Source: Zingiber officinale (taxonomy: Eukaryota; Streptophyta; Magnoliopsida; Zingiberales; Zingiberaceae). From it: a stretch of DNA of 64,000 nucleotides. The stretch lies in the NCBI RefSeq assembly GCF_018446385.1, contig NC_055987.1:3842205-3906204 (forward strand). Direction: 5' to 3'. The notes under the pieces are model-generated. The model did no database searches, had not been told where the DNA came from, and saw only the letters and a list, made by a program, of their open reading frames with translations. Every line of letters starts with the position of its first letter. Position 1 is the first letter of the stretch. A program made the position numbers and the translations under genes. Shown one piece after another: positions 1 to 64,000 of this stretch.

Positions 1-901
1 TGGTACAAATATCTGGATGTTCAATATTTGCACAAAGAGATTATCAAGAACTATCACAGAATATGATGAATTTATCTTCCTCATTATCAACTAAAGTTCA
101 TATTTGTTATATATTGATGTTATCAGGCCAATCATTCCTAGTGGGAGTTTGGGACCATTTGTGCTTTTATTTTAATTTGGACTCTCAGATGCTTGTAAGA
201 AATGGTCAAAAGCTAAATTTTGTTTGCAAGAACTAACATAGAACATTACATACTCATACTTTGCATATAGATGTACCTACAATAGTTTGAATGTGAATGT
301 TAGATACTTGATAAGGACTGCACATAAATTGTCTTACAACATCAGAGTTACATAAAGTGAAAAATGGTCTATCAAGTCGAACATAAATTCCTTGATACAA
401 ATTCCTATTAGCATATAGGAATCATGGCAATGAACTATTGACATTGCTAAGAAAGATTTCCTAGATATTAAGGTCAAGCATAAGGCCTGAGAAACCAAGA
501 GAGCAATTGACAAAACACCATGCAGTTAAAGAGACAAACAGGATGCCATGAATCAACAACACGTGATGTGCTTATAGAGTTTAGCATTGAGTTTAATAAC
601 ATGAGGACAATAGCAATCAGTATATCATGTAAAAAAAATTTCTATAAGTATATGTTTCATATCATCATCTATCTAAATGAAAATGAGGAAGATAAATTAA
701 ACAACACCCGTCCATCCATCCATTCATATTCATCTGCCAATCCATCCATCCTTCCGATTCAGGCTGCCCTTGATCTCTCATAGCTGTTCTGCCAAGTGTC
801 ATCCCGCTGCTAAGTGTTTAATTTAACATTCATCAAAAGAAAGAAATGCTATTACTGCCTTTTTTTACTGCATATTTCAAAGTTTTTAGTGCCATTTTTA
901 G
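1..901 (+). other. intron of the KIN-5 gene (partial)
   Basis: AT-rich sequence ending in a pyrimidine-rich stretch and an AG at 900-901, directly before the first recognisable kinesin exon. I see no conserved exon or repeat family in it. The ORF at 520-783 is low-complexity and is probably chance. Confidence 0.6.
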
Positions 902-2007
902 GTTCAAACAGCTGTTGACAGTCTCCGCACTACTGCTGTTGAGAGAACAAGTAATTTACAAAGGGAAATGCTGGCTGCTCATGATTTCACTAGTTCTATA
1001 AAAGAACAATGGAAAAAATACACAGATGATTCAGAAACTCACTATCTCGAGGATACTGCATCAACAGAAAGAGGCAAAAATGATCTGGAAGAAGGTTTCG
1101 GAATCTGGTAAGTGTTGAAAGTAGAAAGAAATTTCTTCCTCGTGGCTTTAGTATTCCTTATTATTTATTTGTTATTTCCTTTTCACTTTCAGCAAGGCAA
1201 AGACTAAAATGGGTGCCCAGCAGTGGATAGATGCTCAAAATTCCCTGCTGAAGCTTGGTGAAGGACATGTATTGTCAGTAGATTCAATTATTAGGTATAC
1301 TGATTGATTTATGACATCTTAGAATTTCTGTTCTCTTGCTGGTTATTGAATCATTTCTCATTAATGTTTGTGCAGGAGTGGGTTGGATGCTAATCAACTT
1401 CTCCGTGCCAAGTTGTCATCTTCTGTTTCATCGACCCTTGAAAATGTTGATGTTTCAAACAAGGATCTTCTATCCTCCATTGACTGTAAGTCATACTTGT
1501 GATATCCTTGCTTCCTAATATTTTTAAAATCGGTATCCAATAACTTACAATCCAACAGGTTCATTCAAACTTGACCAAGATGCTTGTGCCAACATTGATT
1601 CCATGCTTGTCCCCTGTCATGGTGAGCTGAGAGAATTAAAGAGTGGCCACTACCATAAGATTGCAGAGATAACGGACAACACTGGGAAGTGCCTTCAAGA
1701 AGAATATGCGGTAAGTTAATTAATATGAGTCCTTGTTCTGCCAGTAGAAATTTTTACTTAACCTCAACTGTGCTTATAACAAACTGATCAGGTGGATGAA
1801 CCAACCTGTTCGACCCCAAAGCGTCGACCGATCAATCCGCCCAGTGCAGCATCCATCGAGGAATTGCGCACTCCAGCTTTTGAGGAACTATTAAAGTTGT
1901 TCTGGGAAGCAACCCCAACTGTTAAGCTGGCAAATGGTGATGCAAAAAACTACTCCGGTGCAAATGAGCCAAGGGATTCCAGAGCCCCACTAACTGCCAT
2001 CAACTAG
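902..2007 (+). CDS. kinesin-5 (KIN-5/BimC type) heavy chain, C-terminal part
   Basis: Last five exons of a plant kinesin-5, a plus-end motor that slides antiparallel microtubules in spindle and phragmoplast. Exons read 902-1107, 1193-1294, 1376-1485, 1559-1710 and 1792-2007, all with GT/AG borders. Together they make 786 nt, exactly 262 codons including the TAG stop, which supports the model. The translation has the helical stalk/tail region (motif GAQQWIDAQNSLLKLGEGHV) and a BimC-like tail with STPKRRP and RTPAFEELLKLFWE. It ends in RAPLTAIN, very like the end of tobacco TKRP125-type KIN-5 proteins as I recall them. The motor domain lies upstream of the window. No frameshift or stop is present, so the gene looks functional. 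The KIN-5C subclass is likely but not proven. Confidence 0.93.
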
Positions 2008-2478
2008 GGCCAAGTAAGTTAGTTGTCCTTGAATGATGGCATGTACAAAGGTATAATTTGGCATGGAAACACGATTCGATGATTCTTTATCTGATTGGTT
2101 TAGGGTTTATTAACCCAGAATTGAGCTGTTTGTAAAGAGGAATGAGGTTCTATATTGCATGGTTGTACTAGTCCAGAATAAGTAGATTAATTATTTCTTT
2201 CATACATGAGCAATGAGTTGCACTTCAATTGGTTACATAATTTTTAACCATCATCTGCTCAATGAACAATAATTACGCTAGCAACAAATTGACATACTCG
2301 TCTAATGGCATATAGTTATTAATGTTTGGTCAATGAAAAATAACTGAGATTAACGTTGAAGTTGAATCAAACCAGAGCAGAAACAAAAAGCCCAAAATAA
2401 CTTATCGTCTCATGTGATTTAAGTATATAAATGTAATCAAGGAGTCAGTACCATATAAACTTTAAAGAACACTCAAAT
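2008..2478 (+). other. 3' UTR and downstream flank of KIN-5
   Basis: AT-rich sequence after the kinesin stop, with several AATAA-like poly(A) signals. I see no other feature before the CACTA-type end at 2479. Confidence 0.5.
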
Positions 2479-3560
2479 GTCACTACAAAAAAACAGTCTA
2501 TTAGGGACGAATGTTTACAATGAATTTAAATTTTATTCCAAACTTTCCAACAAAATTTGCAACAAAATAATAAATTGTTCCAAATTAGCAACAAATTTAG
2601 CAACAAAATAAATTCGTTACAAATTAGCAACAAAAGATATTTGTCGCTAATATTGTTGCAAGTTAGCGACAAAAAAAAAAATATTTGTTGCAAATTTTGC
2701 AACGAATAATATTTTCATTGCAAATTTTGCAACGAATAGTATTTTCGTCACAAAAACTGGAACGAAAATATTATTTGTTGGAATTTTGTTGGAAACATTT
2801 CCAACGAATCTGCCATTTCGTTGGAAATTTCTAACGAATTCCAGATTCGTTGCAAAGTATGCAATGTCATAAAAATCCGTTTGACCGACTTAGAGACCTC
2901 GGAATCAGATGAAACAAGTTCCTATGTGCTCCTCTTGGTCTCCTGATTCTATAGATGAGCTCAAATATTTTTTTTGACATAAGATGAATTTTTAACATCT
3001 AGGTCAATTTGATGAATTTGAATTTGAGCATAAAAGTGTTAAAGTATTAAATCAAATTTAAGTGTAGTTGAACTTGTTAGATTTACAAAATAATGTTCGA
3101 GTGCTCAGAACGAGGCAAAATCAGTTTGTTTGTGTTCGTAAGGTTCTCGCGATTATATCCATCAATTAAAAATAAATTTGGAGCTAATTTATTTTGATAT
3201 GTGATTTTTTAAACTTGAATTTAATTTTCCTAACACAATAGGAATTGAAAAAATAAAGAAAAAAATATATGAGGGAAAAAAAATATTTGAGAACATATAT
3301 AAAATCAAGATAAATAGAGGAGCACATAGAAACTGGTTTCATCCAATTCCGAGGTCTCTAGGTCGGTCAACCGTGATTTTAGGGAAATGTAGAGTTTGCA
3401 ACGAATCTGGAATTTGTTGGAAATTTCCAACGAATCTGCCAGTTCGTTGGAAATTTCCAACGAATTCCAGATTCGTTGCAAAGTATATAATGTCTTAAAA
3501 GCCCGTTTGGCCGACCTAAAAACCTCCGAATTGGATGAAACCAGTTCCATGTGTTTGAGA
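2479..3560. mobile_element. CACTA-type element end with subterminal repeats
   Basis: Starts with CACTACAAAAAAA, the hallmark terminus of CACTA (En/Spm) transposons. It continues into dense short repeats built on TTTGCAACGAA / TTCGTTGCAAA and TTGGAAATTTCCAACGAA, as expected for subterminal transposase-binding arrays. A module around 2788-2960 recurs at 3380-3560, and part of it is inverted at 3301-3375. No transposase is present. The opposite terminus (TTTTTTTGTAGTG) was not found nearby, so this is probably a truncated or deleted non-autonomous copy. Confidence 0.6.
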
Positions 3561-4106
3561 ATTTATGCATCTTGGTTTATTAACGTTTTAATGAACAAAA
3601 TTATATATATATACTATTAATTAAGATATATATAATTTATTAATCTTAATTCAACTATAAAATATATAACAATAGTATTTTTTTTATATTTTCAATATTT
3701 TATGTAGGTATTACAATCGATTAAAAAAAAGATTGATGGAAGGAACTCAAAGATCATTTGTTTAACAATTATAGAAATTGCTTAAGTTTGTTGTATTTAA
3801 ATGTAAATGGAATATAGTTATTTATTAATTAGTATTAGTGTATAAAATGGGCTCTTGTTTGACTTATATATTCTTAAGTGCACTGATTGAATGTAATTTC
3901 TCTACTCTGAGCCTCTGATTCCATTGTACACAGAGAGAGAAATCTGAAGCCCTGATAAGATTAAAACAAAAACAATTAATGTAATTAACATAAGATCAAC
4001 AAGTTAATTATAACCATGCACGTATGCAAACAGATAACGTACAGCCTCACAGATATAATATCAAACCACTCCTATCTATTCGTAATAATGTTAATTATTT
4101 AATTAA
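3561..4106. other. AT-rich intergenic DNA
   Basis: No ORF, RNA gene or repeat family recognised. It lies just 3' of the WOX gene, which is on the minus strand, and probably includes that gene's 3' UTR. Confidence 0.5.
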
Positions 4107-4739
4107 TTAGCGAGCTTCCCCCCTATTTACTAAACTAATTCCTTGTGGTTGCGCCATTAGAGGCACCGTTGCAGCCTTGGGTTCTTCCTCCTCCGCCCCT
4201 GCACTGCTGCTGCTCGTGGGGAAGAGATCAAGCGTTTTGAGAGGCGCCCTGCAGCAACCGAAGTTCGTTGCTTCAGCATTTACCTCCTGCAACGAAACGC
4301 CGCTAATAAGTAATTTAATTTGTAAAACTCTCAACAATTTTAATCGAGGGAAAGATTAACACTGCAAATTAGTCGATCAATTAACCTGGTTATTGAGAAA
4401 GATTGAAGGAGCTGGAGCCGTGTGATAATGTTGCAGAGCATGGTGTGCAGTAATCAGAGGCGGGGGATTGTTGAAGAAGGAGGAGCGTTGGCAGTAGAGG
4501 AGGTGGTGGTAGTGGCGGCTGAGCCTTCGCCGGAGCTTCTGCCTCTCCCTGGCCTTGTGGTTCTGGAACCAGTAGAAGACGTTCTTCCCCTCGATCCTGC
4601 CGTAGCACGACAGCTGCCCGGTGATCTGCTGGATCTGGGCGGCGTTGGGCGTCCGCACGCCGCTCCGGTACATCTCCTCCAGCAGCATAACCTGCTCCGG
4701 CGTCGGACACCACCTCGTCGTCGAGCCACCCGAAGCCAT
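4107..4739 (-). CDS. WOX3: WUSCHEL-related homeobox protein, WOX3/NARROW SHEATH class
   Basis: Two-exon homeobox gene. Exon 1 is 4739-4386 and exon 2 is 4286-4107, with a GT-AG intron of 99 bp, giving 177 codons plus stop. The homeodomain starts near residue 7 ([20 protein letters not shown]) and has the long WOX loop. Recognition helix 3 is [15 protein letters not shown], intact. TRWCPTPEQ...[13 protein letters not shown] is the WOX3 (PRESSED FLOWER / maize NARROW SHEATH) signature rather than WUS or WOX5. Exon 2 carries the WUS box TLDLFPT, a repression motif. The family are nuclear transcription factors that recruit founder cells at leaf and floral-organ margins. At 177 aa the protein is slightly short for the class. 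The start is the only ATG before the homeodomain and follows a CT-rich leader. Confidence 0.92.
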
Positions 4740-6290
4740 TTCTTACCTCTCTCTCTCTCTCTCTGCTATGGCACGCAGCGAGCTTGAAGGTCTATTTATA
4801 ATACGCAGTGAGCTATGTCATCATGTGATCACTGCTTCAGAGTTGGTGTTGGAATTCAAACTGATCACTGCTTCAGAGTTGATGTTGGAATTCAAATTCC
4901 TCTTTTTTTTTCATAAAATTTTCGATTCCATTGTAGATCATAGACACAGAGAGAGAGAGCATGGTGCCTTAATTGGTTGGCAGAGGAGGGGAGTTGACAA
5001 AGAAGAGAGAGGGAGAATGACACGAAGCTTAGCATACGCCTTTTTGTCGACTGATTGATGCAGAGTAGGGAGTGAAGTACATTATTAACGTTATTGAATT
5101 ATACGACCATCATGATCGACCTTTACTGCTGCCATTTCTTTCTTTTTTAAAAAAAAAAAAAATCTTTCAATATCATAAATAGCTTTTAACCATCTTAAAT
5201 AAAACGTTTTAGTTGCATCAGAATGGAAATGATACGAATGTCCTTAATATTTGATCGTATCAAATACATGTAATTGGGTATTAATATTACATATATATCA
5301 TGCAATTTACAAATGCAGGCCTAGCATATACACTCCTTCTGTTCCTAGCTAGAGATTTCAAGACCAGTACAGTAGTTAAGTTTGCCTTGGTAATGTCCTC
5401 TAAGTAGTGCTCTAAGAGCCAGGCATCTGTAGCTACTCCTACACTCGTATACCCTACTCCATGCTTGCATGAATCCCAAAGATCATATATTAATGTAGAT
5501 TTATCAAGATCAATGAATTAGAGAATAATGCTTGTCATGCTCGTGCATAGGTCCAGACTCCCAAAATGACTCAGTGAGAGATTACGTATCCCTATTTGTT
5601 GGCATCTAAATGAATTAGCCGCTTTAATTTGCTGTAGGTGCATCAAATTAGTTCCCAGTTGCCAAGAGAATTCATGTCTCAGAAGTAGCCTAATTCAGAG
5701 ACCCCTTTCCCTAATCGTACTGGAGTTGAATGCTTTTTGACTTGTCGAAAGAAGTCATTAATTAATCAACGTTTGTAGGAGCGACCGGCCTGGGAAACTT
5801 AAACCAACGAGGGTACATAATTTTTGATACGTTTACGAGTCAACTCAGTGAGTCCTGTTCTCTCCTACATAATTCACCCTTCTCTGTCGTCTCTTTGCAT
5901 TTGTCATCTGAGGCTGTACATGCATGCATGCCCTCCTGCAAACAGACGTACGCCTGCAGCTTTTCTGAACTCTTATCGAGTGACAAGATGTGGGTATCAG
6001 TATCGACGACGTTGGAACATTTCAACGTAGGAGAGAATGGCAGCAGAGCCGTGATATGCTCGCTTCATCGATACTGTAGCATGCATGGCCGCAGCTAGCT
6101 ACACACTATTACTGATCCAGTTCAGAGATCGCATTTAAAGCCCTCGAATCAAACAGGGATGGATTATATTAGTGCAGCTTGGCAGGCATCTACTGTAGCA
6201 GATGATGCAATGCATGAAAACAGAGGAAAAATATATATTAGAATTTAGGGGAGAGAGTTTAGTATAGTAGAATAGGGTAGGAGTATAGGA
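4740..6290 (-). promoter_or_regulatory. WOX3 5' leader and promoter region
   Basis: Just upstream of the WOX3 ATG is a CT/GA microsatellite (about 4744-4763), typical of plant 5' leaders. Further out is a 35-bp direct repeat with one mismatch (4826-4860 and 4862-4896). The rest, to about 6290, is non-repetitive and lacks credible ORFs; the overlapping ORFs here are not coding-like. I cannot place individual factor sites or a transcription start with confidence. Confidence 0.45.
4826..4896. repeat. 35-bp tandem direct repeat in the WOX3 promoter
   Basis: Two copies at 36-bp spacing, each beginning TGATCACTGCTTCAGAGTT and ending GGAATTCAAA, with a single G/A difference. Confidence 0.85.
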
Positions 6291-6291
6291 G

Positions 6292-6369
6292 ATGGGGGCT
6301 ACAAGAGCATCAGAGGAAGTGAAGGCACGGAAAGGCTGTGGGCGACATGACTGGTCTTGTAAGTACTGA
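6292..6369 (+). CDS. possible 25-aa small ORF, unrecognised
   Basis: ATG-initiated ORF of 25 codons ending in KARKGCGRHDWSCKY. The sequence CTTGTAAGTACT inside it is also a very good splice-donor match, so this may be a first exon rather than a complete peptide. The surrounding 6170-6360 is more GC-rich and structured than its flanks. I do not recognise the peptide and there is no supporting neighbour. Confidence 0.15.
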   Translation: MGATRASEEVKARKGCGRHDWSCKY

Positions 6370-6810
6370 TCATCTCATTCTCTTCTTCCCCACGCAAGCT
6401 TTTTTCTTTTGTTTCCTTTTTGTGGTTAATTGTATATGGGAGTGTGGCTTTAATTTGAATGAAGTGCATGGTTCTGTCTCAGGCACTGTGGATATGCTCA
6501 TGGAATCATCGATCTTCTACTGTTGCTGTTGCTGTGCATGGTTAATTTATGATCATCTCGATATCACAAACTTTTGTCTTTACCGATAATATTCTATCTT
6601 GTTTACGGTATCTCTTTTATACTAATATATGGATAATTGTTCTAGAGGCCCTTCAATCATCGAAGAATTAAAAATGATGATCATCGAAGAATTAAAAATG
6701 GTGGTGATCGAAGTCGCTGATTATACCCTTCAATTCTATTTTACTTACCCTTCAATCATCGAAGTCGCTGATAGTATTCTCTTTTTATTTCGGTTCAATT
6801 TTTTTTTTGT
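6370..6810. other. intergenic DNA with short direct repeats
   Basis: Contains repeated ATCATCGAAGAATTAAAAATG and CCCTTCAATCATCGAAG words between 6650 and 6770. No gene seen. Confidence 0.4.
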
Positions 6811-6961
6811 ATATGAAATTTGAAAAATAACTAATTAACACATAATTTCCATAAATATATCACTACATTATATATAAAAGATCAAAAAACTAAACGATTC
6901 TCGAGTTTGATTGTAATTAGAACAACCAAAGTTAATGGGTTGACGAATTTGGACCGGTAAA
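6811..6961 (+). repeat. left arm of a ~150-bp inverted repeat (partner 38241-38390)
   Basis: The reverse complement of this segment recurs at 38241-38390 with about three mismatches over 150 bp. The segment is AT-rich, has no obvious terminal repeats of its own and carries no ORF. Confidence 0.9.
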
Positions 6962-8306
6962 TTGGCAGAAGTAAATAAGTTAAGTAAAATAGAATAAAGA
7001 AAATAGACACACAAAACACGATCGATTTACTTAGTTCGGAGTCTTTGATGACTCCTATTTTAAGACTCAGACCCATTGAACCTTTCTGATGGGTAATTCT
7101 CTATCAAATCGTTTCTTTACAAAAGATAGATTGATAATAAGACTACTAACCTTAGAATATAATATGTGGGAAGAAATCGAGAGTAATGTAAAGTAATAAC
7201 TACACGTTACCCAAGTCTAAGTTCATTTGAGCATGTAGCAGCGTCGTGTTGTTCTTGCGTCGTTGAGGCGTGAATGCGATAGCAGTGCAAGGTCATAGCA
7301 GCAGAATAATTTTAAGAGCTCGTGTATCAGTTATGTTTGAAGAACTGGCCAAAGACCTTTTTTATACACCATTAGAGGTGCCTCCAATGGTTCACATCGC
7401 CTCGAATGATGCTTATCCAATTCAGATTTTTCGGTTCTTATCTGCTCCAAGGTGCCTTCCATAAGCTCTGAGGCTCCTCTAATGTGCTCCGAGATGTCTC
7501 CAATCTGCTCCGAGGTGCCTCCCTATAGCAAAACTCTATCTTAGAACTGTATCTGCACGAGGGCACCCCTGTCCTATCTAGGATGTCTTCATTTGGCTCT
7601 GTGGTTCCTCCAGTCAACTCTAAGGCACCTCAAGTGTTGATCCGAGGTTAACTTTTGCATTTCAGCTCTTGCAAAACATGTTAGTCCAAATAACAAAGAT
7701 ACCCTGTAAAACAGAGTTAGAATATGAATAAAATAAATTTATAACTTAGATTCTTTCTTTCTGAGACTAGAATCTAGTCATGGTTTCAACTTAGACTTTC
7801 AAAATAAATCTAAGTTGGACCAGGGCCTACAACCACACTGGGGCTCATCCTCATTGGATTACTCTCCTCTAGTTATTTACCTGACCTTACCTGCCAAATA
7901 TTTGGTCCTCTAGACCTGTTTAGACTTTCTCTTATCGTCCTGCTTAGTGTCTGATCAACCTAATCAACTAAGACTTTCCTACAGCACCAAGTTAGCACAA
8001 TAGAAATGAAATAGTAAAGTAAAATTATGCTAGCAATTTTCAAGATTCGTTGGTCTGGTCGACCACGCGCGGTCGACCGAAAATCATTCCACCATATATG
8101 TTTGGAGTTTACTCCTCCAAGACTTTCCACTAATTAGGGTTACCTCCCCCTAGGATTTTTCACTGCATAGCTTCACTCACTAAGACTTCCACTACCTAAC
8201 TTCACTGACTAGGTCTTAACTTCACCACTTAGCTCACTCACTAGGATTTCCACCACTTGGACTGGTTTCACTTACCAGGACTTCATCTTGCCTAACCTCC
8301 AATTAG
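6962..8306 (-). mobile_element. LTR-type retroelement fragment (left part), unclassified
   Basis: Contains repeated short units such as CTCCGAGGTGCCTCC (about 7370-7640) and CTAACTTCACTCACTAGG-like units (about 8110-8306). Very similar units occur in the reverse-oriented LTR at 15630-17417. The sequence continues at 15391-15629 after the Athila-like insertion. Its own termini were not resolved. Confidence 0.45.
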
Positions 8307-8311
8307 GGCTA

Positions 8312-9897
8312 TGATGTGCGTAGATTATATACTCTTTTATGCATGTTTTTACGCACATTTACATATTTTGAGCATGCTTGATCTATGCATTTTTATACTT
8401 CCAGCTTTCCTTTTAGCATATTTACTCTTTTGGTTCGGAGATCTGCTTTTTGTGCATTTTCTGTGCACAGGAGTCGATTTGGTGAAGAATCTACATCTTT
8501 GGGCATGCATTGGAGGAAGCAAAGGGAGAAAGCACCGGGCCGTGTACCTCACACGGCCCTGCACTGGTATGGAGCTCGGGCCGTGTGGAGTTTGGCACCA
8601 ACAGAAGAGGAAGATGACATGGCCGTGTGAACCTCGCACGACCGTGTCAAGATTTGAAGCCTACCAGAGCAGAAGCCTTACATGGCCGTGTGGATCTACA
8701 CGGCCGTGAGACCAACAAGGCCCTGGTAGTGTGCACCACACGGCCAGAGTCATTTCCGAGGTTCTTGGCCGTGTGGCTACAGCAGGAGAGGGAATGGACA
8801 TGGCCGTGTGAATCTCACACTGCCGTGTCATGTGGCCCGATTTCCTCCTCTATTTAAACCCTTCTTCATGAATTGAAAGGATCTCTCCCCTTTGGGAGAA
8901 AGCAAGATTTGGTGGTTTCCTCCCATTCTTGGGAGGATTTCGGCGATTCTAAAGGAGATCTCGACGATTTCGACTCGCGAGGTTTGGATCCGAAGACGAG
9001 GCTTCTTCGTAGATAAGTTTTCTCTTTCCCCCTCTTCTTGATTTCTTGGATTGGGGATTTAAGAAATGCTTGTAATCTCTATTTCTTCGGGTTTTCTTCC
9101 TCGATTCATGGAGTAGATCTTGTATTCTAGGATTAAGGGAGTATTTGTATGATGGATTGATGTAATCTCTTATGGATTTGCCATTTTCTTGTTTCAATGA
9201 CATTGTCTTGCTTGTATCAATTAGATCTTGAATGATTAATGATGATTTGTGCTTAATTCTCATTCTTGATTGATTGTTTGGATTTCTTGTGGACTTTGTA
9301 AAGATAAACTCTCACTCGATCATCCGAGGGATCCACGTGACAGGTGCAGGCCCATGTAAGGACGTTTGAGAGATAATCTTGAAGAGGAAATGGGAATATT
9401 CAAGAGAGTAGGATGGATCTTGTGATTAGTTTCTTGTATCTTGATAGATTAATAAGTTGTGTGCTTCTATGTTGATATCCGAGAAAGGCATAGTAATAGG
9501 TGCGCTTCTGTGTAAGGACAACGTAGGTTCATGTTTAATTAATCCTATTTAGATACATTTCTCAGTCCTTAGCCGGTTGTCTATTGCAAGAGAGAACTGA
9601 CAACTTTCTACATGTTTGGCAATTGAGGGATAAGAATTGGTGAGCCATTTACATTCGAGAAATCTTACAAAGAAACCGAAACTCCTAGAATCTCCCTTTA
9701 GCATAATCCAAAACACTAAACTCTTGTTTGTTGATCTTTAAGATTAGATTTGTTTACCTTTACTTTGCTTTTAAAACGATTGGATAGTTGTTTAGCTAAT
9801 TCGCATTGAGACATTTCTAGTCTTATTCCAGTCCCTGTGGATACGATAATCTTTTATATTACTTGCGACATTTCCGTATACTTGCGGAGACCGAACA
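8312..9897 (+). repeat. 5' LTR of the Athila-like element
   Basis: 1586 bp, TG...CA ends. It has a block of short palindromes based on CACGGCCGTG (about 8536-8835) followed by a TATTTAAA-like box near 8852. It matches 13769-15385 almost base for base outside the palindromic block. Confidence 0.93.
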
Positions 9898-9903
9898 AGT
9901 TTT

Positions 9904-9921
9904 TGGCGCCGTTGCCGGGGA
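9904..9921 (+). promoter_or_regulatory. primer binding site, tRNA-Asp type
   Basis: TGGCGCCGTTGCCGGGGA, six bases after the 5' LTR. This is the canonical Athila/Tat minus-strand primer site. Confidence 0.92.
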
Positions 9922-10373
9922 CTGCGCTATAACATTAGGAATTATCAATTGAGTTAGACTAAACATAACTTTTCCTTTTTTCTTTTGATTTGCATAGTTA
10001 TAACTAATTGTTAGAATTCTGTTTTCGTAAGTTTTTCCTTTCTTGAATAACATTCTTGACAACTCTTTTTGTTGCAATTCTAATTCTAATTCTAACTTTG
10101 CATTCTTGATTTCTAGTACTCTAATCTAACTTTTCTCTGTTTTCTCTTTTGATCTTGTTTCTTTCTTCTTTTCTTTTGTAAACATATCTTGCAATTTTTA
10201 GCATATGAATTATTCTAGACATTTTTCTTTTTCCTTTTATCTTTTCTTTCTTGTTTTCATTATGCACTTTCTTTCTTGCAATTTAAATTCTGCATTTGCT
10301 TTCTTGCTTTTCATATTGCATTTTATTTCTTGTTTTTGATTCTTGATAATTTTCTTTTTCTCCTTGAATATCC

Positions 10374-12452
10374 ATGAGCACTAACATGTCAAGCAGACCC
10401 ATGAGAAATTTTTCTACACCCTTTTCTGCAAGATTTTTTATCTCCCATTGTGCAACCTCAAATTGAAGCAGAAAGTTTCCAACTAGACCCAAAGATAATT
10501 TTCATGATACAAGGTCACAAATTTGGAGGAGAAGTATCAGAAAGTCCTTATCTGTATCTTGAAACATTTTTAGAGATTTGTGATTTGGTGAAATGTGAAG
10601 GAGTATCAGCAGATGCAGTTCGGTTGATGACATTTCCTTTCAGTATCAAGGATAAAGCAAGGACTTGGCTATATTCTCTCTGTCCTCAAAGCATCACAAG
10701 TTGGGAACAATTGGAGAAGCAATTTCTGAATCATTTTTTCCCTCCAAGTAGAACGGTGTATATGAGGAATTGCATAACAAATTTTGCTCAGGCATATGGA
10801 GAATCATTATTTGAAGCATGGGATAGATTCAAGAGTCTTCAAAGACAGTGCCCTCATCATGGTTTTGAAAAATGGTTGATTTTACACATATTCTATGGGG
10901 GAATTTCTTTCTCAGACAAGACTTTATTGGATTCATCAGCTGGAGGTTCTTTTATGGACAAAAGTATAGATGAAGCTTATTCGTTAATTGATCAAGTGAC
11001 ATTGAACCTCCATGAATGGTCGAACAAAAGTTGGATGGAATTTCCCTCAGATATTCAAGAAGTGAAAGCCATAAATGTAAGAGAGTTCACAAACAAAATG
11101 AAATTCAACCACCTAAAAATGTTGAAATTCACAAGTCACAGAGTGAGGAGTTCAAACATTTGGGGGCAAAGCTTGATAGTATTGTTTCAAAATGGTCTAA
11201 AGAAGATCCCCCTCCTACACAGTCAAGATCCAATGAAAAGTGTGATGATGTTGGGTTGAGAAGTGGCAAAAATCATGAAGAACTTCTGAAGAATGACATG
11301 TTTAGAATTGAGGAGAAGAATAATAGAAGATCACAAGAACTCAGTTCCATTTCTCTGGGAAGTTCCCAAAGGCCAGAAGTACCTTTCCCTCAACGATTAA
11401 TCACACCAACATTAGATAAGCAAGTTGGACCTCCTCCAAAAGCTCAAAGGGAATTTGGGAAAAAGGGAGTTCAGTCTTTTTCAGGACCTTCACTAAGGGT
11501 TCCTTTTCCACAAAGGTTAGTGGGGGTCAATGAAAATAAAGACTTCGGCAAATCCTATGACACTAATATGGTTGAGTGTAGATTTTTGAATATATATGAA
11601 GATGAAGATTTTTCAGATGAGGATTTTATTGATAATGTAGTGGTAAATAAGTTTTCAGATCTATCTCAAAATTTTATAAGGTGTTATAGTGACATCGAAT
11701 TTTCAGATGATGAATGTGATGTGGTAGATCAACTTAAAACTACAAGTGAAGTTATTGATCCTCTTGTTATTGATTCTCCTATTGAGGACATAGATGTTGG
11801 TTTATTTTTTGATGTATGTGTTGATGATGATGATATGGAAGAATGTGTAGGGAGCTGTGTTGTGGAAGCAGCATCTCAAGGATCACCACCTTTGTCAAGA
11901 CAACCCTTAGAGATTTTAAGAATTGATCATGTTGTGGAACAATGTGTAGGGACTTATATAGAGCTAGTAGAGTCTCGAGAATCACCATCATTGATATCAT
12001 CAACACCTAAGCTAGAGCCAGAACCATCATTCGATTCAGAGGAAGTCACATCTACATGTTTAGAAATTTCAGGTATTTCTCAACAAAGTAAGGTTAGTTT
12101 TTCTTGTGATCTTTTGGAAAACTTTATGGAGGTACCTATAATTGACTTTGTTGGATGTGATTCAGTTTTTATTACTTATTCATCTTATCTTGATATGGTT
12201 CTAGCTCTATACTATATAACATGCTTGTGGGAGATTTGTTTTTCTTTTGGATGTGTAGATTTCACATGGGCCAATAATTGGAAGCTCAATCTGAACCGTC
12301 TTCGACCACCTGAAAAATTTTCCAAGAAGACGAAGATGGAGAGAGTTATACTTTACTTTGTAGCTCCTTTGATGAAAGCTCCCTCCATAATAAGAGCCCT
12401 TGGTAGGAGGGTTCTAAAATATCTTACCCCTCCAAGAGCAAGATTTAGATGA
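10374..12452 (+). pseudogene. gag: Athila-type gag with a long acidic C-terminal extension
   Basis: The reading starts at ATG 10374 and changes frame near the T-run at 10435. It continues as a 269-codon ORF with a clear Retrotrans_gag domain: motifs FLEICDLVK, KDKARTWLYSL, SWEQLEKQFLNHFFPP, YGESLFEAWDRFK and CPHHG. It shifts back near 11095 into a 450-codon stretch. Gag packages the RNA in virus-like particles in the cytoplasm. After the basic/proline-rich part comes an Asp/Glu-rich region (about 11590-12050, e.g. YEDEDFSDEDF) and then a basic tail, where pol would be expected. The first and last frames are the same, so two compensating indels may be enough to explain the break. I do not recognise the acidic part. 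Confidence 0.82.
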
Positions 12453-13768
12453 ATCTAATGAGGTGGTCGAGCTGATGACCTTAAACAAGCGCTTCTTGGG
12501 AGGCAACCCAAGTTCAATCTTGTTTTCATTTTGCTTTTAGTTTCTTTTTATTTTGTTGATAATAAATCATACCCTCTACTTAATTCTTCTTGTCTATCTT
12601 ATTTTTTGTAGATTTTAAAGTTGTGGAGGATTGAGAACATTGGATAGAGGAGTATCTAAAAAAAACATGAATGTCAACCATTTGGAGCTCATCACTTGGT
12701 AACTTCTCTTAAAATCTCCTCCACATTGTTTTTAGTTTTCATTGGGACAATGAAAAATTTAAGTCTGGGGGGATGCATTAGATGCATTTGATTTGCTTTG
12801 TTTGTTTTTGTTTTTGCTTATGTCTTGCATTTTGTTTTGATTTTTTGTGGCATACATCTTGAGAACATCAAAACTTCACTTATATGCTTTCTTGGATTCA
12901 AGTGAAATGTTAGCACGATTATTGTCTTGATTCATGATGTTCGAATGATGCTAGTAGTAAACTTTGTGTAGTTCTTTTTTCTATCTTGGGAAGCATTAAT
13001 AAGCTAAGAATCTTATGGTGATGAGTTTTAGTTTTGGTTCAACCTTAAGGATTTTATCTTCACTACACTTGTGCTTAATGCTTGAATAGTTGATGTCATT
13101 GAAATAGTCATTATTCATCTTGTTTGTTTAGTACTTGGTTTCCATGGTGATTTCTCAACTTTCATTTTGGTTACTGGATGAGGCTCAAATCATTAAAGCT
13201 CATTTGGAAAAATCAAAATATCCCAACATGTGTGCTAAAAGTACATTTGTGAATAAGTTTTGCACAATGCAAACACTTATAAAAAAAAAGGAAAAAAATA
13301 AATAAAAGAATAATAAGGGATATAAAAAACAGTTGTCATGAGTGGAATCTAGCAAGTCACCCCTTTGAGACCGAGTTAGGTTACTGGGGAAATGACTGTT
13401 TAGCTTCTCTTGAGATTGAGCACACCTTTGAGACCTTGGGTTAGTTGAGAAATATGAACCAAGTGAATGGTGAGTAAGTGTCTATCACTGGTTACTTGTC
13501 TTTCACTGGGAACACTAGGAATTCAAATTTGATGACGACTTGACAAGGACATGGATTGAAACTTGAAGGGTGTTGAGTTACTTTTACACTGCGCACAAGA
13601 TTCTTATGCTTGAACCACACTTTACTTGTTTCCATGATCATGCTTGTTAATGAAACTTTTTGATAGAGTTAGGAAAGTGCACTGGGTTTTATGAATGTGT
13701 TGTAGAACATATGAATTTAGACTGCAGCATTTTGCTTGAGGACAAGCAAAGGTTTAAGTCTGGGGGTG
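12453..13768 (+). other. 3' non-coding region and polypurine tracts of the Athila-like element
   Basis: Contains TTTAAGTCTGGGGGGATG near 12759 and a second copy TTTAAGTCTGGGGGTG at 13753-13768, directly before the 3' LTR. The second is the likely plus-strand primer. No ORF of note. Confidence 0.75.
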
Positions 13769-15385
13769 TGATGTGCGTAGATTATATACTCTTTTATGCA
13801 TGTTTTTACGCACATTTACATATTTTGAGCATGCTTGATCTATGCATTTTTATACTTCCAGCTTTCCTTTTAGCATATTTACTCTTTTGGTTCGGAGATC
13901 TGCTTTTTGTGCATTTTCTGTACACAGGAGTTGATTTGGTGAAGAATCTACATCTTTGGGCATGCATTGGAGGAAGCAAAGGGAGAAAGCACTGGTCGTG
14001 TACCTCACACGGCCTTGCGGTATGGAGCTCGGGCCGTGTGGAGTTTGGCACCAGGAAGAGGAAGATGACATGGCGTGTGAACCTCGCCGTGTCAAGATTA
14101 AGCCTACGCAGCGAAGCCTTACATGGCGTGTGGATCTACAGTGTGAGATTTCGAGACCAAGCGGTGTGGTCGTGTGCACCACACGGCCGTGTAGCATTTC
14201 CAGAGAGAAAGGGTTCGGCCGTGTGGAGACACACGGCCGTGCAGCATTGGCAGAGAGGGAACTGGACATGGCCGTGTGAATCTCACACGGCCGTGTCACG
14301 GGGCCGTGTGGCGTCCGATTCCCTCCTCTATTTAAACCCTTCTTCATGAATTGAAAGGGGATCTCTCCCCCTTTGGGAGAAAGCAAGATTTGGTGGTTTC
14401 CTCCCATTCTTGGGAGGATTTCTGGGCAATTCTAAGGGAGATCTCGACGATTTCGACTCCGGAGCGAGGTTTGGATCCGAAGACGAGGCTTCTTCGTAGA
14501 TAAGTTTTCTCTTTCCCCCTCTTCTTGATTTCTTGGATCGGGGATTTAAGAAATGCTTGTAATCTCTATTTCTTCGGGGTTTCTTCCTCGATTCATGGAG
14601 TAGATCTTGTATTCTAGGATTAAGGGAGTATTTGTATGATGGATTGATGTAATCTCTTATGGATTTGCCATTTTCTTGTTTCAATGACATTGTCTTGCTT
14701 GTATCAATTAGATCTTGAATGATTAATGATAATTTGTGCTTAATTCTCATTCTTGATTGATTGTTTGGATTTCTTGTGGACTTTGTAAAGATAAACTCTC
14801 ACTCGATCATCCGAGGGATCCACGTGACAGGTGCAGGCCCGTGTAAGGACGTTTGAGAGATAATCTTGAAGAGAAAATGGGAATATTCAAGAGAGTAGGA
14901 TGGATCTTGTGATTAGTTTCTTGTATCTTGATAGATTAATAAGTTGTGGGCTTCTATGTTGATATCCGAGAAAGGCATAGTAATAGGTGCGCTTCTGTGT
15001 AAGGACAACGTAGGTTCATGTCTAATTAATCCTATTTAGATACATTTCTCAGTCCTTAGCCGGTTGTCTATTGCAAGAGAGAACCGGCAACTTTCTACAT
15101 GTTTGGCAATTGAGGGATAAGAATTGGTGAACCATTTACATTCGAGAAATCTTACAAAGAAACCGAAACTCCTAGAATCTCCCTTTAGCATAATCCAAAA
15201 CACTAAACTCTTGTTTGTTGATCTTTAAGATTAGATTTGTTTACCTTTACTTTGCTTTTGAAACGATTGGATAGTTGTTTAGCTAATTCGCATTGAGACA
15301 TTTCTAGTGCTTATTCCAGTCCCTGTGGATACGATAATCTTTTATATTACTTGCGACATTTCCGTATACTTGCGGAGACCGAACA
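13769..15385 (+). repeat. 3' LTR of the Athila-like element
   Basis: 1617 bp. Compared with the 5' LTR it carries many 1-4 bp losses or gains confined to the CACGGCCGTG palindrome block (about 13990-14330). The remainder is nearly identical. Confidence 0.93.
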
Positions 15386-15390
15386 GGCTA

Positions 15391-15629
15391 GTCATTCAGT
15401 AGACTTCTTACCTGCCTAATCTCTAGTTATGACTTATCCTTGCCTAACTTTTAGTTAGAATTAGTCACTTAGTAAACTTCTCACATGCCTAACTTTTAGT
15501 TAGGACTTACCTTTATCTAACTTCTAGTTAGGATTAGTCACTTAATAGACTTCTCACCTGTTTAACCTCCAGTTAAAACTTACCCTTATCTAACTTCCAG
15601 TTATGACCAGTCACTTAGTAGATTCTTAC
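15391..15629 (-). mobile_element. right part of the LTR fragment broken by the Athila-like element
   Basis: Repeated CTAACTTTTAGTTAGGACTTACC-like units continue the sequence lost at 8306. The GGCTA target duplication confirms the break point. Confidence 0.55.
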
Positions 15630-17417
15630 TGTTAGGGTCGATTTGTAGCTAGAGGGGGGGGGGGAATAGCTCATCGCACTTCGGCTGCTTGCTTTAATGA
15701 TGTTGTTGCAGCGGAAAATACTCAAGCAACTCTCACAATGCTAACACAAGGAATTTACTTAGTATCCACCTCAAGAAGAGATACTGACTAATCCAAGGAT
15801 CCACACATGTAAGCACTCTCCACTAAGAAAGAAATACTCCTTCTCGCTAACTACTAGAGGTGAAGAAACCTCGTACAATACTCACACAACATACAACACA
15901 ACGCAAGAAGAAAAATATAAGTACATGAAGGAAAAACCTTTTCTTGCTTGACTTTGTTGTAGTTGATCGCCTCTTGAACCATAGAAGTGCAGCAGCACTT
16001 GTCCCTAAGAGCTTCCAAGAACTGGAGGTGGGTGTCGTAGAAGATCGCGTGAGCTGGAGAGGAAGTAGAGTTCCAGCATTTGAATGCTTCGTTACCTTTA
16101 TATCTGTGCTTCTAGGGCTTCCAATCGATTGGGGCTCCTGCCAATCGATTACCACGTCAGATCCCAGCGATCTCGACCGTCCAAAACCTGCATCCTACGC
16201 AACGGTCGTATCCCAATCGATTGATCAATCGATTAGGGAGGCTTGAATCGATCGGCTGATCGAATCAGAGCGCCTCTGTGCTCTTCGCTGGAAAAGCATG
16301 CATTGATCTCCCAATTGATTCAGCCTTTATCACATCGCACGCGATTTCTAGCTGCCAATCGATCGGTGCCCAATCGATCGGCGGTGTCCAATCGATCAGC
16401 TGATCGATTGCTGATACCCAATCGATCGACTGATCGATTAAGGAGGATTCTGTGTACGCGATATAAGCTCCCAATCGATCAGCTGAGCGATTGGGCTGCC
16501 ATTTGTCGCAGCACTGTACCCAATCGAACAGCTGATCGATTGAGCTTGGTCTAATTTGATCAGTTGATCAAATTGACCAACCCTAGCTTGCCCGAGTCAA
16601 GTCTAGGGCTCCCAAACCCAACGTCTGGTCAATCGTGACCAATTGGGACTCCTTGTGCCTAGTATCCGGTCAACCTTGACCTGCTGTGACTTCTTCACCA
16701 AGTGTTCGGTTAATCCTTTGACCCACTTGGACTTTTCTCCTCGTGCCAAGTGTCCGGTCAATCTTGACCCACTTGGACTTACCATCTAGTGCCAAGTGTC
16801 CGGTCCTCCATGACCCACTTGGACTTCCACCAAATGTCCGGTCACCCTTGACCCATCTGGACTTTCTTGTGCCAAGTATCCGGTCAATCCTTTGACCTAC
16901 TTGGGCTTCCCAACACTAGGTGTCCGGTCAACCTTGACCCACCAAGATTTCCATATGTCTGACTTCACTCAACAGGTCTTTCTTTCTGTCTAGTTTCACT
17001 CATTAGGGCTTTCCATCTGTCTGACATCACTCATCAGGACTTTCCATCTGCCTTTCTTCACTCACCAGGACTTTTCATCTGCCTAACTTTACTCACTAGG
17101 TCTTTCACTTGACTTCACTCACCAGGATTTTTCAACTGTATAGCTTCACTCACTAGGTCTTTCAACTGCCTAACTTTCAGTTAGGACTTTCTCAGTCAAG
17201 TATCCGGTCAACCTTGACCTACTTGACTCTTTTTCACATCAAACTGGTCATCCCTTGACTAGAGGGGAATTGGATCAACAAACTCCCCAATCGGATGATC
17301 GCATCTGTAATCTCTACATATTGTCAAACATCGAAACTCAAACATCAAGACTCAAACTTGAGCTAACTCAAGCATAGTCAACCTGGTCAACCTAACTCAG
17401 GAGATATTGCACCAATA
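15630..17417 (-). repeat. Sirevirus-like LTR, reverse orientation
   Basis: On the minus strand it starts TATTGGTGCAATATC (first bases mutated from TG), preceded by the purine tract AAAAAGGGGGAGAT, and ends CGACCCTAACA at 15630. It contains strings of hairpin units such as CCAAGTG...CACTTGG (16746-16776). It also has many CAATCGAT/ATCGATTG palindromes (16120-16550) and a C-run of the type that ends Ty1 LTRs of this group. About 1.8 kb. Confidence 0.75.
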
Positions 17418-20100
17418 ATCTCCCCCTTTTTGATGTTTGCCAATACCTTTAAGTTAGGCTAATCCCATAGCCTCAACTTTTTCTTCATGCCAATGCATGA
17501 ATGAGGGTTTTCTTCATTCTCTCCTTTTTCTAGAAGGTAAACTCCCCCTTTGGATAATGAAGATATAATTTAGAGCCTGCATTCTCCCCCAGACTTTCCT
17601 AGAAGGACAATGAAGACATAACTTAAACCTTACATTCTCCCCCCTATTGGCACAATCAAAAACTCTTCCCCTGAAGAGTTACTCAAAGTTGTTCACAACC
17701 TACCATACTGGTCACAATACCACAATGAAGGTCTCATACCACTCATTGTATCCAATGCTCAACCTTAAGCATTAAACCTCTTCACAGTGCTTATCCTAGA
17801 GCATTTATCATTCCAACAATGAAGGTCTCATACCTTTCATTATAGCCAATGCTCATCCTTGAGCATTAATCCACTTCATAATACTCATCCTTTAGCATTC
17901 ACAACTTAACAACGAAGATATCCACTCTCCATTATTTTTTAATGCTCAACCTTGAGCATTTACTCTAAAGAAGGTTAACCACCTTCCAAGGTGTTTGAAA
18001 AAAAATACTTTTCATGTCCTTAAAGAGTAACTCCCCCTAAAGACATGTTCTAAACTTCTGTCATTGCACCAACAATGACTTGGAGTCCCTAAACCTTTAG
18101 AAAATCCAAAAACTTGAAGTTTTGAGATTTAATAGATTCAATATTGAAACCAACCTCATCCTAAACTTCAATTTAGTGTTCCTTGACCAATTCTCCTTGT
18201 TTCCATCATGAAAACTATCCTTAGATATATATAAATATATTCCAAGGGGTTTAGGAGTGGGTAAAGGGACTAAAATTGGCTTAAAGTGCTGAAATTAGGT
18301 TTTTCCAGCCAAAATCAACCTTTTCAGTCGATTGGGTTGGGATTCAATCGATTGGCACCATTTCAATTGATCGCCTGATCGATTCCGTGAGTTTCTGTTC
18401 GCGGAGAAAGTGCTTGAATCGATTCACTAATCAATCAAGGCATAAATGAATCGATCGGTTGATCGATTCAGCGAGCTTCTGCTCACGGAAAACACATCCC
18501 AATCGATCGGCTGATCGATTGGGGCCCTCCAATCGATTGAGGTTCTGATTTCCTGAAATTCAATTTCAACGAAATTCAAAAATACCCTAAAAATTCTATA
18601 AAATTCTAAAAATCATGAAAATTCTTGAAGACATTATTTAGGGTATATACTATTATGGAAACATAGTTTTCTAAGAAAATACACCTTATTTTCAAAGATT
18701 GACACAAAATTAGAAACTTATAAAAACTTCAATGTTTCTTCCAAGTTTGTGTCTAACTTTTCAATGATGATTATTATCAAAAGATAGCCTTCACCAAGGT
18801 TTTCCAAAGTATATTTAAAATATTTTTCAAAACCAATTTTCAACCAAGTTCTTTGGGCTCAATGCACATGACTTGTACATCAGCTTTTCCAATTATTGGA
18901 GTACACATAACTATGTGTTTTGATGAACTCAAATAGATGCACTAAATCAATATCTTGAGTCTTGTTCATCATCCTAGCATCTCACTTGTCTCTAATGTGT
19001 ACTAAAACACATACAAGTCACCTTATAGTCTTTGTGAGATGTAGATTTTGGTTTTGTCCTAAACTAGGGATCATGCATATCTATCTAGGCATTTTAGGAA
19101 TTATGAAGATCCATCTAGGATGCAACTTGTTAGTAAATGTCATTGTCTTTAATTACAAGGAAACTAAAATGATGTATGATGAGTTATGACATACATCAAA
19201 AAGAAATAATTTTCAAAAGAAAATATACTATTGCTATATGATGTATGTATGTCATGACATGACATTTTTATTTATTTTTCATAATAAACATGAATGTAAA
19301 ATATGATGTCATGATATATGATGGGCAAACAATTCATGACAATTAACATAAATAAAATATACCTAGATAATTTATCTAAGTATCCTTAATTCCTTAGCTA
19401 AATTAAAATTGATCCTAGATTGCCCTCATTTTCTCAAGAAAATGTCAAAACTCAACTTGACATTTCTTTTGCTCTTTCTATTTGTGCCAATTAAAATTAA
19501 GTCAACTTCCTCAAAGTTTGACACATTTTATTTTTCCAAAGAGTAACCAATTTATCCTTTTCATTTTCAAAGGTTAACAAAAATCTTGAATATGTCTCCA
19601 AGTGTCAACTTTATCAAGATTAGGTTAACCACCCTATCCATTTAGAGTTGACACTCTAGACGCATCTAGGGTGTAAAGAATATACTCCTCGGACCCCAAA
19701 ATCTATTGGTGCTCCTTGGATGCTAGGTACTCACTAGTGATAACTTCCCTAGATACCTTCCTAATGACCTTTCTAGGCTTCTTAGAAGCCTTGGTCACTT
19801 TCTCTAGGTCAATTCTAGGGACAACTTCTCTATGACCTTCTTGGTGACTCTCTTTGACTTCTTAGAAGTCTTAGTCACATTAGTTTTTTCAAAAATACTT
19901 CTATGGGTAACTTCCCTTGTATTTTTGACTTGGCCACTAGATCTAGGGTTGATTCCATAACTATATGGAACCCTATGATAAGATGTCATATCCTTCTTAG
20001 CCTTAGGTTTGTACCCCAAATCTTAGGATTGGTTCTAATCTTGGATGCCAAAAGATGTCATTTATCCTTGATTACATGAAACATATATACATGAAACTTA
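17418..20100 (-). mobile_element. 3' interior of a reverse-oriented Sirevirus-like element
   Basis: Adjoins the LTR at 15630-17417 through the polypurine tract and is rich in CTCCCCC words. It has a second cluster of CGATCG-type palindromes at 18316-18535. A 71-codon minus-strand ORF (20019-19804) is Lys/Thr-rich and not recognisable. No intact pol domain is visible. The 5' part and 5' LTR are missing. Confidence 0.5.
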
Positions 20101-20339
20101 CAACTAAACATAACAACAAATAAAAAATGTACAAGTCATGTAATAAGAAATACATGTATCAAATACTCCATGACATATAATAAAAGCATTGAAACATATA
20201 GTTACTTTGCATGGATTAGTAGTAGACAAGTCACAAGCATGCAAAACATGACATGACATGAAAAGTAACATGTCATAACATGCAAAACATGGTAAGATCA
20301 AAATATAGAAGCAACTGTAACAAAATCCTAACAACATAA
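20101..20339. other. AT-rich sequence, nothing recognised
   Basis: Repeated words of the type ACATGACATG. It lies between the truncated Sirevirus-like interior and CACTA copy 1. Confidence 0.4.
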
Positions 20340-20479
20340 AGACTTACTTCCTCCGATATGGATTTTCAATCACCACCACCTTCCTTGATTGTAAAACTCT
20401 ATTCAAAATAAATCAACAATACTAACTCAATCAAACAACACTAATTATAAGATAAATAACAATCATACAAAACAAATTT

Positions 20480-22127
20480 ATGAAGAATCATCACCACATC
20501 CACCACCATTACCATCATCATCATCACCATCACCATCATCACCAAAACCGAGAGGAATCTGATTTGGACCAGAGCCTAACTAAAGATGTTGAAGAATATA
20601 GTCCTGTTGTTGATGTATTTCTCTTATTTCTTGATCTCTTTCCAATATTATGTCCTTCAAATGGCTAACCTCTTCAGTCAAGTTATGTATCTGTGTCATT
20701 ACTACCGGTGGGATGGAAGTAGATTTAAAACCAACTTTTTGGGTTCTACTCAAAGAATCCATTCCCAATATCCCTCCTCCTCCTTTCAAGCTCCCATTCA
20801 CCTTCAGCTATAAATCCAAATTATTATCAATAAACGGCTCAGATCCCTCATTATCATCAATAACACCTGAAATTCTCTTTGCTAGCTCTAGCTCATCATA
20901 TTTCTCCTGCATTGCAATGAGAAAAAATAAATTAAATTTAGAATGACAATATTTTAGAAATGCATATAATCTTAAATTAAGATCCAAGATTAATCCAAAC
21001 CTTAATGTTTAGCTCTTCTGCACTAAGAGTTGTATTTTTTTTTAAATGTACGGGTAAAAGTTTTCATAAATAATGACTATCGCCCTATTTCATTGGTCTA
21101 AAAAAATCATTGTTAGAAATAATAAAATTATATGAAATAGATTAAAAAATAATGGGAGAGTTAAAAAATTATCAATTTACGCATCTATGCTCATTGATAT
21201 TGATAGAGCCTCCCATATATGTCGTAAATGAGTCTCCAGAATTATAAGCTTAATTTAACCTATTATGTTGACTTCTTTATTTGCTCTCTTCGGTTGTCTA
21301 AAAATTACAGATCCTAGTCTAATTTTCGTTGGTGACACTAGGTGGATTTTTCCCCCTAGTCTTAGCATGATTCACTACATGTCATATGTGATCGCTAAAC
21401 TTTTTCTTGAAAATCCTCTTTATTTCAAACTCATCGCTAGGGTCCCAAGTGAATGACCACTGCAATGGAAAAAACATAATTGATTATATATTCACTTTTA
21501 TTTCAGATATAAAATGAATGAGATATACCCTAAACTCGCTCCACCATATCGCTTTTGTGGGTGCTAGAGTACTTGTATGAGTCATTAAATCTCCTCTCCA
21601 ATGGTTATTCATGATTCTATTAATCTCATGAATAATACGCACAAAAATTCCAAACCTATCATAAAATTACAAATAAATAATGTTAAATAATTATGAAAGT
21701 TGAAAAAACAATTGTGTTTTAGTACTTATGAATCTCTACAAAGACTATACACTCTCGAATGTCTTACATCTTAACAACTGAGTGTCTAGGGAAAGGATGG
21801 GTATCGGCGATTGGCGTGGCGAAGGTGAATGGAAGGTAGTGGTGAGGGTGCATGAGAAGGTCCTACTTGATCCGGGGGGGACTTCGGTACAGTCGTAGGT
21901 GCTAAATCTGACTGGCCCAGGGAACTCCATCTACGATCATCCCATGGAAACATATTCTGAAAATTTAAATCTAGGATAAAGTAAATTACAAATTTAATAC
22001 ATAATGAAGAACATTGAAAATTTTATCATATTTACTAGGAGAGCTCGAAATGTATGTGAAATCTGTGACAACAAGATGTCACCTCTAATAATATATAGAA
22101 AAAATGTAGAACATTAATAGATAAAAT
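20480..22127 (-). pseudogene. CACTA second protein (Ptta/Transposase_24 type) remnant
   Basis: The minus-strand reading near 21475-21300 gives WSFTWDPSDEF, KRIFKKKFSDH, an in-frame stop, then HVVNHAKTRGKNPP. This fits the conserved core of plant Ptta transposases. Downstream, 20801-20580 encodes a coiled coil (LTEEVSHLKDIILERDQEI), and then a low-complexity tail from the GAT/GGT-rich run at 20480-20545. Several stops and frame breaks are present. The family role is DNA binding at the CACTA subterminal repeats. Confidence 0.65.
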
Positions 22128-22132
22128 ATATA

Positions 22133-25080
22133 TGTAAAATACTGAGCTAAATAATAATTAAATAATAAGGTTTAATAAGCTAATAGCCTTAACGAAATTT
22201 TTAGGAAATTTTAGAAATTTTCTGAGATTTAATTGGAGCTTGTAAGACATAGATTAAGGGGATAAATTATTGGATCAAGGTAAAGTCTGTTTAAATATTT
22301 TAATTTAAATGAGGAAATATTTAATTTTCTTAAATGTTTTCTTTTTCCTTTTCTATAAAAACCTGCCCGTGCCCTAACCTTAATCGGCGAAAACCTTCCC
22401 CTTCTTCATGCGACGCCGCCGACCCTCCTCCCTCTCGCACTCGCACGCGTAGGCGACGCTGTGCGCCGTGCCATCGCCACCTCCTCGTCGGCCAACAACA
22501 GCCTCCACCGCCGGCCTCTCTTCTCTCTCGGAGCCATGCCGATCTCCCTCTTGCGAGACCTCACAGACCACAACCGCCGATCCTCTTCCCTCCATGTTGT
22601 GCCCCAACGGATCCGGCAAGTATTCTTTCTCCTAGTAGCTTGGTTTTGGGACAGATTTGGATGTGTGAACCAAACTTGATGTAGTTCTCTTTCGGCAACA
22701 TAGTTTGAAATTCTGGGCAGATTTATAGATCGGAAATTTGTCTTCGATGTTGACTGGTTGTGGCAAACTGGTTTTGAATTCTAGATTAATTTGGAAGACT
22801 ATGAATTGAGTTTGATGTTGGTTCTCTTGTGGCCTGTTGGATTGAGATTTCACAGTAGACTTGAAGGTTGAGAATCGATTTCGAAGTCATCTTGTTTTCT
22901 TCAAGATAGTAGTAACTTTGTAACAGATTTGGTAGGATGTGTGTCATTTTCAATATTGTGAACACTCCTTCGTATTGGTTTGAAATTCTAGTACGGACTT
23001 GGAAGTAAGGGAATTGGTGTAGATTTAATAGTTGTTTTTTTGTTTTCTCTAGCTATGCATGATTAGACTGAAACATCATAAAAATGTAGTTAGGTAACCA
23101 TCTGATGATGTCTCATTTTCCGTAAAGGTTCAATTAATTATTGTGCATGTATGTTGGCAAGTATTACTTCTTCTTGTAGGTAAGGATTTGGGAGTCGTTT
23201 AAGGGGTTGGGAAGCCTCTTTCGGTGGTGACCAAAGGAAAGGATGGAAGGTTGGGATTTGATGGAGATGAGGGTTATTCTTCTTCTTGGTGATTTTCGGC
23301 CGCCTAGAACAGATTTAGGTGGGTTACAATATTTCTTTGTTTTATGGTGATTCGGAAATTCTAGCTTAGATTCAATGGGTTGTAATCGAATTCGATGTTG
23401 GTTCTATTTTGGGCAAGATAGTCTCAGATTTCTGGATGGATTTAGATGAATTGAGGTTTATAGTTGGATTGGGATTTTCCCCTAATTAAGTTGGGTTTGA
23501 GCTTGGCTAGTTGGTGCTTATGAAATTAGCTAAGTTGTACAATATATAATTTACAGGATGTCATTTCGGGATGAGCACTCCGACGCGGGGATTGTTTAGC
23601 TCGAGCTATATATTAAAGGCGAGTATTTCTTGCTTTGTCTCTTTAGTCCTTTTAACTTGGTGCATGAGCTATTTTTGGATAAGAACTGCCTTACCTTGAC
23701 TCCACTCTTACTTTCCTGTGCTTGATACTTCCACGCAATCTTTGAGAAATTCGTTCCATATCTATACAGTCTCTTGTTTTTGTCCATGATCAGTAGCAGA
23801 TAATAGATACCATGTTTGTATATTTTGACTGTTGCTTATTTATGTACGATGTTGAGCATGCTGGCTTCATGTAGCATACCTGTTTCTGCTTATATATATA
23901 TATGATGACTGTTGCATTGTTCACATCATGTCATTGCATGCATGCCGCATCCTCGGCCACTCGTGAGAGTGGTAGCTGGAGTTGATGTCGCTTGTCCTGT
24001 CTTGCCGCACTCGGCCACTTGTGTGAGTGGTAGCTGGAGTACGAGCAGCAGGGACCCCATCGCAGACGTAGCTAGTTAGCTACTATGCAACTGTCCCCTC
24101 GGCCACTTGTGTGAGTGGTAGCTGGAGTGGTGTACAGTCTGTCACTGACCCGGCCTCTCGACCATACAGGGGTCATGGTGCGGAGAGGTGGGCGGGAGTG
24201 ACCATCTGTGCATACGCTGTTGTTATTATATTTGCTATGATTGCTGCTGTTTATATATGCTCTTATTGCTTACTTACTACTGTTGTTCACATATGCTGAT
24301 ATGCTTGTGTTGAGATATATTCTCGTTTTCGATGTTTAGTCATTGGAAATTTGTATATACCTTGCTTATTACCTCTATAGTTATGAGCAGTACTGTAGCA
24401 GATTAGTACCAGTTCTGACCTACTATACTTAGCCTAGGATATGGTTCCAGGTATGAGCATTTATTTTGGGTTCTATTGTAGTATCTGCTATTCCTTTATG
24501 AGACTGTATACTCTTGGCTCACTTTCTAGTTAGATGTTATGTTCATGCACTATCTCTTTCCTTACCCGCTGAGTTCCAATACTCACCACCCCGTAAAAAT
24601 GGTTTTCTTTCGCCAGGTAACAGATAGATGAGTCATGGATGCTTGGAGAGTCTCGGCTGCCGGTCCCACGTCACACTCGAGGATAGTTTCTTTTGGGTCT
24701 TGTCACTGTTTGGATGTATATTAGTTTTGTGTATTTTGGTTTTGAACAAGTCGATGTGTTTTTAGAGTCTAGTCTGGTGGTTGCAGACATTTTTGCTAGT
24801 GTCGTTGTTAGTTTTACGTTCGTATTATTTTGTGTCTTCCGATGTGCATGTTTATAGTCGTGTGAGTTGTTGTTAACTGTGTGGTTGTTTTTATTTATTT
24901 ATGTCCAGCCAGGTTGGCTGTGTCTATTAATTGCATGGTTATGTTATTTCTATATTGTTATCTATTCCAGCCGCATGTGGCTGAGGTATATGGTGATGTA
25001 GTAATGCTTCAGATTGTCCGCCGTACAGGGGAGATGTTGTCGAAATTTCTTCGGACAGGGACTCCTTTGGGGGCGTGACA
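22133..25080 (+). mobile_element. solo LTR (2948 bp), probably Ty3-type
   Basis: TGTAAAATACTG...GGGGGCGTGACA, flanked by ATATA at 22128-22132 and 25081-25085. It has a TATA box (TCTATAAAA, 22352-22360) followed by a GC-rich transcribed-looking region, and interspersed repeats at 23952-24130. No interior region remains, so it is the product of LTR-LTR recombination. It sits inside CACTA copy 1. Confidence 0.88.
23952..24130 (+). repeat. three interspersed copies of a ~30-bp unit in the solo LTR
   Basis: CTCGGCCACTTGTGTGAGTG followed by GTAGCTGGAGT occurs three times with spacers of about 27 and 58 bp. Confidence 0.85.
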
Positions 25081-27207
25081 ATATAAATTTAAAAATGAGA
25101 CACTTGATAGATAACTAATTTAGCTATGAGTTTTATAAATTTGTAGATTAGAACTAAATTACCTGTAAAAAAAGTAGTAGAATATATGAAAATAAAATAT
25201 GGTAATTTTTATTATATTAAGATATCATTATCAAAACTCAAAGTTCTCATTGTCATTCTCATCCTCATCCTCATTGTCATCCTCCTCCTCCTCATCATCA
25301 TGATTCTCATGAATTTCACTTGTATCAACGTTTATCACTACGCCACTAAGATCTCGTAACGTTGGAATAATATATACCTCGGTCTAAAATGCATTAACAA
25401 CTTGTTGATATGTAATATCTTCCTAACGTTTTTCAATTTTTTTCGTGCTTTTGTTTTACAAACAACCCACTAATAAATTTTGTCATGTTTCAAACTAGGA
25501 TATAAAACATAAAATACTTGAATCGTTTGTTGTGCAAATACAAATGGTTAATATCTTTTATATAATCTCTTATGATTTATTTCAACCTAATTATATCATG
25601 GATGCACCTTCATCCCTCTGATAGGGTCAAACCAATGATACATGAATAGAATAACTCATATTTTTGAGCCAAGATATTCTACCTCTATAATTTCATCTAG
25701 CAAATCATAAAAATCATTACTTACACTTCTATCATTGGATGATTGAACACAACCCCCACTATTCATGTACCCATTTCATATTTTTGAATATAAAAATTAT
25801 ATCTATTTATGAAATATACTAGCTAAGTGTGTACTAATATTTTTGGACCTCATGACAGATGTATTAACAAATCATGTTTAAGGTGAGCTTGATTAGCATA
25901 AACTGAAAGTCAAATACACCAATTGTTAAAATTTTGTATATGTGTAAACCAAATTTATATTGTCTACTTGCATATGATTTAAATTATGGTGTAAATTCTT
26001 CTTCATATAAGCAATCAAACTCTTGTGTCAATAATTCATAATATAAGTTTTAAAAAATCCTACTATAAAAAATAATAAATTATAACATAAACAATTTATA
26101 ACATAAGAAATATATGATTATAGAAAATATATACTAACTCATAATATAATAATACTTTTGGATAATCTAGTAAAATATATGTTTGGACTACTTGCCAATC
26201 TTAAGCAGTTAAGTATCTCTATTTACAAGGTCAATTTGGTCGATCAAGATTGTTAAAAATTGAAAATGAATTCAAATTGGTATTAATAGGACCCTTATCA
26301 TTTCTTCCCACTCTTCATCTTTTGCTCAAAACGTGAGGCTTAACATAATATGATGCAAAAGTTGTTACTTTCTCCATAATGCATACATTAATGATAGAGG
26401 CTTCAACTCGTGCCTTATTTTTCACCTTTTTTTTCAAATAATATAGGAATCTTATGGTAATAAAACAAATTGTATGAGATATTAATATATAATAAAATTA
26501 ATAATTTTTATGCTTTTAGATTGTCAAAGTATAGAAGATGAAGATTTTACCTTTTAAATGGATACATCTATTGAAAATGGATAGGTTCTCCAACTTTGGT
26601 CTTGTATGGTAAGTGAACCAAAAGATGTTATATAGAATAAAAAAATGAGGGTGAAAATATCCTTTCCAAATTAAGCAAAATAATTGGAATGTCTCTATCT
26701 AACATCTCCATGTATGAATGTCTCAAAATTACTGAGCAAATATCATATAAGAAAAATACTTAACTCGATAATGACACCCTAAAGAAATTTTGGTAAGAGT
26801 TCCTTAAAAGCAATAGGAATGAGCTGTTGCATGAATATATGACAGTTATGATTTTTCAAACTAATCAATTTACATTTCTTCATATTGACACACCTTCCAA
26901 GATTAGAGACATAACCATTTAGAAATTTTAATAATTTTAACCATTTACAAACAACACGTCTCTAATCCTTGTTCAATGTATAAACTATTTTTATCTTTGG
27001 TGCCTACTACTTTCATTGACATCAAGAGTGAGTCTTGTATAAACGAGTCACATACCTTTTCTTACATTCAGATTGTCTTTGATTTTTTTGTTAATATCCA
27101 TCACTGTATTTAACAGATTATCAAAAGCATTCTTCTTAATATGCATTACATCAAGATTATAATAAATTAAATAACTAAACTAATACAGTAAATTCTAAAA
27201 TATACTC

Positions 27208-28357
27208 TGATACGGTGTATAAAGGTGGGGTCCAGTAGGGTCAGACAGTCAGAAGTCAAGGAGACATGACAGTCAAAAGTCAAGGGGATGTGACAGTCAA
27301 AAGTCAAGAGGGCGTGTCAGTCAGAAGTCAAGGGGGGTGTGACAATCAGGAGTCAAGGGGACGTAACAGTCAAAAGTCAAGAAGACATGACAGTTAAAAG
27401 TCAAGGGGAAGTGACAGTCAGAAGTCAAGGGGACGTGACAATCAGAAGTTAAGGGGACGTGACAGTCAGCAGTTAGGAAAAAGAGTTGGACCGCTTGACG
27501 TCATCAGCCGCATAATTCCCGATCGAGGGATTACAGATCAGGATTCCAGATCAGGGACATAAGGCATAGCTTGGAGTAAGGCCCGACCTTCCTCGATTTG
27601 TCTGGTTCCCTCAACCAGATCTGCATAGACAGGCCTGGTACTTTTAGTAAGATAGCCCCCGGCTGACCTTCCAGTACTCCAAGCGTGGAGGAGGGAACCC
27701 TAGTCTCAGCTTGTCTCCCTCATTAAGACTTGAGCCATGTGCCACATCCTAACAGCCATCCCAAGCTGCCCATAGCTAAATCCGGGCGGGACAAAAGGCA
27801 CTAGGCGACAACAATATCAGGGAATCGTAACCGCCTATCAGACAATATCTGGCATATGTCAAGAAATATTCTAATGGTCTGCTGTCATCTGCGAATGGAA
27901 CCTTCTTTCAGTCCATAGGAGGGTGTTATGCATCCTCCATCACCCGACAGGCCCTGACACCCGTCATTTTCTGACATCGGTCAATTCCCAGAGGTACGCA
28001 CGGTCATATAAAAAGGGAGGCCCTCTCCCTTGAGCAGGTACGCTTTCTCGTACATTCACACTTATCTTCTACAGTTCTTTTCCCTTCGTACACTATTCTT
28101 CTAGGGAAAAAGTACTTGACTTAAGCGTCGGAGGGCCTGCATCAGAGACTTTTTCCCTGGTTTATGATCTCTAACATTCCGTGTGCTTGTCTGAGTGTGC
28201 GCAAAGCCTAAGTACCACCGGGTAGGTCACCGCCGTCCTTCAGTTTCACATGGGGGTTTGTTTTCCGATGTACATACGCAAATGTCCCGAGTCACCTCTC
28301 CGTCAACCGACGACACCTTAACTGGCCTTCATCTGACTCAGATTCCAGACAGGATCA
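27208..28357 (+). mobile_element. solo LTR (1150 bp) with 24-bp tandem repeats
   Basis: TGATACGGTG...AGGATCA, flanked by TACTC at 27203-27207 and 28358-28362. TATA-like CATATAAAAAG is at 28005-28015. The first quarter is a tandem array (27244-27477). The TNP2 reading resumes on both sides, so the insertion split the transposase gene. Confidence 0.9.
27244..27477 (+). repeat. 24-bp tandem repeat, about 10 copies
   Basis: Units of the form GACAGTCAGAAGTCAAGGGG plus ACGT, with 0-4 substitutions each; one unit is 25 bp. Confidence 0.9.
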
Positions 28358-29383
28358 TACTCCGTTTAGTCAATTTATGTGTACTTCCATATTCGTAAGT
28401 TGTATCATGTGACTCTTTAATAATAAATGGAAAGTTAAACACGCTGAACCAAAACTGTTGACCTGTTAATCTCAATGACAGAGGTGTTCTTTTAATTTTA
28501 TTCTTAGTGAATTCATCTTTATTCTTTCTGAAATTATGATTTGATGGTAAAAATTGTCTATGATAATCAAAATAACTCGGTTTCTTCCTATTTTTCAATC
28601 TAATTGACTTTGATATCTCCAAATATATTGGATATCCTAAGATCCTAGTGGTACTCTAACTAGATAGTATACCATAACTCGGAAAGTTATTTATGATCCA
28701 AAGAAAAGTAACCTTCATTACAAACATTTGATTTGCGTGAACATCCTATGTAGGAAACCTTCATCCCATAATTATTTCAGTTCTGTAATCAGTGGTTTCA
28801 TATAAACATCTAGTAATTATTTTAGATTTTACAGATTAGGCACAACCAATATTAAAAATATATAGGGTATTTTCATATACATCTCAGGTGAAAGATTATA
28901 CAGAGTTAAGATAACTGACCAACAAGAATAATTTCTTCATAATTTGCCAAATGAGCAAATCCATTAATATAAAGACCTAATCTAATATTTCAAGTCTCCT
29001 TTACAAATTTCAGATATGTTTTATCAAAAATTTTCCATGCCTCTACATTTGATGGATGACATATTATCCCCTCTTCTATTTGATGATTTGCATGTCAAGT
29101 CATGTGTTCATCAGTTGCCTTTAATGAATAAAGACTTTGTAACCTAGGATTTAAAGGCAAATAAAATAACTGACTATATAATTTACGTTATTGTTGACCC
29201 CTTCTGGTGCTCTTGTACTTATCTTGATTGTAGAATTTACAAACATCTACATCTTTATCATCTCCCTAATATAGCATACAACGTAACCATCAATGCAAAC
29301 ATCAATTCTTTCCATTGAAAAACCTAATTATTTCATAAGTTTTTTCATACTATAAAAATCATTGGGCGGTATGTGATCATGCA

Positions 29384-29915
29384 TAGGGGTGTTCATTATC
29401 CGGGTCAATCCATTAAGCCGCCCAATCTAAATAGCAATTGGGTTATTTGGTTCGATTAAATGAAATTCGGATTGGTTGAATGAACTAACCCAAAATATTA
29501 ATTGAGCTAATGGTTTGATTTTGGATATAGCTTCCCATCCAAATAACCCACCCAAAAACCAAATAAGGAATTAATATATATTTTATAGTTTTTTTAGTAT
29601 AATCTTTGGAATATTTAGAATGTGCAGGTTTTTTTCATATATTGAATAAAACTATTTTATGAAATTTGGAGTTTATTTTTTTTAAATGTAAATTATTTGG
29701 AGTTTATTTATTTGAAGAACATTGAAAATTTAAAATGAAAAAAAAATTGGGTTAATTGGTACCTGAACTGAATAACCTGAATTAGTTTTGAGTAATTCAA
29801 TTTAGTTTATAGTTAATTTAGTTTGGTTCTTGGTTGGATTTAGAAAATTATAAAATCTGAATAACTCGAACCTAATAATCCAAATAACCCGAACCAATCC
29901 AAATGAATACCTCTA
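29384..29915. mobile_element. hAT-like MITE
   Basis: Imperfect terminal inverted repeats TAGGGGTGTTCATT and AATGAATACCTCTA, and an interior rich in AACCCGAA/TTCGGGTT-type words. It interrupts CACTA copy 1 at a point where copy 2 is continuous (45170-45190). The right flanking duplication is absent because an LTR abuts directly at 29918. Confidence 0.65.
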
Positions 29916-29917
29916 AT

Positions 29918-30720
29918 TGTTGGTACAATATTCCTTATGTCAAGGTTGACTTTGTTGACTAAACTTGAGAAGGCTCAAGCTTGAGTCTTGATATTTGTGT
30001 TTCGATGTTTGACAATACATTAACAATACATGGAGATTGCAGGTGCAATTGTTCATATGGGGAGATTGTTGGTGCAATTCTCCATTGGTCAAGGTTGGCC
30101 AGTTAGATGTGAAGAAGAGTCAAGTAGGTCAAGACTGACTGGATACTTGACTGGAAAGTCCTGGTGAGTGAAGCCAGACAGATAGAAAGTCCTGGTGAGT
30201 GAAGCCAAGCAGATGGAAAATTCTGATGAGTGAAACCAGGTGAAAGGTCTAGTGAGTGAAGCTAGGTAGAGAAGAAGTCCTGGTGAGTGAAGCCAGACAG
30301 TTGGAAAATCCTGGTGAGTGAAGCCAGGTGAAAGACCTAGTGAATGAAGCTAGGCAGTATGAAAACCCTAGTGAGTGAAGCTAGGTGAAAGTCCTAGTGA
30401 GTGAAGTTAGGCAGAAGAGAAGTCCTGATGAGTGAAGCCAGACACGTGAAAATCTAGGTGGGGCAAGGTTGATCAGACACCTGGTATAGAGAAGTCCAAG
30501 TAGGTCAAAGGTTTGACTGAATACTTGGCACAAGGAGAAAAGTCCAAGTGGGTCAAAGAGATGATCAGACACTTGGTGAGGAAGTCCTAGCAGGTCGAGG
30601 GGTGATCGGATGCTAGGCATGATATCCCAACAGGTCATGGTTGACCAGATGTTGATTTTAGGGGTTTGGGACTTGATTAGGGTAATTCAAGATGATTCAA
30701 TCGATCAACCGATAGATTGA
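29918..30720 (+). repeat. truncated Sirevirus-like LTR
   Basis: Starts TGTTGGTACAATATTCC and is homologous to the reverse complement of the LTR at 15630-17417. It contains strings of hairpin units, e.g. CAAGTA...TACTTG (30121-30149) and several CCTGG/CCTAG-GTGAGTGAAG units (30168-30430). It stops within a CGAT-palindrome stretch. Confidence 0.7.
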
Positions 30721-30724
30721 CCCA

Positions 30725-30870
30725 CATTTTGGTGAAAAAGGTGGCGGCGATTGCTCTCCTACGACGACGATCTCTAGCCAGTAGGCTCCCTCTCTCTTCC
30801 TTCACCCTTGTCTTCCCTCTCTGACAAGCAACTGGCCTTGGCTGGCCATGAGCAACCTTGGTTGGCTGCA
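30725..30870 (+). repeat. inverted partial copy of the 343-bp duplicated segment
   Basis: Roughly 80% similar to the reverse complement of 55570-55700. Shared words include GTAGGCTCCCTCTCTCT and GACAAGCAACTGGCCTTGG. Short and diverged. Confidence 0.5.
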
Positions 30871-30881
30871 GCTAGCCTTGG

Positions 30882-31595
30882 GTGGCCGCGTTTGGGCTTT
30901 ACTGGCCTCACCTAGGCTTTACCCTAGATACGATTTATTCGTATTTTTTCGGAGGGGAGCGTGTACCCACCGTCACTATGTTTAGGCCAGTTGGCCTTCG
31001 AGTTCATGATTATGCACTTTATAGGGTCTTAGTTTACTGCATATTACCACTATCCACTTGGGACATAGCGATGATGCGTCCATTCCATTCCTTTCTTTTG
31101 TACGCACTTTCCCATAGATTAGATATAGATATTAGTCTACATATATTTCAGACCATTATCTACGCAGCTGGATATGTCACCAGCGCTCGAGTTCATATGC
31201 CGTATTGTCATATTTTGACGGCATATTTCGCACACCTACATATTGACGTCACCCGAGGTAATGTTCGGGTCATGACTGAGTTCGACGTCATAGGACCTAG
31301 GAGCTTCTCATTAGCGGGTGTCCACATAGATGATGATGATGGCGTCATGTCTTGGCGGAGGGGGCCACAACACCAGCCAGACCCAGATGCCCAGGAGACG
31401 GCAGAGCATGATGAGTTTATGATTGTGCTATTCGGCGAGGACGCTCCGGCTCTGGTACCACCTCCACCTCCAGGCCGAGCACCTCATCCTGCACATCGCA
31501 CTCTAGGCGATCGAGTTACTGGACTCGAGCTATCCATGATGAGTCTTCGGCAGGATATTTCGGACCTTCTACGCGATCTATCCAGTTCTCGCTAG
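30882..31595 (+). CDS. env-like / plant transposon protein ORF of a Sirevirus-like element
   Basis: Open frame of 237 codons, GC-richer than its flanks. The first ~20 residues come from the upstream repeat, and the conserved part starts near VPTVTMFRP (about residue 29). It resembles the plant transposon-protein / env-like ORF found 3' of pol in some Ty1 Sireviruses: hydrophobic stretches around residues 45-105, then an acidic region (HIDDDDGVMSWRRG), a PPPPPGRAP linker, and a C-terminal coiled-coil-like part (LGDRVTGLELSMMSLRQDIS). It lies 1.5 kb upstream of a polypurine tract and LTR on the same strand, as expected for the third ORF. There are no stops within it. Assignment by resemblance only; function unknown. 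Confidence 0.5.
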   Translation: MAAFGLYWPHLGFTLDTIYSYFFGGERVPTVTMFRPVGLRVHDYALYRVLVYCILPLSTWDIAMMRPFHSFLLYALSHRLDIDISLHIFQTIIYAAGYVTSARVHMPYCHILTAYFAHLHIDVTRGNVRVMTEFDVIGPRSFSLAGVHIDDDDGVMSWRRGPQHQPDPDAQETAEHDEFMIVLFGEDAPALVPPPPPGRAPHPAHRTLGDRVTGLELSMMSLRQDISDLLRDLSSSR

Positions 31596-33144
31596 GATGC
31601 CCAGGCTCGTCACGCTGAGCTGATCGAGATGTTCCGTTCTTTTGGAGCCGGACCACCCAGATCACACCCCTCCTCATCTTGATAGACATCTTGACCACTA
31701 TGTACATTTCATCATGATCATTGTACCTTGACTTTGACTTTGAGTTATGATATTCTGGACTACATTTACTTAGGTGTATATTAATCTTGAAAATGATTTA
31801 GTCTATTGTGCCTAATAGATTAGGAATTTTAAAATTATTTTCAAAAATAAGCACTTTCAAATTCTAAGGTAAAATAGTGTTATGTTTTCAAAATTTCCTA
31901 TTTTTAGAATTTCAAAAAGGTTTAGCCTTAGACTAGAATAATTCCTTAGAAATCATGTTCCCCTAGGGCTAGTACTTGAGCATCTCACCAACACCCTAGG
32001 ATTCCCCTGTTTGTAATTGCCAAACATAAAAAGGGGTGAGATGCATAGGCAGATTGTCTGGACTTAAGATGTTTATATCAGTACATCAATATAAGTCTGG
32101 GCGTTAAATAACAAACAAATAGTAATCAAGTTAAGTCATTCGGTTTAGTCAAATACTAACTGATACTTAGACTTAACTTGACTAACCAAGTGAAAGCTGC
32201 TATCCTCTGAATAGTCAGTAAGTAGCTAACTGGTTAGACAGATTTTGTATATCAAGTTCAGGGGGAGAAATTAATTTTTTTAAAATTAAAAGTTTTCTTA
32301 AAAAAAACATTTTGAAACTAACATAGTTCATTTTTTTAATCTTAAAAGTTTTTTTTTATTTTAAAAATTAAACTTGAAAATTGGATCTACCTTAGTTAAA
32401 TTTTTTTGTCAAAATTTACGAACTAAGTTTTTGGAAATTGAAAATTAAAGATTACTTTTGACTTAGTGTTTGAAAATTGGAATTGAAAATGGAGTTCACT
32501 TAATATTGAAAATTTGATTTAAAAGCTAAAACTTTACAAAGTGAGTTTTTAAAAATTCTTTTAAAAATTAGATTTTTCAAAACCTGATTTTACATAGTTG
32601 GATTTTGAAAACTTTTTATAAATTAAGTTTTTCTTCAAATTAGTTTTCCTTAAAACTTGAATCTTTTCAACCTACAAAACTATTTTGAAAATATTTTGTA
32701 AAATTACCTTTATAAAACTTATGTTTTAAAGGTTTTGAAAATTTGGTTAACCTTTTTCTTTAATAAATATATAATAAAAAGTTATTAAATTATCTTTCTA
32801 ACTTAACCATTTTTTCAAATCTAGCTAAAACTTGTTAAAAAGTATTCCTTCAAAGCTATCTGTCTAACTTAACAATCTTTTTCACAACTTAGCTATTTTT
32901 AAAAAGGTTAAGAGATACTTTTCCCCTGAGTCGATCTGATTTATATTTACATTATTTTTGCAAAGATTTTATATTTTAGATCAATGTTTCTTTTTGATGA
33001 ATGTCAAAGGGGGAGGGTTAGGGTGGTTAAGTTAGCTAAAACAAATTGAAAATAAAAACTAACTTAAAAACCTGTTAATGCTTGTTTTTACTTGCATTTT
33101 ACACTAACTTAACCAAGTTGTCATTCCATTAAAAAGGGAGAGAT
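31596..33144 (+). other. 3' non-coding interior with polypurine tract (Sirevirus-like)
   Basis: Very AT-rich, with recurrent TTTTGAAAATT words and an internal AAAGGGGGAGGGTT near 33008. It ends in the polypurine tract AAAAAGGGAGAGAT (33131-33144) directly before the LTR. Confidence 0.7.
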
Positions 33145-34223
33145 TGTTGGTGTCGTTAACACTAACGGTCTAATCCAGGTTTTGATTAATGACAAAATAG
33201 GTTAAGTTAGTTTTGCTGTTGATCTAACACTCTGACCGAGTGTGCAGGAGAAGTCCAGACAGGTCGACAGGCTGATTGGATGTCTGGCACGAAGCCCAAC
33301 TAGGTCGACGGGCCGACCAGATAGCTGACACGAAGTCCAAACTGGTCGACGGACTGACCGGACGTTTGGCACGAAGTCCAGCTAGGTCGACGGGCTGACC
33401 GGATAGCTGGCACGAAGTCCAAACGGGTTGAAGGGCTGACCAGACGTCTGGCAGGTAAGTGGAGGTAAGTCACTAGAGGGGAGTGACTGTGAGGACGCGT
33501 TCCCGGGAAGGGAACTTAGGCACCGATCCGACTTAGAACCATCTCGGAACTCTAAGTCGAGATCTTGACTAGATTTCGGTCTCAGAGAGACGAAATCTAA
33601 TTATTATTTTTCTTATCTATAAAATTGTGGTAACAATCTGTGTTGCAGGGTATAATTATCTCGGACTAAAGTTTTTCTTGCAGGAAGGAGTTTGCTGGAA
33701 AACTTGGGTCCGGGCGCCCGGGAGGTACCCAGGCGCTCAGGAGATACCCGGGCGCCTGGAGGCAAATTCTATCATCTTCTCATCGCCGCCACGTGGAGTC
33801 TCCTGGTTGGGTCGGCTATGTCATGGTCGAGGCGCCCTGAGCCTCCTATATAAGGAGGGTCAAAGGCGGAGCTCCAACAACAACTCACGATCTGCTCTTC
33901 TGCACTCCTGCGACGCTGCGAAAGCTCTTCGACAAATTGCTAGTTTGTTTGTAATTGTTTTTTATTGTCGGTTCTTTCATTCTCTAATAATTCTTGTACT
34001 TGTTTTGTAATCTACATTTCAAATTATTAGTGATTGTCCATCGAAAGCACCCTTGTGTGCGAGCCTTGGAGTAGAAATCGACACAGGCTCTGAACCAAGT
34101 AAAAAATTACTCGTGTCATTTCTTTTTCGCTTTACTTATTCCGCTGCATATTCTTGATAATTTTTTTAATCGATATTCACCCCCGCCCCCTCCCCCCCTC
34201 TATCGAACGTCTACGATCCAACA
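33145..34223 (+). repeat. 3' LTR of a Sirevirus-like element
   Basis: TGTTGGTGTCG...GATCCAACA, 1079 bp. It contains hairpin units (CCAGACA...TGTCTGG at 33255-33287; CCAGCTA...TAGCTGG at 33378-33410), GGGCGCCC-type palindromes (33712-33760), TATA box TATATAA (33847-33853), and a C-rich CCCCGCCCCCTCCCCCCC tract near the end. The matching 5' LTR is not in the window next to this element. Confidence 0.78.
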
Positions 34224-34345
34224 AATTCATTCATAATTAGTGATGATTTCTTGTTTTGTTGCTAAATTTATTGCAGATTTGGGACGAAATTTTTTTATCT
34301 AATTTTTGTCCTTAAATTCATTTTTTTTTTGTTATGCACTATAAA
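34224..34345 (-). mobile_element. CACTA-like terminal fragment
   Basis: The reverse complement starts CATAACAAAAAAAAAAATG and has GGACAAAAATT and TTTAGCAACAAAAC words like the terminus at 2479. It could be the displaced 5' end of CACTA copy 1. Weak. Confidence 0.3.
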
Positions 34346-34503
34346 TTGATCCTTACTCTATTGTAGCATATTTGCTTCCCTCTAACCAACTGAATACCTT
34401 GTTGGGACAAATTTAAAAAAGTAAAATTCCTATACTATATTAATTGTGATAGTATTTCCTATTTAATGTTAAAGCAACACGTCTATTCTAATTTAATTAA
34501 CAT

Positions 34504-34630
34504 TGTGGCAAAGGCGAATACACTCGCTCCCAGTACCCCCGCCAACCCGTCCCAGGGTTAACACGGAGAAGGTAAATCACGGGCGGTTACTAATCTTTGG
34601 AATAGTGACTAGTACATAGGGGATGTATTT
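34504..34630 (-). mobile_element. tRNA-derived SINE, 3' part (reverse orientation, split)
   Basis: Reverse complement of the body of the SINE at 44891-45101. The head lies at 37187-37265 beyond a solo LTR. The whole is flanked by an 18-bp target duplication TTCTAATTTAATTAACAT (34486-34503 and 37266-37283). Confidence 0.88.
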
Positions 34631-34635
34631 ATCTT

Positions 34636-37181
34636 TGTTGGTTGCTACTCGGAAAACCTAGAGGTTCCACTGTACAAAAATTTTGTACAAAGGTCTGAAC
34701 CTTTTCCTAGCTACCATGTGTTCTTTTAAATTAAATTTTGGATCGCCTGCGGAACTTAACACGTTTGATCCAAAACTTAATCTATTCGTTCTTTTAGGTT
34801 TTGACTTGGGTCTCCTGCGGAACTTAACACGTTTGACTCAAATCACCTTAAGTTATTAATTCCATTAAATATTAATTTCCATAATTGGTTCCCAGTACTG
34901 ACGTGGCGAGGCACATGACCTTCTTGGATATGGGAGCAACCACCACCGACTAGACAAAATCTTTTATGGAAAGCTAATATTTAATTTCCTAAAATAACTT
35001 TAGGTTAACCGAAAAGAACAATCAAATCACAAGGAAAAAAAAAAACAAAAGAACACTATATCGAAAACAAATTCTAAACTCTAGAATCGTATGCCTCTTG
35101 TATTTGGTATTATTTCCAAAAATAACTAGTATGATGCGGAAATAAAAATTACTAGTTATACCTTTTAGAAAGACCTCTTGATCTTCTACCGTATTCCTCT
35201 TCTAACCTCGGACGTTGTGTGAGCAACGATCTTCCGAGATGAGAAACCACCAATCACCTTCTTCTTCCTTGCAAGTTTCGGCCATCAAAACTTCTCCTAG
35301 GATGAAGAGGTTCGGCCACCACCACCATGCTCCAAGGGATGCTAGAAAAGAGGCTTCTTTTCTCTCCTTCTTCTCCTTCTTAGTTCCGGCCACCAAAGCT
35401 ATCTCCACCATGAGAAGGTTTCGGCCACACAAAGGAGAAGAGAGGAAAGAAAGGGCCGGCCACACCCAAGGAAGAAAAGAGGGAGAAAAATAATAGAGTT
35501 GTTAGCATTGAAGCCTCCTCTACCCCCTCTTTTATAATCCTCGGTCTTGGCAAATAAGGAAATTTTAATAAAAACTTCCTTAATTCTTTTGCCATTGAAA
35601 TGGAAAATTTATTTAATTAAAATAATTTTCTCTTTTCAAATTATAATGGCCGGCCACTCTTCTCCCCAAAACAAGGAGAGTTTTAATTAAAACAAAAATT
35701 AAAACTTCCTAATTTGTTTCTAGAAATTTATAAAAATTTCTCCAATAATTTTAATCCCTTCATGATTGGTTAATAAAAAGAAATTTTATAAATTAAAATA
35801 TTTCTTTTAAACATGTGGATAATTTTCAAAAAGGAAAGTTATCTCTAAAAATTAAAATCTCCTTTCAATCTACAAATAAGGAAAGATATTAAATCTTTTC
35901 TTAATCTTTTGTAGAAACTAATAAAAGAGAATTTTTAATTTTTAAACTTTCTTTTAAATCATGAATATAATTAAAAGGAAAGTTTTTACCAAAATTAAAA
36001 TCAACCTTTTAATCTACAAATAAGGAAAGAGATTTTAACTCTTCTCTTAATCTTTTGTAGAATCTTATAAAAGGAAGGATTTAAATTTTTAAACTCTCTT
36101 TTAAATTATATTATCCACATAAGAAAAATTTTAAAATTAAAATTCCTTTTTATTTTAATAGGGCCGGCCACATGAATTCACCCATGAACATACCCATCGT
36201 CGGCCTTAGCTTGGTCGGCCCCTATAGGATGGGTAAGAAGGTGGGTATAGGTGGGTATAGTACTCTATAATTAAGATGCTACGATAGGGACCGAGAGGAG
36301 GAATTGGTTTTGGTCTCCCGATAAAATTAAGCATCCCGTGCTCGCCCCGAACACACAACTTAATTTTATCAATAATAATTCATTCAACTAGAGAACTATT
36401 ATTGAACTACCGCACCAATCCCAAATTATATTTTGGGCTCCTTCTTATCATGAGTGTGTTAGTCTCCCTGTGTTTAAGATATCGAATGTCCACTAATTAA
36501 GTGAGTTACTGACAACTCATTTAATTAATATCTTAGTCCAAGAGTAGTACCACTCAACCTTATCATCATGTCGGACTAGGTCCACCTGCAGGGTTTAACA
36601 TGATAATCCTTATGAGTTCCTCTTGAAGACATTATCAACCTAGTATCTCTAGGACACAGTTTCCTTCTATAATCAACAACACACACTATAAGTGATACCA
36701 TTTCCCAACTTATCGGGCTTATTGATTCATCGAACTAAATCTCACCCATTGATAAATTAAAAAATAAATATCAAATATATGTGCTTGTTATTATATTAGG
36801 ATTAAGAGCACACACTTCCATAATAACCGAGGTCTTTGTTTCTTTATAAAATCAGTATAAAAGAAATGACCTCAAATGGTCCTACTCAATACACTCTAAG
36901 TGTACTAGTGTAATTATACAGTCAAGATAAACTGATACCTAATTACACTACGACCTTCTAATGGTTTGTTCCTTTCCATTTTGGTTGTGAGCTACTGTTT
37001 ATAATTTATAAGGTACTGATAACATGATCTTCTGTGTGTGACACCACACATCATGTTATCTACAATATAAATTAATTGAACAACTACATTTATCACAAAT
37101 GTAGACATTTGACCAATGTGATTCTTATTTCTAGATAAATATTTTATACCAAAAGCTAGACTTTTAGTATACATTCTAACA
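34636..37181 (-). mobile_element. solo LTR (2546 bp), Ty1-type, reverse orientation
   Basis: On the minus strand it starts TGTTAGAATGTATACTAAAA, a common start of Ty1 LTRs. It is flanked by ATCTT at 34631-34635 and 37182-37186. It carries several GGCCGGCCA sites. The SINE resumes on both sides. The ORFs at 35202-35595 are low-complexity readings of the LTR. Confidence 0.88.
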
Positions 37182-37186
37182 ATCTT

Positions 37187-37265
37187 GACTTTACCGAGAT
37201 TCGAACTCTAGACCTCATTGTGGTAACACCTCACGTGCTAGCCACTAAGCCCATCCGAGAGGACT
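37187..37265 (-). mobile_element. tRNA-derived SINE, tRNA-like head (reverse orientation)
   Basis: Minus strand shows pol III box A-like CTTAGTGGCTAGC (near 37248-37236) and box B GAGTTCGAATCTC (37208-37196). It joins the body at 34504-34630. Confidence 0.88.
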
Positions 37266-37374
37266 TTCTAATTTAATTAACATGGTCATTATTGATATAG
37301 CAAGATGGAATGAAGAAATGAAGAAGGGTTATGTAACGAACCCTTAAATAAATGAATTTAATTATTTGGTTAAC

Positions 37375-38151
37375 TAGGAATGTAAATGAATCAAATTTTT
37401 CACGAGTTATTCTGAGTTCGATTCAATAAAAAGTTTGTTCAAATTTGTTTGTTTATCTTATCGAGCCGAGCTCGAGCTCGATTTCGAGCTCGACAGTTTT
37501 TTCAAGCCGAGCTCGAGCTCAAGGATATTCGGCTCGTGAGCTCGTGAACATGTTCATTTATAGACTTGTGAGCTCGAACTCGAGCTCAGCTTGTTTAAAG
37601 GGTCCGAGATTATGTTCATTTACAGGCTCGTCAACTCGAGCTCGGCTCGTTTAAAGGGCTTGAGAATATGTCTGTTTATAGGCTCGTGAACTCGGACTTG
37701 CGCTCGACTCGATTAAACGGCTCGTGAACATGTTCAATGATGTGTTGAGTTTGGAAGTTTAATGTAGTAGTTTGGGATTTTCAATGATGTGTTGAGTTAT
37801 ATTATTTTAATTGTTAGATTTGTTGAATATTTATTCAAATAAGTTTTCGAGCTCGCTTAGCAAGCCTGCAAAACGAGTTCTAAAATGAGCCAAAAAAATG
37901 AGCTCTAAAACGAGTTCGAAAACGAGTCCAAGCTCGCTTAACGAGTTAGACTCGTTAACTATGATAATTGAGCTAATAACTAGTTGAACTCGAACTGTTC
38001 ATGAGCTTGGTGATTCCAAAACGAGCTGAGCTCGAGGCTTGTGATAAAAGTTCGATTTGAACTCAAGTCAAGCTTGAATCGGAATATAACTTAAATGAGT
38101 TGAACTCGAACTTCATACTATTCGGCTCAATTCGACTTGTGTACATCCCTA
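37375..38151. mobile_element. hAT-like MITE / small non-autonomous DNA element
   Basis: Ends TAGGAATGTAAATGAATC and GACTTGTGTACATCCCTA. Flanked by 8-bp sites TGGTTAAC (37367-37374) and AGGTTAAC (38152-38159), which match at 7 of 8. The interior is packed with GAGCTCGAGCTCG-type palindromic words. The 69-codon ORF inside is a by-product of these. Confidence 0.8.
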
Positions 38152-38240
38152 AGGTTAACACACCCATACAATGCGTATTGGGGCTGGAAAATCAACAAAG
38201 TTAGAGGCCGACATAAAGGCCCCTGAAAAACGTTAATGGG

Positions 38241-38390
38241 TTTACTGGTCCAAATTCGTCAACCCATTAGCTTTGGTTGTTCTAATTACAATTAAACTCG
38301 AGAATCGTTTAGTTTTTTGATCTTTTATATATAATGTAGTGATATATTTATGGAAATTATGTGTTAATTAGTTATTTTTCAAATTTCATA
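38241..38390 (-). repeat. right arm of the ~150-bp inverted repeat (partner 6811-6961)
   Basis: Reverse-complement match to 6811-6961 with about three substitutions and no internal gaps seen. Confidence 0.9.
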
Positions 38391-38437
38391 TGTAAAAAAA
38401 ATAATTGGATAGAAATAAAAAAAGAATACTTCATATG

Positions 38438-39235
38438 CCGATCGGACGATCATAACATCCTCATGATTTACACTACATCTTTGAGATGTGATCTAATTCA
38501 TCCGATCGATAAAGAAACATAGGGACACAAGAATCTGGGGATAGAGGATCTCATCTCAAAATGAGATGAGATCCTCTGTCCTTAGATTTTTGTATCCTCA
38601 TGTCCTTTTGTTAATCGGACGGTTATAATATCCTCATGATTTGCATTACATCTTTGAGATGTAACTTAATCTGTCTGATCGACAAAGAGACATAGGGACA
38701 CAAGAATCTGGGGACAGAGGATCTCATCTCAAAATGAGATGAGATCCTCTGTCCCCAGATTTTTGTGTCCCTATGTCCTTTTGTCGATTGGACGATCATG
38801 ACATCCTCATAATTTGCACTACATCTTTGAGATGTGATATAATCTGTCCGATCAACAAAGAGGCATAGAGACACAAGAATCTAGGGACAGAGGATCTCAT
38901 CTCAAAATGAGATGAGATCCTTTGTCCCCAGATTTTTATGTCCCCATGTCCTTTTGCCGATTGGACGATCATGACATCCTCATGATTTGCACTACATCTT
39001 TAAGATGTGATCTAATCCGTCTGATCGACAAAGAAACATAGGGACACAAGAATCCGAGGACCGAGGATCTCATCTCAAGTCCCTAGATTTTTATGTCCCC
39101 ATGTCTTTTTCAAACGGACGGTCATGACATTCTCATGATTTATACTACATCTTTAAAATATGATCTAATTCGTCTGATCAATAAAGAGATACAAGAATTA
39201 GGGACAGAAGATCTCATCTCATCTAAAATATGAAA
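38438..39235. repeat. 173-bp tandem array, each unit with an ~87-bp palindrome
   Basis: Units start at 38438, 38611, 38784 and 38957 (exact 173-bp spacing), with a shortened fifth at about 39111. Each unit has a near-perfect inverted repeat. In unit 2 it is 38690-38776, with arms of ~43 bp, roughly one mismatch, and centre CTCATCTCAAAATGAGATGAG. Unit 4 has lost most of one arm. It lies less than 300 bp upstream of the H4 core promoter. Confidence 0.95.
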
Positions 39236-39356
39236 AAGTCAATTTGTGTTTTTTTACTTCGCATTCTAATCATACTTCCATTTTTACCGGTGCCAATTAA
39301 AAAATAAAATAAAATTTTAAAAAGTTAATTTGATTGTTATTTTTTTTATTTCGAGG

Positions 39357-40008
<652 letters not shown>

Positions 40009-41130
40009 TTAGAGATGCCTATTTACTGGAAATAATTCCAAAGTATAATGTCGTAGTTAGATTGTTGTTATGTAATGTGTTTTGAATTTGATCGTGTTGT
40101 CTTATATTACTAATCTGAGTTCTTAGATTTCCAGAATTAGTTTTTAATATAATTTAAGTGATTTTATATGTTTGGGTAATTAAAAAAAATGATTAATTAG
40201 ATTGGATGATTGGATAATATTGAGCTTAGGATTATTGGCTTGGGGTAAATCGGGTGCTCGTAGTGGGTAGTTTAGGAGCTCAATATTTTTTAATTATGTG
40301 TTTTATTTGGAAGAAATTTTTTTATAAATTTGTCAAGTATTTGAATTGTGGATATTTGGATGATAATTTATATATTTATGTATAATTTCATAATATTTAA
40401 TATATGAATAGAAAGTTATTTAAATTTCTTATAAGATTTTCATTATTGGATTCATAATAGAAAATAAACCAAAATAAACAAATATCATGAAAATATGTGA
40501 ATCAATAATTTTTTATTTCTAATAATTCATCAAAGATATTATTATATTATATTTACTCTTTACACAATTAAATTAAATTAATTTATATGTATAATATAAT
40601 GGATCTTAAATTCATTAACAATTCTTTTTGTTGATTATAAAACTTTTTGTTTGAATTTTTTTTATTTCAAGTAATTGGTTGTTCGTAGTGGTATATGGTT
40701 GTAATAATGATATACATATGTAATGTAATTGTATGTAATAGTAATAATATATATATAATGTAAAAATGTAATATAGAATATATTATATAATGTAATATAA
40801 AATAGTATATAATATTTAATGAAAGAAAGAAAATCCGACGATAATAATCTATATTTATAATGTGACTGTTAGATCTAAAATAAAGATATTTCTTGACCGA
40901 AGTTAGAAGTATAGAACTCTTCAATATGAAAAGACGGAATATAGAATCTAAAAGGATAATGAAAATTGTTCATCTTTGAATCGGGTTGGTCCTGAAGAAA
41001 AAAGAATTAAAATAGAAAAATAAAATAAAAGTTCTATTTTTTGAAAAATTGTGGGGCACCTTTTTTTTTTTCGTATCATAATCTCTGGGGCAATATATTT
41101 GGGTAATAGTGTCTATATATAATGACTTCC
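40009..41130. other. H4 3' flank, AT-rich DNA
   Basis: The first ~100 bp are the likely H4 3' UTR. The rest is very AT-rich with no credible ORF. The exact start of CACTA copy 2 could not be located; similarity to copy 1 becomes clear from about 41130. Confidence 0.5.
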
Positions 41131-41159
41131 ATTTTATTTACTTGGTATAATAAAATATG

Positions 41160-42000
41160 GTTAGAAATAATAAAATTATAAGAAATAGATTAAAAATATA
41201 GTGGAAGAATTAAAAAAAATTATCAATTTGCATGTTTATATTTATTGATATTGATAGTCTTTTACAGATGTTGTATATGAGTTTTCAGAATTATAAATTT
41301 AATTTATTTGTACTCCTTTATTTGCTCTTTTTGTTTTTTTTTAAAATTATAGATCATAGTCCAATTTACTCGGTGACATAAGATGATGTTTTCCTTTAGT
41401 CTTGGTATGATTAAATATATGTTAGATGTGATTGCTAAATCTTTTCTTGAAAATTCTTTTTATTTTAAACTCTTCATTAGATTTTCAAATGAATGATTAC
41501 TACAATAGAAAAAATATATATACATTTATTTTTATTTAAATATAAACTGAATAAGACATATCTTAAATTTACTTTGTCTTATCTCTTTTGTGGATAATGC
41601 AATGTTTGTATAAGTCATTGAAATTTTTTTTAATGATTATTCGTGACTTTATTAATCTTATGAATTAAATGTACAAAAATTTCAAACCTATCATAAAGTT
41701 ATAAATAATGTTAAAAATTATGATAGTTGAAAAAAATAAATTAATTTTTAGTACTTACAAATCTCTATAGGAATTATACACTTTTGAATGCCTTTCAACT
41801 CAATAATCGAGTATCTGGGGAAAGATGATGGATGGGTACTAGTAGCGAAGGTGAATAGAAGGTAGTGGTGAAGGTGCATGAGAAGGTCTTGCTTGATGAC
41901 AAATGCTGAATCTGACTGGCTGTGAAAACTCCGTCTACGATCACTCCGTCGAAAGATGTTCTAAAAATTCAAATATAGGATAAAATAAATTATAAATTTG
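41160..42000 (-). pseudogene. Ptta-type second protein remnant, copy 2
   Basis: Same region as the copy 1 remnant at 21113-21960, with more substitutions and stops. Recognised by alignment to copy 1 only. Confidence 0.5.
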
Positions 42001-42503
42001 ATGCATAATGAAGAATATTAAAAAAATTTACTATATTCACTAAGAGATATCGGAATGTGTGTAAAAACTACGATGACAAGATGAATAAAATATGATAATT
42101 TTTGTTAAATTAAGATAACAAAACATATCATTATCAAAAATCAAAGTTTTCATTGTCATTGTCTTTCTCATCCCTATCTTCATTGTCATCCTCTCCCCTC
42201 TTCATCATCATCATTCTTATGAATTTCATTTGCATAACGTTTATCACTACTCCACTAAGATCTCGTAATGTTGGAATAATATATACCTCGGTCTAAAATA
42301 TAGTCATAACTTTCTTTTGTTGATATGCAATGTCTTCCCAACATTTCTCAATTTTTTGTTCATGCTTTTGTTTTACAAACTAGCTACCAATAAATTTTGT
42401 TACGTTTCATACTAGAATATAAAACATAGAATATTTGAATTATTTGTTGTAAATGATTCATATATTTTATACAATTTCTTATGCTTCATTTCAACTAATT
42501 ATG

Positions 42504-42770
42504 TCATGGATGCACCTTCATTCCTCTGATAGGGTCAAACCAGCGATCTCGTATTTCTGGATTAGGATATTCTACTTCTATAATTTCATTCAGTAAATCA
42601 TAAAAAATATTGCTTGCACTTTTATCATTGAACGACTGAACACAACCCCCAATATTCATTGTCGTATTACTCATTCTATATTCTTGAGTATGAAAATTAT
42701 ATCTATTTATGAAATATACTAGCCAAATGAGTAGCAATACTTTTGGACCCAATGATAGATATATTAACAA
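42504..42770 (-). pseudogene. TNP2-like transposase C-terminal region (DUF4216-like), copy 2
   Basis: An 88-codon open stretch containing NRYNFHTQEYRMSNTTMNIG, then FYDLLNEIIEVEYP and a final DRWFDPIRGMKVHP. These match the order of conserved blocks in the C-terminal domain of plant TNP2 transposases (FHT..., STMNSGV, YGLL.EIIEL.Y, WFDP...VKVH). The core of the gene is scattered upstream in broken frames. Confidence 0.78.
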
Positions 42771-43484
42771 ATCATGTTTAAGGTAAGCTTGATTAGCATG
42801 AACCGAAAGTTAAATACGCTAATTGTTAAAAGACTGCATATGTATAAACTAAATTTAGATTGTTTATTTATACATGATTTGAACTATGGTGCAAATTCTT
42901 CTTTGTATAAACGATCAAACTCTTGTGTCGACAATTCATAATATAAGTTTTAAAAAATCCTAACATAAAAAATAATAATTTATAATATAAACAATTTATG
43001 ACATAAGAAATATAGTATTACAGAAAATATATACTAACTTGTAATATGATGATACTTCTAGACAATTTAGAAAATTATATGTTTGGGCTACTTGCCATTC
43101 TTGACCAATTAAGTATCTCTGCTTATATGGTATACTTGGTCAATCAAGATAGTTACAAATTGAGAATGACTTCAAATTGACATCAATAGGACCCTCATTG
43201 TTTCTTTCCTCTCTTTGTCTTTTGCTCATAATGTGATGCTTAATATAATATAATGCAAACGTTGTTACTTTATCCATAATATATGTATTAACAATAGGTG
43301 CAAAAGTTGTTACTTCCTCCATAATCTAATGTTTCAAGTCTTATTTACAAATTTTGGATATGTTTTATCAAAAAATTTTCATGATCTGATGGATGACACA
43401 TGGGCCCCTCTTCTATTTGATGATTTGCATGTCAAGTCATGTGTTCAAAAGTTGTTTTTGATGTATAAAGCCTTTGTAACCTAA

Positions 43485-44722
43485 GGGCGTGTTTGGTTGG
43501 GAGTTATTACTTAATTATAACCTTAGTAGGTTATCACCGACAATCTTATTTGGTTTAAGTAATCAGTGATTCTTGATAATGCAACATTCCCGCCACGACA
43601 ACAATCAGGGAATATAACTCGGAATCAGAAAACCTTGAAAACCTTAGGTTTTCCACAATTCTGCGGTTATCAATATTTTTTTTTCAAAATTACCCTTCGA
43701 AAAGAGCTGGAGCAAATTATGAGGGACGTCGATCATGATGTCACTGTCGTCGACATCTGCCTTCTCCCCTTTGAGCTCCTCCTCGAGATCTTCTTCCGCC
43801 TCACCCTCTCGAAGCTTCTCTGTGTCCAAGGCACTCACCTCTCTCGTGTCTGCTCAAGACTTCCACCGCCTCTATGAGGGACCCTCCAATCGTGGTGATG
43901 GATGGCTCTTCATCTACAAGAAGATGCCCCTCAGGGATTCTGTACTATGTGGATTTAATGACTGCTTCGACCGGTGGTTCAAGATCCTTGTCATGAATGT
44001 GGAATCCCTAGCGAGGACCTCTACTTCCTTGCTGCCTCCAGGGGCATCTTCCTTTTTGCCTCATACAACCTTCGTGAGCTCATCGAGGTCAACATCACGA
44101 TGCGCTCTGTGCGGTAGATCCTGCCCAACCCCATGGGGTCGCGTGACACCGTCATGGAGGAGATTGGGGTAGAAAGTAGAAACAGGTCGTCGATCCCTCT
44201 GACGTCAATCACTTTCGCTTCCTTTTCACGGAGATGGTTCATAAGCGTCCGTGCTCTTCGATTACTGATCAGAACCGACTTGTGATGCGCTGGCCACTTG
44301 CAGAGGAGGAGGTGTTGCCGCATGGGAGATGTCAGCGTGAAAAAATCGAGCATGAGGGAGAAGCACAGTAAAAAAGGGAAACAAATTAAAAAATTTAATC
44401 ACATATCTAAATATATATAAATTTAAAATATATATAATCAGTTAATCACATATCTAATTATATTTTAAAATATATATACATTGATTTTAAATTTTAAATA
44501 TTATAAATCAATTATATTTATTTATTATATATATTATTAACTTATTAATTAATATTATTATAATAATTATTAATAATAATTTAATTAAATTAAATTTATT
44601 TTTAAAAAATTAATCAGATAATTGAACAAGGGGAAATATAGTAAATGTTAAATTAGATTATACCATTATTTAGGTTGTCACATAACTGAGATTATACATG
44701 ATAATTTGAACTAAACGCACCC
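43485..44722. mobile_element. TIR element (PIF/Harbinger-like?) carrying an F-box gene fragment
   Basis: Imperfect inverted termini: GGGCGTGTTTGGTT at the left, and GGGTGCGTTTAGTT when the right end is reverse complemented. Copy 1 of the CACTA is uninterrupted here (GTAACCTAGGATTTAAAGG near 29140), so the insertion limits are read from an empty site. A 2-3 bp CTA/TA-type target duplication fits PIF/Harbinger-like elements, but the superfamily is uncertain. The GC-rich middle is gene-derived; the flanks are AT-rich. Confidence 0.8.
43716..44350 (+). pseudogene. captured F-box protein gene fragment
   Basis: Reads as an F-box across three frames. First DICLLPFELLLEIFFRLTLS (about 43755-43815). 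Then, after a frame change, SKALTSLVSAQDFHRLYEG and GWLFIYKKMP. Then, after another break, DLYFLAASRGIFLFASYNL, resembling the strand repeats of F-box/kelch-like proteins. F-box proteins are substrate adaptors of SCF ubiquitin ligases. The fragment is broken and lies within a transposon, so it is not a working gene. Confidence 0.75.
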
Positions 44723-44890
44723 TAGGCATTTAAGGTAAATAAAATAACTAATTATCTGATTTACATCGCTGTTAACTCCTTATGGTGGTCTTGTACTTAT
44801 TTTGATTACAGAATTTATAACATCTACATCTTCATCATCTCCCCAATATAACATATAACCATCTATGTAAACATTAATTCTTTCCACTAG

Positions 44891-45101
44891 GTCCCCTCGG
44901 GACGGTCTAGTGGCTAGCACATGAGGTGTTGTCACCCTGAGGTTTGGGGTTCGAATCTTGGCAAAGCTGAGGTAAATGCCTCCCTTATGTGCTAGTCATT
45001 ATTCCAAAGGCTAGTAGCCGCCCGTGATTTACCTCCTCCATGTTGGCCCTGGGACAGGTTGACGGGGGCGTCAGGGGCGAGCGTATTGATCTTTTTACCA
45101 C
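44891..45101 (+). mobile_element. tRNA-derived SINE, complete
   Basis: Flanked by a perfect 19-bp duplication CATTAATTCTTTCCACTAG (44872-44890 and 45102-45120). The head has box A-like TCTAGTGGCTAGCAC (near 44906-44920) and box B GGTTCGAATCT (44949-44959). The body matches the reverse copy at 34504-37265. The tail is T-rich. CACTA copy 1 shows the empty site near 29303-29325. Confidence 0.93.
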
Positions 45102-45684
45102 CATTAATTCTTTCCACTAGAAAACCTAATTCTTTCATAAGTTTTTTCATACTGTAAAAAACATTGGACGGTATGTGATCACATACCAATGCCTCTCCAA
45201 TATCTTGAACAAAATCATTAAAATAATCTTAAGACATAATATGCTTTGCCTTGACATTCAACAGTCTTGTGGTTAGAGATAATTTAATGTGATTGTCACA
45301 ACCTGCCCATAATGGTTCCTTTGCAGCACTTAACACTTCTTAAAATTGGAGATATGTTTTATCAACACCTGATACTTCTACCTCCTCCAACGATAATGTA
45401 TAAGTAGTAAACATTTATTCAACTGTTAGAGGACAACTAGAACTTGTTCCATGTGTTTCGAGAATGAAATTCTAACTAGTTTCATCAATTATCATCCTCT
45501 GATATAGATTTAATTGATTATAATAACTCCGATTTACACTAACTGAGACTCATATATTTCATCCATAATCCTCATTGAATGATTCATCATGACATATTCA
45601 ATTATAGTAATTTGAGGTAAAACTAAGTCTACAAAAGTATTCTAAAACTTTATTGCAGTTTAGAAACTTTTCTGCATAAACATC

Positions 45685-45787
45685 TTATTTTATTGTCATC
45701 CATTTATACTCAACATTACCAGATGCAAAATTCAAAAATTGATTCAACCCAGTCATAAACTCGTTAGTTAAACTCCGACGGTTAGGC
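45685..45787 (-). pseudogene. TNP2-like transposase N-terminal part, copy 2
   Basis: The minus-strand reading includes NRRSLTNEFMTGLNQFLNFA, matching the N-terminal block of TNP2 proteins (DRSWM...EFI.GV..FI.FA). The frame runs on into the 343-bp duplicated segment. Confidence 0.6.
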
Positions 45788-46130
45788 AAAGGCAAGAGTG
45801 GCGGACCAAGGCCAAGCGCGGTCGGCAAAGCCCATCCGTGACTGACAAAGCTTAGACGCGGCTTCCCAATGCTAGGCAAGGCTAGCCGTAGCTATTCGTA
45901 GTCACCCAAGGCCAGTTGTGCCTGCGGGCAACCAAGGTCAGCGTGGCCACCGATGGCCAGCCAACCAAGGCCAACCACAGGGTCTCGTGGATAGTCGCGA
46001 CCAGCCAAGGCCAGTCGCAAGGTCCCGCAGCTACCCGTAGCAGGCCAAGGCCAGTTGCTTGTCAAAGAGGGAAGACATGGATGAGGGGAGAGAGAGGGAG
46101 CCTACCGGATGGAGATCGTTGTTGTAAGAG
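45788..46130 (+). repeat. 343-bp direct duplication, left copy
   Basis: Nearly identical to 55324-55666. Rich in CCAAGGCCAG-type words. It directly precedes the 5' LTR of the Angela-like element. Confidence 0.95.
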
Positions 46131-47938
46131 CCCTAGAGCCAATCATATGATGATTGTTGTATGGACTCGATGTATCATATTCCTATATATTTATAAAGGC
46201 ATTTCTTTATAGTTATTATACTTACTTGTATTGGTGCCAAATAACTAAGTATAATAACGTCCTTGAGTAGAAGGTTCTTATCTATATCAATCGATTGGTT
46301 GAATCGATAGTGAGATGATATAGAGAACACTACTCTTAATTATTCCTAGTCAAGTATTAACATTCAGGGACAATGTTAATGCGATGAGACTAGCATGTAG
46401 GTGAACTCGATGACTTGATCTCACAAATCATGGATATAGAGATATCAAGTTGACACATAGGTATGCATTGGAGAATGTATACTGAATGACCCACCATGAG
46501 AAAGTATCATGGATCGTTATATGAGTGTCATATATTTTCTCATGTGACTATTAGTATGACTATGAGTCCTTGGACCTGAAGTCACCATGGTTCCCTACAT
46601 AAGGAGTTGCATACTTTGACTTCGTCAAACGTCACCCGTAACTTGTGGACTATAAAGACGATTACTGGTGTGTAACAAATTATGCGGAGGGATGTGAGTG
46701 ATGTAGATGAGATATATCCCTCCTATATGATGGGAGTGACATCATGATTCTTGATAGAGTGAGACCACTAAGTGCATGACCATGTCCAAATGAGTCAATA
46801 TGAGATTTGAGCTCATTTGTTTAGAGTGAGTCTACTTGGAGTTCAAGATATAGATTGATTAGAGGATGCCACGGTCTATGCCTCAATTTAATCAATTTAG
46901 ATGTCAAGGATAGAAGGACATTATCATATATTGTGAGAGTCACAATTAGTAGTCACAAAGGTGATGTTGGATCTCAACATTCTTGTAACTTGGGTAGTAA
47001 TGATGTGTTGCTAGATATCGCTCATTACTTATGATTCTAAATGAGTTTAGGAGCATTTTCAATGTTACAAGGACCTATAGGGTCACACACAAAGGGCAAT
47101 TAGATGGAGAATAGGTTCATATGATAAACCAAGAGGATTAGGTTCATCTGATGAACCAAATTGGATTAAGAGTAATCCAAATTAGACTAATTGAGTTGGA
47201 CTCAATTTGATTCATGTGTCCAATGAGTCTAATTTAGATTATGACTTATTGAATCAATTTAATTCAATGAATAGAGATTCATTAAATCAAATTGACTTAA
47301 ATCAATGGTTAGATTTGATCAACCATCGGAGATAAATGAGTCAAGTTTGACTTGACTTGAGAGGGAAGATGAAGGGTCAAGTTTGACTTGACCAAATGTC
47401 ACCTCATTGTGACTTGGCATAGGGCCGGCCAATGATAGTGTTCCACATCATTAAGGCCACATCATTGTGTGCCACCTCATGAAGGAGACCAAGAGTCATG
47501 ACTATTGGTATTACATGGAGGTATAAGAACCTCTAAATGTGGCCGGCCACATTAGTGTAGTGAGTTACATTTTGTGTACTCATTCGAGAGATCATCTTCT
47601 TCCTCCTCTCTTCTCTTCTCTCCCTCTCATCCTCCATTGCAGAGCCACCCAAGAGTGCTAGCACACTCTAAGTGGTTCTTCTCCACCTTTTGTCCGTGTG
47701 AATACTTGAAGAGGAGTGTTCACTTGACACTCTACGAGATCTGACAATTTTTGGACGAGCGGGATAAGCGAAGGGTTTCGCGACAAAGGTATACTCTCTT
47801 TTCAGGTAGATCTAAGGTAGATCTAGTGTAGAAACATGTACATGATTTAATTTTTAATATATCTTCGCACGGATCCGAGGCTAGAATTCAGGGTTTCCGC
47901 AACGCAAAAAGCGATTTTTGCGGCTCAAATTGCTAACA
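46131..47938 (+). repeat. 5' LTR of the Angela-like element (first bases missing)
   Basis: Matches 51519-55324 from CCCTAGAGCCAATC onward. The first ~8-10 bp of the LTR are replaced by flanking sequence (GTTGTAAGAG). Ends TTGCTAACA. Confidence 0.93.
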
Positions 47939-47939
47939 G

Positions 47940-47952
47940 TGGTATCAAAGCC
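47940..47952 (+). promoter_or_regulatory. primer binding site, tRNA-iMet type
   Basis: TGGTATCAAAGCC, one base after the 5' LTR. One substitution from the usual Ty1 plant site TGGTATCAGAGC. Confidence 0.88.
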
Positions 47953-48600
47953 ACGTGCGAAGCATGTACATGTTTGTATTTGTTTTTATGAAAAAGGATT
48001 TAGATCTGTAAGTTTCTATAATTTTTCTATTTTTTATGGATTTTGTGAGTATTTTTCTCGTAGAGACGAAGCAACAAGTGCTTGGACACTTGTAAGCTTC
48101 AAATACCGAGAAAAATCTTCCGAAACGGCAAGGTCTCGCCTAAACAAAATTATTTTGTTTTGGGACAGCGACTTAAGGCGCTATTAGATCAAGATGGGAC
48201 ACTCGTAATATTTATTTTGCGAGAAGGGGCGCTGCCCCTAACCCCGCAAGGGGCATTGTCTCACGATAGCGCCCGAAAATCGCTAAACGGGACCGCCGCG
48301 GAGTTGTGACTCATAAAATTGATAAAAACAGTAGTAAAATTATATAAATTTATGTAAAATACATAATTTAGAATTATGTATGATATTGTGATGGTCATGG
48401 CCCAAAACCCCAATTTGATTGGTTTAAAATTGTGTTGTAATTCATAATATGGCCTACGCGCCATTTTAATGTTGTGCGTATTGTATATGATGTGCGACCT
48501 GCGTGTCGTGCCTCCTTTATTTATGTTCCTGTTGTAAATAGACTTTAGACTCGAATGTAACTCGAGTTTCATATTTGTATCTCTGCCCTCTGGGCTTGTA

Positions 48601-51504
48601 CTAGAATTAGATGAATATTGTTATGTGTCTGCTCTTACAAAAAACATCATTTCAGTCTCTTGTTTGGACAAGAAAGGCTTTTCTTTTGTAATAATGAACA
48701 AATGTTGTTCTGTTTACTTAAATGATATGTTCTACTATAGTGCACCTCTGATGAACGGACTCTACATTCTAGACTTAGAGAACCCTATCTATAACATAAG
48801 TACCAAAAGGTTCAAGTCAAATGAGATGAACCAAACCTATCTCTGGCATTGTCGCTTAGGTCATATAAATGAGAATTGCTTATCCCAGCTCCATAAAGAT
48901 GGTTTGCTAGACTCATTTGATTTTGAATCATATGAGACATGCGAGTCATGCCTACTGGCAAGATGATCAAGACTCCCTCTAGTGGATACAGCGAAAGAGC
49001 GACTGATTTGTTAGGACTTATATATAGTGATGTATGTGGCCCTTTCAATGTCACTACCAGAGATGGTTATAGGTACTTCATTACATTTACTGATGACTTC
49101 AGTAGATATGGTTATGTGTATTTGATGACACATAAGTCACAATCCTTTGAAAAGTTCAAAGAATTTAAGAATGAAGTACAAAACCAGCTAGGCAAGAGTA
49201 TTAAGATACTTCGATCAGATCGAGGTGGTGAATACCTTAGCCATGAGTTTCGTGACTATCTAGCTGAGTGTGAGATCCTACTCCAACTCATTCCTCCTGG
49301 AACACCACAGTGGAATGGTGTATCCGAAAGGAGGAATCGTACCCTACTAGATATGGTACGGTCTATGATGAGTCACACAGATCTTCCTATGTCTTTTTGG
49401 GGATATGCTCTAGACACAGCAGCCTTCACACTTAACCGTGTTCCAACACCATATAGGATATGGACTGGGAGAGATGCCCAGATGTCTTTTATGAGGATTT
49501 GGGGTTGTGAGGCTTACGTTCGACGTTCTCGGACAAACTGGGACCCAAATCCGATAAGTACTATTTTATTGGATATCCCAAGGAAACGAAGGGATATTAC
49601 TTCTACATTCCCAGTCAACACAAAGTGTTTGTGGCTAAGACTGGGGTATTTCTAGAAAGGGACTTTGTTTCTAGAAAAACTAGTGGGAGTACGTTTAATC
49701 TTGAAGAAGTTCAAGATATGGACCATAACACTGAAGCCTTGATGGAAGTTGAACTGGAACCACAAAGTGTTGTGGATGATGAGATTGTTCCACAAAGAGT
49801 TGAGGAACAACAACCAGTTCAAATAGACCTACCTCTTCGCAAGTCTGATAGGGTACGTCGTCAGCCTGAGAGATACTCATTTCTCTTGTCTGACCATGAT
49901 GACGTTATGCTCGTTGAGAATGAGCCTACCTCCTATCAGGAAGCTGTGATGAGACCAGATTCTGAGTCATGACTAGAGGCCATGAGATCCGAGATGGAAT
50001 TCATGTACACCAACCAAGTATGGACTTTGGTTGATCCACCTGAAGGCGTCAAACCCATTGGGTGTAAGTGGGTCTTTAAGAGAAAGACTGACATGGATGG
50101 ACTTATTACCTATAAGGGTCGCTTGGTAGCTAAAGGTTTCAAGCAAATTCATGGTATTGACTATGATGAAGTATTTTCTCCAGTAGCGATATTTAAGTCC
50201 ATTCGGATCATGCTTGCTATTGCAACATACCACGATTATGAGATCTGGCTGGCAGATGGATGTCAAAACCGCGTTTCTGAATGGAAACTTGCTCGAGGAT
50301 GTGTACATGACACAACCTGAGGGTTTTGTAGATCCACAGCATACTGGTAGAGTATGCAAGCTGCATAAGCCCATATATGGACTAAAGCAAGCTTCTCGGA
50401 GCTGGAATCTTCGATTCGATGATGCGATCAAACAGTTTGGTTTCCATCAAGAATGAAGATGAACCCTGTGTCTACAAGAAGGTTGTTTGGAACACAGTTG
50501 TCTTCCTTGTATTATATGTGGATGACATACTACTCATTGGAAATGACATCCCTTTGCTGCAGTCTGTAAAGACTTGTCTAGGGAATTGTTTCTCAATGAA
50601 AGACTTAGGTGAAGCAGCCTGTATTTTAGGCATAAAGATCTATAGAGATAGATCTAAGAGATTGCTTGACCTAAGTCAAAGTACATATATTAACACGGTA
50701 TTACTATGATTTGCCATGCAGAATTTCAAGAAAGGATTTCTGCCGATGTCACATGGTGTGAGTCTTTCGAAGACTCAAAGTCCCTCTTCTAGAGAGGAAA
50801 GAGACAGCATGGATAAGATCCCTTATGCTTCAGCCATAGGATCTATCATGTATGCCATGCTATGTACTCGTCCTGATGTTTCGTATGCTTTGAGCATGAC
50901 GAGAAGATACCAGTCAGATCCAGGTGAACGTCACTGGATAGCGGTCAAGAATATTCTTAAGTACTTAAGAAGGACTAAAGAATATTTCTTGATATTTGGA
51001 GGTGATAGCGAGCTAGCTGTAAAGGGTTACAGTGATGCCAACTTCCAAACTGACCAGGATGATTATAGATCGCAGTTTGGGTTCGTGTTTTGTTTGAATG
51101 GTGGTGTTGTGAGCTGGAAGAGTTCGAAGCAGGACACAGTTGCTGATTCTACAACAGAGGCCGAGTATATTGCTGCATCAGAAGCAGCATAGGAGGCAGT
51201 TTGGATCCGCAAGTTCATTACTGAGTTTGGGGTGGTTCCTAGCATAACCGATCCTATAGAGCTCTATTGTGACAATAATGGAGCAATTGCACAGGCTAAG
51301 GAACCTCGTTCACACCAGCGGACCAAACACATACTACGGCGCTTCCATCTCATTCGAGAGATCATCGATAGAGGAGATGTGAAGATTTGCAGAGTACCCA
51401 CAGAGGCTAACGTCGCTGATCCCTTGACCAAGGCTTTGGCACAGAGAAAGCATGATGGTCACACTAGGTCATTGGGCCTTAAAGCCTACACTAATTGGCA
51501 CTAG
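48601..51504 (+). pseudogene. pol: Ty1/copia pol: pre-integrase, integrase, reverse transcriptase, RNase H (broken)
   Basis: Domains in order. Pre-integrase zinc motif (LWHCRLGH...CESC, ~48830-48950). Integrase with the catalytic signals SDVCGPF, RSDRGGEY and NGVSERRN (~49010-49420). Linker to about 49860. Reverse transcriptase from about 49980, with [10 protein letters not shown] (~50255) and the YVDDILL active site (~50515). RNase H ~50980-51460, with SDANF, TEAEYIA and an ADPLTKAL-type end. Breaks: frameshifts near 48955, 49555, 50245 and 50450, a TGA near 49970, a TGA near 50707 and a TAG at 51190. The residues at the active sites survive, but the gene cannot make a full polyprotein. Motif order IN-RT-RH is diagnostic of Ty1; the Angela assignment is by resemblance. 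Confidence 0.93.
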
Positions 51505-52014
51505 TGCTAATGGGAGATTGTTAGTTAGAGCCCTAGAGCCAATCATATGATGATTGTTGTATGTACTCGATGTATTATATTCCTATATATTTATAAAGGC
51601 ATTTCTTTATGGTTATTATACTTACTTGTATTGGTGCTAAATGTTGGTGCAACCTTAGGTCAAGGTTGACCTGACTCGAGTTGACCTGACTCGAGTTGTA
51701 TTTTGATGTTTGACGAGAATAGAAAAGTTCTATTCTGATGTTTGACGAGAATAGAAGAGTTGTATCTTGATGTTTGACAAGAATATTGGAAAACTTGGGA
51801 GGTCGTGGGTGCAACCCTTGGTCAAGGTTGACCTGGTTGACCCGACTTGAGTTGATCTATTTCAAGAAGTCCAAGCAGGGAACTTGGCACGGGAAAAGTC
51901 CAAGTATGGAGACTTGGCACGGAAAAGTCCAAGCAGGGAGCTTGGCATGGGAAAAGTCCAAGCAGGGACTTGGCACGGAGAAGTCCAAGTATGGAAGCTT
52001 GGCATGTGGAAGTC

Positions 52015-52280
52015 GGAGAGGGCTTGGTAGCTCGTTCTCCGGACTATGGTCAGAGAGGGCTCGGTAGTTCGTTCTCTAGACCTGATGGAGTCGGAGAGGG
52101 CTCGGTAGCTCGTTCTCTGGACCGGATGTGGAAGTCGGAGAGGGCTCGGTAGCTCGTTCTCCGGACTAGGTCAGAGAGGGCTTGGTAGCTCGTTCTCTGG
52201 ACCGAACGAAGTCGGAGAGGGCTCGGTAGCTCGTTCTCCGGACTAAGTCAGAGAGGGCTCGGTAGCTCGTTCTCTAGACC
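52015..52280 (+). repeat. ~45-bp tandem repeats in the solo LTR
   Basis: Seven copies of GAGAGGGCTYGGTAGYTCGT followed by TCTCYRGAC, with spacers of variable length. Confidence 0.88.
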
Positions 52281-52299
52281 AGGAAGGCAGATAGAAAAT

Positions 52300-52672
52300 C
52301 CTGGTGAGTGAAGCCAGGTAAAAGTCCTAGTGAGTGAAGCTAGGCAGTTTGGAAGTCCTGGTAAGTGAAGCCAGGCAGATTGGAAATCCTGGTGAGTGAA
52401 GCCAGGTGAAAACCCTAGTGAGTGAAGCTAGGTGAAAGTCCCGGTGAGTGAAGCCGGGCAAGGAAAAATCCAGATGGATCAAGGATGATCGGACATCTGG
52501 TGTTGAGAAGGTCAAGTAGGTCAAGGGAGTGACCGGATACTTGGCACGAAGAGAAAAGTCCAAGTGGGTCAAAGGGATTGACCGGACACTTGGTGGGGAG
52601 TCTTAGCAGGTCAAGGGAGTGACCGGATGCTAAGCATGATGTACCAACAGGTCAAGGTTGACCGGATGTTGG
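52300..52672 (+). repeat. array of about 11 hairpin units with covarying stems
   Basis: Six short units of the form CCTGGTGAGTGAAGCCAGG, with stems CCTGG/CCAGG, CCTAG/CTAGG and CCCGG/CCGGG. They are followed by five longer units with outer stems CCAGAT/ATCTGG, CAAGTA/TACTTG, CCAAGTG/CACTTGG, CTTAGC/GCTAAG and CCAACA/TGTTGG around a conserved GGTCA...TGACC inner stem. Confidence 0.9.
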
Positions 52673-55323
52673 TGTGGGAGACTTGGGACTTGGTATTGGG
52701 AAAAACCAAGCTCTGGATCGATCTGGGGACCGATCCAGTGATACGGCTGATCGGTCTGGTGACCGATCAGTAACCAAACAGAATGCTTCTGTGGATTATC
52801 TGATCGGTCTGGTGACCGATCAGAAGCGAAGAAGATCGGGAGAAGAAAGAGGGGGATCGGTCTGTGGACCGATCCACCTGAGTCCTGATCGGTCCACAGA
52901 TCGATCAGAGACGAGGCCAACTCTCACAGAGAGTTGGCTGATCGGTCTGGGGACCGATCAGGCTAAGGCCTGATCGGTCCCAAGACCAATCAGAACACTC
53001 CTGGACCGATCAGGAGTGTGCTTGATCGGTCCAGTCCCTAGCCGTTGCGACACAATGGCTAGTTTATGTGTCTTCTTCTTCGCAGGTTATATATCGAGGT
53101 TGAGGGCCTCTACAGTAACAGTTCTTGCCCTTCCTCCTTACTGCAAACAGAGCTTTGCTGAGCTCTCATTTTCCTGAAGCTTCGTGGAAGCTTCCTTCGG
53201 CTGGTTCCTGTTGTTGTAGGTGTTTCGTGAAGTTACTGCTTCATCCAGTCGACGAGAAGGCAAGCTGTGTTTTTACATTCTTACTGCCTTTGTATTGTGT
53301 TGTATCTTTGTACTTCTATCTTGCTGTTGCAAGAAGTTTGTGGCGAGGTTTCTCCACCCAGAAGGAGTTTCTATTAGCCGGTTTTCCGGGGTCTCATCCA
53401 CCGACGGATTGAGAGGATTCGTCCACCTTACGGACACGCCGAGGAGTAGGAGTTTCATCTCCGAACCTCGTTACATCGCTGTGCTTGAGGTTTGATTTCT
53501 CCATTTACGTTTCTGTTGTTTTTTTCCGCTGCGCTAACTTGATTTGTAGAAAGAAACGCGAATTTGGGATCGACTATTCACACCCCCCCTCTCTAGCCGC
53601 ATCCGAAGGTCCTAACACTAAATAACTAAGTATAATAGCATCCTTGAGTAGAAGGTTTTTATCTATATCAATCGATTGGTTGAATCGATAGTGAGATGAT
53701 ATAGAGAACACTACTCTTAATCATTCCTAGTCAAGTATTAACATTCAGGGACAATGTTAATGCGATGAGACTAGCATGTAGGTCAACTCGATGACTTGAT
53801 CTCACAAGTCATGGATATAGAGATATCAAGTTGACACATAGGTATGCATTGGAGAATGTATACTGAATGACCCGCCATGAGAAAGTATCATGGATCGTTA
53901 TATGAGTGTCATATACTTTCTCATGTGACTATTAGTATGACTATGAGTCCTTGGACCTAAAGTCACCATGGTTCCCTACATAAGGAGTTGCATACTTTGA
54001 CTTCGTCAAACGTCACCCGTAACTGGGTGGACTATAAAGGCGATTACTGGTGTGTAACAAATTATGCGGAGGGATGTGAGTGATGTAGATGGGATCTATC
54101 CCTCCTATATGACGGGAGTGACATCATGATTCTTGATAGAGTGAGACCACTAAGTGCATGACCATGCCCAAATGAGTCAATATGAGATTTGAGCTCATTT
54201 GTTTAGAGTGAGTCTACTTGGAGTTCAAGATATAGATTGATTAGAGGATGACACGGTCTATGCCTCAATTTAATCAATCTAGATGTCAAGGATAGAAGGA
54301 CATTATCATATATTGTGAGAGTCACAATTATTAGTCACAAAGGTGATGTTGGATCTCAATATTCTTGTAACTTGGGTAGTAATGATGTGTTGCTAGATAC
54401 CGCTCATTACTTATGCTTCTAAATGAGTTTAGGAGCATTGCCAATATTACAAGAACCTATAGGGTTACACACAAAGGGCAATTAGATGGAGAATAAGTTC
54501 ATATGATGAACCAAGAGGATTAGGTTCATGTGATGAACCAAATTGGATTAAGAGTAATCCAAATTAGACTAATTGAGTTGGACTCAATTTGATTCATGTG
54601 TCCAATGAGTTTAATTTAGATTATGACTCATTGAATCAATTTAATTCAATGAATAGAGATTCATTAAATCAAATTGACTTGAATCAATGGTTAGATTTGA
54701 TCAACCATGGGAGATAAATGAGTCAAGTTTGACTTGACTTGAGAGGGAAGATGAAGGGTCAAGTTTGATTTGACCAAATGTCACCTCATTGTGACTTGGC
54801 ATAGGGTCGGCCAATGATGGTGTTCCACATCATCAAGGCCACATCATTGTGTGCCACCTCATGAAGGAGACCAAGAGTCATGACTCTTGGTATTACATGG
54901 AGGTATATGAACCTCTAAATGTGGCCGGCCACATTAGTGTAGTGAGTTACATTTTGTGTACTCATTCAAGAGGTCATCTTCTTCCTCCTCTCTTCTCTTC
55001 TCTCCCTCTCATCCTCCATTGCCGAGCCACCCAAGAGTGCTAGCACACTCTAAGTGGTTCTTCTCCACCTTTTGTCCGTGTGGATACTTGTAGAGGAGTG
55101 TTCACTTGACACTCTACGAGATCCGACAAGAAATTTTTGGACGAGCGGCATAAGTGAAGGGCTTCGCGACAAAGGTATACTCTCTTTTCATGTAGATCTA
55201 AGGTAGATCTAGTGTAGAAACATGTACATGATTTAATTTTAAATATATCTTCGCACGGATCCGTGGCTAGAATTCGGGGTTTCCACAATGCAAAAAGCGA
55301 TTTTTGCGGCTCGAATTGCTAAC

Positions 55324-55666
55324 AAAGGCAAGAGTGGCGGACCAAGGCCAAGCGCGGTCGGCAATGCCCATCCGTGACTGACAAAGCTTAGACGCGGCTT
55401 CCCAATGCTAGGCAAGGCTAGCCGTAGCTATTCGCAGTCACCCAAGGCCAGTTGTGCCTGCGGCCAACCAAGGTCAGCGTGGCCGCCCATGGCCAACCAA
55501 CCAAGGCCAACCGCAGGGTCTCGTGGATAGTCGCGACCAACCAAGGCCAGTCGCAGGGTCCCGCAGCTACCCGTAGCAGGCCAAGGCCAGCTGCTTGTCA
55601 AAGAGGGAAGACATGGATGAGGGGAGAGAGAGGGAGCCTACCGGATGGAGATCGTCGTTGTAAGAG
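55324..55666 (+). repeat. 343-bp direct duplication, right copy
   Basis: Same length as 45788-46130, with a few substitutions. It starts directly at the end of the 3' LTR. Confidence 0.95.
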
Positions 55667-56846
55667 AGGAATTGCCATCGTTGTCGCTGCTGCCGCCGAA
55701 GGGAAAACTTAAGGCAAGGGGGGAGTTGAGCAGGTTGAGAAATTTTAGGATTTTTTGGCGATGAAAAAAACTATCGCCAAATTTGTCTCATATTGTGCTA
55801 TAAATCTATGGATTCGTAGCAGGATTTGTCATGGGATTCATCGCAGATTCTACGACGAATCCATGGATTTGCCACAGAATGGACATTTTTTTAAAAATAA
55901 AAAAAAATATGTCCAAAATCAGTTAATGGACCTAGGGAGCTCGGAATCCCATGATACCAGTTTCTATGTGTTTCTTTAGTTCTCCTAATTATATCTATTC
56001 CTTCAAATATCAATTTGACTCAATATATTGAGATTAATGATTTTTTGAATACGAATATATCCAAAAAATCTAATTCATGTTAAAAAAATCATTGATCTCA
56101 ATATATTGGGTCAAATTGATGTTTGAAGGCAAGAATATATTCAGGAGAACTAGAGAAATATATTGGAATTGCTTTCATATCATTAACTCTCTAAATACAT
56201 CAACCGATTTCAGACAATTATATTTCATTTTTTTTAAATGCACATTATGCAACAAATCCATGGATTTGTCGCTAAATCTGTGACGAAACCTTGGATTTTG
56301 TTGTAGATTGGTTATTTGTTAAAAATAAAAAAATATGTCTGAAATCGGTTGAGCAACCTAAATAGTTTGGAATGATATGAAATCAGTCTCTATATATTCC
56401 TCTAGTTCTTTTGATTATATCCCTACCTTCAAATATCAATTTGACCCAATATATTTTTTTCATAGCAAAGTCAAGTAAATGGACTTTAAACGACTAATAA
56501 CTTCATAAAAATCATAAAAAAAAGTTATTGATTGGACGTGTTAGAGTTATTTTGATATTTAAAAATTATTGATTTCAATATATTAGGTAAAATTGATGTT
56601 TGAATATATGGATATAATCAGGAGAACTAGAGGACACATAGAAACTAGTTTCATGTCATTCCAAGCTCTCTACGTCTATAAATTGATTTCGAACAATTTT
56701 ATTTTATTTTTAAAAAATGCCCATTCTACGACGAATCCATAGGTTCGTCACCAAATCTACAACAAATCCATAGATTCTTTGCAGAATGGGCATTTTTTTC
56801 TTCAAAAAAAAACAAAATATCTCTGAAACTGATTGATGGACCAAAA
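55667..56846 (-). mobile_element. CACTA copy 2, 5' terminal region with subterminal repeats
   Basis: Continues the minus-strand CACTA element. Three blocks (about 55790-55990, 56230-56430, 56690-56846) share AATCCATGGATTTGTC-type inverted words and a unit ending CATTCCAAGCTC / GAGCTCGGAATCCC. Comparable units flank the CACTA end at 2788-2960 and 3301-3560. The terminal CACTA motif itself was not found; an LTR begins at 56847. Confidence 0.6.
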
Positions 56847-58353
56847 TGTTGGGTTGCAAGGTTGTAAACAAAGTCCCACATTGAAAATACATGGGAAAGA
56901 TCATAGATTTATAAGGGAAAGATGTCTCTATTAGGTAGAGTCTAAAAATAAAACCATGAGAGTTTATGTCTAAAATGGATAATATCATTAGGGATGTATG
57001 ATAACTCATATATTGGCATATTCTTTTGGATTGATAGCGGCTTATTGGATTTAATTGCATGTGTTAATATACAATTCTTATCATGTTTATATGTGGATGG
57101 TTGTTTTGAGGTTAAGTGCATTTCTCTTCTAATTCATGATATTTTCTCACAATTTGATTCTTGTTTTGTAGGATACTTATATTGACTCTAATTGGTATAT
57201 GATTAAGGCCAACAAGCTTAGTTCATACAACAAATGGAGAAGCTCAAATCCTACTCGATTCAACGCATTCCAAGGATCTCAACCTAAGCCAAATCCTCCT
57301 CACCAAAACACTTAAATCCCTATTAAACCAGACCCAAACTAGATCCAAAGTCCAGTTCAAAACTTGGTATTTAAACCTAGTTTCTTGCGGATGAACAGTA
57401 GCTCAAGTTATTGTTCATCCGCGATTTTTCTTCCCACAGCTCCCAATTCCATCTCCGATCATCTCCTCAAGTGCCGACGTTAGAGAGGGAGTTTCAAGGC
57501 AACTTCTAGACTATCTTTCGACCACCTGGAAGTTTGCCAGAGGGAGGTTCCGACGGTGAATTTGCTGCTGATCTAAATGCTCTGTTTTTGCCCTGTTCAG
57601 AGGAGTTTTCCCATTCCAGCAGCTTCGCCTCACAGCAGTGAACATTGGAGGCGTTTCCCCTTTGTTGCTGAGTTCATTTTGACACCCTTTCACCGACCAT
57701 CAGATCCCTCCTTTGTGCAGAAATTCAGATCGGCAGATTCCAGTTTTGTATTTCCAAATTCGATTCAATTATTGCATTTAGCATTGCCGGAAGTCTCTGC
57801 AGTGAAGATTGCACGCTTTGTGTGATTCCAGAGTTCAGAGCCTACTTGTGCATCTTCTCCGACGACCGGAGTCGGGAGTTTTCGTCTCCGACCTCTTGTG
57901 TGACGGTAAGAGTGTGATGTTTGTGTAGTTTGTTGTGAATGTGAATCAGTTTCATTTCATTCCTTAGTTTATACACTGCTTTATATTAGATTTCATTTAT
58001 GTCTTGCTATTTCATACCATAGATTACTTGTGTTGATGGTGAAATTCATGGTGTAGAGTGACAATGCGTTGTAGATTAATTGTTGGCACTTAGTTATATT
58101 TCATTCAAGCTTTAGTTTAGTTTCCTACTTGTTTGCTATTTTAATTGTTAGGTTTAGAATCAAAATCCAATACCCCCATTTACATATCAAAAATCCCAAA
58201 AATATGAATAACAGACAATTCTATATTACCATCCTACTATTAGTTCCTCGAGAGATTCAACCCTGGGCTCGTTATTACAACATCATTGTATAGTTAAAGG
58301 GTTCATTGGATATAAATTGTTAATTTGATTTACGGGTGTGACACACTCGACAT
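56847..58353 (+). repeat. 5' LTR (Athila-like), possibly composite
   Basis: Starts TGTTGGGTTGCAAGG and ends GACA or CATCA just before a primer site. A second possible LTR start lies at about 56990 (ATGTATGATAACTCATATATT), so 56847-56990 may belong to another LTR. Contains transcribed-looking GC-rich sequence at 57400-57900. No 3' partner in the window. Confidence 0.6.
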
Positions 58354-58361
58354 CAAATTTT

Positions 58362-58379
58362 GGCGTCGTTGCCGAGGAA
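58362..58379 (+). promoter_or_regulatory. primer binding site, tRNA-Asp type
   Basis: TGGCGTCGTTGCCGAGGA, two substitutions from the site at 9904-9921. Confidence 0.82.
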
Positions 58380-61300
58380 CTGTGCTGTGTTTGGTGATTT
58401 TAGGATTGTTTTACTATTTTGTTTGGTGCCTAGATACTTATTTGTTTTATATATCCATGTGTTTGATATTTTGAGCTTCCTGTGTCTAGCGATTTTGTTT
58501 GTATCATTGTTTCAGTTGAGACCAGGAGATATATTCAGTAGCCATGGATCCATTTGAGGCTATGATGATGGAGGGAGCTGAACTTGATGATATTGATCAC
58601 ATAAAGAAGAGGCTTACTACCATTAAGTGTATTCCACTTCCACGTTGGCTCCTATTACTGAACAGTATTCACCCACCAGAAATTTAGGGGAGTTGTTCCA
58701 TTCCACCTTTTATTTGTCATTGTAGATATCAGATCTTTACTTTGTTACATGAATAATCTCTTAGTTTACTTTAGCAATCTTGTTAGATTTTGTGTTATCT
58801 TGCTATTTTTGTAATAGTCTTTTCGGTTTTTGAAAATAAAATGTACCCCTTGGCATTTCTAGATATCATTTTAGAGGATTTTGAAAGTTAGTTAAATTTA
58901 ATTGTTAAGTTTTGAACTTCATTGTCATGATTGGATTCTTGGATTGCATGAAGTTACTACTTAGTGATGGATTCTAGATTGATGAATTGAGATGATGATT
59001 TGAATACCTAGTGAGGATTTAGCTTATTTGTGTGATGCACTTGTGTTAGTGTCATTCTAGAACTTGCTTTAATTCTTTCAAAATCACAATTCAATGGATT
59101 GAATCATGTTTGTGAAGGTAAATCAATTTGCTTGATATTCTTCCACACAATACCTTACTATACTTTTTGTTAATCATCATATCATTTTATCTTCTCTCAT
59201 TTCTTAATCTTTTGGATGTGGATACTTTGTTTGTTATATGATTAATTATTTGGCCAAGATGGATAAAGTTGAAGTGTGGGGGAAGTATGAAATATGCTTT
59301 GAGATCATTTTGTTTCTATTGGATGAGTTTTGTTGTTTGAATTCTTTGGTTTAGAATTTTGAATCAATTGAATGGGATATTTGGAGCCTTTGGATTGGTT
59401 CTTTACTGCATGGAAATTCATTTAAAACCAATGGTGGTAGTAGCTTTTGTGAAAATTTTTGAGGATTACTTGAGTTAAGTTCTCAAGATTCAAAATGAAA
59501 TTGCTTAGAAATCTCTAATTTTGAACTTGGAGCTGAATTTTGGAGGAGTATTGAAGGCTGATTAAATTTTTAAAGGAATGTAATTAGCTACATTGCAGCT
59601 GCAAGGAATGAAAACATAAGACCTTGCTACTGGAAGTGTTTCAGCAGTTCATGTTTTAAAACTGCAAACAAGTAATGAGTTCATAATAAGTTCCTTATGC
59701 AGGAGTTCCTGATGCTTGAATGAAAATCTGGCTTAAAGTCTTGATGATTTAATTTGAAATTTTCTTGAATTCCAGATTATGAAATTGAAGTTGTTCACAA
59801 GCAGTAGTTAGGACATAATATTAAGCAAGTTCTTGATCAGTTAACGAATTTGCGTAGAAGATCAAATGTGAATTGTTGTGTGCCAATATGATCTGCAGGT
59901 TTCTGTGAATGGAGTTTCTGATCAATACAGTCCCATATTTCTATTCTAAGTATTTGGGTGCTAAATGATGTTAATGCCTGAGATTGAATTGTCTAAAGTT
60001 ATAGTTAGGAACTAGTTGCACCTGGATTTTGGAATTTTGGAGTTGAAGTATCAATTGAAGTTTTGTACTAGTTCTTTGATACTGATTTCCAATCTGATGT
60101 ACTTACAAAGTGGAATTCATCTATTCATTGACATGTGTTGAGAATGTTCAACTTTGAATTGTTGCTGATAAGCTTAAACTCTTCATTATTCAAACCTGAA
60201 ATTTCTTTAAATCTGAAATTCTAAAATTGAAGCTGAGAAATGGAACAGAGTTTGGAAATTTTGCCTAATTTAGTTTGGGAAACAAATGTTGTTTAATTCC
60301 TTTCCATGTCTTCACAAATCTGATGGACAAATTTATGAAATTATGAAACTATTAAAATGCAGAAACAGTGTTGTTGATCTACTGGAAATATGATCATTAT
60401 GGAACAAAATTTGAAATTTAATTGATGAGTACCATTTCACTCATGAAATACTTCAAGATGGTATCATAAACTCTGAAAAGTTGAAGAAAAGGGCAGTATA
60501 GTAATTCAATTTTAGGTGTCGTATCAAAAGTGTATAAATTTTTTGTCATTAGCTTTTAAAGTAAATGAGAAATTAAGTGAAACCCTGGTATGCACAGAAA
60601 CAGGAGGTATTTTGTAACTTTCAAGGACTTTTACAAACATTGACTTAGGTGACAAAAGTTTAGAGTTTGCTGAAATCATAAACAAAGAGGACAAATGGCA
60701 TGCTGCTAAAGTTGTTGATGGAAAAGAATGCTAATTAATGGACTTGAAAGTTTTTATACTTGCAACTACTTCTTAGTGAATTGTGGCATTACCTCATTTC
60801 TAGTTAACAGCAAGTAAAGAAACAAAGGAAGCAAAACAGACTCAATGGAAAGCTGGGAATTCTTCACTGTACAGAATTGTATCAATGTCTTAAATGATTT
60901 TTTTTTCTTATTGGAAAGAATTGGAGGCAAGTTGAATTTGGTTGGAAGGTAAATAAGATGAGCTATTGAGATTAAAGATTTAATATTTGGTCTAAATTCT
61001 GAGAAGATCAGAGAAAATGAAACTGAAACAATAAAAGTTCAGCAATTCAGAATTGTGATGTGGCAAAATGAAGGAATTTAAATGCAGAAATTCCACAAAG
61101 GAAAAGGCTTGTAAAGGTCTCTCAAATTGGGATAACACCAAAGTGGATTAAATGCAAATGGAAAGTTAAGAAAGAAGTATAGCCAATGCTGCTAGAATGC
61201 AATAAAAGGGCTATGATAAGAAGAGTTTTCGAAATTAAGGAGCTGGAACTAGGCAAAATTAGCATTGATTTTAGAATTTAGTGCTTAGTAAACTGATTTG

Positions 61301-64000
61301 GATGGCAATATGCTGAATTCTGTGTCTCTGTTGTTGCCAACTAAGAGATCTGTGAATCAAATTTAGAAGCTACAGTTGAATTAAATTGTGTTCTCCATTG
61401 TAATGCAAGAGAAAACCAGAAAAGATGAGCTCAAAGGAAGGATTAGCTGAATGTTAGCAAATTACAAAATCAGATATCATTTAAAACTGAAGTGTGCCAA
61501 GTCCTTCCTACAGATTTCTTATCAGTGAAGAGTTCAATAGAAATTCCTACCCTCTCATGGTTAATTGTTGTGCACTTCTCTTCCAACACCTGATGATTCA
61601 AAACATGAAGTCACATTGAAACTAAATTCTGAAACTGTCACAGTGCAGAATGGATAAGTTCACTATCTTCATATTAGTGTGACGGTTGAACGACTTGAAA
61701 TGCACATCAAAATTTGAAGAATTTAGAAATGTAAATGTCTTAATTGAAGCAACTTTGGAATCTGTTATGTTCAGAATTTGACAGGACATTTAAGTATCTG
61801 AAATTTCAGTCAAACATTGAGCTAGAGAAGAACTTACACAAGTTACATTCGATGGAAGTGCAGCTGCAAATGAGAATGGATCAAAGTATGCAAGACTTGA
61901 CATCCTTTTGAGTAGAGGAATGAGAACTTCTTCTCTGCACTAGAATCTGAAACTGGTGTAGCTGATGACTTGAAGGACTATTGTTGGAATTGTCAACAGA
62001 AGTTTATACCAGTTTGGTGTCACATTTAGTTGCTGCATGGTTGCTGAAAAGATGCTGATTACAACCCATTCCTGACTTCAAATCTTCTGTTGATAGTAAA
62101 AACAGTGTAGAGATTAAATCTTCTGGAAGTTCCTGTTGAATCATATCTGTTGAGTATCTATTTGGTTCGAACTTGTATATGAATTTTCTATCCAAAGAGA
62201 ATTAAATCCATTAGGTTTGTATATGTGAGTGTTTGGCTGGTTCAAGAACAATAATTTTGAAGTAGAGAGAGTTGTTGGCATATTAGGCCTGTTATTGTGC
62301 ATATGAGGACCATATTAGCCCTGATATCAGGTCAAAGACAGAGCTCTGAAAATTGAAACTATGAAGATGGAGATGAGTGTAGATGTTTGAAATTGAGTGT
62401 CAAGATGTACCCAAATGCGGGAGAGGCACCAGGAATCCATGTGAAACTTAAGTGAATCTAAATTCTATGTACAACAGAATTGAATTTATGGAGAGGCTGA
62501 TAGGGATACTACAGTGAAGATTTAAGGCTTGCTGGACCTTGTTGAATTCTGGACATTGCCATTGTACATTAATGGAATGCTAGTGAAGATTTGAGGCTTG
62601 CAGAATTTCGGATACATGGCTCAATCTGGACAATGCTACTGTACAATAATTGTAGAAGTTACAGAAATCTGAATCTGCAATTAAGGGTTGCCTGGTCAAG
62701 AACTAAATTTGATGAAGAAAAGTTAAGAATGGAGTTCAATATCAGTAATTGAAAGGAAGCTGCTCAAATCTGAACATGGTTACTATGCAGTAATGGCAGG
62801 CTAATGAAGACCACTGAATTTCAGAAATATCATTGAATTTGAACCTGTTATGTGTATCAATGCTGTGAGCTGTAATTTCAGAGGTTATTTGATCATTTGA
62901 ATTGCTAATGTCATATGTCATTAAGAGATTATGGAATGCTAATGAGATTACTGTTAGTCTACTTGAAGAACAGATATACAGTGAAGTTTCTGCATTTTTT
63001 TAGTGACAAATGTTATCTTAATTCTTTCCTTGCCATTCTGGATTTCTTGAACAGCATTATTAAGAATCAATTAGTTTGTTTTGGATTTTAAATTCCAGAA
63101 ATACATCATTCTTTTCTCATCAGACTCTGCAAGCTTTTATTGATTGATTGCTTGGAGAGAATTTATAGGGATCAAATGTACAAGCTTGATCAGAAACAGC
63201 TTATTCAGGATTGAAGCTGATTCCAGAATCTCGAATTCCAATTTTTTTTATTGTTGCAATATGCAACTTATTTTGGTTTCCAATTCTGAAAATAGTGGTT
63301 TGAATTTAAATGCCGATCCTCAAGGTTGTCTCTAACCAACAGCCAATCTGAATTCACTCTTCCATCACCTTAGTGACAAATGATGTTTTCTTCCCAGCTA
63401 AATTCTGATAACAAGCCCAGGACCATGTTAGGCCTGATATGCTAAATATCAGGCCCATTAGCAAAAATGCTGGGAACAAAACTGGGAACAAGTTTTAGTG
63501 TTGCAATTGAGAACAAAGGGTAAAAATTCAAAGAAAGGGGAGTTAAAGGCTTTGAATAGAAGTAGTTTCATGAGTTGTAAGTTGAAAGAGACGATTGGGA
63601 AGGATTTGACAGTAAGTTTAAAGCTGGAACAGTGAAGATGAAGAGATATAGTATTGGTTTAATTTGAATGTACAGGTTTCATGCCAAGCTGTTATATTGA
63701 TCTTTCTGAGATGAAACTAATTGAATTCAAGCTGTTATTGATTAAGTGCTAAATGAGATGTTCTTTAGAAATTAAATGTAAAGCTTGATTAGAAATCAGT
63801 AAGATCTGATTTCAGAGTTTGAATTAATGTTCAGGAAATTCAAAATGTTAGTTTCTGTGAGTTTCAAATATGAGATGGAGTCCTTGATCTTTATTTCCAA
63901 AAATTCCAGCTGAATAAATGGAGGAGCGTATAAAGGCTTGATTCTAAAAATTTTGGGAAGAAAAACCTAATCATTAAAGTCTGAAACTAAAACAGAATGC
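58380..64000 (+). mobile_element. non-coding interior of a second Athila-like element (LARD-like), runs off the window
   Basis: Over 5.6 kb follow the primer site with no ORF above about 65 codons on either strand and no retroelement domain. A purine tract GAAGTGTGGGGGAAG near 59271 resembles the internal tract of the first Athila-like element. From about 59400 the DNA is a mosaic of degenerate repeats with recurring words such as GAAATTGAAG, CAGAATTTC and TGTACAATAATGG. No 3' LTR before the window ends. Confidence 0.5.
58544..58687 (+). pseudogene. possible gag N-terminal remnant
   Basis: A 47-codon ORF beginning MDPFEAMMMEGAELDDIDHI, 180 bp after the primer site, where gag would start. The rest of gag is absent. 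Weak; it may be a chance ORF. Confidence 0.25.

Follow-up and report, generated by a model that had tools for sequence, protein, structure and literature searches.

The outer stems of the long hairpin units in a solo LTR with Sirevirus kinship covary: their letters differ from unit to unit and between LTR families, and the two arms stay complementary. The preliminary description of this part of the window (the whole stretch of 64,000 nucleotides analysed here) had assigned compensatory changes to the stems of a short and of a long class. The claim is borne out where the outer stems of long units are concerned; for the short class and for the inner stem of the long units it is not supported. 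All eleven units, six short and five long (52300-52673), are present with all the arms that had been named, and the nesting of the long hairpins is confirmed (Table 1).

The hairpin string extends past these eleven units, as arrays I, II and V lie in the same LTR. In array IV the inner arms are GGTCA/TGACC, in its first unit GATCA/TGATC, with a loop of 4-7 nt and a GGA bulge on the right, and the long module measures 31-34 nt. Because the TATATAT motif stands downstream of all five arrays, they are placed in U3 and would stand only at the 3' end of genomic RNA. Arrays III and IV together (408 nt, 52283-52690), which lie upstream of the likely TATA box, fold better than 100 out of 100 dinucleotide shuffles, be it as plus-strand RNA (z -4.55), as minus-strand RNA (z -6.56) or as single-stranded DNA (z -7.20). 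Array V reaches z -12.53 as RNA, arrays I and II together only z -1.79. Perfect hairpins (arms of at least 7, loop 3-30) are modestly enriched in the span of the eleven units, with 3 against a shuffle mean of 0.38 (maximum 3); over 51860-53040 there are 21 against 1.80 (maximum 7). Other parts of the window equal or exceed this, with up to 28 per 1181 bases and a median of 7. The sequence GGTCAAGGTTGACC of the long-unit core is also found at 51658-51671 and 51819-51832, in the 5' terminal part of the LTR, and the long class might have arisen from these copies.

Table 1. Positions of the hairpin arrays, their units, the host LTR and related LTRs in the window.
Feature	Position	Strand	Description
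Solo LTR A	51642-53617	+	1976 bp, termini TGTTGG...CCTAACA
Target duplication of LTR A	51637-51641 and 53618-53622		CTAAA
Array I	51869-52002	+	five units GTCCAAG...CTTGG
Array II	52012-52279	+	seven units GTC(G/A)GAGA...TCTC(C/T)(G/A)GAC
Array III (short class)	52300-52458	+	T(G/A)AGTGAAG enclosed by a 5-bp stem; six hairpins
Short units	52300-52318, 52326-52344, 52357-52375, 52388-52406, 52414-52432, 52440-52458		third unit with core TAAGTGAAG
Array IV (long class)	52470-52673	+	five nested hairpins, 7-bp outer stem
Long units	52470-52500, 52512-52544, 52560-52593, 52602-52634, 52643-52673		first unit with inner GATCA/TGATC
Array V	52713-53033	+	long palindromes with GATCGGTC/GACCGATC
TATATAT, likely TATA box	53088-53094	+	downstream of all five arrays
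Paralogous empty target site	46239-46243	+	CCAAA, in segmental duplicate of the LTR flanks
LTR B, related	30120-30656	+	short and long units, decayed; long-stem order as in A
LTR C, related	16617-17226	-	nine long units; short units present but decayed
LTR E, other family	33255-33451	+	five long-type units, other stems, core GGTCGA...TGACC

That the string resides in a solo LTR was borne out by the termini, by the target duplication on both sides and by an empty paralogous site. The flanks of LTR A are part of a segmental duplication (K2P = 0.033), in which 46239-47938 is 96.5% identical to 53620-55324 and, on the other side, 46119-46242 is 95.2% identical to 51518-51642. Since the paralogous site (about 46239-46243) is uninterrupted, LTR A was inserted after the duplication of its flanks. 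LTR A is also a mosaic: up to about 52830 it is about 98% identical to close copies (four copies compared), between about 52840 and 53340, where the second half of array V, the TATA box and the probable R are located, only 30-75%, and beyond about 53340 again about 95% for a stretch. Judged from these identities, the hairpin string was apparently retained when another promoter module took the place of the old one.

The genome (3.09 Gb, 211 contigs) was scanned for relatives of this LTR with the array as query. The A-like sample used below comprises the best 30 of 40 scored copies, out of 2524 candidates; it contains the window copy, takes in both LTRs of several elements and possibly represents both haplotypes. 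The K2P distance between the two LTRs of an element is 0.012-0.025 in five pairs, and 0.055, 0.085 and 0.243 in three more, two of these three being partial comparisons. On C2 (129673513-129684176) three array matches lie about 5.1 kb apart, and the middle LTR of this trio (L017) is preceded by a PPT and followed by a PBS, like a tandem LTR-interior-LTR-interior-LTR.

The proposed kinship with Sireviruses is substantiated by these relatives. The Sirevirus PBS is defined as TATCAGAGC after CA and ATTGG/AGTGG (PMC2829016), and an exact AGTGGTATCAGAGC is found immediately 3' of the LTR end in 12 of the 30 close copies, a count in which solo or 3' LTRs cannot show a PBS and the solo window copy has none. 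The PPT AGGGGGAG followed by AT/TG occurs in 11 of the 30, and each of these eleven has two to five extra copies of it upstream; PBS, PPT and multiple linker PPTs are marks of Sireviruses (PMC2829016). Palindromic repeats with a CGG-CCG core upstream of the TATA box are represented by array V and TATATAT. A polyC-rich CCCCCCCTCT occupies 53583-53592 (+), which leaves 25 bp to the LTR end, and corresponds in position to the stretch described as putative integrase signal of Sireviruses (PMC2829016). The interior of one relative (3001 bases) contains a zinc knuckle (31.4 bits, above the cut-off) and a copia-gag match of 17.0, which is below the cut-off of 27; no pol domain was found in the two scanned frames out of three of at least 90 aa. 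Because A-like LTR copies are mostly paired at a spacing of 5.0-5.7 kb and the scanned frames lack a pol domain, the family looks non-autonomous.

In the long class of LTR A 34 of 35 stem pairs are complementary, which among the 120 permutations of an arm-swap test is reached only by the true one. The corresponding fractions are 0.033 for LTR E and 0.0001 for LTR B, and for LTR C none of 20,000 sampled permutations. LTR E, whose family is known from the window alone, has stems of other sequence, in which 31 of 35 pairs are complementary. The 25 long units of LTRs A, B, C and E could be aligned without difficulty; their outer stems contain 42 doubly changed paired cells against 13.1 +/- 3.2 after shuffling (0/500), with changes on both sides at 7 of 7 pairs, and a control in which the partner was slid by 1-3 columns gave at most 5 cells. 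The pair next to the bulge covaries as well, being A-U in 13 and G-C in 10 of the 25 units.

In a wider set, 285 long units were collected from 80 genomic loci, 138 of them distinct, and of 559 short units 239 are distinct. This set was compared with a tree-aware null, for which each column's substitutions were distributed anew over the unit tree. In the outer stem of the 138 long units 218 cells are changed on both sides and still pair; the null gives 21.7 +/- 14.9 (maximum 105), and none of 400 replicates attained the observed number. For the inner stem we counted 5 cells against 7.5 (214/400), that is, no covariation in the 138-unit set; in the window units its signal is marginal (2 cells vs 0.5, 34/500). 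In this set the unit finder missed nearly all A-like unit-1 stems (inner arms GATCA/TGATC), so that for the A-like copies the other slots carry the result; A-like unit 1 is included in the close-copy stem count given below. A measure based on the fraction of paired cells was set aside because the null spreads late decay over old branches. With an R-scape-like test (APC-corrected G, same tree null) stem pairs make up six of the best ten pairs of the pooled long set, the best two outer pairs having E 0.08 and 0.19 and the others 1.3 to 38. One pair in the B-like subset has E 0.02, and it is the sole pair below E 0.05. The covariation suggested before is significant in the complementarity test; the R-scape-like test is weaker, and with relatedness taken into account most of its stem pairs do not reach significance.

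Individual slots show how the stems differ. The stem of unit 4 is CTTAGCA/TGCTAAG or CCTAGCA/TGCTAGG depending on the family, with T-A in 28 of 29 A-like copies and C-G in B-like ones (7/14 exact). Unit 1 has CCAGATG/CATCTGG or CCAGGTG/CACCTGG, i.e. A-T or G-C, and the outermost pair of unit 5 is A-T, C-G or T-A across families, where mispaired C.T and T.G also occur. Ten perfect long stems are joined by 13 paired changes, and five of the nine links are single-pair steps. The independent paired changes are few (about a dozen), and as samples the slots of LTRs A, B and C depend on one another. Some slot words are found across families, namely CAAGTG in slot 3, TAGCA in slot 4 and CCAACA in slot 5. 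Conservation between families decreases from the inner arms over the outer arms to the spacers. In MAFFT alignments to the window copy (30 B-like loci and 18 of 20 C-like loci, two being dropped for coverage) the identities for B-like/C-like copies are 0.877/0.889 in the inner arms, 0.836/0.867 in the bulge, 0.849/0.791 in the outer arms, 0.761/0.746 in the loop and 0.760/0.615 in the spacer.

The short class behaves differently. All 30 pairs of array III are complementary, which a fraction of 0.0167 of 720 permutations reaches, and this class consists essentially of two stem types that are one pair apart: 258 of the 266 perfect stems among the 559 short units are CCTGG or CCTAG. The third type, CCCGG-CCGGG, is private to the window copy; the same slot in 28 other readable close copies is CCTGG/CCGGG in 19, CCTAG/CCGGG in five and something else in four. 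The one variable pair has E 2.2 in the pooled R-scape-like test. The pooled complementarity test gives 76 against 34.9 cells (9/400), and within the A-like copies alone there is no significant covariation (72/400). The arms of array I do not covary (swap test 0.90), nor is the swap test significant for array II (0.40), where five of the seven units were caught by the pattern; the pattern lists of LTRs B and C also hold 3 and 1 non-units.

On the short time scale the stems decay. Compared with the commonest arms, the stem cells of the 30 close copies show 49 one-sided changes, shared changes being counted per copy, and no two-sided change; one of the copies (L008) lacks all units except the last. 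The stem columns are no less variable than the rest (0.0154 vs 0.0110). One-sided changes together with variable stem columns indicate that inserted copies decay like neutral sequence. Independent mutation of the two sides in other copies had been named beforehand as speaking against structural covariation, and in the short term this is what happens; over the long term the pairing is kept. Seven LTRs, from the four places C1, C2, C11 and C16, contain a mispaired CCAGATT/CATCTGG or a derivative of it, and 17 of 17 C-like unit-4 stems carry a C.A mispair. As such mispaired stems were mobilised, perfect pairing of every unit is not needed for spread. A preference for G-U over A-C on the transcribed strand was not found either: GT/TG and AC/CA cells number 119:119 in the short and 52:60 in the long class, mostly in dead copies, which makes this weak evidence. 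Given the one-sided changes, the mobilised mispairs and the lacking G-U preference, selection for RNA structure, one of the two causes put forward in the preliminary description, is not demonstrated.

How then could the outer arms stay matched? We suggest that the string is a tandemly amplified palindromic cis-region in the U3 of a Sirevirus LTR, upstream of the TATA box. Each long unit would be a dyad, with a core conserved by letter (GGTCA...TGACC and the one-sided GGA) within 7-bp outer arms whose letters are free to drift as long as complementarity stays. In active elements selection would keep the outer arms paired or dyad-symmetric, so that they change largely one pair at a time, by way of mispaired states that are tolerated, and in dead inserted copies each arm would decay independently. 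We see an even chance for this view, in which dyad units evolve slowly and for the most part in steps that preserve pairing, under selection in active elements. We infer that the pairing is due to selection and not to a mutational process. The inner core might then be a dyad binding core, and its sequence presumably resembles an inverted W-box (TTGACC); the outer arms might be a clamp kept by pairing. The form that folds or is bound could be RNA or single-stranded cDNA, or else duplex DNA to which a dimer binds. In view of the W-box resemblance of the core, we consider it most likely that the units are a platform for transcription factors that has a structural clamp.

A related explanation does without folding. 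If the arm pairs were half-sites for a dimeric DNA-binding protein, the units would be pure DNA-level dyads and the covariation a switching between site types. This would fit the missing G-U preference and the conservation of the inner arms as letters, which we take to read as inverted W-box-like TTGACC, and several outer arms contain a CANNTG that we assume to be an E-box (CAAGTG, CAGATG, CAGGTG). The region lies upstream of the TATA box, and the factor sites reported in Sirevirus repeats are mainly stress-related (PMC2829016). However, the outer stems CAAGTA, TTAGCA and CCAACA share no site and are equally well paired. Because arbitrary letters are matched across the outer stems, a single factor does not explain the pairing, and we regard this explanation as unlikely, even if it deserves consideration.

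Only slightly less weight is given to template switching. Such a quasi-palindrome correction, in host replication or during reverse transcription, uses one arm as template for the other and yields matching arms without selection. Hairpins can arise and persist through template switching (PMC8794818), and in yeast it is known to correct quasi-palindromes (PMC3820800); moreover, four of the nine links between perfect long stems need two pairs at once. Pair-restoring change is common to these hairpins and to our units, but the footprints expected from template switching (inversions, loss or mirroring of the bulge) are not found in the units. None of 675 short cores is inverted. The GGA bulge is on the right in 275 of the 318 long-type cores examined, the other 43 being 29 other palindromes (mostly of array V) and 14 cores too poorly paired to place. 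If copying were primed in the inner stem, the bulge should be lost or mirrored, and so its constant position on the right speaks against template switching, although the pair adjoining the bulge does covary. The stems also end at 7 bp, with an eighth pair complementary in 10% of the distinct units, and two-sided changes are absent from the 30 close copies. The same lack of inverted cores, the right-side bulge and the stop at 7 bp disfavour the cruciform-based copying that had been offered as the second possible cause.

Shared descent of a few ancestral palindromes that were duplicated and are now decaying fits the two types of the short class (72/400 within close copies), array I, the one-sided decay and the weak R-scape-like E-values, but as an account of the long class, with its tree-aware null (0/400), the paired replacements at orthologous slots and the different, mostly paired stems of LTR E in a second family, we hold it to be very improbable.

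Returning to dyad units maintained by selection, the closest known counterpart are the repeated motifs (RM) of Sirevirus LTRs, which were described by Bousios et al. 2010 as palindromic repeats upstream of the TATA box (PMC2829016). The LTR studied here agrees with that description in having many palindromic units in the upper LTR half, in their position relative to the TATA box and in related palindromes in the linker, here of the full-length relative L082. Array V (CGGTC...GACCG) is the counterpart of the published CGG-CCG repeat, as in Osr8 and Osr10. In contrast to the one consensus palindrome per element given there, LTR A has five arrays of different type, and its long units are nested, have a one-sided bulge and outer arms which vary by unit and yet pair. 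Arrays I-IV do not contain the CGG-CCG palindromic core as such, and the long units have CCGGA on one side. At the place of array V, LTR C (16100-16600, -) has different palindromes of the type CAATCGATCAGCTGATCGATTG, which resemble the published Tnd-1 repeat ACAATCGATTGT (PMC2829016). The letters of array V therefore change between families and the palindromy is kept.

Palindromes able to form hairpins are also described from maize Sireviruses (Bousios et al. 2016, as cited in PMC10760457 and PMC5311732), and they share with our units a palindrome-rich cis-region with predicted strong structure. In maize this region is reported as a small-RNA hotspot of high sequence variability; covariation of the arms, a feature of the units here, is not mentioned in the accounts of these two citing papers. 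The preliminary description considered a tandem string of covarying hairpins as not described. For the palindromes upstream of the TATA box (PMC2829016) and the hairpins of maize (PMC10760457) this is not correct; for covarying LTR hairpin units no description was found among the open-access papers searched, as judged by titles and the beginnings of abstracts. On the evidence of the sequences, the covarying outer arms of the long units may be seen as a variation on known LTR palindromes.

Sirevirus palindromes have so far been interpreted either as boxes for regulation or as hotspots of small RNAs, and in both cases the fold itself or the letters might be what matters. In one repeated module of 31-34 nt the inner stem is kept by letter and the outer stem by pairing. 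Two demands are thereby separated, which makes the question of fold versus letters testable by reporter assays. A more speculative idea, which we think rather improbable, is that of ordered, addressable hairpins: the stem word of each slot would be kept across families on a common core and change only as matched pairs, the fold being kept while the letters recognised by host small RNAs change, so that an arms race would be recorded in compensatory changes. If true, such a string could keep a required fold and evade host small RNAs in trans.

Some other observations concern the occurrence of the motifs and the rest of the window. In a collection of viral contigs neither of two unit patterns had a match, and among genome contigs outside the source genome the unit motif matched once, in a contig labelled Bordetella MAG. 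The Rfam scan of the window gave a single match, unrelated to the hairpin units, namely the snoRNA snoR71 at 10760-10865 (-) with 57.8 bits (gathering 40), in the stretch of a frame (10405-11259) that matches Retrotrans_gag. This frame lies between two direct repeats of 1.6 kb (8306-9897 and 13763-15385, 93% identical), and the region 8306-15385 is probably a full-length LTR element. Further, the window contains a 173-bp tandem repeat at 38436-39221, the units of which also resemble their own reverse complement, and a 24-bp tandem repeat with 9.5 copies at 27244-27473.
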